Source: Treponema sp.
Lineage (GTDB): Bacteria > Spirochaetota > Spirochaetia > Treponematales > Treponemataceae
NCBI RefSeq assembly: GCF_024696245.1
Contig: NZ_JAILGZ010000080.1
Coordinates: 1 to 52,274 of the forward strand
Direction of reading: 5' to 3'
Length of the DNA: 52,274 nucleotides
A program made the position numbers and the translations under genes. Position 1 is the first letter of the stretch, and every line of letters begins with the position of its first letter. The notes under the pieces are model-generated. The model was not told the origin of the DNA and made no database searches. It saw nothing but the letters and a program-made list of their open reading frames with translations. Shown piece after piece: positions 1 through 52,274 of the stretch.

Positions 1-149
1 GTTCCCCACTTATAGAAGAAGATATCTACGACAAGATTTCTCCAAGGGAATGTATGAATAACAGAACTGTTACTGGAGGACCTGCACCTAAGAGTACAGC
101 CCTTCAGATTAAGGGACTTCAGAAGTGGTCTTCTAAGGCCAGAAAATAG
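1..149 (+). CDS. argH: Argininosuccinate lyase, C-terminal end (partial)
   Basis: Only the last 48 codons are in the window, read in the frame that starts at base 3 and ends with TAG at 147-149. The peptide contains ISPRECMNNRTVTGGPAPKS, which fits the C-terminal helix region of argininosuccinate lyases (a Cys/Ala-x-N-x-R-T then GG-x-AP pattern). That enzyme splits argininosuccinate into arginine and fumarate in the last step of arginine synthesis. The gene is followed 28 bp later by a strong hairpin terminator. Without the catalytic domain the family call rests on this tail alone; other members of the fumarase/lyase superfamily are less likely because they lack the GGPAP signature. Confidence 0.7.
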   Translation, partial: SPLIEEDIYDKISPRECMNNRTVTGGPAPKSTALQIKGLQKWSSKARK

Positions 150-177
150 TTTTTAAGACAGAAATTTGTTTTATAAA

Positions 178-224
178 AAAGCCCTCAAAGGCAGAAGCTG
201 ATTACTTTTGCTTTTGAGGGCTTT
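178..224. terminator. Bidirectional intrinsic terminator between argH and pflA
   Basis: The arms AAAGCCCTCAAAG (178-190) and CTTTTGAGGGCTTT (211-224) pair around a 20-nt loop. A T-rich tail follows on the plus strand (from 225), and on the minus strand the stem runs into TTTTTT (175-180). It can therefore end argH on the plus strand and the pflA run on the minus strand. Confidence 0.85.
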
Positions 225-268
225 GTTTTTGTATTGGCATTTAAGCTTTAAGAGTTAAGCCCTAAAAC

Positions 269-1015
269 TTAGTTTTTCCATTCAGTGTAGGAATCGCACT
301 CAAGGATTTTCTTTGCCTGAGCAACGCTTTCTTCTGTTGGAGAAGGGGTGTCTTTAAGGGGATATTCAATTCCCAGCTCCTTATACTTCATAATTCCAAG
401 GCCGTGATATGGAAGAACTTCTACACGCTTAACATTGTGAAGGGTGCGGATAAAGTCACGGGTTTTTGTAAGGTATTCTTCTGAATCTGTAATACCAGGG
501 GTTAATACCTGACGAATCCATATAGGCTTATTGATTTTATCAAGGTAGAGGAACATCTGACGGATGTTTTTGCCGGTGTGTCCTGTAAGCTTAATATGCT
601 CTTCTTCGTCTACATGCTTAATGTCCATAAGAAGAATATCTGTTACTTCCATAAGCTTCTGGAATTTTTCAAACCATTCTCCTTCTTGTGTAAAGCAGCC
701 GCCACTGGTATCTATACAGGTATTGATTCCCTTTTCTTTTGCTTTTGTAAAAAGTTCAAGAAGAAAATCAATCTGAAAAAGAGGTTCTCCACCACTTACT
801 GTAATACCGCCTTTTTTGCCCCAGTATGATTTGCATGAAAGGGCTTCTTTAATAAGCTGGTCTGTGTCATAAAGCTTTCCTTTTTTTATGTCCCAGGTAT
901 CCGGGTTATGACAGAACTTGCATCTTAAAGGGCAGCCTGCAAAGAAAATGATAAAACGTGATCCTGGTCCGTCTGCACAGCCAAAACTTTCCAGCTGGTG
1001 AATGTAACCCTGCAT
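269..1015 (-). CDS. pflA: Pyruvate formate-lyase activating enzyme (radical SAM)
   Basis: A 248-aa radical SAM enzyme that installs the glycyl radical on pyruvate formate-lyase during anaerobic glucose breakdown. The cluster motif CPLRCKFC (CX3CX2C, about residues 28-35) sits in the N-terminal segment with the PflA-typical FGCADGPGSRF just before it. GGEPL (about 76-80) is the radical SAM glycine motif, and MDIKH and RQVLTPGITD are also typical of PflA. Length matches the family (about 245 aa). The start at 1015 has a good ribosome site (AGGAG about 9 nt upstream). No pflB is in the window, so the enzyme acts in trans or serves another glycyl radical enzyme. It lies 37 bp after the TRAP-binding lipoprotein gene and is the last gene of the minus run before the terminator. 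Confidence 0.93.
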   Translation of the reverse strand: MQGYIHQLESFGCADGPGSRFIIFFAGCPLRCKFCHNPDTWDIKKGKLYDTDQLIKEALSCKSYWGKKGGITVSGGEPLFQIDFLLELFTKAKEKGINTCIDTSGGCFTQEGEWFEKFQKLMEVTDILLMDIKHVDEEEHIKLTGHTGKNIRQMFLYLDKINKPIWIRQVLTPGITDSEEYLTKTRDFIRTLHNVKRVEVLPYHGLGIMKYKELGIEYPLKDTPSPTEESVAQAKKILECDSYTEWKN

Positions 1016-1052
1016 AATTGTATTCTCCTATAGGCCAATGATTATAAAGGTT

Positions 1053-2066
1053 TTATTTCTGATACTCAAGGATAAGCTTGTAAAGCTCAGGGTGACCTGA
1101 GGAAGCTTCCTTAATCAGATTGCTGCATTTATCTTTCCACTGGTCTGGATTTTTTACCTGAGTAACAACTACACCCTTTTCCTTAAGTTTTTCCAGAGTC
1201 ATGCTTTCCATATCCTTATCAAGGTGACGGCAGTATTCCTGGGCGTATTTTCCAGCTTCCATAAGAATGTCCTGCTCTTTTTGTGACAGGGAATCCCAGC
1301 AGGAAGCAGAAATAATTGTCTGAACTGCTCCTATTAAATGCTTGTCCAGAATTACGTAGGGGGCGGAAATATATAAATCATTGGAGTAATAGTTTGTAAG
1401 GGGCTGTTCTGCAATCTGGATTTCTCCGGAAGAAAAGGCTTTAGCCATTCTGCTGAAACTTACCTGTACGGCTTTTGTTTCAAAGGCTGCAGATAGATTT
1501 GTAAGGGATTTTCCAGAAACCCTCATGTTTTTTCCTTTAAGGGATTGAGGTGAATAAAGGGGAACTGTAGAAATAAAGTTTCTGAATCCTTCTTCTGCGT
1601 AAAAGAGTCCTTTTATTCCCAGTCCTTTATCATAGGATTCGTTTAGTAAAAGCTGGGCAACAGGGGAGTCTGCAAAATTCCAGAAGCCTTCCCTGCTGCT
1701 AAAGGTGTATGGAATGGATAAAAGACCGGATTTGTCTGCTCCATAGTCAGACAGGTTTGCCCCAACCCTTGCCAGGTGAATAAAGCTGTCCTTTGTCATT
1801 AAAAAGTTAATGACCTTCTGCTCGTTGCCTAAAACTCCGTCGTATTTAATGTTAATGATTATTTCGTTTTGGGATAATTCTTCTACCTTCTGCTTAAAGA
1901 CGTAATCCATCTGACCGCAAATGGAATCTTCCGAATTTACTTCTGCCATTACAAGGGTAATCTGATGTTTAAGCTTATTGTTTTTTTTGTCACAGCCTGT
2001 AAAAAAAGAAAGGTTAACTAAGATAAGGGCTGCCGTAAAAATTTTGTACAAAATTGTGTCTTTCAA
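1053..2066 (-). CDS. TRAP transporter solute-binding lipoprotein (DctP family)
   Basis: A 337-aa lipoprotein: an N-terminal hydrophobic stretch ends in FFTGC (Cys25), giving lipid anchoring. The mature part looks like a DctP-type binding protein of tripartite ATP-independent periplasmic carriers. GKNMRVSG carries the conserved arginine that normally binds the substrate carboxylate, AEQPLTNYYS fits the next family block, and the C-terminal helices (SQKEQDILMEAGKYAQEY) are typical. Such proteins hand organic acids or related solutes to DctQ/DctM membrane subunits, but neither subunit gene is nearby. The substrate is unknown. It lies between htrA (93-bp gap) and pflA (37-bp gap). Confidence 0.8.
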   Translation of the reverse strand: MKDTILYKIFTAALILVNLSFFTGCDKKNNKLKHQITLVMAEVNSEDSICGQMDYVFKQKVEELSQNEIIINIKYDGVLGNEQKVINFLMTKDSFIHLARVGANLSDYGADKSGLLSIPYTFSSREGFWNFADSPVAQLLLNESYDKGLGIKGLFYAEEGFRNFISTVPLYSPQSLKGKNMRVSGKSLTNLSAAFETKAVQVSFSRMAKAFSSGEIQIAEQPLTNYYSNDLYISAPYVILDKHLIGAVQTIISASCWDSLSQKEQDILMEAGKYAQEYCRHLDKDMESMTLEKLKEKGVVVTQVKNPDQWKDKCSNLIKEASSGHPELYKLILEYQK

Positions 2067-2159
2067 TTTTTCCCCCTTAGAAAATTCAGACTTCTATTAT
2101 AGCATGAATGACATTTTCTATCAAAAAGGGGAGATTATTTTAAGATTTTTTGTATTTTT

Positions 2160-3368
2160 TTATTCTTCCAGTAATATATCAAGAACCTGGTATTTACCGT
2201 CACGCCAGACTGTAACTTTAACCTGGTCTCCCGGACTTTTGTCTTCTAAGGCGCTGTAGTAGTCGGCAAGTGTAGAAACAGTAATATTGTTAATGGCAGT
2301 AATTATGTCTCCGCCAAGATAAATCGTCTGGTAGTTAAAGGCATTACCGTATTTAATTGCCTGGTCACCGCCTTTAAGTCCGCATTTTTCTGCCTGACTG
2401 TTTTTGGAAACCTGGCTTACAATCATTCCTGTAGAAATCTTTGACTTTGAATAGGAAGCGATTCTGCTGGTATTCTGAACAAGGCTTACTTTGATTGTAC
2501 CACGGTTAACCTTGCCGTATTTTATAAGGTCGTTAACAACTCTTTTTGCTGTGCTTACAGGAACTGCAAAACCTACACCGCTGGAACTGCCGCTGGAGGA
2601 ATAAATCATGGTGTTGATGCCGATCATATTGCCGGAACTGTCTAAAAGAGGTCCTCCTGAATTACCAGGATTGATTGCAGCATCAGTTTGAATCATGTTT
2701 CTGATAATAACATCGTCTTCCTGAATAGGGCGGCCAAGACCAGAAATTATTCCGGTAGTCATGGTTCTTTCTAAGGCAAAAGGATTTCCGATGGCAATAA
2801 CCTTCTGTCCTACTTTAAGGCCTGAGTTTTCTCCAAAGTTGATTGTCCTTAATTCCATGTTTTCCGGAGGATCAAATTTTAAAACGGCAATGTCGCTTTC
2901 TTTATCCTGACCGATGATTCTTCCATCGTAGGATGTTCCGTCAGCAAGGGAAATTGTTATTGTAGAAGCATTTTTAATTACATGATAGTTGGTTACCACA
3001 TAGCCCCTTACATCAATAATGGAGCCTGAACCTGAACCGCTGGAAGTGATTACAGGTTCGTAGAACCAGTTGTAACCCATAGTCTGGGTAGTAATGTTGA
3101 CAACAGCTTCATTACATTTTTCGTAAACCTGAATGTTCTGAAGTTCATCTTTTGTATATCCGCTGCTGTCATTAGATGTAAACTGTGAAACTGCATCAGT
3201 TATAGGAAAAGCTGCATCAGAAGAAAGGTAATCTTCTGCCTTTGCATTTATTCCCGTATTTTTATCGTCAGCTGCAGACTGTCTGAATAAATAAAATACC
3301 AGTCCTGCACCTGCTGCTGCACATAAAAGTCCTGTAAGTAATACCTGTTTCCCTGAATACAGTTTCAT
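2160..3368 (-). CDS. htrA: HtrA/DegP-type periplasmic serine protease with PDZ domain
   Basis: A 402-aa S1C protease. One transmembrane or uncleaved signal segment (residues 8-28) anchors it, with the rest in the periplasm. The catalytic triad is visible: His129 in VVTNYHVIKN, Asp159 in KESDIAVLKF, Ser237 in NPGNSGGPLLD. A single PDZ domain (about 295-400) ends the protein, making it DegS/HtrA-like in layout rather than two-PDZ DegP. The likely role is degrading or sensing misfolded envelope proteins, fitting a locus full of exported proteins. RBS AGGAG lies upstream of the ATG. It starts 26 bp after the PEGA protein stop, so the two are probably co-transcribed. Confidence 0.93.
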   Translation of the reverse strand: MKLYSGKQVLLTGLLCAAAGAGLVFYLFRQSAADDKNTGINAKAEDYLSSDAAFPITDAVSQFTSNDSSGYTKDELQNIQVYEKCNEAVVNITTQTMGYNWFYEPVITSSGSGSGSIIDVRGYVVTNYHVIKNASTITISLADGTSYDGRIIGQDKESDIAVLKFDPPENMELRTINFGENSGLKVGQKVIAIGNPFALERTMTTGIISGLGRPIQEDDVIIRNMIQTDAAINPGNSGGPLLDSSGNMIGINTMIYSSSGSSSGVGFAVPVSTAKRVVNDLIKYGKVNRGTIKVSLVQNTSRIASYSKSKISTGMIVSQVSKNSQAEKCGLKGGDQAIKYGNAFNYQTIYLGGDIITAINNITVSTLADYYSALEDKSPGDQVKVTVWRDGKYQVLDILLEE

Positions 3369-3394
3369 TTTTTAATACTCCTTATTCGTCTATT

Positions 3395-5035
3395 TTAGAG
3401 AAATAAGAAAGTTAAGCCAAGCTTTGCATATACGTAAGATTCTTCTTCTTCAGGATAGAGAATGACACCGGCATTAAAGTTAAGGGTGTGGTTGCTGCTT
3501 CCAAGATAAGCGTTAAAAGCAAAACCTGCGTCCCAGGCTCTCTGCCAGTCTTCAATTTTTTCTGAAATTCTGTAGAGGTTACCGTTGGAATCTTCGTATT
3601 CAGTGCTGTAGGTACCAAAGCTGCTGATAAGATTTGCGTAAATGGCTGCTTCGTAATCACGCATGTTCTTTGTAAGGGTAATTCCGTTTTTCCAGATACC
3701 TTCATCTGCATTGTCCCAGTCAGTTCCTTTAGGACCACCAAGGGAAACAGGGTAGAAGATATAGGTAGAATTTGCACCGATATAAAGGCCGTCAATATCA
3801 AAACCTGCCATAATTCCTGCTCCAAGTCCGTTGCCTGAATCTGCACCGAATGGTTCAAGTACAGGATAGTTGGAAGCTGCCCATCTGAAATTCAATCCGT
3901 AATTAAAGCTTGTGCCTTCTGCAACTTCTGTCTGGTTCTGAAGTTTAACTGTAAGACCGCATCCCATAGCTGCATTTTTCTTAAACCAGGCGTTAAAGTT
4001 AAAGCCTACCTCTACGTTTGGAGTAGCAAAGGCCAGAAAACCATTCAGTGGAACAGAATAGAAAGTATCATCTGATTCTGTAACAGGACCGTGGAAATAT
4101 GCACCTGAAGAAATTCCTGCAATTAATGTTGTATCAGGCAGTGGAAGTGGAAGGGCAGAAGAGCCCATACCTGTTCCCTGGCTTGTCATTGTAAGGGCGT
4201 GGTAAGAAATAGAAGAATCAATCTTGAATTTGCAGGAAGCTGATTTACCTCCGGCAGTAAGGGTGGCTGTATAAGTTCCGTCATAGGCAATATAACCTTC
4301 TCCGTCACTGCCGTCCCATCTGTAGCTGTAATTGCTCTGGGTAAATGAATAATCTTCGCTTACATAAACATTACCTTCGCTGTCTGCAATCTGAAGGGTT
4401 CCATTTTCCGGAGCGTTTACTTCAAATTCAATAAGGGTAGAACCCATGTCTCCCTTGTTGTCTGGATTAAAGGCCTTTCTTGAAGAAGATATGGAGATAA
4501 TGTTGAATATTGCTTTCTTTAATGTAATATCCAGATTTTTAGTCTGCTTTCTTGAAATATAGAAAGAGCTGATGCTGCTGTCATAACCGAATTTGCTTAC
4601 TTTGACAGTGTGATTTCCTTCATCAATTTCTACTCTTGAAGAAGTAACCAGGTCATTGTCTACATAAACCTTTGCATCGGAAGGGTTTGTATTTATTGTA
4701 AGCCAGGCAGAAATGTTTTCCAGATCAAGAACGAAGCTTTTTGTTTCTCCTTCCCTTACATAAAAAGAAAGTTCCTTTGTGGCATAGTGAGTTTTTGTAA
4801 TCCTGAGGGTGTGGTGACCCTTGGAAACTTTTTTTGAATACAAAGGTGTGGTGCCTTCATATTTACCGTCAATATAAACTGAGGCTCCGTAAACGTTTGT
4901 ATCAACTTTTACGTAACAGTCAGGGGATGTCTGGTTTTCAAGAACCAGAGGCTTAACTTTGCTTGCAGTCTGGGTAAAAGACATGAAAGCAGCCGAAAAA
5001 ACTAACATTGATAATAATATTCTTTTTACACGCAT
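3395..5035 (-). CDS. PEGA-domain protein with beta-barrel-like C-terminus
   Basis: A 546-aa exported protein with a signal peptide (about residues 1-22). Two PEGA-like repeats follow (about 40-100 and 108-172); the first has VYGASVYIDGKYEGTTPL, the second VYVDNDLVTSSRVEIDEG. Residues about 205-275 resemble the Ig-like fold of FlgD (YRWDGSDGEGYIAYDGTY). The last 250 residues alternate short polar and aromatic strands and end in LGLTFLFL, which suggests an outer-membrane beta-barrel. PEGA domains are common surface or wall-binding modules, but the precise role is not known. It is first in a run with htrA. Plausible alternative: a periplasmic scaffold with a soluble beta domain. Confidence 0.7.
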   Translation of the reverse strand: MRVKRILLSMLVFSAAFMSFTQTASKVKPLVLENQTSPDCYVKVDTNVYGASVYIDGKYEGTTPLYSKKVSKGHHTLRITKTHYATKELSFYVREGETKSFVLDLENISAWLTINTNPSDAKVYVDNDLVTSSRVEIDEGNHTVKVSKFGYDSSISSFYISRKQTKNLDITLKKAIFNIISISSSRKAFNPDNKGDMGSTLIEFEVNAPENGTLQIADSEGNVYVSEDYSFTQSNYSYRWDGSDGEGYIAYDGTYTATLTAGGKSASCKFKIDSSISYHALTMTSQGTGMGSSALPLPLPDTTLIAGISSGAYFHGPVTESDDTFYSVPLNGFLAFATPNVEVGFNFNAWFKKNAAMGCGLTVKLQNQTEVAEGTSFNYGLNFRWAASNYPVLEPFGADSGNGLGAGIMAGFDIDGLYIGANSTYIFYPVSLGGPKGTDWDNADEGIWKNGITLTKNMRDYEAAIYANLISSFGTYSTEYEDSNGNLYRISEKIEDWQRAWDAGFAFNAYLGSSNHTLNFNAGVILYPEEEESYVYAKLGLTFLFL

Positions 5036-5079
5036 ACTTTAATATTACCTTAATTCTTAAATTAAATCATCTGCTTTGC

Positions 5080-5778
5080 TTATTCTATATCCAGTTTGAT
5101 ATCTTCCAGCAGGTTGTTTTCCATAAAGCTGAAGTATCCGTCTCTTGAAATTATTATGTGGTCCAGAAATTTTATTCCCAGCACCAGGGAAGCTTCCATA
5201 AGAATTCTTGTAGACTGATAATCTGCCTTACTTGGCCGGCATATTCCTGCAGGGTGGTTGTGGCAGCAGATAATGGCAGATGCATGTTCAGCAACAGCGC
5301 TGGCAAATACCTCCCTTGAATGAACTATGGTTCTGTCTATGGTGCCGGTGGTAATGTTTCTTATACTCATGATTTCCTTGCTGCCGTTTAAGGTAACAGT
5401 AATAAAGTGCTCTACAGGCTCCAGGGAGTAGTGGTGCAGGTATTGAACCAGATCTGCAGACTTATTGATTACATGCTTAAGGTGGCGGTATCTTCTTTTA
5501 CCAAATTCCATTACGGCAGAAATCATAAGGGCCCTGGTCTGACCTATGCCTGTAATTGCAACAAGATTCTGAAAAAGGTCTTCGTCATTGGATCCGTTAA
5601 TTACAGCAAGTACCCTGGAAGCCAGTTTGTCTACAGGACAGTTTTTAATACCCTTACCAAGAATGAGCATAAGGAGTTCTTCATCGGAAGGAAAAGACAG
5701 ACCGTTGGCAAGGGCAAGTTCCCTTACCTGAGGTTTTGCTGCATCTCCGGTAAGAATGTTTTTAAAAAGTTCGTTCAT
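5080..5778 (-). CDS. radC: RadC family JAB/MPN-domain protein
   Basis: A 232-aa protein. I chose the ATG at 5778 (MNELFKN) because AGAGGA sits 6 nt upstream; an in-frame ATG 16 codons earlier has no such site. The N-terminal part has a helix-hairpin-helix-like region (LVAITGIGQTRALMISA). The C-terminal JAB (MPN+) metal motif is complete: EVFASAV for the upstream glutamate, CHNHPAG for the His pair, then S and D in PSKADYQ. Historically called a DNA repair protein; the real activity is uncertain, and JAB proteins are often metal-dependent isopeptidases or nucleic-acid-associated. It stands alone between the nuclease block and the PEGA gene. Confidence 0.92.
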   Translation of the reverse strand: MNELFKNILTGDAAKPQVRELALANGLSFPSDEELLMLILGKGIKNCPVDKLASRVLAVINGSNDEDLFQNLVAITGIGQTRALMISAVMEFGKRRYRHLKHVINKSADLVQYLHHYSLEPVEHFITVTLNGSKEIMSIRNITTGTIDRTIVHSREVFASAVAEHASAIICCHNHPAGICRPSKADYQSTRILMEASLVLGIKFLDHIIISRDGYFSFMENNLLEDIKLDIE

Positions 5779-5882
5779 AATTAATCCTCTTATTTTTTTA
5801 ATTTGTTTACATATATATATTTTCACTGATTAACAAAAATCACCAAAAATTTGAGGAAAAATTTGAATTTTTTTTATTTTTT

Positions 5883-7130
5883 TTATTCAGCCAGGGTCAG
5901 AGCCAGGCTTGTAATTTGAGTATAAGAGGAAGATTTATCATAGCCGGATAAAGCCCATAGGCTTGCAGCAGAATCTATTGTTATGGTATCACCATTTGAA
6001 GCTGTTTTTATATCCAGCCCTGCTTCAATTTGTTCTTCAATAAGATCCGGAATATAAGAATAGGAATCTGAAGACAGAGCAAATTCTTCAAGGGAATAAT
6101 AAATGCGCACCCAGTTATTTTGAGGATATGTAACAAGGGTGATTTCTGTCTCTCCTGTAATTTCTGCACAATCGGTAACTTCACTTCCATTTATGTAAAA
6201 TTTAACAGGCATAGGATAGTAGACGCTGTAAAGGTCATTGCTATCGATGTCTTTATCGTCAATGGCGGCTTCAATTATATTTTCTATATCGTCAGGTATT
6301 GCAGAAAAAAAATCCAGTCCGCATTCTTCTTCAAGAGAATCTATGCTTACCCTGTAATTGTCCCAGGTATCATCAAGGCAGGAAGGGGAGTTGGGAATCT
6401 TTACGGCAATACTTCTTGTAGTGGCAGTAACCCTTGAAAGATCATTTTGTCCTTCATCAAGAATCAGAATTACCTTCCATGTATAAGCTGGTATTGTAAT
6501 TTGATTCCAGGTTTCCCTGTATGTTCCGTAGCGGTTTTGTGCACCACAGCCCAGGGGTCCTGCAATTATATAAAGTTCTTTTCCGTCAGAAGCAAGATTG
6601 CGGCAGTAGCTTTCAAGGCTTGCCCATGTTCCTCCGTTATTCTGATTTGTCTGGGGAAGCATGTTTGCCATGGTAAAGGTTTCGTAGTTTGTATCTGAAT
6701 CAGAAGTTCTGTCTGCTGAAGGGCACATATGTCCCCGGTCATAGCCTGAGCCTTTGTAGGAAGAGGCCGTGTTTTTATTGAATGTGTCAGGAATGTTTTC
6801 TTCTTCGTGAAAAGAATCTGCATCGCTTCTTCCGGAACTTCCCATGTCTGAGGAGCACAGGTGCCAGCTTACCCAGTTAGGATTGCGGGTGGAATTGTTA
6901 TAACTTAATGCGAAGGTATTTTTTATAACAAGATAGTTGTCTTCCTGTGCAGGATTCTGTTCCGCAGAAGACGGATTGCCCATGTAAAGGGCTGTATTTT
7001 CTTCTTGACCGGTTTCCGTATTCTGTTTTTTTGAATCAGGAGAATTCTGTGAGCAGGAATAAAAGCCGGTTATAAAAATCAGTGAAAGAGAAAAAAATAA
7101 AAATACCTTCTGATTCACTGATTTTTTCAT
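5883..7130 (-). CDS. DNA/RNA non-specific endonuclease lipoprotein (copy 2, with C-terminal extension)
   Basis: A 415-aa exported nuclease. The lipobox YSC puts the lipid-bearing Cys at 26. The NUC1/Serratia-type domain (about 45-290) contains DRGHMCPSAD with the general base His134, and the QTNQNNGGTW block supplies the Mg-binding Asn and neighbouring residues. The enzyme is expected to cut DNA and RNA outside the inner membrane into 5'-phosphate fragments. About 120 residues after the nuclease domain hold a separate beta-rich module (from about KFYINGSEVTDCAEI). The gene begins 14 bp after the paralogue upstream, so the pair is almost certainly one transcript. Unlike the upstream copy it lacks the N-terminal chitobiase-like domain. 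The stop codon sits in an A/T-rich stretch without a clear terminator. Confidence 0.9.
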   Translation of the reverse strand: MKKSVNQKVFLFFSLSLIFITGFYSCSQNSPDSKKQNTETGQEENTALYMGNPSSAEQNPAQEDNYLVIKNTFALSYNNSTRNPNWVSWHLCSSDMGSSGRSDADSFHEEENIPDTFNKNTASSYKGSGYDRGHMCPSADRTSDSDTNYETFTMANMLPQTNQNNGGTWASLESYCRNLASDGKELYIIAGPLGCGAQNRYGTYRETWNQITIPAYTWKVILILDEGQNDLSRVTATTRSIAVKIPNSPSCLDDTWDNYRVSIDSLEEECGLDFFSAIPDDIENIIEAAIDDKDIDSNDLYSVYYPMPVKFYINGSEVTDCAEITGETEITLVTYPQNNWVRIYYSLEEFALSSDSYSYIPDLIEEQIEAGLDIKTASNGDTITIDSAASLWALSGYDKSSSYTQITSLALTLAE

Positions 7131-7144
7131 GGTATGATTCCTTA

Positions 7145-8311
7145 TTATTCTGAATAGAGTGTTGCTTCGAGAGCATCTTCTACGTCATCAGGAAGAGCTG
7201 CAAAGAAGTCGTAGCCGGTAAGAGTTTCAATTTCATCGATGGTACAGGTGTATGACTTCCAGTCAGAACCTACGTTATGTCTGTTTGGAATTTGTACTGC
7301 AATTACAGTGGTGTCTTCTGTCGTAATGCGGGTGCGGTCTTCTTCTCCGCTTTCAAAGGCTATGATGATTTTCCATGTTGAAGTTGGAACTTTTATGTAT
7401 GTCCCGTCTGTAGGAGTTGTTTTGCCGGAAAGGTATGTAACTTCTTCTCCGTTTTTATCGGTTGCTTTTAATTCGTCGTCATAATATGGGCCTGAGAAAA
7501 TATAAGCTTCATTTGCACCACTGGAAACAAGGGTTCTTTCGTAGTTTTCTAATGTTGCCCAGACTTTCTGATTATTGTTGGCTGTCTGTGGAACTATGTT
7601 TGTTGTATAGAATGTGCCCTTTGAATCTTCATCGTTACTGTTTCTGTCAGCATTAGGACACATGTGACCTCTGTCAAAGTTACCGTTTGTGTAATCGCTG
7701 TGTCTTACTTTGTAAAACTCGTCAGGAAGTTTCGGGTTCTGCATGAAATCTCCGTCATAGCGTCCGCTTCCTAAATCGGTAGAACACAGGTGCCATCCAA
7801 CCCAGTTTGGATTGTGAGTCTCGTTATTGAAGGAAACGGTGTAAGTGGCTTCTTCAAGAAGGTAGTTGGTAAGATAGTCTGTGGCATTGGAATCTGTAGT
7901 TGCATTGCTCGGGTTGCCAAAATAAAGGGCAGTGTTTTCTGTTCCAGAAATTGAATAGCTTGCTGAATATCTTTTAGAAAGGTTACCGGCAGCATCCTGT
8001 GCAACGACATATACGGTATGGTTTTTGTCTATGATACAGGAATCAGCTTTGGTTGTTCCGTTTGTTCTTCCTTCATATTTTGGAAAGTTTTCTGCACTGA
8101 TCCTTACGTTATCGAATACATAATAAAAAGTAACACCTTCTGTTTCACAGGAGAAAGTGATTGTATCATCAGCCATAACAACTCCTGCTTCCGGAGTAAA
8201 GGTGATGGCTCCGATTTCTACTTTATCAGATTCTTTGTCGCTGCATGAAGTTAATGTGGAGAATGAAATCAAAATGAGTATTGATGATAAAATACTGAAT
8301 ATCTTTTTCAT
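7145..8311 (-). CDS. DNA/RNA non-specific endonuclease lipoprotein (copy 1, with N-terminal Ig-like module)
   Basis: A 388-aa nuclease lipoprotein (lipobox LTSC, Cys23). Residues about 32-120 form a chitobiase C-terminal-like/Ig module (ITFTPEAGVVMADDTITFSC) of the kind repeated in the protein encoded next upstream. The NUC1 domain follows (about 125-385) with DRGHMCPNADRN, general base His216, and the Asn-rich PQTANNNQKVW metal block. The two nucleases share most domain motifs (TALYxGNPS at the domain start, NPNWVxWHLCS, DRGHMCPxADR), so they arose by tandem duplication. A good promoter (TTGCAA-N16-TATAAT) lies 44-71 bp upstream. Expected role: extracellular cleavage of DNA and RNA for nutrient uptake; the substrate range is inferred from the family only. 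Confidence 0.92.
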   Translation of the reverse strand: MKKIFSILSSILILISFSTLTSCSDKESDKVEIGAITFTPEAGVVMADDTITFSCETEGVTFYYVFDNVRISAENFPKYEGRTNGTTKADSCIIDKNHTVYVVAQDAAGNLSKRYSASYSISGTENTALYFGNPSNATTDSNATDYLTNYLLEEATYTVSFNNETHNPNWVGWHLCSTDLGSGRYDGDFMQNPKLPDEFYKVRHSDYTNGNFDRGHMCPNADRNSNDEDSKGTFYTTNIVPQTANNNQKVWATLENYERTLVSSGANEAYIFSGPYYDDELKATDKNGEEVTYLSGKTTPTDGTYIKVPTSTWKIIIAFESGEEDRTRITTEDTTVIAVQIPNRHNVGSDWKSYTCTIDEIETLTGYDFFAALPDDVEDALEATLYSE

Positions 8312-8354
8312 GATAAAACTCCTGTAATGTAAATTTAAAATAATCGGGTTTAAA

Positions 8355-8382
8355 ATTATATACCCATATCATGGATTTGCAA
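8355..8382 (-). promoter_or_regulatory. Predicted sigma70 promoter of the tandem endonuclease genes
   Basis: On the minus strand -35 TTGCAA (8377-8382), 16-bp spacer, -10 TATAAT (8355-8360) within GGTATATAATT. The same -35, spacer length and -10 context recur upstream of the next gene (11346-11373). Confidence 0.7.
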
Positions 8383-8399
8383 GAAAAAACAACTGCAAT

Positions 8400-8440
8400 A
8401 AAAAAAAGACTGACTCCTTAGCAATTAAGGAATCAGTCTT
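8400..8440 (-). terminator. Intrinsic terminator after the OB-fold lipoprotein gene
   Basis: Fifteen-base arms (8406-8420 and 8426-8440) pair with one mismatch around a 5-nt loop. Reading on the minus strand the stem runs into a tract of T (TCTTTTTTTTA), so it ends transcripts from the gene at 8514-11291. Confidence 0.85.
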
Positions 8441-8469
8441 AAAAATACCTTCAGGTTAATTCACTTAAT

Positions 8470-8500
8470 AAAAGGGTGCATTTTTGAAGTGTACCCTTTT
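8470..8500 (-). terminator. Second hairpin directly behind the stop of the OB-fold lipoprotein gene
   Basis: Arms AAAAGGGTGCA (8470-8480) and TGTACCCTTTT (8490-8500) pair with one wobble. It lies between the stop codon at 8514 and the stronger terminator. Only a short T run follows, so it may act as a 3' end stabiliser rather than the main stop. Confidence 0.55.
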
Positions 8501-8513
8501 ATTGTTTTATGAA

Positions 8514-11291
8514 TTATTCAGTGTAGGTGATTGTGATGGATTTTATAAAAGCTTTAACATTACTTGTTCCTGTGTTTACAAATTCGATTGAATTTGCAGA
8601 ACCTGTCCAAGTTCCTATATTTTCTGATAATTCGTAGGTGCCAGGATATGAAGTGAAATCGCTTCCTGCATTAGAACTTGATGTAAATGTTAATGTTACG
8701 CTTGCAATAGTCTTTGTTGAGGATGCAATTATTAATGAGTTATATCTATACAGTCTAGCCTCTTGACTATTTGAGTTATATGCAGGTGCATTTGAGCCTG
8801 TGTTAGTACCTACGCCTTGTGTTGCAGTTTTATTCCATGTTAATGTCGAATAGGTTGTCGCAGTTGGTAAATCAGAAACCGCTGTAAAGTCTATTGTCTC
8901 CGTTGGCCTGTTATCAATAGTGTAAGATGCACTTACAACCTCAGAAGTGTATTCTCCATTTACTGCAATTGCATAAAGGGTTCCGGCTTCTGTAATTGAA
9001 GGAACTGAAGTACCTTCAACATACTGTGTTCCGGCAGTCTCGTAAGTTGCTTTTGTCATGGCAGCAGTTTCTGTATCTGTTTCTGCAATGAACTGATACC
9101 AGTATTCAACTCCGCTTGTCGGGTAAATGCATGAGAAGGAAATTGCTGTATTTGATGCAACTACACCGCTGGTGCTGAATCTAGGATTTGCAACGTAATC
9201 TGTCGGGTAAGCAATTTTAGCTTCGTCAAAAGTAACGAGGCGCACAAGCTGATAGGTATTGCTCTTTGTATATTCATATGCATAGCCAAAGCAGGTCATT
9301 TCTTTATCAGAATAAGACGGATAAATTGAAGCAGTAGAACTTGTATAGTCGCTTACATAGCCGACTACAGCACATAACTGCATCTTATCTCCGGAATCTG
9401 TCTTAAAGTCTGAAGAGCCTGTAAGGTTTATGTAGTAAATTTCATCAGAGTATCTTGCATCGTCTATAGTTACATCTGTTGCTGTAACTTCAAAAAGACC
9501 GTTATAGGTTGTTGATGAAGAAGGCTTGAAGCTTATTTTTGAACCTACGCGGGCATTTGCTGGTAAAGATGTGTTGTACATGTAAACACCTGCATTTTTG
9601 TCCTGAATAAGGAACTGATTGTCTTTAGTTCCATTGAATGCAACGATTACACCTGAGTATGTGGTGTCAGCATCAATTGAACCTGATACACAGCTGGCAA
9701 GGTTTCCGTCAAAGCCGTAGTTACTGCTTTCAGAAAGTTCAACGAAAGTTGTGTCAAATGGTGTCAGGTACTGAGCCATCTTTACGGCAGGAGAAGTTTT
9801 TCCTTCTGAGTTAACAGCGATTGCATAAACAGTTAAATCTTCACCTTCTGTAAGAGTAATGGTTGTTCCCTGTGTAAACTTTTCTGTGTTAGTTTTATCA
9901 AATTCGCTAACAGTAAATTTTTCTGTAGAATAATAAATATCTACATTATCTGTGGCACATGAAAGTGTAACTGTACTTTCTGCCGGATAGAATTTAGATG
10001 TAGAAGGGTAGTATCCGCTTACAGTATCTCCTTCGATTGCATACTGTACATTTTCAACCTCAGGTGTATCAACTGTAAGAATAGTATCATCTGTGTCAAG
10101 CTGGCTCCAGAGCGTAAACTGAATTTCTCCGCCTGCCTTTACGACCGGACCAATATTTATTTTTTCTTCATCTGTTTTTGCACTTGAATATGTATAAATG
10201 TAATCTGGAGATGTTGTATGTTCACTTGTTGTTCCTCTGAAACCATGGAGAAGCATTCCGTGACCATAGTATTCCGTAAAGTCACAGGTGTAGCTCGGGA
10301 TCTTTTTAAAGTAGATTACACGGGTAACTCTAGAAGCATCAGCTGTAATTGTTCCGAATGCTGTTACTTCAACGCTTCCGCTTGTGTTGTAGATTTCTCC
10401 TGCAGTAACGCTTTCTACTGTTACGTAATCTCCGACTGCAAATGAAGAGCTATCTGGAATTCCATATACCTGGATTCCGGCATCTTTATCCTGAATGTAG
10501 ATATAAGGTTTTCCTTTGGATACTTTATTAGCAGCGCTTGTAACGTATCCGCTTAATGTAAGATTAAATGTTGTTTCACTTAAAATTGCATCTACAGCTT
10601 CTTGAATGTGACCGTCAAAGTCAAAGGCACCTTCTGCATATGCAACAGGAATGTCAAAAGTCTGAGTATTAACAGGAGACCAGCCGTTTGCATTCTTAGC
10701 GATTGCGCTGATTGTCGTAATGTTGTCAAGTGTAATGACAGTGCCTGCTTCGTAAACAGTTCCGCTTGATTCGGCATTTGCTTTTGTAAGTTCAACACCG
10801 TTTGTCGTGTAGTAGATTGTAATTTCATCGTCAACAACAGATGATGTTGAAGTAATTGTAACTGTCGTTCCCTTTGCATATTTACCGTTTGTATCTGCTG
10901 CTGCACTAGTAGTAAATACAGGTTTTACAGGTACAGGAATGGCAGTGTAGGTTGCAGAAGTTATGCTGGAATGATTATTGTTATCATCATATGCAATTGC
11001 ATAAATACTGCAGCTTGCTGTTATCTGGATGCGGGTTGATTCATTTAAGTTTACCAGCTGCCAGTCATCTTCTGTAAATTCATCGTAAGACCATCCGATT
11101 GTAACATCTTCTGTATCACAGGAAAGAGTTACATAATCATTTTCTGGTATATCACCAGATTCAACGCTGAATACAACAGGTTCAATATGAACTGATGAGC
11201 CAGAACTTCCTCCGCTACATGCACTCAATGTAAAAACTGAGGCTGCTGCAAGCGCTAATGCTTTGAAAAGTCCTTTTGTGTTAATTTTCAT
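8514..11291 (-). CDS. Large modular lipoprotein: chitobiase-like/Ig repeats, two OB-fold-like segments and C-terminal jelly-roll
   Basis: A 925-aa exported protein with lipobox LSAC (Cys25). Four Ig-like modules of the chitobiase C-terminal type alternate with two OB-fold-like segments marked by YIYIQDKDAGIQVYG (about 270) and QFLIQDKNAGVYMYN (about 565). The last 130 residues end in a module with SVTLTFTSSSNAGSDF and KAFIKSITITYTE, resembling C-terminal domains found in gut Bacteroidetes surface proteins. No catalytic motif is visible. OB-fold segments of this kind accompany secreted nucleases (YhcR/ExeM-like), so a nucleic-acid binding or capture role is plausible (inference). It sits between the nuclease pair and the 5'-nucleotidase, has its own promoter (11346-11373) and terminators, and shares its N-terminal module type with the endonuclease at 7145. 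Confidence 0.65.
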   Translation of the reverse strand: MKINTKGLFKALALAAASVFTLSACSGGSSGSSVHIEPVVFSVESGDIPENDYVTLSCDTEDVTIGWSYDEFTEDDWQLVNLNESTRIQITASCSIYAIAYDDNNNHSSITSATYTAIPVPVKPVFTTSAAADTNGKYAKGTTVTITSTSSVVDDEITIYYTTNGVELTKANAESSGTVYEAGTVITLDNITTISAIAKNANGWSPVNTQTFDIPVAYAEGAFDFDGHIQEAVDAILSETTFNLTLSGYVTSAANKVSKGKPYIYIQDKDAGIQVYGIPDSSSFAVGDYVTVESVTAGEIYNTSGSVEVTAFGTITADASRVTRVIYFKKIPSYTCDFTEYYGHGMLLHGFRGTTSEHTTSPDYIYTYSSAKTDEEKINIGPVVKAGGEIQFTLWSQLDTDDTILTVDTPEVENVQYAIEGDTVSGYYPSTSKFYPAESTVTLSCATDNVDIYYSTEKFTVSEFDKTNTEKFTQGTTITLTEGEDLTVYAIAVNSEGKTSPAVKMAQYLTPFDTTFVELSESSNYGFDGNLASCVSGSIDADTTYSGVIVAFNGTKDNQFLIQDKNAGVYMYNTSLPANARVGSKISFKPSSSTTYNGLFEVTATDVTIDDARYSDEIYYINLTGSSDFKTDSGDKMQLCAVVGYVSDYTSSTASIYPSYSDKEMTCFGYAYEYTKSNTYQLVRLVTFDEAKIAYPTDYVANPRFSTSGVVASNTAISFSCIYPTSGVEYWYQFIAETDTETAAMTKATYETAGTQYVEGTSVPSITEAGTLYAIAVNGEYTSEVVSASYTIDNRPTETIDFTAVSDLPTATTYSTLTWNKTATQGVGTNTGSNAPAYNSNSQEARLYRYNSLIIASSTKTIASVTLTFTSSSNAGSDFTSYPGTYELSENIGTWTGSANSIEFVNTGTSNVKAFIKSITITYTE

Positions 11292-11345
11292 TACACATCC
11301 CCCTTTTTTTATATTTATTTGCCCGCAAATAGGGGCGGAGTATCA

Positions 11346-11373
11346 ATTATATACCTTGTTGTGAGAATTGCAA
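11346..11373 (-). promoter_or_regulatory. Predicted sigma70 promoter of the OB-fold lipoprotein gene
   Basis: Minus strand: -35 TTGCAA (11368-11373), 16-bp spacer, -10 TATAAT (11346-11351), again inside GGTATATAATT. This matches the nuclease promoter at 8355-8382 in -35, spacing and -10 flank. The leader is about 50 nt and carries a purine-rich ribosome site (GGGGGAT) near the ATG. Confidence 0.7.
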
Positions 11374-11459
11374 TAAAATTCTTACAAGGATTATGATTGA
11401 ATAATAAAATTTAAAAGTTAATTTAAGATTAAAAAAAAGAAAAGTAATTGTAAAAGTAA

Positions 11460-11497
11460 GAAAAAAAGCAGGAAAATATTAAAATAATATTTTCCTG
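11460..11497 (-). terminator. Intrinsic terminator of the 5'-nucleotidase operon
   Basis: A perfect 14-bp stem (11467-11480 with 11484-11497) with a 3-nt loop, followed on the minus strand by TTTTTTT. It marks the 3' end of the four-gene run 19745 to 11532. Confidence 0.93.
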
Positions 11498-11531
11498 CTG
11501 CATGTAATTCAAAGTGAATTAAGGAATAAAA

Positions 11532-13145
11532 TTATTCAGCAATGAGTACCTGAGGAATTTCGCTCCAGCTTTTGCGTACTGTTCCCCAGTTTTTGAGCTG
11601 GTCAATTACAGCGTCACGGAAAGGAATGTATGTGTTGTTTGCAGAAATTGAGCCTGCTTTAATACCTTCAGAGATAACGGTGTATTTATCACCGCCTTCT
11701 GCCATAAAGTCATTTACAACACAAGTATATGTTTCGTTATCCTGTACAGTGCGTCCGTCATCAAGAACAATTCTTGTTACACGGGAACCTTCCGGCATTC
11801 TTGAAGTGTAGTAAACTTTTCCGCCTGCAAACTGTCCTGCACGGAATCCTACGCTGTTAATTCCGTGGTCAACAATTTTCTTAAGGTCTTTTCCTTTAAG
11901 AGTAAGAACAACACCTGTATTATCAAAAGGAATGAGTTCCCACATGTCATTTACTGTAAGTGTTCCGGCTTTTACAGTCTTGCGGAGTCCGCCGCCGTTT
12001 GTAACGGCAAAGTCTGTTTTGTAGGCAGCCTTCATTGCAGAAGCAATTGTATAACCAAGAGGCGTTACATTCGGAACAGTTTCTTCATGGCTCAGTTCAT
12101 TTTCTACAAGACAGATTTTTTCTCCCAGCGCTGCTCCATATTTTGCTTTGTAATCTGCAATGAGAGAAAGTATTTCAGGATCTTCCGTAATTGAATCCTT
12201 ATATTTGAAAACTTCGATTACGTTTCCTTTTGCACTCTTAAGACCATTTTTTGTAAAGGTAAGTTTAATCTGGCTGATTGCACGACCGTAGTTATAAGCC
12301 TGAACAACAGGTTTTCCGTTGAGTGTGCCGTTTACATATTCGTGGCTGTGACCGGTTATGATTGCATCCACTCCTTTGAGTTTTGCAACATCTTCGAGTT
12401 CAAATTTGTCAGAAACATCATTGCTTGCAGAAACTGGAGTTTTTGTAAGACGGTTTTCGTGACTTCCGATGTGACTGAGAACAATGACAGCTTCAGGATC
12501 ATAGCTGGCTTCTACCTTGCGGAGAACTTTGCGGATGCATTCAGCAGGATCGAGGAATTCATAGTTTTCAATTCTTTTTTTGCTGGCTGTAAAGACAGTA
12601 TCTTTTGTTGCTGCACCGATGATGCAGATAAGATGTCCGCCTACATAGCAGAGTTCGTATTCTTTGCACCATTCAGGAATTTTACCGGTTCTTTTATCAA
12701 TGAGATTGCAGGCGATAAAATTAAAGCCGCCGTCTTTTTCCCACTGCTGGAACATCTGGTCTCCCCAGTCAAATTCATGGTTGCCGATTGTACTTGTAAC
12801 TACTCCGACCTTCTTGAAAAAATCGCTCATGATTTTTCCCTGACTGAGGTTAGAAAGGGCACTTCCCTGATAGTTATCTCCGGCTGTGACAAAAATGCTT
12901 TCCGGGTTTGCGAGCTGAAGTTCTTTTATTACTTCGCTGAGTTTTGCTCCGCCAGGATTTTTTCCGGCAAGGTCTTCTTCAATCGTTCCGTGAATATCGT
13001 TTACTGCAAAGATGCTGACATACTTTGATTTTCCGTTTTCAAGAAACTGCGATGCAGAGTTTGTTGTTCCGTATGAAGGAATTTTCTGAGCGAACACACC
13101 CATGCTCAGGAGTGCAGCTGTAAAAAATGTAATTATCTTTTTCAT
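11532..13145 (-). CDS. Secreted 5'-nucleotidase (UshA/NucA family)
   Basis: A 537-aa protein with a classical signal peptide (MKKIITFFTAALLSMGVFAQ). The calcineurin-like metallophosphatase domain (about 42-330) shows the metal motifs FAVNDIHG (Asp50, His52), TAGDNYQGS, GNHEFDWG, SHIGSHEN and ITGHSHE. The C-terminal 5'-nucleotidase domain (about 350-520) has TNGGGLRK and MAEGGDKYT, normally involved in nucleobase stacking. It should remove the 5' phosphate of nucleotides in the periplasm or outside, making nucleosides and phosphate for uptake. As last gene after an exported nuclease, a lamin-tail protein and an outer-membrane protein (23-bp gap to the last), it completes a degradation path. 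No anchoring motif is seen at the C-terminus. Confidence 0.93.
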   Translation of the reverse strand: MKKIITFFTAALLSMGVFAQKIPSYGTTNSASQFLENGKSKYVSIFAVNDIHGTIEEDLAGKNPGGAKLSEVIKELQLANPESIFVTAGDNYQGSALSNLSQGKIMSDFFKKVGVVTSTIGNHEFDWGDQMFQQWEKDGGFNFIACNLIDKRTGKIPEWCKEYELCYVGGHLICIIGAATKDTVFTASKKRIENYEFLDPAECIRKVLRKVEASYDPEAVIVLSHIGSHENRLTKTPVSASNDVSDKFELEDVAKLKGVDAIITGHSHEYVNGTLNGKPVVQAYNYGRAISQIKLTFTKNGLKSAKGNVIEVFKYKDSITEDPEILSLIADYKAKYGAALGEKICLVENELSHEETVPNVTPLGYTIASAMKAAYKTDFAVTNGGGLRKTVKAGTLTVNDMWELIPFDNTGVVLTLKGKDLKKIVDHGINSVGFRAGQFAGGKVYYTSRMPEGSRVTRIVLDDGRTVQDNETYTCVVNDFMAEGGDKYTVISEGIKAGSISANNTYIPFRDAVIDQLKNWGTVRKSWSEIPQVLIAE

Positions 13146-13168
13146 TTAGTTTCTCCTTAGTCCGTGTT

Positions 13169-15040
13169 TTAGTCCAGTTTGATTCTTCCGTTGAGGGTGA
13201 AGCTTGAGATGCGTTCATCGTTGTAACGTGAATATGAAGGGGATGTTACATATTCGGCAGAGATTTCAAGCTGTTTAACAGGTGTAAAGGTTACTCCGGC
13301 ACGAAGCTGTGTAAAATCCATGAATTCTTGTTCAGGAAGATTTGCATAGTCATCCCATTCGGTAAGTTCTGAATTCTTGTAGTAATGAGCTTTTCCAAAG
13401 AGAGTAACAGGAATGCTTGTTACGTCTTCAAGAGGAACACTAACTCCTGCTTCAAATCCAATGCCGTTTACTTTTGAATCATACATGAATGCTTCTGCAC
13501 CGGCTGTAAGGTTTACAATGTCGTAAGCGATAAAGTACTGCGGGTTGAATTCAAGCTTTGCTTTTGCAATTGCTGCTGACTTAAGGTTTGCAATGTAATA
13601 GTCAGAGTCAACTGTGTATCCGTAAAAACGGTCTTCTGTTGTATTGTAGGTTTCGTGGCTGAAGTAGGCGCTCTTAAGCTGTCCTTCTGCAGAGAGTTTT
13701 AATCCGAAGGCACGGGCTGCGGCTTTTGCTGCAAAGGACCATGCGCTCTGGTAGTCATCATCTTCTACATCGCGGTCTTTATAGTTAAGGAACATTCCTT
13801 CAACAGATGCATCAAAAGAAACAAATCCTGCTCTTTCGAATGATGCAAATGCGTCTACTGCAAAGTTTTTGTTAGAAACCAGGGCATCGCTGTAGATTCC
13901 GTCGATTCCTGCAAAAACATTTGCACTTAATGCTTCCAGGAACAGGTTGTAGCGAACGCCAGCCTTAAATGCAAGTTCTCCTTCAAGACCTTCATAATAA
14001 TCAAGGGCCATTGTGTCATAGTTTTCTGCAGTCTGTTTTTCTCCGCCTGCAAGACCTGCTGCAAAGTTTGCCTGAAGTCCTTTAATAAGTCCCTGCTTAA
14101 GGGATACATCTACGGCAGCTCCCCCTTCTGTCTGTCCTGCAAGATATGAAGTAATGTTCTGTCCTACAGTAAGGCGTTTGCCAAGGAAATCAATTCTAGT
14201 ATCTGCTACGCCGCCAATGTTTGTTACTTTAATGTAAGCTGAAGAAACTGCATCAAGAGCTTCTGCTGAAGAGCCTGAACCTTTTGCAACTTTTGAAAAT
14301 TCTTTCTTTGCTTTCATTTTAAGCTGAGCAGCTTTTTTGAGGCTGTCGCTGTATGTCTGATAGTCAATTTGATTTACATCAGAGGTTCCTAAAGAAGAAT
14401 ACTCAACCTGGTCAATTGCAGATGAGATTGTGTATTTAAGATCCTGATAAAGAGCTTCTGCATCTGCCCATTTTGTTGAATCCCAGATAACATCTTTAGC
14501 ATTTTCGACAGTTGATCCCTTGATGAACTGATAGCGGCCTGTTGATGAGCCGTATGCTGTTGCAGGCCATGGGGTTCCGTCTGTAAATCCAAGGGCTGCC
14601 GGTGAAGGAAGTCCGTATTTTTTCCAGTTTGCTTCGTACCAGTCAATCATCGGCTGGATGAGGGAGTAATGGTTTGTATTACTGGTTTCTGAATAACTTG
14701 AAGTTCCGTTGATTGCATCGTTAAGAAGGTTAAGGTCAATGCCAAGACCTACTTCATATCCGATTCCGGAACGGTCTTCAATACCGTCTTCTTTTTCTAC
14801 AGACCATTCGCTGGCTTTGCTGAATCCGCCTTTGATTGTTACATCAAGGTCTGCATTGTATTCACTGGAAAGACCAGGAATTTCTGAAACTGTTTCGTTT
14901 TTGTCAATGTTGAACAGTCCTGATGAGAATGTAACGTCTGCTGAAAATTCAGGATGAAGCGCTGTACTGCTTTCCTGTGCTGCAGCCGGAAGTGCAAGCA
15001 GTGCACCTGCGGCAAAAATTGCTAATCTTGTTTTTTTCAT
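13169..15040 (-). CDS. Predicted outer-membrane protein of the nuclease operon
   Basis: A 623-aa protein with a cleavable signal peptide (about residues 1-21, ending AAAQ). The N-terminal 120 and C-terminal 330 residues alternate amphipathic strands with short turns (for example KAHYYKNSELTEWDDYANL), and the chain ends on strand-like SFTLNGRIKLD, which fits a beta-barrel. Between them, about 130-270, lies a mostly helical insert with Trp/Tyr-rich and Lys/Ala-rich parts. I do not recognise a family. It lies 19 bp downstream of the lamin-tail gene and 23 bp upstream of the 5'-nucleotidase, so a job in moving nucleic-acid breakdown products through the outer membrane is a reasonable but unproven guess. 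Confidence 0.6.
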   Translation of the reverse strand: MKKTRLAIFAAGALLALPAAAQESSTALHPEFSADVTFSSGLFNIDKNETVSEIPGLSSEYNADLDVTIKGGFSKASEWSVEKEDGIEDRSGIGYEVGLGIDLNLLNDAINGTSSYSETSNTNHYSLIQPMIDWYEANWKKYGLPSPAALGFTDGTPWPATAYGSSTGRYQFIKGSTVENAKDVIWDSTKWADAEALYQDLKYTISSAIDQVEYSSLGTSDVNQIDYQTYSDSLKKAAQLKMKAKKEFSKVAKGSGSSAEALDAVSSAYIKVTNIGGVADTRIDFLGKRLTVGQNITSYLAGQTEGGAAVDVSLKQGLIKGLQANFAAGLAGGEKQTAENYDTMALDYYEGLEGELAFKAGVRYNLFLEALSANVFAGIDGIYSDALVSNKNFAVDAFASFERAGFVSFDASVEGMFLNYKDRDVEDDDYQSAWSFAAKAAARAFGLKLSAEGQLKSAYFSHETYNTTEDRFYGYTVDSDYYIANLKSAAIAKAKLEFNPQYFIAYDIVNLTAGAEAFMYDSKVNGIGFEAGVSVPLEDVTSIPVTLFGKAHYYKNSELTEWDDYANLPEQEFMDFTQLRAGVTFTPVKQLEISAEYVTSPSYSRYNDERISSFTLNGRIKLD

Positions 15041-15059
15041 ATTTTATCCTGCCTTCCTT

Positions 15060-16799
15060 TTATTTTTTATAGAATGTAAATTCAAATGCATCACCGGTAC
15101 CGGTTCCGTAGGTTGTGAATTTTTCCGGGTAGTATTCAAGGGCCTGAACTCTGGAACCGTTTACGGCAGCTTTATTGTTGATTACGTAAGTTCCGTTAGA
15201 CTGTTTTTCCAGTGACCAGAGAGAGTAGTCACTAGGAGAGCTTTCAAACGTAAGTCCGGAGCCTGTTGATTTACTTGTAAGGAACTTGTTGTTGAAGGTG
15301 AATGTATAGTAACCTTCATTATCTATTGTTACACATACTGCTGCCATTCCGCTTTCGTACGGAATAGGTTCATCAACAAGTGATACACAGCTCAATACAC
15401 CTGAATTATTGGTTGAACCCATAATTACTTTATTAGCTTTCTGAACAATAAGTACTACATCATTATCAGATATTGAATCTGTCTCGATATAGTTTCCTGC
15501 TACAATAGAGTTCATGTTATACGGAGTAATTATGGTTTTGATTTTATAGTCTGCATAGGTAGTAGCTCCACTGTCGTATACACGAAGGGTAAGCTTTCCT
15601 GTGTCATCATTTAAGGAAGCAGAAAGATCAATTGCAGTTTCGCCTGATGTAACTTTCTTTTCAGTTGATTTTCCACTTGTTAAAAGACGGATGTTTCCTC
15701 CGTCTGAACTTATGACCGGAGTCTGTACGAGACTTGAATCATTAGAGTAAAAGTTGACGGTTATAGATCCCGTTCCTATTGTTGTTTTAAAGAAATCATC
15801 TGAATCTTCAAAGTTAAAATAGGTAAGGGTTGTAGAACCTGCTGTTTTATACGTTGTCGTATTTGTTCTCAGTTCTTTATAACCTGCCGTATTGAGTACA
15901 TCATTTTTTGATTCTGTTGAAGAAGTTGTAAGCCATTCGCTGTCTTTGTAAGAAGTGTATACAGCTACAGTTGATTTTCTCTGCATCTGTTTTGCAACTC
16001 CCCAGCTTAGTCCGTTTCCTTCTCCATTTTCAGGACCGAGGGCATCGATAACGTTTCCGTTGCAGGTGAGGGTAAAGCCGTCCTGTCCGCTGAAAGAAAT
16101 TATTCCGTTAAGGGCTGCATCGCTTATAAAAAGTCCCGATGCAGTTGAAGAAGTTAACCAGGAACATCTCTGACTGTAGATAACCAGTGCCTGTCCGGCA
16201 TTAAGTGTTATGCCTTCAAGTGAAACACTCTGATCTAAGTCTGAGCGGCGTACACCGTCAAGCCATACGTGACGATTTAAATAAACGTCTGATAAATCAA
16301 GTTCATAATCAGACATATTTGAAATCTCCAGGAACTGATTGTTTGAAGACTTGTAGCTGAAAGTTGATGCATTGTAATACTCAGTAAAAAGAAGTGCCCC
16401 GGATTTTTTTGTTATCTGAGAACCTTTTTTTCTTAATATTACAGAATACGTAACGTTTTCATCTTTTGAAGAAACTGTGAGCAGTGTCGGATTTGATGAG
16501 AAATCTTTAGTATTTGTAATGCACTGTGCTCCTCCTGATACAGAAATCTTCGGTGTCAGAGTTTTACGGTTTGCAGAACTCTCGTATAAATCAGACGGAA
16601 CGGTAACAGTAATTGTTTTAGTTTCATCATTTATAGAGCCTGTAAGTGTGCTGGTCAGTACATCAGAATTAGCAGATTTAAGAAATGAAAATTCCGTGAT
16701 GCGGGCCTGAGTGTATTCATCTTCGTCAGAACATGAAATCATTACAGCCGGTACTGCACATAAAAGAAGTGCAGCAAATAATCTGTTTATTTTTTTCAT
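15060..16799 (-). CDS. Lamin-tail-domain surface lipoprotein
   Basis: A 579-aa lipoprotein (lipobox MISC, Cys23). Residues about 30-130 form an Ig-like module of the type found in Bacteroidetes surface proteins (ITVTVPSDLYES, ENVTYSVILRKKG). Residues about 135-290 look like a lamin-tail domain: LLFTEYYNAS opens it, FLEISNMSDYELDLSDVYL and LNAGQALVIYS follow, and the DGFTLTCNGNVIDALG strand closes it. Lamin-tail domains often accompany secreted nucleases and phosphatases and probably bind the surface or DNA. The rest is beta-rich without a known motif. It starts 12 bp after the large nuclease gene stop, hence the same transcript. Confidence 0.7.
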   Translation of the reverse strand: MKKINRLFAALLLCAVPAVMISCSDEDEYTQARITEFSFLKSANSDVLTSTLTGSINDETKTITVTVPSDLYESSANRKTLTPKISVSGGAQCITNTKDFSSNPTLLTVSSKDENVTYSVILRKKGSQITKKSGALLFTEYYNASTFSYKSSNNQFLEISNMSDYELDLSDVYLNRHVWLDGVRRSDLDQSVSLEGITLNAGQALVIYSQRCSWLTSSTASGLFISDAALNGIISFSGQDGFTLTCNGNVIDALGPENGEGNGLSWGVAKQMQRKSTVAVYTSYKDSEWLTTSSTESKNDVLNTAGYKELRTNTTTYKTAGSTTLTYFNFEDSDDFFKTTIGTGSITVNFYSNDSSLVQTPVISSDGGNIRLLTSGKSTEKKVTSGETAIDLSASLNDDTGKLTLRVYDSGATTYADYKIKTIITPYNMNSIVAGNYIETDSISDNDVVLIVQKANKVIMGSTNNSGVLSCVSLVDEPIPYESGMAAVCVTIDNEGYYTFTFNNKFLTSKSTGSGLTFESSPSDYSLWSLEKQSNGTYVINNKAAVNGSRVQALEYYPEKFTTYGTGTGDAFEFTFYKK

Positions 16800-16811
16800 T
16801 GCTTCACCTCT

Positions 16812-19745
16812 TTATTCTATAGTAAATACATCCGGGATTCTGATTAAGTCAGGATCATGGTCAGAAAGATTTACGTGGTTATTGCGCGTAAACATTGAAT
16901 TGATATGGGGAATAAAACAGTAATCTTTCCATGTTTCATCGCTCTTGTCTGTTTTGTCAGCAAGGGAGAAACCTACTTTGTCCCACAGAGCTTTTGTTAC
17001 AAAGATGTGGTCAATTTCCTGCAGGTTGCCCTGGAATGTATATGAGAATTGTTCAACGTAAGGCATTGTTTCTTCTACAATGCTCCACATTATCTGATTA
17101 CCGATTTCGCCTTTAAGAATGCGCTGAGGTGTTGAATAGGCAAAGTCATTCATGTCTCCGCCGACAATAACTTTTGTATTTTCATCAATTCCGAGAATTG
17201 AGTTTACAAAGTCATAAACGGTTCTTGCCTGTCCGTCACGTTTAACTTCACTGAGAAGGAGCGGCGGCTGGATGTTTCCGTACAGAGGGAAGTCTCCGCG
17301 TTTTGAACCGAGGTGGCATCCTACAACAAAGAAGTTCTGGTCAGATGGAGTACCGTCTGCGTTGTTTATTACAAACTCTCCGATTATAGGACGGCGGCTG
17401 TTGTTAAAGTAGCTTGAATGAATGTAGCACGGGCTTTGTGTAAGGTGAGGATTTCCGTCTGTTCCTTTGTATACTCCTGCTTCTGCTTCTGCAAGGGCCC
17501 AGCCCTGAGCGTGGTGATTTGACGTCTGTACCGGCCATTCACTTTCATCAAGTATTGTTGTGCAGGTAGAATAGTCGCGGTTTCCGTTGGTGTCCAGGCT
17601 GCCTCCGTGAGTATTAAAGTAATCGTTTGATGGAAGTCCGCTGTGCTTTGCTGTTACGCGTTCAGTATTGTACATGATTCCTACGCGGATATTAACGCCA
17701 GGTTTTCCGCCTGAGTCCTGTTCGTGGGGATCAACGCACATAAAGTCGTATTGCGGTCCACCGTAGGTTTTCTTTATTACGTCAATGATTCCGGAGAAGT
17801 TTCTTACTGCAGTAACGACACCGTCTTTTTCTGCCCAGGAATTATCCTGATTGTCATAATGAATTGTAGTTGAAGTATCATCACCCATTTCAACAATAAC
17901 AAGTACATCCGGATAAAGAAGATTGTTTTTTATGACGAGAGCAACATTTTCCTGCTTGCTGTTTGATGAACCCTGTGCTTCATAATTTTCTATATTAAAT
18001 GCAGCTACAGTAAGGCTGTTAAGGTTTGTGTTTCCTTTTGTAGTGGAAGACTCACTGGTCCATTTTGGAGTAAACAGTTCATTAGCATCAAAGGAAGCTG
18101 CTTTTGATCCTGTCCTCCATGGAACCGAATTAGTAGTTGAAACAGATTTTGATGTTGAAACTCCGCTTCCAGAAATTTCTGCTGCAATTGAAGCATTTGC
18201 CTTGTAGTACCAGGAATCAGTTATGTCAAAATTCCACTTCTGGTTAGGAATTGTTTCTCCAGTTACACTTTCAATTGTTTCATTGTCGCTTCTTGTGTAA
18301 TAAGGAGTTACAGATGTTTGTGCATTTGAAGAACTTTGTACATAACAAGCTGCAGTATTATTGAGCGGGTGTGCCATGTAAAGGCCGTCTACAGTGTAGT
18401 CCATTACACCACGGAATACTCTTGCAGAAGTTGAATCAACAAGGTAGTCACCAATTTGAGGAATTGCATAGAAGGTTGTCCAGTCAACAGCCTGATAGTC
18501 TACAAAAAGAACTTCTTCGTTAAAGTCCTGAACTCCTGTATCTGCATTTTCCCAGATAACGTTACCCTGCCAGTTTTCATTAAAGGTGCGTGGATATCCG
18601 TTAATGGCATTTGTATTGTCAGGAGTAAGTCCTCCGTCTGCAAGAACAGATGTAAGGTTGTAATAGGTTGCTCCGATTACAAGAGGATCATCAATTCTGA
18701 TAACCATGCTTTCTACTGTTTCAAGAACACTGATGGCATCCTTCATTGGTGCTTCAGCATTACTGTCTGCAGTAAGAACCCTGGCTTCCCTGTAGCCGTC
18801 ATCTGTATGCCCTGAAGTCCAGCTTTCTGCATTTGCAGAAGAGTAAGTAAGAAGAACTCCGTCTGGATAAGGAGCTGTTACATTTACAGAAGACGAAGTC
18901 TTGTGGGCAACAGTTTCTGCATTGATTTCTGTACGGGTAAGTGTTCCTTCAGAAGAACCGTAGCGGTCAAGGGTACGGGTTTCTTCTACAACACCGCTTA
19001 CAACAACAACATCTCCTGCCTCAAGGTCTGTAGGAATTCCTGACTTCCAGTGAGTCTCTTCTGTATCGTCGTAGGCATCATCATGAGTGTTTACAAAAAT
19101 ACCATTTGATTTTGTTCCTGTAAGATCCTTGTCTTCAGGAAGTGCTTCAAGGAAGAAACCATCGTAGCTGAGCCACTGAGGAATTGTTTCTCCGTCGTAG
19201 TCAGTTGTGTCGTATTTAAAGTGAGGTGCCCTGCGGCAGATCATTGTAACAACACCAGTAATTCCGTAGACAGTCTGGCCTTTCATCGGGCTTTCAAGTG
19301 AAGATCCCTGAATGTCAGAAATAGTAAGGGAATCTCCTTCTACTGCTACAAAGTTTGCATTCAGGACTGTTCCTGATGTTGCAGCCTTAGCTACGTTGAT
19401 GGTACTTCCTGAAGAAATTTCAGAAGCATTTTCGTAATCCGGAATTATGGTATAGCCGGATTTTTTTGCCTTTAAGGAAACAGAACCTTTTCCAAGTCCG
19501 TTTAAAGTGTAGCTTCCGTCTGATGAAGTAGTTGCACTTACAGAAGAAAGTCCTTCTACAGTGATTTTTACTCCCTCAAGAGGAAGTGTGCTGTCTGATC
19601 CTTTAAGAGTTATGCATCCTTTTATGGAGTATCGCCCTGTTTTACTGTTGCCATCCAGAAGTGAACAGGATGGTGTAAGGGTGGTCATAACTAAAGGCAG
19701 GAAAAACAGCAGGCAGCTTTGCAAAGATGAATGACGTTTTTTCAT
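16812..19745 (-). CDS. Large exported nuclease lipoprotein: carboxypeptidase-regulatory-like, OB-fold and endonuclease/exonuclease/phosphatase domains
   Basis: A 977-aa lipoprotein (lipobox TPSC, Cys27). Residues about 38-100 make a carboxypeptidase-regulatory-like beta-sandwich (VKITVEGLSSVSATTSSDGS). Residues about 140-300 resemble the OB-fold of ExeM/NucH-type nucleases (GITGVVTMI, then GDVVVVSGVVEE). The endonuclease/exonuclease/phosphatase domain runs from about 580 to the end: VAAFNIENYEA, VIVEMGDD (metal-binding Glu), VGCHLGSKRGD, VIVGGDMNDFAYS (catalytic Asp and Asn), EIDHIFVTK and NLSDHDP (catalytic His). The expected activity is metal-dependent DNA/RNA or phosphodiester cleavage outside the cell. 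It is first in a four-gene operon ending with the 5'-nucleotidase. At nearly 1000 aa it is longer than plain family members because of the front modules. Confidence 0.85.
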   Translation of the reverse strand: MKKRHSSLQSCLLFFLPLVMTTLTPSCSLLDGNSKTGRYSIKGCITLKGSDSTLPLEGVKITVEGLSSVSATTSSDGSYTLNGLGKGSVSLKAKKSGYTIIPDYENASEISSGSTINVAKAATSGTVLNANFVAVEGDSLTISDIQGSSLESPMKGQTVYGITGVVTMICRRAPHFKYDTTDYDGETIPQWLSYDGFFLEALPEDKDLTGTKSNGIFVNTHDDAYDDTEETHWKSGIPTDLEAGDVVVVSGVVEETRTLDRYGSSEGTLTRTEINAETVAHKTSSSVNVTAPYPDGVLLTYSSANAESWTSGHTDDGYREARVLTADSNAEAPMKDAISVLETVESMVIRIDDPLVIGATYYNLTSVLADGGLTPDNTNAINGYPRTFNENWQGNVIWENADTGVQDFNEEVLFVDYQAVDWTTFYAIPQIGDYLVDSTSARVFRGVMDYTVDGLYMAHPLNNTAACYVQSSSNAQTSVTPYYTRSDNETIESVTGETIPNQKWNFDITDSWYYKANASIAAEISGSGVSTSKSVSTTNSVPWRTGSKAASFDANELFTPKWTSESSTTKGNTNLNSLTVAAFNIENYEAQGSSNSKQENVALVIKNNLLYPDVLVIVEMGDDTSTTIHYDNQDNSWAEKDGVVTAVRNFSGIIDVIKKTYGGPQYDFMCVDPHEQDSGGKPGVNIRVGIMYNTERVTAKHSGLPSNDYFNTHGGSLDTNGNRDYSTCTTILDESEWPVQTSNHHAQGWALAEAEAGVYKGTDGNPHLTQSPCYIHSSYFNNSRRPIIGEFVINNADGTPSDQNFFVVGCHLGSKRGDFPLYGNIQPPLLLSEVKRDGQARTVYDFVNSILGIDENTKVIVGGDMNDFAYSTPQRILKGEIGNQIMWSIVEETMPYVEQFSYTFQGNLQEIDHIFVTKALWDKVGFSLADKTDKSDETWKDYCFIPHINSMFTRNNHVNLSDHDPDLIRIPDVFTIE

Positions 19746-19890
19746 GCTCTCTCCCTATAATTTTTAGCCTTTCAGCATAAAATTGCTTAGAGGCGTATCT
19801 TCCATTATGCCATTCTTTTATTGAATAGAAAAGAAAAAAAGAGGATATTGAAAATAATTTTGCCGGAATTTTACAAAGTGTATTGGAAAT

Positions 19891-21825
19891 TTAAGCCAGG
19901 CTTTCCCATTTTTGAGTAAGCTGATCTATTTCTTCTGATAACTGAGTAATTTCTTTTTGAACAGCCTTTGCTTTTTCTCCGTTGGAATAAACTTCAGGAC
20001 TTGCAAGCTGATTTTCTAACTGAGATTTTTTTTCTTCAAGTTCCATAATCTGGTTTTCAATTTTTTCAAGTTCTTTTTCAGCTTTCCTTTTTTGAGCTTC
20101 CAGTTTTTTCTGTTCTTCCCAGCTTCTTTTTGTTTCGCTTACAGGAGTCTGAGAAATTTCTGGGGCAGAAGTTTTACCTGCTGGGGCAGGGCTTTGAGGA
20201 TTTACTTCAATTCCGTTTTCTTCTGCTTCTATTCGTTCCATGTAGTACTTGTAGTCACCAGGGAAGAGACGGTATTTACCAGCTTTAAGTTCCAGAACTT
20301 TTGTAGACAGGTCTTCGATAAATCCTCGGTCATGGCTTACAAATACAACTGTTCCGCCAAAACACTTAAGGGCATCAAGAAGAACATCCTTTGAATGCAT
20401 ATCCAGATGGTTTGTAGGTTCATCAAGAATAAGAAGGTTAACAGGCCTGAGTAAAAGTTCCAGAAGGGCAATGCGGCTTTTTTCTCCACCGGAAAGAACG
20501 TTGATGCTTTTGTAAACATCGTCACCCCTAAAGAGAAAGGCACCAAGCATGTCTCGGATTTTTGGAATAAGTTCCAGAGGACAGCGGCTTTCCATATAAT
20601 CAAGAATTGTCTGACTGCCGGAAATTTTTTCTGCACTGTCCTGGCTGAAGTATCCTATTGCAACACCTGAGCCGGTTTTTATTTCTCCGGTAAAATCCTT
20701 GTCTTCTCCACAGAGAATTCTTAAAAGTGTAGATTTACCTTCACCGTTTCTTCCGCATACAACAAGGCGTTCATTTTTTTCTACTACAAGATCAAGGTCG
20801 TGGAGAATGTCACCGGCGCCGTAATTTTTGCAGATACCTTTTAATGTAAGAACAAGCTGTCCTGAGTGAGGAGCCTGTGGAAATGAAAAATGAATTTTCT
20901 TAAGGTTTTCTGGAATGACAATTTCTTTTTCAAGAAGCTTGTCCAGCATCTTTTGTCTTTCCTGAGCCTGAGCAGCTTTTGTAGCCTTTGCACCAAACCT
21001 GTTTATAAATTCCTGCAGGTGCTGAATCTCTGCCTGCTGCTTTTCGTATTCCGCAATGAGGGTGTTTAATTCAACTTCCCTTACTTCTTCGTAGTGACTG
21101 AAGTTACCAGGATAACGCTTAAGGTCTCCACCAAAAAGTTCATAAACTTCATTAATAGTGTGATCAAGAAAATATCTGTCGTGACTTACAAGAAGAAAGC
21201 CGCCCTTAAATTCCGAAAGGAATTTTTCAAGCCAGTTGCGGGCTTCTATATCAAGATAGTTGGTAGGTTCGTCTAAAAGAAGAATATCAGGACCACTCAT
21301 AAGGCACTTGGCAAGGGCAATTCTCATCTGCCATCCGCCGGAAAATTCCTGAGTCTGTCTGCCAAAGTCTTCCCTGGAAAATCCAAGACCTAAAAGAACC
21401 TGTTCTGCTAAAGCTTCCCTTCTGTACCAGCCGCTTTCTTCCAGCTTCTGAAGAAGGGCAGAGTGTTCTTCTGCAAGACGGCTGTTGTCAGGAGACTGGG
21501 CCATCTGTTCACCAAGACTGTCGATTTTTTTCTGTAAGTCATATCCCCATAAAAAAGCCTTGTCTGCTTCTTCCTTTAATGTAGAACCAGAGTGAACAAG
21601 TCCGCTCTGAGGTAAGTAAGCAAGGCGGGCATCTTTCTGTGCAATGCGCTGACCTGAATCCGGTTCAACAAGACCGGCCATAATTTTAATAAGGGTAGAT
21701 TTTCCTGCACCATTGGCTCCGGTAAGGGCAGCCTTTGTTCCTGTTGCAAGATTTACAGAGACATCCTTAAGAATGTCCCTGTTACCAAATGAAAGTGATA
21801 CTTTGGAAAATTGAATGAATGCCAT
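19891..21825 (-). CDS. ABC-F family ATPase (ribosome-associated, Uup/YdiF-like)
   Basis: A 644-aa protein with two ABC domains and no membrane segments. Walker A motifs are GANGAGKST (about 36) and GRNGEGKST (about 357); signatures FSGGWQMR and LSGGEKSR; Walker B with LLLDEPTNYLD and LILDEPTNHLD, the EPTN form typical of ABC-F. A helical linker (about 230-315) and a charged coiled-coil tail (about 545-640) are present. ABC-F proteins act on the ribosome, in translation control, stress or antibiotic protection; which applies here cannot be told. It begins 2 bp after the SH3 lipoprotein stop, forming a run mraY-fabF-SH3-ABC-F. Confidence 0.92.
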   Translation of the reverse strand: MAFIQFSKVSLSFGNRDILKDVSVNLATGTKAALTGANGAGKSTLIKIMAGLVEPDSGQRIAQKDARLAYLPQSGLVHSGSTLKEEADKAFLWGYDLQKKIDSLGEQMAQSPDNSRLAEEHSALLQKLEESGWYRREALAEQVLLGLGFSREDFGRQTQEFSGGWQMRIALAKCLMSGPDILLLDEPTNYLDIEARNWLEKFLSEFKGGFLLVSHDRYFLDHTINEVYELFGGDLKRYPGNFSHYEEVREVELNTLIAEYEKQQAEIQHLQEFINRFGAKATKAAQAQERQKMLDKLLEKEIVIPENLKKIHFSFPQAPHSGQLVLTLKGICKNYGAGDILHDLDLVVEKNERLVVCGRNGEGKSTLLRILCGEDKDFTGEIKTGSGVAIGYFSQDSAEKISGSQTILDYMESRCPLELIPKIRDMLGAFLFRGDDVYKSINVLSGGEKSRIALLELLLRPVNLLILDEPTNHLDMHSKDVLLDALKCFGGTVVFVSHDRGFIEDLSTKVLELKAGKYRLFPGDYKYYMERIEAEENGIEVNPQSPAPAGKTSAPEISQTPVSETKRSWEEQKKLEAQKRKAEKELEKIENQIMELEEKKSQLENQLASPEVYSNGEKAKAVQKEITQLSEEIDQLTQKWESLA

Positions 21826-21827
21826 AA

Positions 21828-23177
21828 TTAGTTCTGGAAGAATAATACGAGTGGATTTGATGGAACACTTATTGAAGCAGCATCATAAAGAGCACTCTCA
21901 ATCTTTGTTACATTTGCCAGTGTAAGCCTTATACCGTTAGCCTCTTTCTTTACAAGGAATGAAAGTTCTTTTTCTGCTCCTGTAAATGTAAGTGTCATTA
22001 CGCAGTCATAAGATTTTTTAAGGGACTGAGGTACAAAGTATTTAAAGGAAACAGTTCCCCTTCCTTCTGCAGAAGATGGAATATAAGAAGGAACAAGAAG
22101 ATCGTAATCAGTCCATGTAAATTCATTATTTGCTTCAAAGGTAAGGGTACCATAATTTGAACTGCGGAAGTCAGGACCTGCACTTCTGATTGTCTTAAAG
22201 AGATTTGTGCGGCGGGTTCTTTCGTCTGCAATAAGGGCTGTAATCCTTACACCTTCTTCAAGAGTTGTAAAGTTATAGCTTCTTGGAGTTCCCTTTTCGT
22301 TTGTATACTGAACGATAATTGTCTTAGCGTTTCTTACTGTTACCTGGAAAGGAGCTTCGTTAAATTTATATACGTTAGAAGACTTCTTTGTTACACCCTT
22401 GTATTCAGCAGAAACTGTAAGGCCAGGAAGATTCATACTGACAGTTCCTGTATCAAGACCGGTGTCAAAGCCATAGTTAGGCTGCATGCCGTCAAGGTTA
22501 ATGTCCTTGCTCTTAATCATAGAAGAATAATATTCAGGGTACCATCTTGTCTGAAGCATTGTGTTTAATGTTTCGTCAGTTTCCTGAACCTGTGCATCTT
22601 CTGCCCCGGAACCGAATGAACCGTCTGCATTCATTGTAAAGAGCCTGAGGTTGTAGCTGAAGCACCATCCTCTGGTTCCCTCAGAAGTAAGGACAGCCAG
22701 CCATTTACCTTCAAGCTTCTGCTTACCTGTTGTAGGAGCAACACCGGAACCTTCATAAAGAACGCGGACAATTTCATCCTTTCTAAGACGATAAACCTGC
22801 TTTGATGTATTAAGGGCAGCATCCCTTATAGGAAGTCCGTCAAAAACACATCTTGCATACTGATGATTATATTTTTTGTACTTTTTAGCACTTTTTCTGG
22901 CATCACTTTTAGATTCAGGTTCAGAAATCTTCCATAAAGGAATCTCCAGCTTTACTTTTGAATCCGGAACACCAATTACGTAAACATTGTTGATGTGGGA
23001 TTTAAGGTATACCTTAACAAGAGTACCGTCGGCGATAGAGATTTTTTTACCCTTGTTTTCTCCCTGAATGTTCCACAGAACGGTACTGTAACCGATTATG
23101 TCCGAAGAACATGAGGTGAATGAAAGGGAAATGGAAAGAGTTACTGCTGAAAGTAAAAGTAATAATGCCTTTTTCAT
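21828..23177 (-). CDS. SH3-domain lipoprotein
   Basis: A 449-aa lipoprotein (lipobox FTSC, Cys23). Residues about 108-180 look like a bacterial SH3 domain (RDAALNTSKQVYRLRKDEI, then GWCFSYNLRLF), often a cell-wall binding module. The rest is beta-rich with a segment (about 345-440) resembling a lipocalin-like or extracellular sheet domain. No enzyme motif. It lies 3 bp after fabF and 2 bp before the ABC-F gene. Role unknown; envelope location is the only firm inference. Confidence 0.65.
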   Translation of the reverse strand: MKKALLLLLSAVTLSISLSFTSCSSDIIGYSTVLWNIQGENKGKKISIADGTLVKVYLKSHINNVYVIGVPDSKVKLEIPLWKISEPESKSDARKSAKKYKKYNHQYARCVFDGLPIRDAALNTSKQVYRLRKDEIVRVLYEGSGVAPTTGKQKLEGKWLAVLTSEGTRGWCFSYNLRLFTMNADGSFGSGAEDAQVQETDETLNTMLQTRWYPEYYSSMIKSKDINLDGMQPNYGFDTGLDTGTVSMNLPGLTVSAEYKGVTKKSSNVYKFNEAPFQVTVRNAKTIIVQYTNEKGTPRSYNFTTLEEGVRITALIADERTRRTNLFKTIRSAGPDFRSSNYGTLTFEANNEFTWTDYDLLVPSYIPSSAEGRGTVSFKYFVPQSLKKSYDCVMTLTFTGAEKELSFLVKKEANGIRLTLANVTKIESALYDAASISVPSNPLVLFFQN

Positions 23178-23180
23178 GTA

Positions 23181-24443
23181 TTAGTCCTGATATTTTTTTA
23201 TGATGATACAGCCGTTGTGACCGCCAAATCCCAGGGAAGCACTTGCAGCAGCATTTATTTCTGCCTTTACTCCCACATTCGGAGTGTAGTTAAGGTCACA
23301 GCCGCCTTCAATATCCTGATTGTCAAGATTTATAGTTGGAGGAACAAAACTGTCCTGAATAGCTTTTACGCAGAACATTGCTTCTATAGCACCTGCAGCA
23401 CCTACAAGGTGACCGGTTTCGCTTTTTGTAGAAGAGATGTGGAGTTTTTTTGCATAATCACCAAAGGCAATCTTAAGCATGGCAGTTTCTCCACAGTCAT
23501 TTGCATGGGTAGATGTTCCGTGAGCATTGTAATACTGAATGTCTTCCGGCTTCATTCCTGCATCACGAAGGGCTTCCTTTACTGCAAGGGCAGCACCGCT
23601 TCCGTCTTTAAGTGGAGCTGTAATATGGAAGGCATCGTTACTTGAACCAAAACCTGCTACTTCTCCGTAGATTTTTGCACCACGGGCTTTTGCATGTTCA
23701 AGTTCCTCAAGAATAAAGATAGCAGAACCTTCTGAAAGTACAAAACCATTGCGGTCTTTATCAAAAGGACGGCTGGCTTTCTGAGGTTCATCATTGTGTC
23801 CACGGGAAAGGGCCTGGAGAACTTCAAAGCTTGCAATTGAGAACTCTGTAATGGAAGCTTCTGTTCCACCTGTAATACATACGTCACATCTTCCGCTTCT
23901 GATAACATCTGTTGCAAGACCCAGGGCATCTGTACCGGAAGCACAGGCTGTTCCCAAAGTCCAGCTGAATCCCTGAATGCCGTAGTAAATGCTTATGTTG
24001 GCAGCAGCTTCGTTACTGATCATAAGAGGTGTTGTAAGAGGTGGAAGGCGGGAAGGTCCTGCAGCAGGATCATCAAGTTTTTTAAAGCCATCTGATGTAG
24101 CATCGATTCCACCAATACAGCAGCCTAAAAGAACACCTGTTCTTTCTTTTTGAAGTTCTTCTTTTGTATAGCCTGAATCAGAAATAGCCTGAGCTGAAGC
24201 TGCAAGGGCAAATTTTGTAAAGCGGGCCATTTTTCTTGTAGCACGGCTTGAAATACCGTATTTTTCCATGTCCAGATTTTTAACTTCTCCTGCAATCTGA
24301 ACTTCAAGACGGGAAGGATCAAAAAGAGTAACCCTTCCGATACCGCTTTTTCCGTTTTTAACTGAATCCCATGCTTCGTCAACAGAATTACCTACAGGTG
24401 AAACAACTCCCATTCCTGTAATAACAACTCTTCTTCTTTCCAT
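23181..24443 (-). CDS. fabF: 3-oxoacyl-ACP synthase II (FabF)
   Basis: A 420-aa condensing enzyme. I start it at the ATG of MERRRVVITGMGVVSPVG (24443), the usual FabF opening with GAGG upstream; 28 further in-frame upstream codons give an unlikely extension. The catalytic triad is intact: Cys in GTACASGTDA (about 165), His in NAHGTSTHAND (about 307) and His in ETGHLVGAAG (about 342). It elongates acyl-ACP with malonyl-ACP in fatty-acid synthesis. It follows mraY by 49 bp and is followed 3 bp later by the SH3 lipoprotein gene. Confidence 0.96.
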   Translation of the reverse strand: MERRRVVITGMGVVSPVGNSVDEAWDSVKNGKSGIGRVTLFDPSRLEVQIAGEVKNLDMEKYGISSRATRKMARFTKFALAASAQAISDSGYTKEELQKERTGVLLGCCIGGIDATSDGFKKLDDPAAGPSRLPPLTTPLMISNEAAANISIYYGIQGFSWTLGTACASGTDALGLATDVIRSGRCDVCITGGTEASITEFSIASFEVLQALSRGHNDEPQKASRPFDKDRNGFVLSEGSAIFILEELEHAKARGAKIYGEVAGFGSSNDAFHITAPLKDGSGAALAVKEALRDAGMKPEDIQYYNAHGTSTHANDCGETAMLKIAFGDYAKKLHISSTKSETGHLVGAAGAIEAMFCVKAIQDSFVPPTINLDNQDIEGGCDLNYTPNVGVKAEINAAASASLGFGGHNGCIIIKKYQD

Positions 24444-24492
24444 AATGTAAAACCTCGATAGTATATAATAGTAGAAAATGTAAAAATAAGAA

Positions 24493-25629
24493 TCAGCGGA
24501 TCTTGAAGAATATTCCAAGTACCGCAAGTGATATCATAATTTGAATCAGTGTAAATTTAATAAGGACTTGTGTTGGTGACCAGCCGTGATTTTTTCTCAT
24601 GTGGTCATGAAGTGGGAACCTTATGTTTGTAAGTATACTGATATGGAGGAATCTTTTAAGGGCAACCTTAAGAAGTCCAAGTCCTCCGTTAATACAGATA
24701 ATTGTAGATGTAGCAAGAATCATAAGAGGGTTTCCGGAAAGGAGTACGCATACACCTATAAAAAAGCCCAGGGCCCTTGAACCTGCATCTCCCATAAGAA
24801 CTGAACTAGGGAAGGAATTATGCCAGAGATAACCCATTACAACACCTGCAAAAGAAAAACACATTACCGAAAGATGGGCTCCCAGATGAAGTCCCAGCTT
24901 TTCCTTGCCTTCAAAATATGGTCCCAGATGGTCTCCGTTAAAGATAACCTGAGGAACATTAAGTCTTGAAGCAATATTTGCATGTCCCAGTACTATATAG
25001 AAGAGAATTCCCATTATTATAAGACCTACAAGTACCAGGGTAGAGCTTAAGCCGTCTACACCATCAGTGCAGTTTGTTGTATTTACCGAAACCCAGAGAA
25101 TTACAATAGTAATGATAATATAAAGCCAGTCCGGAACAGCTACAGGGTTCTTAAAGAAAGGGAACCAGAAGCGGATCTGATTATCCGGAGAAGCCTGCTT
25201 AAGGGCATAGGCCATTATAAGGGCCATTGCAGTTACGATAACAAAGTCAAGAAAAGCCTTGATGTATTCTCCCCAGCCTTTTTCACTGCGGTCATCAAGA
25301 TAGCCTGTAAGCATCATGCACCATGTAAGAAAAAGGATTCCCCCCGTAAGGTAATTAAGGGGAATAAGAAGGAAGGTAAGGATTACAAAAACAGAAACAA
25401 AAAAGACACCTGCTCCTGTAGGCTTACCCTTTGATACTTCCTTGGAAAGGGTAAATTCCCTGCCTCTGTCATTAGGAAGAAACTTATAAAAAAGAGGCAG
25501 AAGGTATCTGACTGTTAAAAATCCGGCATATAATGCGACTAAAATAAGAACTGAGTACATCCTGAAAAGTCTCAGGGGTGTGTTTTTAAAAGCGTCAGTT
25601 CCAAAAAAAATTCCCAAATAATAAAGCAT
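24493..25629 (-). CDS. mraY: Phospho-N-acetylmuramoyl-pentapeptide-transferase
   Basis: A 378-aa polytopic membrane enzyme (about ten hydrophobic segments) that attaches phospho-MurNAc-pentapeptide to undecaprenyl phosphate, making lipid I for peptidoglycan. Diagnostic motifs: GKPTGAG near the N-terminus, YLDDRSEKGW, NTTNCTDGVDGLSS, MGDAGSRALGFF and PLHDHMRKNHGW (the His-rich loop, here H-D-H instead of the common H-H-H). It is not in a mur/fts cluster here but at the head of a lipid-metabolism/envelope run with fabF. An SD-like AGGA lies 10 nt before the ATG. It diverges from the chemotaxis gene on the plus strand. Confidence 0.92.
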   Translation of the reverse strand: MLYYLGIFFGTDAFKNTPLRLFRMYSVLILVALYAGFLTVRYLLPLFYKFLPNDRGREFTLSKEVSKGKPTGAGVFFVSVFVILTFLLIPLNYLTGGILFLTWCMMLTGYLDDRSEKGWGEYIKAFLDFVIVTAMALIMAYALKQASPDNQIRFWFPFFKNPVAVPDWLYIIITIVILWVSVNTTNCTDGVDGLSSTLVLVGLIIMGILFYIVLGHANIASRLNVPQVIFNGDHLGPYFEGKEKLGLHLGAHLSVMCFSFAGVVMGYLWHNSFPSSVLMGDAGSRALGFFIGVCVLLSGNPLMILATSTIICINGGLGLLKVALKRFLHISILTNIRFPLHDHMRKNHGWSPTQVLIKFTLIQIMISLAVLGIFFKIR

Positions 25630-25769
25630 TTTTTAGTATCCTGAAGCCCAATTTTACCAAAAAATGCCTATGTTTGGAAGTGCTGCCACCTTTTGGCGGT
25701 ATATTGAGGCTTTTGCTTGAAATAAGCTAAAAACGTTGTATCATTAAAGATGTATAATAGTTTGTTGGC

Positions 25770-25797
25770 TTGACGTGGATCCTGCTTTTTTTATGTA
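25770..25797 (+). promoter_or_regulatory. Predicted sigma70 promoter of the chemotaxis receptor gene
   Basis: TTGACG (25770-25775), 16-bp spacer, TATGTA (25792-25797). A second -10-like TATAAT lies at 25753-25758 without a well-placed -35. The remaining 239-bp divergent region shows nothing else I can support. Confidence 0.4.
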
Positions 25798-25868
25798 TCT
25801 TCTCACTTCAAACAATTGCTTAATTGCACATTTTATTATGTGTCGCGGATCATCAGGAGGAAAGTGAT

Positions 25869-27953
25869 ATGGCCGATACAAGTAAACGCAACATGAGCAT
25901 TAAGGTTAAGCTTACTGCCCAGATAGGTTCAATGATTATACTTGCCTGCTTTATAGTTGCAGCTGTAAGTCTTACTGTTTTTGATAAAAGACAGATACTT
26001 TCTACAGAAAAACAGCTTGTTCATTCTGCAGACGGTGCAGCCCTTATTATGGAAGACTGGCTTGTTACCCTTAATGGTTATGCTTCTATTTCTGCCCTTA
26101 ATGCAGACGTAGTCAGGGCTATGAAAAATTCAGATGCCAGTGCCCTTGAAACAGAAATTGCAGGTTATACAGATTCCCTGGATTATGATTTTATGGCCTT
26201 TGTTGATAAAAACGGAAAGGTTATAGCCGGTGGAGCAGACGGATTTTCTGTGGGACAGGATTTGTCCGGAGTAAGGACTGTCCGTAAAGCCCTTTCCGGT
26301 GCAGCAGCCAGTGGTTTTGACAAGGATATGGCCGGTCTTACTGCTTTTGGAGCTTCCTATGCTTACCCGGTAAAGGACGGAGATGAGGTATTAGGTGCAA
26401 CTCTCTTTGTTTACGACCTTACTTCAGATGATTTCATTCACTTTATGCAGACCAGCTACGATGTTGAATGTACAATCTTTTGCGAAGATGTCAGGGTTGC
26501 TTCTTCCCTGGAGAATGTAGTTGGTACAAAGCTTACAAACCTTGCCATTGTTGATCAGGTATATAAGCATGGTGAAACTTACCGTGGTGAAAATACAATT
26601 AAGAATATTGATTATTATTCCATTTATTCACCACTTAAAAATGATGACGGTCAGATTGCCGGAATGCTGTTTATCGCCAAGTCTCTTGCTGATATTGAAG
26701 CCATTAAATATGAAACCCTTAATGTAGTAGTTCCTGTGGGAATTTGTCTTGCCTTTGTACTTATGATTATAGGCTTCCTTTTTGTTAAAAGGCTTATGTG
26801 GCGTATTTCTAACGTTACAAAACAGCTGGAAGAAATGGCTACTGGAGAAGCTGACCTTACCAAGAGGGTTACCCTCCGCAAAAGGGATGAAATTGGTGAC
26901 CTGGTTATTAACTTTAATAAGTTTTGTGACAAGCTTCATCAGATTATTGGAGAAACAAAGAAGTCTAAGGATGAACTCAGCCTTTCCGGAGAAAGCATGA
27001 CTGCCAGTACCCATGATACTGCAAGTTCAATTGTTCAGATTACAAGTAACATTGACAGTATTGCTGACCAGATTAAGACTCAGGATCATTCAGTTCAGCA
27101 GACAGCAGGGGCAGTAGAAGAGATTTCTTCCAATATTGAATCCCTTAACCGCATGATAGAAAATCAGTCTTCCGGTGTAACTCAGGCCAGTGCAGCTGTA
27201 GAAGAAATGATAGGAAACATTAATTCTGTAAATCATTCTGTAGAAAAAATGGCATCTTCTTTTGATGAACTTGAAGAAAATGCAGATACAGGATTTAAGA
27301 AGCAGGGTGATGTAAACGAACGTATTCTTCAGATTGAACAGCAGAGCCAGATGCTTATGGAAGCTAACCTTGCAATTTCAAGCATTGCAGAACAGACAAA
27401 CCTTCTTGCCATGAATGCCGCAATTGAAGCCGCTCATGCCGGAGAAGCAGGTAAGGGCTTTGCCGTAGTTGCAGACGAAATCCGTAAGCTTTCAGAAACA
27501 TCTTCTGCCCAGTCAAAGACAATCGGTACCCAGCTTTCCCACATCAAGGATTCTATTGGAGAAGTTGTATCAGCTTCCAATGAATCAAGCCGTTCTTTTG
27601 CTGTAGTATCAGAAAAGATTCGCGAAACTGACCAGCTGGTAATGCAGATCAGGGCTGCTATGGAAGAACAGAACCAGGGTTCTATTCAGATTACAGAAGC
27701 CCTTAAGACTATGAATGACAGCACTCAGGAAGTTCGTGGTGCATCAGAAGAAATGTCTAACGGAAGTAAGGTTATTCTTGATGAAATTAAACTTTTGCAG
27801 GAATCTACCTTTACAATGAAGAATAGTATGGATGAAATGTCAGCTGGTGCCCGTAAGATTAATGAAACAGGAACAGCCCTGACAGGAATTAATCAGCAGG
27901 TACAGGGAGCCATTGATAAGATTGGTTCTCAGATTGACTTGTTCAGGGTATAA
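25869..27953 (+). CDS. Methyl-accepting chemotaxis protein with Cache-type sensor
   Basis: A 694-aa receptor. The start at 25869 (MADTSKRN) is favoured by AGGAGG 9 nt upstream over an in-frame ATG 15 codons earlier. Order: transmembrane helix (about 14-38), extracellular sensor (about 40-285) of Cache type ([16 protein letters not shown]; a second part with [13 protein letters not shown]), transmembrane helix (about 287-310), HAMP (about 310-360) and cytoplasmic signalling domain with the conserved tip [19 protein letters not shown] (about 510). It feeds CheA/CheW in chemotaxis. The ligand is unknown. It is a single-gene unit with its own terminator. Confidence 0.95.
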
Positions 27954-28008
27954 AATTAAGTCCATATAAAGAGGATAAAAGTCCGGGGCATCAGGAGTGC
28001 CTTAAAAT

Positions 28009-28078
28009 AAAATACCCGCTGTAAAAGTAGAAGTGAATATCTTTCTAAACTGCTTTTAACAGTGGGTATTTTTTTTAG
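28009..28078. terminator. Bidirectional terminator after the chemotaxis receptor gene
   Basis: Long arms (28009-28030 and 28050-28072, core AAAATACCCGCTGT with ACAGTGGGTATTTT) and a T-run on both strands. It can stop the plus-strand receptor gene and the minus-strand small gene ending at 28092. Confidence 0.85.
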
Positions 28079-28091
28079 TTGGCAGAAATAA

Positions 28092-28337
28092 TCAGATCGT
28101 TGTTTTTAAGAAGCCTGTTCCTGCTGTAACCCATTCTTCATCTTTATAACCGTAAACTGTTATTGAAAAATTTGAGGCAGAAGATTCGTTTTTAACTTTT
28201 ATATAGTCTTTTGCTTTTCCTGGAACGGTGTTCAGGTCAAAAACATATGCTCCAGGCCTGTCTATTTGAGGAAGACCCTGAGTAAAAGCCATACATGAGG
28301 ATATAAGTACAAAAATTGTCAGAAGAATTTTTTTCAT
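28092..28337 (-). CDS. Short secreted protein, shortened paralogue of the 30051-30770 gene (possible frameshift at A5)
   Basis: An 81-aa protein from the ATG at 28337 (strong AAGGAG upstream), with signal peptide MKKILLTIFVLISSCMAFTQ. The mature part matches the first domain of the gene at 30051-30770 (AYVFDLNTVPGKAKDYIKVK against AFVFDLQAIPGKADDGIKVK, then NFSITVYGY and GTGFLK). It then stops within three codons of FLK. Reading on in a frame shifted by one base over the A5 run (28103-28107) gives KNNDLIISAN and a stop, which resembles the C-terminal KKHNDLYIEVK of the paralogue. So either a short one-domain protein lost a base, or the short form is functional. Function unknown. Confidence 0.65.
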   Translation of the reverse strand: MKKILLTIFVLISSCMAFTQGLPQIDRPGAYVFDLNTVPGKAKDYIKVKNESSASNFSITVYGYKDEEWVTAGTGFLKTTI

Positions 28338-28364
28338 TGGTATCTCCTTAAATTTAATTACTTT

Positions 28365-28394
28365 TATAATTGCATGTAAGAAAATATCAGTCAA
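28365..28394 (-). promoter_or_regulatory. Possible promoter of the short secreted-protein gene
   Basis: TTGACT at 28389-28394 on the minus strand, with an A/T-rich -10 zone at 28363-28370 (ATTATA, 18-bp spacer, or TATAAA, 20-bp). The -35 is clear and the -10 is ambiguous. It lies about 30 bp before the start codon. Confidence 0.35.
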
Positions 28395-28429
28395 GAAAAG
28401 GATTTATGGAGGGATAAAGGTTAAATAAT

Positions 28430-29002
28430 TTACAATTCCATATACATTGGCGTGAGATTTTTGACTTCCTGATTTTTTTCTGGTTCCATGAACTTTTCCA
28501 GATTCGCAAATTTGTTTCTTTTATAAAATCTTAGTGCTTTTTTATCTGCATATAATACAATAAATCTGGCTTTAAGATGTTTTTCTGATATTGACTGGCA
28601 TCGTTTTATTACTTCTCCCATAATTTTATCACTGAAATAAAAATGGTTATCAGGGTTACTTTCAGCTTTTGAATCTTTATCAAAGTGCATTTTCTGGAAG
28701 TTTACATCAATTGCAAAGATATCAATTTTTATAGCAGGTAATATTTTAACGTAATTATCAACTTTATGAATTATTCCTGAAGCAGCAAGAGAAAAAAAAC
28801 CGATTATTTTTTTTGTTTTCTTTATATAAACAATGAAATGAAGGCCATCTTCTGTGTTTAATTCAGAATCTGAAAAGATTTCATTTTTTACGTAATTATC
28901 AATACATTCATTACCACAGGAAAAATCTTGAATGTTTTTTTTGTCAGAGAATTTTAGAAGTCTGATTTTATATAAAACTTCTTCACCATATTTATAGGAC
29001 AT
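28430..29002 (-). CDS. GNAT acetyltransferase, TacT-toxin-like
   Basis: A 190-aa GNAT-fold protein. FSCGNECIDNYVKNE near residue 30 fits the F-x-C-G-xx-x-(L/I)DxY(L/V) opening of tRNA-acetylating TacT/AtaT-like toxins, and the C-terminal LYADKKALRFYKRNKF matches the closing helix and strand of the fold. The acetyl-CoA loop is less clear: GEVIKRC follows a variable insert. The start lies 2 bp after the stop of a 52-aa gene, the usual close coupling of toxin-antitoxin operons. Such toxins stop translation by acetylating charged tRNA; this is inferred, and a plain metabolic GNAT is possible. Confidence 0.65.
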   Translation of the reverse strand: MSYKYGEEVLYKIRLLKFSDKKNIQDFSCGNECIDNYVKNEIFSDSELNTEDGLHFIVYIKKTKKIIGFFSLAASGIIHKVDNYVKILPAIKIDIFAIDVNFQKMHFDKDSKAESNPDNHFYFSDKIMGEVIKRCQSISEKHLKARFIVLYADKKALRFYKRNKFANLEKFMEPEKNQEVKNLTPMYMEL

Positions 29003-29004
29003 TA

Positions 29005-29163
29005 TTATTTTATGTCCTTAGACGTCTTTACACCCTTAGTCTTATGGGCTTCAAAACGTGCGATGGCATCTTTTGCTTTAGGATGGTTTGCGGAGAAAAA
29101 AGCCTGAGCTTTTGATTCTTTTAATACGAATGCCATTGTGGTTGGTCTTGGTGACTGCTTCAT
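29005..29163 (-). CDS. 52-aa protein upstream of the GNAT gene, putative antitoxin
   Basis: A small ORF (start 29163, TAA at 29005-29007) with a strong AAGGAGG about 6 nt ahead. It starts MKQSPRPTTMAFVLKESKAQ and is Lys/Ala rich with a basic tail (KTKGVKTSKDIK). I do not see a ribbon-helix-helix DNA-binding domain of the TacA kind, so it would be an unusual partner. Its stop is 2 bp from the GNAT start and a TTGTCA-N17-TATATT promoter precedes it. Antitoxin role inferred from position and size only. Confidence 0.6.
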   Translation of the reverse strand: MKQSPRPTTMAFVLKESKAQAFFSANHPKAKDAIARFEAHKTKGVKTSKDIK

Positions 29164-29199
29164 CTTTTTCCTCCTTGATTTGAATTATCTATCAATATA

Positions 29200-29228
29200 A
29201 ATATACACTTTATTTTTTTTAGTGACAA
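29200..29228 (-). promoter_or_regulatory. Predicted promoter of the 52-aa/GNAT operon
   Basis: Minus strand -35 TTGTCA (29223-29228), 17-bp spacer, -10 TATATT (29200-29205). The 13-bp TACAGGAAGAGTT (29236-29248) directly upstream also occurs in the leader region of the gene at 30051-30770. Confidence 0.6.
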
Positions 29229-29267
29229 GTTTATATACAGGAAGAGTTACAGCATCCAATGAACCCC

Positions 29268-29296
29268 AAAGCCTGCAGGATTTAGCTGCAGGCTTT
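29268..29296 (-). terminator. Hairpin after the lipoprotein gene at 29301
   Basis: AAAGCCTGCAG (29268-29278) pairs with CTGCAGGCTTT (286-296 of the same block) around a 7-nt loop, a perfect 11-bp stem directly after the stop. The best T-run follows on the plus strand, so its terminator strength for the minus strand is uncertain. Confidence 0.55.
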
Positions 29297-29300
29297 CTTT

Positions 29301-30029
29301 TTAGTTTATTCCGAATGATGTTGTGGAAGAAATATCAGTCTGTTTGAATAACGTATCATAGTTGTAGTATTCCAGCATGAGGGAAGCGAGAATATCCTTC
29401 TGCTCATCAGTAAGTTCCCGGGAGAACGAAGGATTTAGGCGGATTGATTCATCAAAAGTATCAATTACTGCATAAAGTTCATCCATAACACTTACTTTTG
29501 CACCGCAGGTTGCCCCCAGCATAAGGCTGTATGTTTTTCCCTTTGAATTCTTATAAGTGTTAACTTTCGTGATTACAACAGGAATTATCTGACTGTCCTG
29601 AATCATAATGCCGTCATCCTGTGCAGATAAATAGAATATTGTATCGTTTTTACCGGTCTCTATAGTAAAGTTTTCATCAAAGAAATTGGTGCTTGAAAAT
29701 TCATCCTCATCCACCCAGCCGTCAATTCTTCTGTAGATGGAAGTAGAAAATACTTCATTACCGTCTCTGCTGAAAGTTCCCTTTTGAGAAATTGTTCCGC
29801 TTTTTTTTCCTACACCGAAAACTGTTTTCTGGCTTATATCTCTTTTTACGGAAGACATGGAAAGTTCATACCCGTTCCACTGAAGGATTTTTCCCAAACT
29901 GTTTGAAGTTACGGGAATTACTGTAAAGTCATCGCTTCCTTCAACGTATGCTGTGTTTTTAAAACTGATGCAGCTGACGGATAAAATGGAAAATGCTGCT
30001 GCAAAAAGAATTCCTGTTATTTTTTTCAT
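29301..30029 (-). CDS. Lipoprotein of unknown function
   Basis: A 242-aa protein with a lipobox SVSC (Cys20) after a short signal helix. No domain recognised; the mature part is beta-rich with an internal WNGYELSMSSVKRDIS and a charged tail (ELTDEQKDILASLMLEYYNY). It starts 21 bp after the end of the two-domain secreted-protein gene, so the two probably share a transcript. AGGAG precedes the ATG. What it does is unknown; location in the envelope is the only secure inference. Confidence 0.6.
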   Translation of the reverse strand: MKKITGILFAAAFSILSVSCISFKNTAYVEGSDDFTVIPVTSNSLGKILQWNGYELSMSSVKRDISQKTVFGVGKKSGTISQKGTFSRDGNEVFSTSIYRRIDGWVDEDEFSSTNFFDENFTIETGKNDTIFYLSAQDDGIMIQDSQIIPVVITKVNTYKNSKGKTYSLMLGATCGAKVSVMDELYAVIDTFDESIRLNPSFSRELTDEQKDILASLMLEYYNYDTLFKQTDISSTTSFGIN

Positions 30030-30050
30030 GATGTATGCTCCTGATGTTTT

Positions 30051-30770
30051 TTATTTTACTTCGATGTAAAGATCGTTGTGTTTTTTATATAAACTGAAAG
30101 AAAATTCACTGTCAGCAGATGGTATGATTTTTATGTAACGGAATTTTTTTATTTTTTCAGTCGTACAGTAAGTATCTGAAGAATCTGTATCACTGCCGTT
30201 TTTCAAGGCAAGGGCTGTGAGCAGCGTAAAATCGCTGTCAGGACTGTATGAACCGTATATAAAGAAAGTACAAGGTGAATCAAAGGTGGCAGAGGAAGAA
30301 ATCTTCATATTGTCTTTAAACCTGCCTGAAATTTCCTTTAAGTCATATACTGCAGCACTGCTGATTTCATCAGGTTCAGGACTCCAGTCTGAGAACATTA
30401 TGTTCAGGTCATTGTGAGATTTTGAAATGACAGGAACCAGTTTTGACTGTGAATTTGTTGTAATTGCATAATAACGGAATTTTTTTACACTGTAATCGCA
30501 CATGAGTGTGTCTGTGTCACCCTGTTCCTTTAAAAATCCTGTTGCTGTATTTTTCCAGATTCCGTTCTGGTAGCCGTAGACAGTTATGCCGAAATATTTT
30601 GATGATGAAATATTTTTAACTTTTATTCCGTCATCTGCCTTTCCTGGAATTGCCTGTAAATCAAATACGAAGGCTTCTCCTTTTGTAAACTCTGGAAGTT
30701 CCTGAGCCTGTAGTGATGCTGTAAAAGCTGTTGAAAATAATGCTGTAATAACTAGAAAAAACCTTTTCAT
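30051..30770 (-). CDS. Secreted protein with two tandem copies of a beta domain
   Basis: A 239-aa protein with signal peptide (to LQAQ, about 22). Residues about 30-130 and 135-239 are repeats of one domain: AFVFDLQAIPGKADDGIKVK and AAVYDLKEISGRFKDNMKIS open them, KKFRYYAI and KKFRYIKI lie inside, and SKSHNDLNIMF and KKHNDLYIEVK close them. I do not recognise the family; the fold is probably a beta-sandwich. It sits downstream of tRNA-Leu with a strong hairpin in the leader, and a shortened relative lies at 28092-28337. Function unknown, envelope location. Confidence 0.65.
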   Translation of the reverse strand: MKRFFLVITALFSTAFTASLQAQELPEFTKGEAFVFDLQAIPGKADDGIKVKNISSSKYFGITVYGYQNGIWKNTATGFLKEQGDTDTLMCDYSVKKFRYYAITTNSQSKLVPVISKSHNDLNIMFSDWSPEPDEISSAAVYDLKEISGRFKDNMKISSSATFDSPCTFFIYGSYSPDSDFTLLTALALKNGSDTDSSDTYCTTEKIKKFRYIKIIPSADSEFSFSLYKKHNDLYIEVK

Positions 30771-30792
30771 GGTATACCTCCACCAAATCCCC

Positions 30793-30828
30793 TTAAAGCG
30801 AGTTTTGGCTTCGCAAAACTCGCTTTAA
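30793..30828. repeat. 15-bp perfect inverted repeat in the leader of the two-domain gene
   Basis: TTAAAGCGAGTTTTG (30793-30807) and its exact complement (30814-30828) with a GCTTCG loop. There is no T-tract after it on the minus strand, so it is not a normal terminator; it could be a REP-like element or leader hairpin (see findings). Confidence 0.85.
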
Positions 30829-30836
30829 AGCTTATG

Positions 30837-30855
30837 TACAGGAAGAGTTCCTGTA
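30837..30855. repeat. 8-bp inverted repeat TACAGGAA-GAG-TTCCTGTA
   Basis: Perfect arms with a 3-nt spacer, located between the tRNA-Leu terminator and the leader hairpin. Its left half TACAGGAAGAGTT recurs at 29236-29248. A regulator site is possible but unproven. Confidence 0.5.
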
Positions 30856-30860
30856 TTATA

Positions 30861-30890
30861 AAAAAAAGAGATGTTCAAAAGAACATCTCT
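30861..30890 (-). terminator. Terminator of the tRNA-Leu gene
   Basis: A 10-bp perfect stem (30867-30876 with 30881-30890) and AAAA loop, ending on the minus strand in eight T. It follows the tRNA end at 30896 directly. Confidence 0.92.
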
Positions 30891-30895
30891 AATGC

Positions 30896-30981
30896 TGCCG
30901 AGCACCAGACTTGAACTGGCACAGCTTTTACAAGCCGAGGGATTTTAAGTCCCTTGTGTCTACCAATTCCACCAGCTCGGC
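30896..30981 (-). tRNA. tRNA-Leu (anticodon UAA)
   Basis: An 86-nt class II tRNA on the minus strand. The acceptor stem GCCGAGC/GCTCGGC closes, the D-arm starts TGGTGGAATTGGTAGACAC, the anticodon loop CTTAAAA contains UAA, a long variable arm is present, and the T-loop carries GTTCAAGTC. The 3' CCA is not encoded (GCA follows the discriminator A), so it is added after transcription. Confidence 0.95.
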
Positions 30982-31032
30982 AAGTTGAAGAATTATATTA
31001 AAAAAAGGGCAGGGTTGTCAATGTTCTTTCTG

Positions 31033-31572
31033 CTATTTAACCTGAGAATAGAGCTCTGCCATCTGGTTTCTCCATTCACCCTTCTTTTCCCTGTCTTCCC
31101 ATTCAATAATCTTTTTAATGGTAAAGTGCTTCATGTCGTGGATGTTAGGAAAGTTTACTACACCAAAGCGGCCCTGGCCTATGTAGGTAAGGCGGTCTCC
31201 ATCTTCCAGAGTTTCTGTTGCCTGCAGTTCCTTAAGGACACAGTCAAAGTGAACCGGGTTTCCTGTAGCTTTATTTGTTATTGCTGTAGAAAGGTCTGTA
31301 ATTACCTGGCCGCATTTTTCGCATACAGGCTGGTTCTGGCTTTTAAAAACTTTTATTGCTTCTTCGGATGCACGTATCTGTTCAATAGTTACTGGGTCAA
31401 AACGACGGTTGTCATGACGCTGGTGACGGTCATTTCTGTCACGGCGGCGGTTGTCGTCAAAGCGGCGTTCATCATTGCGCCTGTCATCATTACGACGGTC
31501 CTCATTACGTCTGTCATCGCGACGGTTATTTCTATTATTAAAATGCCTGTTGTTCTTTCTGTCTTTATTCAT
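31033..31572 (-). CDS. Arg/Asn/Asp-rich protein with zinc-ribbon-like motif
   Basis: A 179-aa cytoplasmic protein. The first 60 residues are a low-complexity stretch of D, R and N with repeated RRND/RRDD units (strongly charged, disordered, RNA-binding-like). The rest is compact: CEKCGQ and NPVHFDCVLK form a CxxC...HxxxC zinc-ribbon-like set, and RLTYIGQGRFGVVNF follows. I do not recognise the family. It may be an RNA- or ribosome-associated factor (inference). It lies downstream of the rpsP-yraN operon with a 35-bp gap after a 59-aa gene. Confidence 0.7.
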   Translation of the reverse strand: MNKDRKNNRHFNNRNNRRDDRRNEDRRNDDRRNDERRFDDNRRRDRNDRHQRHDNRRFDPVTIEQIRASEEAIKVFKSQNQPVCEKCGQVITDLSTAITNKATGNPVHFDCVLKELQATETLEDGDRLTYIGQGRFGVVNFPNIHDMKHFTIKKIIEWEDREKKGEWRNQMAELYSQVK

Positions 31573-31607
31573 ACTGTGATTATAACAATAATATTCAGAA
31601 TTGAAAA

Positions 31608-31787
31608 TCAGCGGAAGAGTAAATCGCTTGAATTAAGGGGATTGCCCTTACTGCCAACAATATGCCTGCTCATAATGACAGCTATTCTGTCAATGGCATT
31701 ATTGATGTAGTTTTTGTCCTGGATTTTAGACTGAAGTTCCAGTACTTTTTCAGAAAGAGGCGAAGCTGTAACTGTTTTTTTCGACAT
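31608..31787 (-). CDS. 59-aa conserved-looking small protein after yraN
   Basis: A small ORF from ATG (31787) to TGA (31608-31610), starting MSKKTVTASPLSEKVLELQS. It is 3 bp from the yraN stop and has a GGAG site inside the yraN tail, so it is likely translated. The sequence is mostly helical (SEKVLELQSKIQDKNYINNA); no function assigned. Its close coupling to yraN supports it being real. Confidence 0.6.
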   Translation of the reverse strand: MSKKTVTASPLSEKVLELQSKIQDKNYINNAIDRIAVIMSRHIVGSKGNPLNSSDLLFR

Positions 31788-31790
31788 CTG

Positions 31791-32150
31791 TTACTCCGTA
31801 AAAGCATTCTCAATGTGATAAACCGGATCCAGAACCGGAAGATCGAGGGCAAGTACATCAAAGTGAATATACCTGTTACTATATTCTCGATGTTTTTGCA
31901 GGTAACATTTAGCAGTTTTAATTATCTTTTCTTGTTTTCTTGAATTTAATTCATGGGCAAGGGTTTCTATAGTGCCGTGGGGAAGGGATTTTACTTCAAA
32001 AAAAGTAAGGTGCTGACCTTTAAGGGCGATTATGTCAATTTCGCCCCCTCTGGTACGGAAATTCCGCTGGAGAATGGTATAGCCCTTTTCTTTAAGCCAG
32101 GAAGATGCCCTGTCTTCTGCATCATTGCCTTTTTGTCTTGTAGAAAGCAA
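31791..32150 (-). CDS. yraN: YraN family protein (UPF0102, Holliday-junction-resolvase-like fold)
   Basis: A 119-aa protein with the family signature: GNDAEDRASSWLKEKGYTIL, then NFRTRGGEIDIIALKGQHL and FFEVKSL, the D...ExK nuclease-like core. Members resemble archaeal Holliday junction resolvases but the activity is not established. Position near rpsP-trmD-rplS is typical across Bacteria. It starts 5 bp after the 89-aa gene stop. Confidence 0.93.
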   Translation of the reverse strand: MLSTRQKGNDAEDRASSWLKEKGYTILQRNFRTRGGEIDIIALKGQHLTFFEVKSLPHGTIETLAHELNSRKQEKIIKTAKCYLQKHREYSNRYIHFDVLALDLPVLDPVYHIENAFTE

Positions 32151-32155
32151 GTGAC

Positions 32156-32425
32156 TTATGCTTCCTCCAGTTCTTCAAGTTCCTCAAGCTCTTCCAGTTC
32201 TTCAAGTTGTTCAGAGTCCTGGTTATCTGACTGAGCCTTTGGTTCAGGAGGCAGTTCTTTTCCGTTTGTAAGGAGGTAGGGTACAGCCCAGCGCTTAATG
32301 CAGGCAATGTGATAGTTTTTTGCAGGCTTATTTGCACCAAGGAACATGTTGATTCCGTCGTCAAAGTAAACGTCTGCACTAAAGCGGGTTCCAATATGTA
32401 TTACTGAAGAATCGATTTTATTCAT
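32156..32425 (-). CDS. 89-aa protein with C-terminal LEE repeat
   Basis: An 89-aa soluble protein. The N-terminal 60 residues are compact (FSADVYFDDGINMFLGANKP, then YHIACIKRWAVPYLL). The tail is an acidic low-complexity run of five near-perfect LEE units encoded by a degenerate DNA repeat (32160-32210). Its length could vary between strains by slippage. No function known; it lies between flhB-like and yraN genes, in a run otherwise linked to translation and flagella. Confidence 0.6.
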   Translation of the reverse strand: MNKIDSSVIHIGTRFSADVYFDDGINMFLGANKPAKNYHIACIKRWAVPYLLTNGKELPPEPKAQSDNQDSEQLEELEELEELEELEEA

Positions 32426-32444
32426 ATATATTCCGTAAAGTAAG

Positions 32445-32699
32445 TTAATCTTCCATTTGTTTTATCATGGCAAAAACTGCAGCAACAGCCCGCCATGTTT
32501 CTTCCGGTATGCAGTCTCCGATTTCCTGCAGCGAAAGAATGTTTTCCGTAAGCTGGTCTTCTACTACAGGTATGTCATTTTCTTTTGCAATTTCAATCAT
32601 CCTTTCTGCCAGAAAGCCTTTAGCCTTAGCCTGAATAACAGGGGCTTCCTTTTCTGGTGGATATTTGAGGGCAACTGCACTGAAATTATTATTTTTCAT
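32445..32699 (-). CDS. FlhB-like small protein (C-terminal domain only, FlhX/YlqH type)
   Basis: An 84-aa protein like the cytoplasmic C-terminal domain of the flagellar export switch FlhB: AVALKYPPEKEAPVIQAKAK, then AERMIEIAKENDIPVVEDQL and DCIPEETWRAVAAVFA. The NPTH autocleavage site and the membrane part of full FlhB are missing. In Bacillus the equivalent YlqH is encoded at the same place behind ylqG. It overlaps the FliK-like gene by 1 bp (TAATG), so the two are translationally coupled. A role in flagellar export is probable, not proven. Confidence 0.85.
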   Translation of the reverse strand: MKNNNFSAVALKYPPEKEAPVIQAKAKGFLAERMIEIAKENDIPVVEDQLTENILSLQEIGDCIPEETWRAVAAVFAMIKQMED

Positions 32700-33751
32700 T
32701 AGACTGAATCATCAAAAGAAAGGGGGATTTCATCATTAAGAAAAAATCCTTCTGTAAAAGCAGAGGTGGAATAGATTGCTGCCACAGAATCGTCGTTCAT
32801 GCCGGAACGAAGAAATTCTCCAAGCCGCTTTTCCTCAAAAGGAATACGTGAGGTCAAAAGTGGCGGTAATGTACAGAACCGCATTTCCCTAACCTTGCTT
32901 ATACTATAGTATAACACAAAAAAGTAATTTGTCACAACTTTTTTATTCAATTTGTCATTATTAAAGCGCAGGTCAATACAGACCTTTTCTGTAGTCTTAA
33001 GTTCCCTGTTGTACTGAATGCGTATGCTGCCCCTGGCTTTTTTATCCTTAAGGCTGTATTCGTAAGGGAGGATAAGCCACTGCAAGGGACCGTCTACCTG
33101 CATATGGTTAAAAAATGCAAGAAGGCCTGATTTTTCTGGCAGGGGGTCCTGATAAAGCCCGGTAATCCTCTGGTCTGCTGTGTCTTTATTCTGGTCCCGG
33201 GGTTCTTCCTCTTTTTTTTCTGAATCCCCTGAATATGAAGAATCTATTTCCATAAGGAGCTGTGCTACAAGACTTTCTGTAGCTTCTATTCCTTTTTCTT
33301 CCAGAAGAAGGGCAAGATCTGCAGCTTTCTTTTCTTTTCCGGGGAATTTTGAGGCAAGAAGGGCGGCTCTGGAAATGATTCTGGTATTTATTTTTACTCC
33401 CAGGTTCTGCATCATGGCAAGAAGTCTTTCTGTAACGGCGTCAGGCTGAATGCCCTGGGATAAGAGAAAGTTTTGTATTCTTGAGTTTTCTTTTGAAGAA
33501 AGGGAAGGGGCAGACGGAACAAGAAGAATCTTTCCATCCGGGGAAGTTTTTATTGTTGCTGCAAAAGCCTGTCCTGCTTTTAAGGGCAGGGGACTTTTTA
33601 CCTTTACCCTGTTACCGGCAAAGTAAACAGTGTAATTCTGGGGAGAATCTTCTGATAGTACCCGTACATAAACAGAACTGCCCTCATGAACTTCCGTTCT
33701 GGAATTGTTCACAAGGGCAAGGTTCTGTGTCTGAATAGAAATGTAATTCAA
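32699..33751 (-). CDS. FliK/YlqG-like protein
   Basis: A 350-aa cytoplasmic protein. The N-terminal part (about 1-100) is beta-rich (VYFAGNRVKVKSPLPLKAGQ); a charged acidic linker lies about 175-200; the C-terminal part (about 205-350) contains PLQWLILPYEYSLKDKKARG and a strand-helix core resembling the hook-length control FliK C-terminal domain. Gene order rplS-ylqG-ylqH in Bacillus supports the call. It begins 22 bp after rplS. Function in flagellar hook length or export is an inference; the match is weak outside the position. Confidence 0.55.
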   Translation of the reverse strand: MNYISIQTQNLALVNNSRTEVHEGSSVYVRVLSEDSPQNYTVYFAGNRVKVKSPLPLKAGQAFAATIKTSPDGKILLVPSAPSLSSKENSRIQNFLLSQGIQPDAVTERLLAMMQNLGVKINTRIISRAALLASKFPGKEKKAADLALLLEEKGIEATESLVAQLLMEIDSSYSGDSEKKEEEPRDQNKDTADQRITGLYQDPLPEKSGLLAFFNHMQVDGPLQWLILPYEYSLKDKKARGSIRIQYNRELKTTEKVCIDLRFNNDKLNKKVVTNYFFVLYYSISKVREMRFCTLPPLLTSRIPFEEKRLGEFLRSGMNDDSVAAIYSTSAFTEGFFLNDEIPLSFDDSV

Positions 33752-33773
33752 GACTTTATCTCAGGCGCAAAAA

Positions 33774-34220
33774 TTATTTTGCGTTTGCTTCTTTAGCAGC
33801 TTCTTTGATAGCCTTTTCTTCAGCTTCAGCAGCAGCATAAGCAGCCTTGTTAGCTGCAAATTCAGCATTAGCTTTTGCACCAAGAAGTTCCTTAATCTTA
33901 GCAGCCTTACCGATCTTATCACGTACGTAGTAGATCTTTGAGCGGCGTACTTTACCAGGACGTACAAGTTCAACTTTTACGATACGTGGGCTGTGAAGTG
34001 GGAATACACGTTCAACACCTACACCGTAGCTTTCCTTACGTACTGTGAAAGTCTTACCAATACCCTTGTTTTTTATGCAGAGTACAAGACCTTCAAAAAT
34101 CTGAATACGCTTTGTCTTACCTTCGATAATTTCAAAGTGTACTTTTACAGTATCGCCAACTTTGAAGCTTTCTGCATTCTGCTTTGTCTGTTTTGCTTCA
34201 ATGGTCTTAATAATGTCCAT
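33774..34220 (-). CDS. rplS: 50S ribosomal protein L19
   Basis: A 148-aa protein; I start at the ATG of [11 protein letters not shown] (34220), with AGGAG upstream. An in-frame upstream ATG would add 20 residues that overlap trmD. Typical L19 motifs: [45 protein letters not shown] and [17 protein letters not shown] helical Ala/Glu/Lys-rich tail (about 30 residues) extends beyond the usual 115-aa length. L19 sits at the 30S-50S interface. It starts 1 bp after the trmD stop. Confidence 0.97.
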
Positions 34221-34221
34221 G

Positions 34222-35028
34222 CTATTTCTCCTGATTGCCACGCTGTAATCTTCGCAGCAGTCTGTTTTTCTTACGGTCATTTTTATAGGTTACATAGCCC
34301 GTAAGTTCTTCAATCATTTTTTCTGCTTCTTCAGTAAGAGTACCCGTTAACCTTGCAGTCTGAATTAAATCAGGTCTGTTTCTTAAAGTTTTTTCCAGGC
34401 TCTTTCTAAGACGCCACTTTCGGATTTCTTCATGGTTGCCGCTTCTTAAAACAGAAGGAACTTCCAGGCCCTTGTACACTTCCGGTCTCGTGTACTGGGG
34501 ATATTCCAAAAGGTTGCCGTTAAAACTTTCTTCGTTCAGTGATTCTTCTGTGATTACACCGTCAACAAGACGATAGATTGCATCTACCATAACTGTTGCA
34601 GCAAGTTCTCCGCTGGACATTACATAATCTCCAATGGAAAGCTCTTCATCAACATAAGTGTCAATGATACGCTGGTCTATACCTTCGTATCTTCCGCAGA
34701 TAAAAACCAGATTTTCTTTACGGCTAAGTTCGACTGCCTTTTTTTGAGTGAACTGCTTACCACTTGGCGTCACGTAAATAACGTGCTGCTGTTTTTTGTA
34801 AGCCTGAACACTGTCCAAAGCCCGTCCAAGAGGTTGGGGCATCAAAAGTTGTCCTGCTCCTCCGCCATAGGTCCCGTCGTCACAAGTTTTGTGTTTATCC
34901 AGGGCAAAATCCCTGATATTCACTAAATCGTAAGCAATAATTCCCTTTTCCACAGCTTTTGCCATGATTGAAGTTTTGAAAAAAGCTTCAGGAATCTCAG
35001 GGAATAAGGTCAGCACTGTAAATTTCAC
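34222..35028 (-). CDS. trmD: tRNA (guanine37-N1)-methyltransferase
   Basis: A 268-aa SPOUT methyltransferase that makes m1G37 next to the anticodon in tRNAs reading codons such as CCN and CUN. Motifs: [43 protein letters not shown] and [20 protein letters not shown], which form the trefoil knot and SAM site. The start is 5 bp after the rimM stop. The C-terminal tail overlaps the RBS of rplS. Confidence 0.97.
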
Positions 35029-35033
35029 AGGAG

Positions 35034-35612
35034 TTACTCCAGAATCCAGAGGTGCATCAGCTGCATTTTCTGAGCTTCAACATCAACTTCGCCAATAAAC
35101 TCATCCTTAAACGGAACATATACCGTCTTTGGATTTCCTTTTTTGTTCAGTTTGACGCTGTCTGCCAGTAATGAACAACTCTCGGACAGCAAAATCTCAA
35201 CGAGATAGCCTGATCCGCCTTCCAATACGTTTGTGACTGTGCCAACAACATGTTCTGCTGCCGGTGCGTCTTCCGCCGTTTCCTTATAAACTATTGAACA
35301 ACCCTTAAGGTCTTCAATATACCACTCACCCTTCTGCAGAGGATGTGCGTATTTGCGTGGAACTACGATCTCCCACCTGTTGTATTTTGCAGCTTCTTCA
35401 GGTGAATTTATTCCCGCTAACTTCATATACAGAACAGCTGCTCCTTCCTTAGTTTCTTCAACCTTGAAAGTCTTTTTTTCTTCGCCGTTCACTAAAGTCA
35501 CTTCTTCCATATTTGCAAAATGCTCATACTCGCCGGAAGTGCTTTCTACTTTGAACTCGCCCGTAATTCCGTGTGAACCCCGGACAATACCTACAACAAA
35601 CTGCTCTACCAT
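35034..35612 (-). CDS. rimM: Ribosome maturation factor RimM
   Basis: A 192-aa protein. The N-terminal domain opens VGIVRGSHGITGEFKV; the PRC-barrel part has GEWYIEDLKGCSIVY and VPFKDEFIGEVD. It aids 30S maturation near S19. A somewhat acidic loop lies in the middle (ETAEDAPAAEH). It lies 12 bp after khpA. Confidence 0.93.
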   Translation of the reverse strand: MVEQFVVGIVRGSHGITGEFKVESTSGEYEHFANMEEVTLVNGEEKKTFKVEETKEGAAVLYMKLAGINSPEEAAKYNRWEIVVPRKYAHPLQKGEWYIEDLKGCSIVYKETAEDAPAAEHVVGTVTNVLEGGSGYLVEILLSESCSLLADSVKLNKKGNPKTVYVPFKDEFIGEVDVEAQKMQLMHLWILE

Positions 35613-35624
35613 TCTAAGCTGCCA

Positions 35625-35858
35625 TTAGTCCAGGATTTCAAGAGTGTAACGAGTACCATCTTTGCTGGATGTTGCACTTAAAACTGTACGAAGAGCTTTT
35701 GCAATACGACCGTACTTTCCAATAACTTTGCCAATGTCACCCTGAGCAACGCTGAGCTGAAGAACTCTTCCGCGGTCACCCTCGGTTTCTGTTACAGAGA
35801 CTGCATTTGGATCATCGACCAATGATTTTGCAATGTATTCAATCAGGTCTTTTTCCAT
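35625..35858 (-). CDS. khpA: KhpA KH-domain RNA-binding protein
   Basis: A 77-aa single KH domain with the IGKYGRIAKALR loop and helix (variant of GxxG: GKYG). The family binds RNA and partners KhpB in cell-size and translation control. It sits between rpsP and rimM as in many Firmicutes and spirochaetes. RBS GAGG lies before the ATG. Confidence 0.93.
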   Translation of the reverse strand: MEKDLIEYIAKSLVDDPNAVSVTETEGDRGRVLQLSVAQGDIGKVIGKYGRIAKALRTVLSATSSKDGTRYTLEILD

Positions 35859-35877
35859 TGTTTAGTTCCTCTGTAAA

Positions 35878-36144
35878 TTATTTGGCAAGAGATTTTCCAG
35901 CAGCGGACAAGCCCTTAATGTTGAAAAGCTTTTTCACCATGTCAGTAGGCTGTGCACCTACGCTGAGCCAGTACTTTGCACGTTCTTCATCAAAGCATAC
36001 CTGATTAGCTTCTACAGCGATCGGGTGATACTGACCGATTTCTTCGATTGTAACTCCATCACGTGGTTTGCGTGAATCCTGAACTACAATACGATAGTCC
36101 GGGCGCTTTTTTGTACCGAACTTCTTGAGTCTGATTTTTACCAC
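35878..36144 (-). CDS. rpsP: 30S ribosomal protein S16, GTG start
   Basis: An 88-aa S16: [20 protein letters not shown] opens it and [15 protein letters not shown] lies toward the end. I place the start at the GTG of 36144 because GGAGG is 6 nt upstream; an ATG at 36180 gives an extension unlike S16. It is the first gene of the operon rpsP-khpA-rimM-trmD-rplS. A sigma70 promoter lies about 80-105 bp upstream, and the leader has short hairpins. Confidence 0.95.
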
Positions 36145-36221
36145 TTTAATCCTCCGAAGGTCTCTCACGAACGGGGTCAAGACCTAAGATATAGTTAGCA
36201 CACCATACAGTGTGAATGGGA

Positions 36222-36250
36222 ATGATATTGAAAAACAGGGCTTTAGTCAA
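36222..36250 (-). promoter_or_regulatory. Predicted sigma70 promoter of the rpsP operon
   Basis: Minus strand -35 TTGACT (36245-36250), ideal 17-bp spacer, -10 TATCAT (36222-36227). The 70-nt leader holds CACAC/GTGTG (about 36200-36216) and AGGTCT/AGACCT (about 36158-36185) hairpins; the second ends right before GGAGG, so it could mask the ribosome site. Confidence 0.75.
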
Positions 36251-36331
36251 TGGTAAACTGTCCCTTATGTTGACGAATTAAAGAATACTCTGCGTTTTAC
36301 TGCGGGGTAAAAAAGGGACCAGGGATTTAAA

Positions 36332-36363
36332 ATAAAAAAACCTGCATCTAAGTGATACAGGTT
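36332..36363 (-). terminator. Terminator of the tRNA-Asp gene
   Basis: AACCTGCATC (36339-36348) pairs with GATACAGGTT (36354-36363), one wobble, 5-nt loop, with TTTTTTTATTTT after it on the minus strand. Confidence 0.9.
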
Positions 36364-36366
36364 ATT

Positions 36367-36440
36367 CGGGATGTACGAGGCTCGAACTCGTGATCTCCGG
36401 CGTGACAGGCCAGCGCGATAACCAACTTCGCTAACACCCC
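36367..36440 (-). tRNA. tRNA-Asp (anticodon GUC)
   Basis: 74 nt on the minus strand. Acceptor GGGGTGT/ACATCCC, anticodon loop CTGTCAC with GUC, T-arm with GTTCGAGCC. The CCA end is not encoded. It is followed by a terminator and then the promoter of rpsP. Confidence 0.95.
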
Positions 36441-36710
36441 AAAAGTGTTGATATATTAACCATATACATTTATTGTGTCAAGGGACTTTTGTGGTTTTTC
36501 GTAATTTTTTTTTATTTAAGGCCCGGGGTGTCTGTTTTAGGCGGGCTGCTTTTTTATATGACGGCACGACGGCAGTTTCTTAAGGCTTTTTTATTCAGCT
36601 TTATACCATGGTTTTATCCTTTACTTTTACCTTCATTTAGACTTTTAATTAAACCTATTTATATAGAAGATTTTCTAGTTTATTTATCTTTTCTGCTGTA
36701 AAATAAAGCT
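36441..36710. other. Non-coding region between tRNA-Asp and the LuxR regulator
   Basis: 270 bp of A/T-rich sequence with an unlikely 70-codon hydrophobic reading frame (36489-36701). It must contain promoters for the diverging genes, but I see no convincing -35/-10 pair and no clear ribosome site before the regulator ATG. Confidence 0.4.
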
Positions 36711-38120
36711 ATGCTTATAAGTCCTGGTGAACTTTCCAAAAAGATGCTGAATTTTTCATATTCATATTTTCTCGTTGATGCCAGAAATGACAGGGAATCC
36801 TATTTTGCCCTGTCTGTTGAGCAGTTAAAGGAAAATCCCCTTTGTGTGGCAGGGGTCTTTTTGAACTATATAATGGAAGGAAAGTTAAAGGAAGCCTGGG
36901 ATATTATTGATCTTATTCCGGAAGAATCTACCCCCGGCAGAAATTTCTTTCTTAAAAAGGGCCTTGTTCTGGTTCACCCGGAAGTAACCTGGAAGGAATT
37001 TATAGAAACACTTGATCTTTTTAGAAGGCTGGGGATTTCAATCAGTTCAGTTGTTCTTACGGCAGCCAGGCCGACTTTGCTTAACGGTTTTAATGACTTT
37101 ACAAGACTTGGGCCTTTTCTGGAAAAAAGAAAGGATCTGATTATAGAGTATGTGTCTCATCTATATGGTAAAGAATGTGCACCTTTTATCTATAAACTTT
37201 GCCTGGCAGAATATTATTATCAGATTAACAATCTGCTTGAATCGGAAGTGCTGGTCAGTCACGTAATTAAGGAATTTGATGCAAAAAGTGAGAGAAGGCT
37301 TTTGTTTGCAGCACTTTCACTTCAGTCCAGAATTCTTTTGACTCAGGGAAGGACTGTAAATGCGGAAAGTTATATTCAGGATATAAGAAAACTGGTAAAA
37401 GAGGCAGGAAAAGCAGAGTTTTCTTACAATATTGATGCTGCAGAAGTAAAATGTGCCTTTTATGAGGGTAATTATTCTTTGGTGAATGAATGGTTTAAAA
37501 ATAATGCCCCTGATGAATTTTCTGACTTTAACATGCTGGACTTGTACCGCTACATGATAAAAATACGCTGCTATATTATTACCGAAAAATATGCAGCTGT
37601 AGTTGCCCTTACAGAAAAACTCAGGCCTCTGTTGATTCTGGGAAAGAGGCATATGGACCTTTGCGAAATCGATATTCTTCTTGCGGTGAGTTTTTATAAT
37701 GCAGGCAAAAAAGATCTGGCTTTTGAAGCTTTGGGAAGGGCTCTTAAACTTGTAAAGCGCCGTAAGTATTACCGCCTTATCGCTGATGAAGGAGAAGCTG
37801 TAATTCACCTGCTGATTGAATACGTTAACCTTAAGGGAAGCAGTCATTTTTTAATGGATCTTATTAAAATTACAAGGGAGATGGCTATTAAGCATCCTTT
37901 GTACCTTAAAGTTCAGTACGAAAATAATAAGGTGTTTTCTCCTATGGAAATAGATGTGCTAAAACTGCTGGAGCAGGGTAAAACTAAAGAAGATATTGGT
38001 GAATACTTTTTTATCAGCGTAAATACCGTTAAGTATCATATAAAGAAAATCTATGGAAAGCTGGGTGTTTCTTCTGCCCATCAGGCGGTTTGGAAGGCCA
38101 GAATATCGGGTATTATTTAG
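36711..38120 (+). CDS. LuxR-type transcription regulator with helical repeat region
   Basis: A 469-aa protein. The C-terminal 65 residues are a LuxR helix-turn-helix: SPMEIDVLKLLEQGKTKEDI, then SVNTVKYHIKKIYGKLGVSS. The rest is all-helical with TPR-like pairs (for example AEYYYQINNLLESEVLVSHV), resembling the regulatory half of MalT-type proteins. The ATP-binding domain of MalT is missing. Such regulators are frequent in treponemes. It lies 165 bp upstream of the cyclase operon and may control it (inference). The start has no strong Shine-Dalgarno. Confidence 0.8.
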   Translation: MLISPGELSKKMLNFSYSYFLVDARNDRESYFALSVEQLKENPLCVAGVFLNYIMEGKLKEAWDIIDLIPEESTPGRNFFLKKGLVLVHPEVTWKEFIETLDLFRRLGISISSVVLTAARPTLLNGFNDFTRLGPFLEKRKDLIIEYVSHLYGKECAPFIYKLCLAEYYYQINNLLESEVLVSHVIKEFDAKSERRLLFAALSLQSRILLTQGRTVNAESYIQDIRKLVKEAGKAEFSYNIDAAEVKCAFYEGNYSLVNEWFKNNAPDEFSDFNMLDLYRYMIKIRCYIITEKYAAVVALTEKLRPLLILGKRHMDLCEIDILLAVSFYNAGKKDLAFEALGRALKLVKRRKYYRLIADEGEAVIHLLIEYVNLKGSSHFLMDLIKITREMAIKHPLYLKVQYENNKVFSPMEIDVLKLLEQGKTKEDIGEYFFISVNTVKYHIKKIYGKLGVSSAHQAVWKARISGII

Positions 38121-38175
38121 AAAAAGGGGTAAAAAATTTAACAAATTTACAATTTTTTTATTAAATTTGGCTTAA

Positions 38176-38193
38176 ACTATCCTTTTGGATAGT
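38176..38193. repeat. 7-bp inverted repeat upstream of the cyclase gene
   Basis: ACTATCC-TTTT-GGATAGT, a perfect small palindrome 93 bp before the cyclase ATG. No T-tract, so it is more likely an operator or leader hairpin than a terminator. Confidence 0.45.
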
Positions 38194-38285
38194 GCGGACT
38201 TAAGTTAGCTGATGTATACTTAGTAGCTGGGATAGAAGAATTTTTTCTGGGGAAGGGTGCCCTGGTATTACTGGAGTATATTTAA

Positions 38286-40433
38286 ATGAAGTCCAATAAA
38301 AAAGAAAAAAATTTCCCTCTTGGGGTAAAGCTTGCAATTATAATTGGTTTTATAGTACTGGCATCTCTTGGTACTGTAACTTACCTTAACAGTTATTTTG
38401 TCTCTAAAGATGTACGTATTACTGCAGAAGAAAATAATCTTACTATTAATACCCGTTCTGCTTCTACCGTACAAAATGAACTTACAGATTTAAGGGCTAA
38501 TGTACTTCAGCTTCTTGACCTTATAAATGCTGCAAGCGGAGGAAAAACTTCTGCCCTGTCAAAACAGGCTGAGGCTTTTTTCTTTGAAAGAAATCAGGGA
38601 ATTGCAGAAATTGCAGTCCTTACTGATTTTGGCAACGGGGGCAGCCTTCTTCTTCATACAGACTTAAAAAATAACAGGTTTTATACTTCCAACGAAATTG
38701 ATTCTGATGTAACGGAAGGTCTTTTTATTCAGCTTGAAAAAGATCTTCACCGGGCCTGCAGGGGTGAGACTATAGTCCTTAATGTTTCGCCTTTTTATAA
38801 GAGTGCCATGCTGGGGCTTTTGATTCCTTACAGGGAAAATGGTCTTGAGCAGTGCTGTATGATTCTTTTTAGTCTGGAAGAGATTTCTTCTATACTGGGT
38901 ACCGGTTCAATTAACGAAACCTTCCTTATTAATGACAGTGACGAACTTCTCTGTCATCCGGAAAATGATCGTGTGCTTTCGGGACAGAGTATGAAGAATC
39001 ATCCCCTTGTTAAACTTATGAGGGAAAAAAATCAGAACAGCGAAGAAAGCCGTCAGATTGAATATAATGGCAGCAACTCTAAGGGTAAAAATATCCGCTA
39101 CATCGGTGCCTATCAGAAAACAAGTATTGCAGATATTTCTGTTTTAACTTCCGTTCCTCTTGATACTGTTCTTGAGGGAGTAAGGACAACAAGAAAAAAT
39201 AATCTTTATCTTATGGGCGTTGTTCTTTTTATCTCCATAATTTTTATCCTTACTTTTTCACGCTATGCAATTTCAAGACCACTGCGTCATCTTACTGCTT
39301 CTGCGGAAGAAATTCAGAAGGGTAATTTTAATACTCCCCTGATTTCTCTTTTAAATACAAAGCGTCGTGATGAAATTGGTCTTCTTAATAAATCAACTCA
39401 GGATGAACAGGAATTCCTTAATACATTTGCAAGGTTTACTAACCGTGGTGTTGCAAAAGCCATTGCCCGTAAGGAAATTGATTTTGAACCTCACCTTAAG
39501 GATGTAAGTATTTTCTTTAGTGATATCCGTGGTTTTACTGCAATTTCTGATGGTTTTAAAAACCGCTTTGGAGAAGAAAGTCCTAGAGAAATCATCGGCT
39601 TCTTAAATGACTATATGAGCCGCATGGTTAACTGTGTAACTATTTCTGGTGGAACAATCGATAAGTTTGAAGGAGACGCAATCATGGCTGTCTGGGGAAT
39701 CCTTAGGGATGAAGACTTAAGCTTTGAAAATCTTCCTGATTCAGATCCGTCTAAAAAAGAAAAGGAAGCCCTTCATCATAAACACATTCAGCAGGATGCA
39801 ATCAGTGCAATCAGGGGAACTATTGCAATGCGCTATGCCCTTATGCAGTACAACAAGGATGCAGAAGCATTTACTAAGGCCCACGAACATGAAGCTAAGG
39901 CAAAATACAAGCCTCATATCAGAATCGGATGCGGTATAAATACTGGTCGTGCAACCTGCGGTATTATGGGAAGCGAAGACAAGATGGAATATACTGCTAT
40001 CGGAGACAGTGTAAACTTTGCCAGCCGTACAGAAAGTTCCAACAAGCCATGTGGTACTGACATTCTTATTACTCAGGATACATACAACCTTCTTAAAAAA
40101 GATTACATAAAGTGTGAAGAAAATAATTTTACTCTTGCAGAAGAAAACAGGGTAAACGAAATCGTTGTAGAAATGATTCCTGTTGAATTTGAAGTTAAGG
40201 GTAAGGGTGCCCAGCATTTTTACGGTGTAGTAAATATGCCGCAGTTTGATATAGAAGAATTTTTTAAGACTGCAGATAAAGACTTTAAGCTTGATAGTGA
40301 TTGTGCCCGCGCAGTTGGTAAGTTTGGACCAAAGACATTAAATGAAATGAGAAATCTCCTTGGTATTCCAATTCCAGAATTTGAATCGGTGAACTTAAAT
40401 GAAGAAGAAAATAAGATTCAGGTTAAAAAATGA
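38286..40433 (+). CDS. Membrane adenylate cyclase (class III) with Cache-like sensor and HAMP
   Basis: A 715-aa receptor cyclase. A transmembrane helix (about 13-33), a periplasmic Cache-like sensor (about 40-300, ETFLINDSDELLCHPENDRV), a second helix (about 307-326) and HAMP (about 330-380) lead into a class III cyclase domain (about 400-640). Both metal aspartates are present (FFSDIRGFTA and FEGDAIMAVWG), as are the transition-state Asn and Arg (DSVNFASRTES). The Lys in DKFEGD and Thr in EYTAIGD indicate ATP rather than GTP as substrate. It makes cAMP in response to an unknown outside signal. GGAG precedes the ATG; the next gene starts within its last 12 codons, so they are one operon. Confidence 0.9.
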   Translation: MKSNKKEKNFPLGVKLAIIIGFIVLASLGTVTYLNSYFVSKDVRITAEENNLTINTRSASTVQNELTDLRANVLQLLDLINAASGGKTSALSKQAEAFFFERNQGIAEIAVLTDFGNGGSLLLHTDLKNNRFYTSNEIDSDVTEGLFIQLEKDLHRACRGETIVLNVSPFYKSAMLGLLIPYRENGLEQCCMILFSLEEISSILGTGSINETFLINDSDELLCHPENDRVLSGQSMKNHPLVKLMREKNQNSEESRQIEYNGSNSKGKNIRYIGAYQKTSIADISVLTSVPLDTVLEGVRTTRKNNLYLMGVVLFISIIFILTFSRYAISRPLRHLTASAEEIQKGNFNTPLISLLNTKRRDEIGLLNKSTQDEQEFLNTFARFTNRGVAKAIARKEIDFEPHLKDVSIFFSDIRGFTAISDGFKNRFGEESPREIIGFLNDYMSRMVNCVTISGGTIDKFEGDAIMAVWGILRDEDLSFENLPDSDPSKKEKEALHHKHIQQDAISAIRGTIAMRYALMQYNKDAEAFTKAHEHEAKAKYKPHIRIGCGINTGRATCGIMGSEDKMEYTAIGDSVNFASRTESSNKPCGTDILITQDTYNLLKKDYIKCEENNFTLAEENRVNEIVVEMIPVEFEVKGKGAQHFYGVVNMPQFDIEEFFKTADKDFKLDSDCARAVGKFGPKTLNEMRNLLGIPIPEFESVNLNEEENKIQVKK

Positions 40434-43179
40434 TTTAGCCATTCCTTTCTGGATATCAGTTTTTATTTGTCTCACCTGTGCAATGCTCTGCTATTATCTT
40501 TTTCATAATAGTTTTTTCAGGGCATTAATGAAGCTGGATGAAGATCCTATTGCTACCATTACTTTTAAATATAAAACTGCAGAAAGAAAATTTCTTGACC
40601 GTGTTATATGGGACAGACTCAGACAGAACTCTCCGGTTTATAACGGTGACACAATTCACACTGCAGAATTTTCGGAAGCAACTGTCTGGTTTGATGACGG
40701 TACAACTCTTGACCTGGCAGAAAATACAATGGCTCAGGTTTTTCTTCATGATGACGGAATGCATGGAGCAGAACTTACTTCCGGTACTGCAAACATTGAA
40801 TCGGTGGAAGGTGGAAAAGGTTTTTCTTTTTCCAGTTCAAATGTGCAGGTTTCTGTAAAGGCTGGTACAAGACTTTCTGCGGAGAGGGTAGAGGATTCAA
40901 CTGTAAATCTTTCCGTGCAGAGGGGTGATGCGGTTTTAAATTCCGGAGAAACTTTAACGGAAGGTAAGGCTGTAACTGTAATCGATGGCGTTGCATCTGC
41001 ACCGCTTTTTTCTGTTGTGTCGCCTGTACAGAATCAGAAGTTTTTGTATTTTTCTGAGGAACAGTACACTGTTGATTTTGAATGGCAAAGCAGTGAAGTA
41101 ATTTCTGATCTTGAATTAAAAATTTCTACTGATAAGAGATTTAAAAATATAGTAAAGACTGTAAAGGCTGCTGACATTAATAAAACAAGTGTGGAACTTT
41201 CTAAGGGAACTTATTACTGGCAGCTCTCTGGTACAGGGAGTGAAGAAAAACATCACAAGGAAATAGAAACCTGTTCCGGAAAGTTTCAGGTAATTCAGTC
41301 TTTAAAGCCTGAGCTGGTAATTCCTGTTAATGATTACAACTATACTTACAGAAAGCAGAATCCTTCTATTCGTTTTATCTGGGATTCAAGTGAAGCTGCT
41401 ACTGCATATAATTTTATTGTTTCCAGAAACAGTGATATGTCTTCTCCTCTTGTTGCCCAGAGGTCTTCAAGCCCTTCAATAATTATTTCTACTCTTGGAG
41501 CAGGTACCTATTATTATCAGGTTACTCCTTACTACGTAGTTAATCATGCAGGCTTGCAGAATCCTTCTGACATGGGACGCTTTACAATTGAGCAGAGGGA
41601 TGAACTTAAGGCTCCTGTTCTTGTAAGCCCTGGAGATAAGGAATTTGTTGATAAGACTAAGGATAAGACAATACTTTCATGGCAGATGGAAAATGAAAGT
41701 GTTACTTACAGTATAAATGTTTCAAGACAGAAAAATCTTTCTTCTCCTGTAATTTCAAGAGAGACAAGGGATAACTACATAACTTTAACTTCTTCAGAAA
41801 TTAAAAAACTCTCAGATGGTGAATATTACTGGGGTGTAAGTCAGACAGACAGCGAAGGAAATAAATCTGAGCTTTCTTCTATAAGATCCTTCTATGCCCT
41901 TAATGGCGAAATTGAACAGAGAACGGTTTTTCCTCCGGACAATTATGTTTTGTGGAAACCTCTTGTGTCTGATACAAGATTTACATGGAAAACAAATCTT
42001 AATCTTATGCAGTATATTCAGATTGCAAGTGACAGGGATTTTACAAATATTGTTTTTGATTCAGAAACAAGCGGAACTTCTTATTCCGGTGCAAATCTTG
42101 AAAACGGGGAATACTACTGGCGTATTACAACTAAGGACCAGAATTTTATCCGTGGTACAGCTGCAAAAAAACTTACTGTTGTTCCTGAACTTTCTGCCGG
42201 AAAAATTATTGCTCCTACTGTTGTAAGGCGTGCTGTTGTACGTCCAAGTGAACCTTGTACCTTCAGCTGGGAAGAAAATAAAGAAGCTGATTACTACAGA
42301 ATTAAAATTTACAAGGCTGGCAGTGATAAGGTTTTGTATGACCAGAACTTTATAAGTGATAATCATATAGAAGTAGAAGTAGATAAATTTGAAGAAGGTA
42401 CATACCGCTGGGAACTTCAGGCTTATGCTTATGAATCTGATAAAGCTTCCCGTAGAAGTTCCATGCTTTCTGAATCTAACTTTGTACTTAGAAAAATCAG
42501 ACCGGCAAAACTTTTGTCTCCGTCAAACGGACAGTCTTTTGGAGGCTGGGATGCAATTGATAATCCTCCTTTGTTAAAGTGGTCTTCTTACGAAAGATAC
42601 TCTAAGGCAAATATTGTTCTTGTAAAAAAATCCGGACTGGATGTGGGAGAAAGGATTTATATTCAGGATGGTTACCAGCAGCAGCTTCCTGCTTTAAGTG
42701 CCGGTGAATATGAATGGTATGTTAATGCCTATACACTGGATGATCTGGATATTACTTCTGATGTAAGATATTCATTTACTGTAGAAGAGATTCCTCCATT
42801 TGCAGCTCCGGAAAACGTAAAGACTGCAGGGGGAGATTATTTTGATTCTTCTTACTTGAGAAAAACTCCTTACATTGTATTTAAGTGGAAGGAAGTTGCA
42901 CATGCCGACAGTTATGTTCTTGAAATTTTTGGTAAGAAAAATAAGCTTTTATTTACTCAGTTCCTTACAGGTAATAAAACAACAGAATACAAACTTGACA
43001 ATCTTTCTGATTTTGCAAAGGGAGATTTTACCTGGAGCGTTAAGGCTGTGCTTCTTGATGAAGAAAAGAAAAGAATTCTTATAGATGGTATTCCTGGAAA
43101 AGGTAAGTTTACAATTAATTACTCTTTAAACAAGAATGGTGGTAAACGTAAAAAGCAGGGGGATTTGTATGCTGAATAA
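40399..43179 (+). CDS. FecR-domain membrane protein with repeated Fn3-like modules
   Basis: A 926-aa protein with one N-terminal membrane helix (about 17-36). Residues about 55-185 look like a FecR domain (NSPVYNGDTIHTAEFSEATV, then VWFDDGTTLDLAENT and VQVSVKAGTRL). The remaining 700 residues are about seven Fn3-like repeats, each with a W/F-xW core and a G-x-YYW strand (KGTYYWQLSG, AGTYYYQVTP, DGEYYWGVSQ, NGEYYWRITT). FecR domains usually regulate or sense envelope signals. The start overlaps the cyclase gene by 35 bp, so translation is likely coupled. The role with the cyclase is inferred. Confidence 0.75.
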   Translation: MKKKIRFRLKNDLAIPFWISVFICLTCAMLCYYLFHNSFFRALMKLDEDPIATITFKYKTAERKFLDRVIWDRLRQNSPVYNGDTIHTAEFSEATVWFDDGTTLDLAENTMAQVFLHDDGMHGAELTSGTANIESVEGGKGFSFSSSNVQVSVKAGTRLSAERVEDSTVNLSVQRGDAVLNSGETLTEGKAVTVIDGVASAPLFSVVSPVQNQKFLYFSEEQYTVDFEWQSSEVISDLELKISTDKRFKNIVKTVKAADINKTSVELSKGTYYWQLSGTGSEEKHHKEIETCSGKFQVIQSLKPELVIPVNDYNYTYRKQNPSIRFIWDSSEAATAYNFIVSRNSDMSSPLVAQRSSSPSIIISTLGAGTYYYQVTPYYVVNHAGLQNPSDMGRFTIEQRDELKAPVLVSPGDKEFVDKTKDKTILSWQMENESVTYSINVSRQKNLSSPVISRETRDNYITLTSSEIKKLSDGEYYWGVSQTDSEGNKSELSSIRSFYALNGEIEQRTVFPPDNYVLWKPLVSDTRFTWKTNLNLMQYIQIASDRDFTNIVFDSETSGTSYSGANLENGEYYWRITTKDQNFIRGTAAKKLTVVPELSAGKIIAPTVVRRAVVRPSEPCTFSWEENKEADYYRIKIYKAGSDKVLYDQNFISDNHIEVEVDKFEEGTYRWELQAYAYESDKASRRSSMLSESNFVLRKIRPAKLLSPSNGQSFGGWDAIDNPPLLKWSSYERYSKANIVLVKKSGLDVGERIYIQDGYQQQLPALSAGEYEWYVNAYTLDDLDITSDVRYSFTVEEIPPFAAPENVKTAGGDYFDSSYLRKTPYIVFKWKEVAHADSYVLEIFGKKNKLLFTQFLTGNKTTEYKLDNLSDFAKGDFTWSVKAVLLDEEKKRILIDGIPGKGKFTINYSLNKNGGKRKKQGDLYAE

Positions 43180-44452
43180 AAAAATCTTACCTGTCTTTAT
43201 TTTGTGTGGAATTTTCTCATTGCATTATAAACCTTTAGGATTATATGCTCAGGAAAATAATATGCCGGATTCTTCTGTAGAAAAAAATATTTCTGCCAGA
43301 GATGAAAATGCTTCTGCCAATATAATCCGTCAGCCTTTTGCCTGGGAAAATGCAGGTGATGTTTTAAAATACGAAATCATTATTTACAGAATAGATGATG
43401 AGACCGGAAAAAGTGAACAGGTCTTTTTTCATGAGACAACAGAAGAAGAAAACGAAAGCTGTCTTATTTATATAGAACCAGTACTTCCACCTGGACGTTA
43501 TCGTTCAAAGATTAATGTTTACAATATTCTTGGTGGACTTGAAGAAGGTCTTAATACGGAAGATGTTTTTGTAATCCGTCAGGCATATAAGCCGGAAGTA
43601 AAAAATGTTTCTTATCCTCTCTATATGAGGTCTACAGTTTATCTTGATGATTTTGATAACGACGGAATTATAGAAATAGAAGGACGTAATCTTTTTGAAA
43701 CAGACCCTGAACATGAGGAACTTGTATTTACTGATTATTTTCTTAAGAGTGAAAAGCGAATCTTAAAGCCTCAGTCTATACTTTTTCATGACTCTGATAA
43801 CCGTAAGGTAAAGTTTCAATTCAGCATGAGAAGTCTTGATGTTGGTGAATATCATTTTGTTGCTCAGGATGCTTCAGGTCTTCATTCAGAAGAGAATAAC
43901 GATACAAAGTTTACGGTTAAGTTTAAAAAGTGGATGGACCTTGATATAGAAGCCGGTTATGTTCTTCCGGTTATGGTGCAGGATAATATTTTTGGAAAGT
44001 ACATGGATACAAATATGTTTCCTTTTAGTGCCCAGGGAAGAATTACATTTATTCCTTATAAGAGAAGTATGGGATATTTTGGACTTGGTTTAAAAGGAAC
44101 TTACAGCCGCCTTAATGCAGATTTTGATACTTACAGCATTGATGGTAATTTTGCAACAGCTCATCTTCTTTTTGTTTACCAGTTTCCAACTTTTAAAAGA
44201 AAGCTTTACTGGGAAGTTCACGGTGGTGCAGGTATTTCTTATTTTAATAACATTGTTTTTCATTTTGCAAACAATATTGATTCGGAGCAATTAAATACAA
44301 TAAGTCCGTCTTTTGATGCTGGCCTTGCAGTACAGTTTTATATTAACAAGCGACTTTATATAGAAGCTGCAGGTGATTATGTTCTTACAGTTAATGATGG
44401 AAACTTACTGGGAATGGTTATGCCTTCTCTTGGTCTGGGATGGCAGTTTTAG
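43169..44452 (+). CDS. Secreted protein with Ig-like front and beta-barrel-like C-terminus
   Basis: A 427-aa protein from ATG 43169 (MLNKKILPVF), preferred because GGGGGA lies 5 nt upstream; the gene overlaps the FecR gene by 11 bp. A signal peptide ends near LYAQ. Residues about 45-130 form an Ig/Fn3-like module (QPFAWENAGDVLKYEIIIYR); about 140-240 a second beta domain. The last 190 residues alternate amphipathic strands with aromatic girdles (GYFGLGLKGTYSRL, LGLGWQF at the end) and look like an outer-membrane barrel. Family not recognised. Probably forms an envelope complex with its operon neighbours. Confidence 0.65.
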   Translation: MLNKKILPVFILCGIFSLHYKPLGLYAQENNMPDSSVEKNISARDENASANIIRQPFAWENAGDVLKYEIIIYRIDDETGKSEQVFFHETTEEENESCLIYIEPVLPPGRYRSKINVYNILGGLEEGLNTEDVFVIRQAYKPEVKNVSYPLYMRSTVYLDDFDNDGIIEIEGRNLFETDPEHEELVFTDYFLKSEKRILKPQSILFHDSDNRKVKFQFSMRSLDVGEYHFVAQDASGLHSEENNDTKFTVKFKKWMDLDIEAGYVLPVMVQDNIFGKYMDTNMFPFSAQGRITFIPYKRSMGYFGLGLKGTYSRLNADFDTYSIDGNFATAHLLFVYQFPTFKRKLYWEVHGGAGISYFNNIVFHFANNIDSEQLNTISPSFDAGLAVQFYINKRLYIEAAGDYVLTVNDGNLLGMVMPSLGLGWQF

Positions 44453-44463
44453 GAGGTGGAAAA

Positions 44464-47400
44464 TTGAAAAGAAGTTTTTTATTTTTTGCTGCAGTAATTT
44501 TTTTATTTTTATCCTGTGATTTTAATACCCTTACAAAACCAGGCTGGAATAATTCAGCAGAAGAATTTTTTCAGGAGTATACCAATACTGCTGCTATTGA
44601 GGCTTTTGAACTTGATGTTGATTCTTACAAAGATGCTTCCGGAAATCTCTGTATTGCATCTGATGCTGACTGCGGAATAACTTTTTACTTAAGAAATCCT
44701 CAGGGGTATGACCTGAATGTTTCCAGGGAATTTCCTAACCTGGATACGGAGAGTGGAAGTATTGCAAGTAAACTTTCTTCTGTAGAGATTGAACAGAAGG
44801 ATACAGATTTTATTTATGTAAAGCTTCCTTCTTCTTTTTTAATGGAAGCTGACCAGTATTCAAAGGATATCAGTCATGTAATTTCACTTACAGAGGTTAA
44901 GTCCGGCCGACAGTTTAAGGATTACACAATGCCTCTCTACTGTAATTCAAAACCACCTGTTCCTTCTGCCGCAGTTGTTGTTCAGACTCAGGAGACCCCT
45001 TCAAAATGGGTAGTATGTTTTGACCTTCCTTCTGTTTCTTCTATGTCGGGACTGCATAATGATTTGTCTAAAATTTTAATTGATGGAAAAGAATATGAAA
45101 TTGTAAATACTGATGGTACAGCTTCTTTTTCTGATGACCAGTCAGAAATATATTCAGAGTCTACAAAGCCTTCTGATATAAGTCTGGCTGCAAATACAAA
45201 TACCGGCCTTACTTTTGAAAGTTCAGGTGGTCAGCCGGTTTACTTTTTTACAGGTGATGAAGCTGATGAAAATGAAAGAATCTATACTATAGAAGTTTTT
45301 GATAATTCAGGGCTTTCTTCTTCTCTTGCAGTGTCAGCTCAGGGATATAAACTTTCTGCAGCAAGTCTTTATGACAATGAAGGTACTGAAGCTTTTGTTT
45401 CCGGAGGCAGTACAGAAAATTCTGTATGTCAGAATGATGATGGCAGCGGAACTTTGCGTTTTACGGCAGAGGCAAAAACTGCAGCTATTACTTATACAGA
45501 CAGCAGTGGAAGTGAACAGACTGTAGAAGCCTGCGACTATGACTCATCTGATGCAAGTATTGTTTATGAAATTTACACTGACTCAGGCTTTACCAGTCTT
45601 TATTCCAGCGGCAGTATTAAGGGACTTGAAGGAAGCATTACTGTGCCTTCAGGTACTTGTTATGTCAGGGCCTTTGTAAGAAAACCTTTGTATGCAGACA
45701 GTAGTGTGCTAACATGGAAGTGCCACGTTGTAAGAACCAGGGTTTATGTTGCAAATGAAGAATCCGGGGGAAGCAACGCAAACGACGGAACCCTGGCTCA
45801 TCCGGTAGAAACGATTAGTGCAGCGGTAGATATGTTTGATTTGGCCACTGCGGATAATTATGTTTATGTACTTACTGATTTGTATAATAATGAAAAAAAC
45901 ATTGATTTTAGTGGTGTTAATGTAACAATTATGGGATCAGATACTTCTCGCAACGATGTAATGAGGACCCTTGATGCAAATGGCATTTCAGTTCCAGATT
46001 CAGATTATATCTTTGGATGTTGTGGAGCCAATGACCTAACAGTAAAGAACCTTACCATAAAGAATGCAAATATTGAAAACAACATCGTTAATTTTAGTGG
46101 TGTAACAGGCAATCTAGTATTTGAAAATTTTGATATTACAGGATGTACTTCATCAAACGGATTGGTTCTTAGTGCCAGCACTGATGGTTCAGATGCTACA
46201 GTGACTATGACAGACTGTAATATTACAGATTCTACTTCTGAAGGCGAAGTGCTAAATATAGATTCAAAAACTATTTTATCTATGACGAATTGTAATATAT
46301 CTGGTTCAACTTCTGATACAGAGCTTCTTTGTACAAGTTCAACAACACTGACTTTGACCAACTGTAATTTTACAAACAATACAATTGGTAATGGTGATTA
46401 TCTTATAGAAGTAAATAATGCAACAGAATTTACTGCAAGTAGCTGTAAGATTACCGGCAATGATTCAACAATAATTAACATTCCAGTTATACAATATGAT
46501 GTAGATGCTTCTACTTTGAATTTTGACGATGTGGAAATTTCTGGTAACGGCTCAAAGATAATGGGAATTAACTGTCAGTCAAAGGATGTAACATTAAAAG
46601 ATTCCACGATAAGCGGCTGTCAGTCTTATGCCTTCTATGATGGGTATGAAGATGATGGCAACAGTTTTGTAATGGATAATACTGAAATTTCTGATACTAC
46701 CCTTACAGATGATGATGATGATGTTGTTTACTTTACAGCTTCTACAATAACAATAACAGATTCAACTATAAAAGATAATACACCTAAGGATTCTTCCAGT
46801 GATATCTTTGAGTTTGAGATTCCAGGTGGTAGTAGTCCGAATGTCCAGCTTTCAGGTACAAAATTTCTGAACAATGGAATCAGTGAGGACAATTATTTTA
46901 ATAATTTGTTCTTATTGCAAAGTTGTGGAAATGGCAGCATAGAAGTAATTAATTGTGATTTCAGCAAGAACTTTACTTGTTATGCTTTATATTTTGATTC
47001 TGACAGCTACACAGATATAACTATAAATAATACCACATTTACAGAAAACTTTGCCGATATAACTCTTGTTTTATTTGGCAGTAATTCAGATAGCTGTAAT
47101 TTTACGAATGTCTCTTTTGAACAAAATGATGGTAATCTTATTGATCTTAGCAAAACAGCAACTTTTGAAAATTTAACAGTTACCAACAACACTAATGACG
47201 CAAGCCTTATTACAACATCCGGCAGCTTTACCATGAAGGGCGGTTCAATAAGCAACAACACAATAATTCCTTTGGTTACAGCAGGAAGTGAATTAAAAGG
47301 CGGATTGTTTGCCGCGTCCGGAACTTCATCTTCTCCAATTACAAGCGTAATCTTTACAGGCGTAACAATCAGCGGTAATAAAATTAATAATTCTGCAAGC

Positions 47401-48318
47401 CAGTATGGAGTAAATGGCGGAGCATTGTATATTGATAATGCTATGTTCTTTAAATTAGAGTCCTGCACAATAAGCGGTAACTCTGTTGAATACAATGGAA
47501 CTTCCAGTGTAAACCTTTTTGGTGGGGATTTGTATTTAAGCAATATTGAAGTTGCACGTATAACCGACACAAGCTTTGATAACAGCGGATTTACTACAAG
47601 CAATACAAGTTCAACAATTTGCGGTAACTCTATTTATGAGTCGTCGGCAAATATTTATCTTGAAGGAAGCACGTCTTTTGCAGATGGTAATGATATTTAT
47701 ATTTGTTCAAGTACAAGTAGTACAGGACTTGATACTACTTTAAGAGTCTCAGAGAACTTTACAGGTCCAGCTACACTTACTCTTGGAGAATACATAGAGG
47801 GCAGCACAATTATTCAGGCTATGGACGACGGCACTTACATTACCGGCACAATCTGTAACAAATTCACCATAACAGACCAGGTTGTTAACGATGAAACTAC
47901 CTCCTGGGTACTGGCACCAAATTCTACTCTAAATGAAGGCCTTTTGAGTAAGCCTGGACTTTCAGTTACTACCAGCGACGGTTCTTACACAATGGCCCTG
48001 GATACAAGCAGCAGCTTTACAAAAAGTCAAGTTTCTGACGGAAGTGCAAGTGTAAGCTGGTCAATTAAAGACAGCAGCGACACAGTGGTTGCATCTTCTA
48101 CAACAGCTCTTGCTTCAATGACTTCTGCAACAATTACTTTGTATTCAAATGGAATAGCTTATCCTGGAGTTAGCGCTGTTACAAATACAAACGGAACAAC
48201 ACCAAGTCTTACCCTGCCAGACACTATGCCAGCTGGTTCTTATAGCGTAAAGATAGAAGCTGTTATTGGAAGTAATACTTATACAGGAGAGCTTCCAATT
48301 ACAATTACAAGTGAATAA
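44464..48318 (+). CDS. Giant beta-helix surface lipoprotein, TTG start
   Basis: A 1284-aa lipoprotein. I place the start at TTG 44464 (MKRSFLFF) because AGGAGG lies 7 nt before it and the lipobox FLSC (Cys near 18) follows. An ATG at 44440 lies inside the previous gene and lacks a site. About residues 20-420 are Ig-like modules (SKILIDGKEYEIVNTDGTAS). NEESGGSNANDGTLAHPVET marks the DUF1565-type entry into a right-handed beta-helix (about 430-1150) with many rungs of the TLTNCNFTNNTI kind. The C-terminal 100 residues form another beta domain. Probably a surface adhesin or scaffold. It follows the barrel-like gene by 11 bp, so it is the same operon. Confidence 0.8.
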   Translation: MKRSFLFFAAVIFLFLSCDFNTLTKPGWNNSAEEFFQEYTNTAAIEAFELDVDSYKDASGNLCIASDADCGITFYLRNPQGYDLNVSREFPNLDTESGSIASKLSSVEIEQKDTDFIYVKLPSSFLMEADQYSKDISHVISLTEVKSGRQFKDYTMPLYCNSKPPVPSAAVVVQTQETPSKWVVCFDLPSVSSMSGLHNDLSKILIDGKEYEIVNTDGTASFSDDQSEIYSESTKPSDISLAANTNTGLTFESSGGQPVYFFTGDEADENERIYTIEVFDNSGLSSSLAVSAQGYKLSAASLYDNEGTEAFVSGGSTENSVCQNDDGSGTLRFTAEAKTAAITYTDSSGSEQTVEACDYDSSDASIVYEIYTDSGFTSLYSSGSIKGLEGSITVPSGTCYVRAFVRKPLYADSSVLTWKCHVVRTRVYVANEESGGSNANDGTLAHPVETISAAVDMFDLATADNYVYVLTDLYNNEKNIDFSGVNVTIMGSDTSRNDVMRTLDANGISVPDSDYIFGCCGANDLTVKNLTIKNANIENNIVNFSGVTGNLVFENFDITGCTSSNGLVLSASTDGSDATVTMTDCNITDSTSEGEVLNIDSKTILSMTNCNISGSTSDTELLCTSSTTLTLTNCNFTNNTIGNGDYLIEVNNATEFTASSCKITGNDSTIINIPVIQYDVDASTLNFDDVEISGNGSKIMGINCQSKDVTLKDSTISGCQSYAFYDGYEDDGNSFVMDNTEISDTTLTDDDDDVVYFTASTITITDSTIKDNTPKDSSSDIFEFEIPGGSSPNVQLSGTKFLNNGISEDNYFNNLFLLQSCGNGSIEVINCDFSKNFTCYALYFDSDSYTDITINNTTFTENFADITLVLFGSNSDSCNFTNVSFEQNDGNLIDLSKTATFENLTVTNNTNDASLITTSGSFTMKGGSISNNTIIPLVTAGSELKGGLFAASGTSSSPITSVIFTGVTISGNKINNSASQYGVNGGALYIDNAMFFKLESCTISGNSVEYNGTSSVNLFGGDLYLSNIEVARITDTSFDNSGFTTSNTSSTICGNSIYESSANIYLEGSTSFADGNDIYICSSTSSTGLDTTLRVSENFTGPATLTLGEYIEGSTIIQAMDDGTYITGTICNKFTITDQVVNDETTSWVLAPNSTLNEGLLSKPGLSVTTSDGSYTMALDTSSSFTKSQVSDGSASVSWSIKDSSDTVVASSTTALASMTSATITLYSNGIAYPGVSAVTNTNGTTPSLTLPDTMPAGSYSVKIEAVIGSNTYTGELPITITSE

Positions 48319-48361
48319 TTTTGTGCAAGTTCAGTAAAGAGGATTTTCTAAGGAGAATAAT

Positions 48362-51300
48362 ATGAAAGGATTTTACAGATTTTTTGCTTTTGTCGCAGTT
48401 CTAAGCCTTTTTTCAGCATGTTCAGATCTTTCCATAGAAGAGGATTCTTCCAAAAAAAACAACGGCTCCAGCAAAGAAGTTTCTGCTCCAGGAATCTACC
48501 TTACGGCCACTGACCCCAACGGAAATAAAATTGGCGGTGGGGAAAGTTCAAGCCGCAACGCCAGCCCGGTAATAGATGGAGGTTGGTCTTACTATGGCGT
48601 ACTAGTTACAAGTGGAACTGTGCCAGATGAATCTACCAAATTGCAAAAGGTAACATACAATTCTACTTCAGGCAGTCTTTACTACCCAATGAATAAATCA
48701 GAATTAGATACAAAAGGCAATATGGATTTGTATGTGTATGGATTTCCATCTTCACAAAATACTCATACTGCTGTTACAGCCTCTCTATATCTAAAAAGTA
48801 CAATAAGCATTGACGGAGCAAGCCTTGCTTATACAACAAGCGGAAAGTTTGCAATATGCACAGGAGAATCTGAAACAGCAGGTTACGGAACTATAAACTT
48901 AAAGGTTAATGTAAGTGGAACAAATATAGAGTATGTTACTTATACAGTTAAAATGGGGACTGAAGGTTCCTCTACCAGCGGAAGCTCTACAGTTAGCGAC
49001 AGCATTCTTACAATAAATCCAAAGGATGATGGCGGAACAGATTCTAAACAATTTTCAGCGGGCACCTATACTCTTACTATGAGTTGTTATAATTCTAATG
49101 GCGGCAATCTTATTTACTACCGGACAGAAACTGTGGAAGTCTGGCCGGGCTGTGAGACTAATACCTGGTATACAGGGAATGGAATTGTAGATGAGTTAAG
49201 CATTTCTTCTGATTCACTTTTTAAGACTTATTTTGTCTGCGGTTCAGATTCCTATTTTTATGGTAATTCACTCACATCTTACACCAATGCCAGTGATACC
49301 AACACCGGCGGTATAGGTGCTCCTCTGGCCACTGTGGGGGAAGCTGTAAACCGTATTCTTGCAGCAAATGACGGTACTTCTGAGTATATGATTTATCTGG
49401 ATGGAACGGATACTTCTGTTTCTTCGTCAAAAATAAATATTACTGAAACTTCCAAGGCACTAAATCTGACCATAAAATCTCTTACCAGCAGCCAGGCGGT
49501 GTTGAATGGGTATTCAGATACAGCTACATCTACCAAAGACTCTTATGAGGGCGCCCTGCTTAATATTTCAGGGAAGTCTAGTACTGATACAAAAATAAAT
49601 CTGGAAAACATAAAGATTTGCGGGCATAACAATTCTGCAAGTGATGGAACTGGCGGAGGAATTTACAGCAGTAAAGCCACCATTACATTGACAAACTGCA
49701 TAATAAGCGGCAACCAGGCTGCAAATGGCGGTGGAATCTACCATAACGGCAATATTACAATGAATGGCGGAAGAATAAGCGGAAATACAGCCACTTCAAA
49801 CGGAGGCGGAGTAGCTGTGGTTGCTGGGACAAGTTCAAATGCAAGCTTTTACATGAAAGGGACAGCGGTAATTGGAGATTCGAGTGCAACTTCAACAGCA
49901 ACCAGTAGTGATGTGTGTTCCAATTCTGCAAACCTGGGTGCTGGTATTTACGTTAGTGGTGGCAGCCTTTACATTGGCTATACAGCTGACGGAAATGAAG
50001 ATGGAAATTTTGAAGGTGGAGTTTACTATAACTTTGCCAGCAGCAATGGTGGCGGAGTTTATGCAGATACTCATTCTGTTGTTAAGATGAGTGGTGGTAC
50101 CATAGGCAGAAATGCTGCCACTTCAAACGGAGGCGGAGTTTATACGCTTGGAAGCTTATATCTTTGCGGCTCCGCTGTAATTGGAGATTCCACTGCTACT
50201 ACAACAGCAACAGTTAATGATAATTCAAATTCTGTTACAAACGGTAATGGTGGTGGAATTTACTCAAGTGGCGGCAGCGTTTACATTGGCTATACAGCTG
50301 ACGAAGACATAGATAATGATTTTAATGGTGGAGTTTACTATAACTATGCCAGCAATCATGGTGGCGGAGTTTATGCAGTTGATAATTCTGTTGTTAAAAT
50401 GAGTGGTGGTTATATAAGTGCAAACATGGCTTATCTTAATGGCGGTGGAATTTACACTTCAGGAAGAGCTTTTATTTCTTCTGGTCAAATAATGAAAAAT
50501 GATGCATTTCAGAATAGAGGAGGAATGGGTGGTGGAATTTATAACGCAGGAAACTTATTTGTGTACGGGGACACATTAATTGGGCATGATGTGGCTTCTG
50601 ATTCTACCTGGAAGCCGGACTTTTCTAATTTTGCAGTAAATGGTGGTGGTGGTGTTTATAATCAAGGTAGTTTTTATTTAGGTTATAAAACAGCAACAGA
50701 GAAGGATGCAACTTCGACTTGTAAAATATTCAACTGTTATGGAGGCTATGGTGGAGGTGTATATAATGATGGATCCTTTTATTTTGCTTATGGAGTAATA
50801 GAAAATAATACATCTAAATATAATGCAGGTGCTGTTTATAATTATGGAAACATCTATCTTAGTTGTAAGGCTTACATCCCAGCCGGCTATACAGACAAAA
50901 ATGGCACCAAAAGTACCGGAGTTAAAATGAATGATGTTTACATGAAAAGTATAAGTTATAACCTTTCTTTAAATCCAATAACTATAACAGGGGCTCTTAC
51001 TCCGCCAGAAGAAGCAAACGGTGTTGTGGCTACGATTACTCCGGAAGCTTATACTGAGGGTACCCAGGTTCTTGGAGACAATAACAACAGCTCATATGTC
51101 AGTTCCAATTACATGAAATTTGTATTAGCTCAAGAAGGTTACGCTATTGATAATAAAGGAACGGTCCAGAAAGGATATTTGGCAGATACGGCGCCAGCTT
51201 ATATTTCAACTATGACTGAATCAGGAACCGTAAGAGTTTTTGGCTATATTAACACCGATACGATAGCCGCTATAAAAACTGCTCTCTATACTTTATATGA

Positions 51301-51796
51301 AAACAAGCCTACTATAAGAGTTAAGCTTGACCTTTCTCAAACTACGGGACTGACGGAACTGCCGGAGAAGGCTTTTTCAAATGGTTTTAACACGGACGGT
51401 TGTTTAGCACTGGAATGTATAAGCCTGCCTGAAGGAATTACAAAAATAAATAATCTTTCTTTCTGCAATTGTAAAAATCTTACCACGGTGACGATTCCTT
51501 CTACAGTTACAGAAATAGGAAGGGCAGCATTTTATAGCACAGGTCTTACAGGAATTCTCAATATTCCAAACTCCGTAAAGAAATTCGGATATCAAGTATT
51601 TTATAATACCCCTGACGACTTGACCTTGCAATATGAGGATCAAATTTCTACTTGGATCAAATACAAGGAGAATGGAACAGAGGTAACGAATGAAGATCTC
51701 GGCAATTATTATCCTTACAGTGGAGTTTGCCCTACAAAAGTAGAGCTTTCAACGACGGCACAAGGAGATACTTATATAGAAAAAAGCAGCAGCTGA
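48362..51796 (+). CDS. Giant beta-helix surface lipoprotein with C-terminal leucine-rich repeats
   Basis: A 1144-aa lipoprotein (lipobox FSAC, Cys20), AAGGAG upstream. Residues about 30-290 are Ig-like. About 295-900 is a Gly-rich right-handed beta-helix of the polymorphic outer-membrane protein type, with repeated GGGIY/GGGVY, ITMNGGRISGNTA and SVVKMSGG motifs. An internal 103-104-aa unit is duplicated. About 1010-1100 carries BspA-like leucine-rich repeats (CKNLTTVTIPSTVTEIGRAA). The end (GDTYIEKSSS) is followed by broken coding sequence. Likely an adhesin or surface scaffold, co-transcribed with the preceding lipoprotein (43-bp gap). Confidence 0.8.
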   Translation: MKGFYRFFAFVAVLSLFSACSDLSIEEDSSKKNNGSSKEVSAPGIYLTATDPNGNKIGGGESSSRNASPVIDGGWSYYGVLVTSGTVPDESTKLQKVTYNSTSGSLYYPMNKSELDTKGNMDLYVYGFPSSQNTHTAVTASLYLKSTISIDGASLAYTTSGKFAICTGESETAGYGTINLKVNVSGTNIEYVTYTVKMGTEGSSTSGSSTVSDSILTINPKDDGGTDSKQFSAGTYTLTMSCYNSNGGNLIYYRTETVEVWPGCETNTWYTGNGIVDELSISSDSLFKTYFVCGSDSYFYGNSLTSYTNASDTNTGGIGAPLATVGEAVNRILAANDGTSEYMIYLDGTDTSVSSSKINITETSKALNLTIKSLTSSQAVLNGYSDTATSTKDSYEGALLNISGKSSTDTKINLENIKICGHNNSASDGTGGGIYSSKATITLTNCIISGNQAANGGGIYHNGNITMNGGRISGNTATSNGGGVAVVAGTSSNASFYMKGTAVIGDSSATSTATSSDVCSNSANLGAGIYVSGGSLYIGYTADGNEDGNFEGGVYYNFASSNGGGVYADTHSVVKMSGGTIGRNAATSNGGGVYTLGSLYLCGSAVIGDSTATTTATVNDNSNSVTNGNGGGIYSSGGSVYIGYTADEDIDNDFNGGVYYNYASNHGGGVYAVDNSVVKMSGGYISANMAYLNGGGIYTSGRAFISSGQIMKNDAFQNRGGMGGGIYNAGNLFVYGDTLIGHDVASDSTWKPDFSNFAVNGGGGVYNQGSFYLGYKTATEKDATSTCKIFNCYGGYGGGVYNDGSFYFAYGVIENNTSKYNAGAVYNYGNIYLSCKAYIPAGYTDKNGTKSTGVKMNDVYMKSISYNLSLNPITITGALTPPEEANGVVATITPEAYTEGTQVLGDNNNSSYVSSNYMKFVLAQEGYAIDNKGTVQKGYLADTAPAYISTMTESGTVRVFGYINTDTIAAIKTALYTLYENKPTIRVKLDLSQTTGLTELPEKAFSNGFNTDGCLALECISLPEGITKINNLSFCNCKNLTTVTIPSTVTEIGRAAFYSTGLTGILNIPNSVKKFGYQVFYNTPDDLTLQYEDQISTWIKYKENGTEVTNEDLGNYYPYSGVCPTKVELSTTAQGDTYIEKSSS
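49861..50440 (+). repeat. Imperfect tandem duplication inside the second beta-helix gene
   Basis: Copies start near 49868 and 50177 (GTAATTGGAGATTC in both), with ACATTGGCTATACAGCTGACG shared at 49971 and 50283. The period is therefore 309-312 bp (103-104 codons), two beta-helix rung sets. Confidence 0.8.
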
Positions 51797-51828
51797 TTAT
51801 ATCCAATTCAGTCAAGAAAAATTGCTGA

Positions 51829-52044
51829 ATTAAACGAAGAAATTGCATCGGGACGGAAGAAAATTGCGCCAATACAGGTGATATAACAGCGTCTGATAAA
51901 TACACATCAAGTGATAAAACATCTGGTGCAGGAGGTATTGCCGGAGGCCCTAATGCAAACAATAGCGATTGGCAGCCTATAATAACTAATTCTACTACTT
52001 ATAAGAAATGGAAGGTATCAGGTACCGAACTAGTCTTTGAATAA
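51829..52044 (+). pseudogene. Frameshifted or orphaned GLUG-like gene fragment
   Basis: An open frame without a start, from after a TGA at 51826-51828 to TAA at 52042-52044. It reads NCANTGDITASDKYTSSD and SGAGGIAGGPNANN, the (Y/N)CxNTGxI...GGIAGG pattern of GLUG-motif surface proteins, and ends WKVSGTELVFE. It is in frame 1 while the preceding gene is in another frame, so it is not its natural end. It is most likely the tail of a decayed adhesin gene next to the insertion sequence. Confidence 0.6.
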
Positions 52045-52134
52045 GCCCCCCCCCGTGAGGGATTGGAGCACCTTTAGTCCACCGCAGGGAGCGGAGGCGA
52101 CTGAGGAGGATGAGCGCCAGCGAAGTGCGCAAAG
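52045..52134. other. GC-rich element with a C9 run between gene remnant and IS
   Basis: About 90 bp, clearly richer in G/C than its surroundings, starting G then CCCCCCCCC (52046-52054). It includes short palindromes (CCGC-AGGGA-GCGG; GCGC...GCGC) and no reading frame. It ends directly at the IS terminal repeat. Confidence 0.5.
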
Positions 52135-52274
52135 TGAACTGAACCCCAAAAGTTGGACAGTTTTGGAGGTTATATGAGTAAAATATATACAACGGAATTC
52201 AAACTTAAAGTTGTACAAGAATACCAAAAAGGAGAAAAAGGAAGTACGATTCTTGGGCATGAAATGAATATTCA
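52135..52274 (+). mobile_element. IS3-family insertion sequence, left end (partial)
   Basis: The left terminal repeat TGAACTGAACCCC-AAAAGTTGGACAG (52135-52160) is of the IS3 family (IS150-like) type. A short leader with GGAGG follows and orfA begins. The element runs off the window, so the right end and target duplication cannot be seen. Confidence 0.75.
52174..52274 (+). CDS. IS3-family transposase OrfA, N-terminal part (partial)
   Basis: 33 codons plus two bases before the window end, starting MSKIYTTEFKLKVVQEYQKG. The opening, with Y-T-x-E-F-K-x-K-V-V-x-E-Y, is the standard helix-turn-helix start of IS150-type OrfA. GGAGG lies 7 nt before the ATG. The rest of OrfA and OrfB lies outside the window. 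Confidence 0.8.
   Translation, partial: MSKIYTTEFKLKVVQEYQKGEKGSTILGHEMNI

Follow-up and report, generated by a model that had tools for sequence, protein, structure and literature searches.

A probable mobile nucleic-acid scavenging locus of spirochaetes with its own predicted outer-membrane channel

Introduction

The closest described counterparts of the locus analysed here are the "DNA-degradation loci" of Ca. Izemoplasmatales, which their authors likened to polysaccharide-utilization loci (PULs) and whose multipartite organisation was, to those authors' knowledge, undescribed in other microorganisms (Wasmund et al. 2021, PMC8289736). In Shewanella oneidensis, the nuclease ExeM unites a lamin-tail domain (LTD), an OB-like region and an endonuclease/exonuclease/phosphatase (EEP) domain in one protein, and all three are required for full activity (PMC6085458). 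Flavobacterium carries PUL-like organic-phosphorus clusters (PusCD) built on TonB-dependent SusCD-like pairs, and its phosphate-induced LTD-EndA extracellular nucleases are orphans encoded outside these clusters (PMC8115612). Cultured Spirochaetota, in turn, were classed in a Black Sea study as fermenters of simpler matter and not as DNA specialists (PMC11129491). A search of mostly open-access literature for growth of spirochaetes on DNA, or for any locus named for nucleic-acid utilisation, returned nothing closer than PMC8289736, and no description of the present locus or of its outer-membrane protein was found in the open-access literature searched.

As nutrients, DNA and RNA abound in sediments and in the rumen, yet little is known about which bacteria take up these polymers and about the way in which large, charged pieces pass an outer membrane. 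Here we analyse a locus from a Treponema sp., contained in a stretch of 52,274 nucleotides (hereafter the window), which by published description resembles the Ca. Izemoplasmatales loci in its co-located secreted nucleases and phosphohydrolases and in associating a large nuclease with nucleic-acid-binding and putative lamin-tail domains, which in those loci sit on the nuclease itself (PMC8289736).

Results

A preliminary description had reported seven consecutive minus-strand genes for exported proteins at 5883-19745, and the seven open reading frames are indeed present in an uninterrupted row, all intact, with families and catalytic motifs as described (Table 1). Export signals were recognised in all seven by motif or by eye. 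Lipobox-like cysteines occur in EEP, LTD, OB and NUC1b and, in the atypical form FYSC, in NUC1a, and the three nucleases would therefore be membrane-anchored; 5NT and OMP carry ordinary signal peptides, which for 5NT is most simply compatible with a periplasmic location. Whether a Treponema lipoprotein resides on the surface or in the periplasm is not deducible from sequence, and many are periplasmic.

Table 1. Genes and putative transcription signals of the locus (positions in the window)
Feature	Position	Strand	Description
EEP	16812-19745	-	977-aa ExeM-like endonuclease/exonuclease/phosphatase lipoprotein
LTD	15060-16799	-	579-aa putative lamin-tail-domain lipoprotein, lipobox MISC
OMP	13169-15040	-	623-aa predicted outer-membrane beta-barrel, family without a name
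5NT	11532-13145	-	537-aa UshA-type 5'-nucleotidase (assigned from sequence)
Strong intrinsic-terminator-like hairpin, 15 pairs	11467-11499	-	3' of 5NT; closes the EEP-LTD-OMP-5NT unit
Promoter-like TTGCAA-16-TATAAT	11346-11373	-	upstream of OB; conserved in G001
OB	8514-11291	-	925-aa modular lipoprotein, two related OB-fold domains (predicted)
Two terminator-like hairpins	8406-8504	-	between OB and NUC1b
Promoter-like TTGCAA-16-TATAAT	8355-8382	-	upstream of NUC1b; hexamers and spacing identical to the OB promoter; conserved in G001
NUC1b	7145-8311	-	sugar-nonspecific endonuclease lipoprotein, DRGH at aa 213
NUC1a	5883-7130	-	sugar-nonspecific endonuclease, DRGH at aa 131

EEP, LTD, OMP and 5NT are separated by intergenic gaps of only 12-23 bases and, taken together with the terminator- and promoter-like elements, this spacing suggests three transcription units: EEP-LTD-OMP-5NT, OB, and NUC1b-NUC1a. 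The same signals, terminators and internal promoters, speak against transcription of all seven genes as a single operon, which we reject. Both promoter-like sites are kept in the nearest relative, G001, despite the inversion of OB in that genome, and the identity of their hexamers together with this conservation suggests that the separate units are co-expressed. The promoter scan as a whole gave counts not above chance, so that the weight of these two sites derives from their position and conservation. None of the mapped clusters encodes a regulator, a transporter for phosphate or for passage of the inner membrane, or a TonB/SusCD pair. Downstream of the cluster, an oligopeptide-type ABC transporter was seen in G030 and its binding protein in G175, a close relative, and only in these two. 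The opposite strand of the window encodes, some 6 kb upstream of the locus, a single-Cache-domain methyl-accepting chemotaxis protein (25824-27953).

The largest nuclease, EEP, consists of an N-terminal CarboxypepD_reg-like domain, a middle region and a C-terminal EEP domain. Although the latter is weak in Pfam (23.2 bits against a cut-off of 24.5), a profile search of solved structures retrieved the EEP proteins 9sf8/9sf9 with E ~1e-33, together with a faint match to their N-terminal region. The catalytic motifs (N/E/GDxND/IDHxF/SDH) are complete and invariant in five orthologues. Similarly to ExeM, the protein thus has its catalytic residues and matches the family model NF033681 (ExeM/NucH) over the catalytic part, but with 67.1 bits it stays far below the cut-off of 300. 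A plasmid origin was considered and rejected, since EEP matches on plasmids span the nuclease domain only, at ~30% identity. NUC1a and NUC1b belong to Endonuclease_NS (PF01223), with E-values of 8e-55 and 2.5e-47 and scores of 186 and 162 bits (cut-off 23), and both possess the DRGH motif and the Mg-binding Asn expected of members of that family. The nearest solved relative of NUC1a is Anabaena NucA (1zm8, E 2e-65), aligned over the whole nuclease domain. A third NUC1 is encoded in the same genome outside the window (G000:C86:8784-9383).

5NT scored above cut-off for both 5_nucleotid_C (PF02872) and Metallophos (PF00149), matched the solved structures 3ivd, 2z1a and UshA, and retains all five metal motifs and the substrate-domain motifs intact, which on sequence grounds assigns it to the UshA-type 5'-nucleotidases. 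Several nucleotides and sugar-nucleotides can serve as substrates of such enzymes. Elsewhere in the genome we found three Bmp-family (Bmp/PnrA, nucleoside-binding) and four PNP/UDP-family (phosphorylase) proteins, as well as two further proteins with a 5'-nucleotidase C-domain; the latter, together with the third NUC1, mean that the locus is not the sole source of these activities.

The two remaining lipoproteins are LTD and OB. LTD matched PF00932 weakly (28 bits, below the cut-off of 34.3); different lipoproteins of the clusters in L054 and L059 reached 46 bits. OB carries its two OB domains at about 10047-10658 and 9177-9746, alongside Fn3_assoc/CHB_HEX_C modules. In some species, among them G030 with its fusion, such OB domains form the C-terminal part of LTD; elsewhere they sit on a lipoprotein of their own. 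The domain that was modelled (pLDDT 82, pTM 0.82) aligned best, at Z 9.2 and with an rmsd of 2.9 over 96 residues, with OB folds that bind nucleic acids, RPA70N among them. Foldseek with the same model returned no E-value below 0.001, the best being 0.015, and DUF5689 was matched weakly by 5 of 16 members. The model supports an OB-like barrel fold for these predicted domains.

Neither Pfam nor NCBIfam named the OMP of the window. No Pfam family was detected in any of 12 members of the OMP family and no sequence match was found in the PDB, and membership of a named family was rejected on this basis. The AlphaFold2 model built from 11 sequences is of middling confidence (mean pLDDT 69, pTM 0.58) and shows about 20 long strands and, at residues 103-264, a helical insert. 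Structural comparison ranked OprD/Occ porins and Campylobacter MOMP highest (Z ~17-18), and against the substrate-specific porins it reached Z 18.1 with an rmsd of 4.2 over 304 residues. The model hence supports OMP being an antiparallel outer-membrane barrel, preceded by a signal peptide and OprD/Occ-like in its predicted fold, even though the sequence does not place it in the OprD family. A porin-like fold alone does not reveal the ligand. Between the OMPs of the two bacterial families described below, conservation is highest in the centre of the insert (residues 120-200, including QPMIDWY), with 46% vs 27% for the barrel, and it is here that we would expect a gate or binding site.

The preliminary description had proposed a search of related genomes for the same genes in the same order, and this search bore the cluster out: EEP-LTD-OMP-5NT are in the same order in all eight carriers within the genus (the G141 contig terminates within 5NT), and a second family belonging to the same order has the cluster in rearranged form. 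Full-length EEP was found in 8 of 196 genus genomes and OMP in 8 of 200, these being the identical eight genomes; in the second family, OMP occurs in 5 of 23 genomes and a strong EEP match in the same five. This co-occurrence has a Fisher p of about 3e-21, uncorrected for relatedness. With 8 carriers among about 200 genomes, the locus is clearly not a genus-wide trait. Downstream of the four core genes, most genus carriers have OB, NUC1 in one or two copies, or both, the G086 cluster having OB and lacking NUC1, and NUC1 and OB are the variable members. NUC1 is present in 153 of 196 genus genomes, mostly as one copy, so the cluster NUC1 genes are largely extra copies and NUC1 was discarded as a marker of the cluster.

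In the second family, OMP is divergent from EEP-LTD in G262, G359, G450 and G495, with 5NT behind OMP or convergent to it (the G359 contig ends beside OMP, so that 5NT cannot be judged there), while UBA1306 has OMP-5NT-EEP-LTD on a single strand. These clusters yielded no NUC1 and have instead a small second EEP nuclease alongside and, in two, an Endonuclease I gene, suggesting that the nuclease function was retained and the gene swapped. The Endonuclease I proteins in question carry Ig-like or repeat domains (L058:16159-17595, L057:1080-2315). Scanning 84,980 named GTDB genomes with the OMP profile, by means of one short peptide pattern and hence not exhaustively, yielded ten loci, each of which also has EEP, LTD and 5NT, in at least three gene arrangements overall. 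They belong to Treponema MAGs, several from ruminant stomach, and to other Spirochaetes/Spirochaetales MAGs (GWB1_60_80, UBA1306, Zod_Metabat.547, QR_Bin.15). Gene order thus changes between families and the genes stay clustered, and the trees of EEP, LTD, OMP and 5NT are nearly congruent (RF 0-2, 9 splits each), with at most one differing branch.

Identity at four-fold sites between the window and G001 is 96% for OMP, 91% for 5NT and 83% for NUC1b, compared with 57% and 47% for the flanking ABC-F and SH3 genes. Over the same comparison (L011; window 11532-18000), EEP and LTD are mosaic: the catalytic part of EEP and the ends of LTD are nearly identical, and EEP residues 1-600 and the middle of LTD are at or near background. 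The silent-site pattern and the patchy distribution indicate horizontal exchange of the locus, and the mosaic indicates recombination with this second Treponema species. The OB gene of G001 (L011:3121-5772) is inverted and partly replaced, retaining the first 220 residues of the window's OB followed by domains that resemble the C-terminus of the window's LTD, an arrangement that we read as domain shuffling between cluster lipoproteins. PD-(D/E)XK / YhgA-like transposase-type genes adjoin the cluster in G001 and G086 (L011:2021-2881, L011:6191-7171, L012:4299-5297) and are possibly linked to its rearrangement.

Discussion

Cumulatively, these findings are best explained by a mobile accessory locus with which host-associated and environmental spirochaetes, some of them from gut and groundwater, probably scavenge nucleic acids, and which includes a predicted outer-membrane channel of its own. 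The lipid-anchored LTD and OB would hold DNA or RNA at the cell surface, where the equally anchored EEP, NUC1a and NUC1b would cut the polymer to oligonucleotides and 5'-phosphate mononucleotides. These products would then cross the outer membrane through the OMP barrel and be stripped of phosphate by 5NT in the periplasm, and the resulting nucleosides could enter by transporters of the Bmp/PnrA type encoded elsewhere, to be split by phosphorylases. The full path from polymer to nucleoside plus phosphate envisaged in the preliminary description is thus available on paper, with an enzyme set whose motifs are intact, and it is from this set that we infer the pathway. That the EEP, LTD and OB parts, split here, parallel the three regions of ExeM counts in favour of scavenging.

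A different purpose is conceivable, in which the locus serves to clear or survive extracellular DNA (neutrophil traps, mucus, biofilm matrix) or to help the cells spread in digesta that are viscous and rich in DNA; the nucleotidase would then dispose of immune-active nucleotides, and nutrition would be secondary. Matrix and trap degradation by extracellular nucleases is described for other bacteria (PMC9294136, PMC3212620), and ruminant stomach MAGs are among the named Treponema carriers. The locus is, however, also present in GWB1_60_80, UBA1306, Zod_Metabat.547 and QR_Bin.15, whose record titles name no animal host, and a dedicated barrel so strictly tied to a nuclease suits uptake better than dispersal, which leaves clearance an unlikely main role. 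We give somewhat less credence still to a core that acts on another phosphodiester or phosphoester polymer, such as teichoic-acid-like polymers, phospholipid head groups, nucleotide sugars or cyclic dinucleotides, with NUC1 as a neighbour that has a separate job. The EEP enzymes do include lipid and inositol phosphatases, the family model name extends UshA substrates to UDP-sugars, and NUC1 lies in a transcription unit of its own and is absent in G086; nevertheless, the nearest solved relatives and family models of EEP are of the ExeM-like/EEP nuclease type, down to the same N-terminal region, its partners with OB fold and LTD are indicative of nucleic acid, and almost every complete cluster includes NUC1 or other nucleases (EndoI, a second EEP).

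One might also suppose that unrelated exported proteins lie side by side by chance and have no joint function, considering how many lipoproteins spirochaetes have and how common NUC1 alone is in the genus. The perfect EEP-OMP co-occurrence, the conserved order, the clustering maintained through rearrangement and the congruent trees make chance highly improbable overall and rule it out for the four core genes; it could apply to the outer members in single genomes.

Returning to nucleic-acid scavenging as the preferred explanation, we tentatively propose, as a bolder idea that may well turn out otherwise, that OMP founds a new family of outer-membrane channels for nucleotides or short oligonucleotides, and that surface nucleases, channel and periplasmic nucleotidase form one chain that moves between species as a unit, a nucleic-acid utilisation system of diderm bacteria. 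An ExeM-like nuclease that is always paired with one barrel family offers a testable candidate channel, and it makes spirochaetes candidate nucleic-acid feeders.

Individually, the proteins combine familiar and divergent traits. With UshA and other periplasmic 5'-nucleotidases, 5NT shares both domains and all metal motifs, but it belongs to a distinct set encoded beside OMP. NUC1a differs from Anabaena NucA in being a probable lipoprotein with an extra C-terminal segment, and in being one of two tandem NUC1 copies within a nuclease cluster. The predicted barrel of OMP superposes on OprD/Occ porins and C. jejuni MOMP over about 300 residues, yet it differs from both in its ~10% identity, greater number of predicted strands, 160-residue helical insert and lack of a Pfam family. 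As for the nuclease itself, the three parts that ExeM carries in one polypeptide are distributed here, with LTD, and often OB too, on separate lipoproteins.

At the level of the locus, the Flavobacterium PusCD clusters are PUL-like for organic phosphorus, but they are SusCD-based and leave the nucleases outside (PMC8115612). Ca. Izemoplasmatales have no outer membrane and their loci include ABC and phosphate transporters, whereas the spirochaete loci encode an outer-membrane barrel and no transporter (PMC8289736); nucleoside/nucleobase and phosphate transporters of the Izemoplasmatales type were absent from all spirochaete clusters in the maps examined. The PUL-like logic for DNA/RNA put forward in the preliminary description accordingly holds for the clustering of the enzymes and is incomplete in that an inner-membrane transporter, a TonB/SusCD pair and a regulator are missing from the cluster. 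Its statement that no named system of this layout is known in Treponema agrees with the open-access literature searched, and the concept has been published for another phylum (Ca. Izemoplasmatales, PMC8289736). The concept is therefore not new; what is new is its diderm spirochaete variant and, as the most novel part, the OMP family, by which PUL-like logic is extended from a wall-less group to diderm bacteria.
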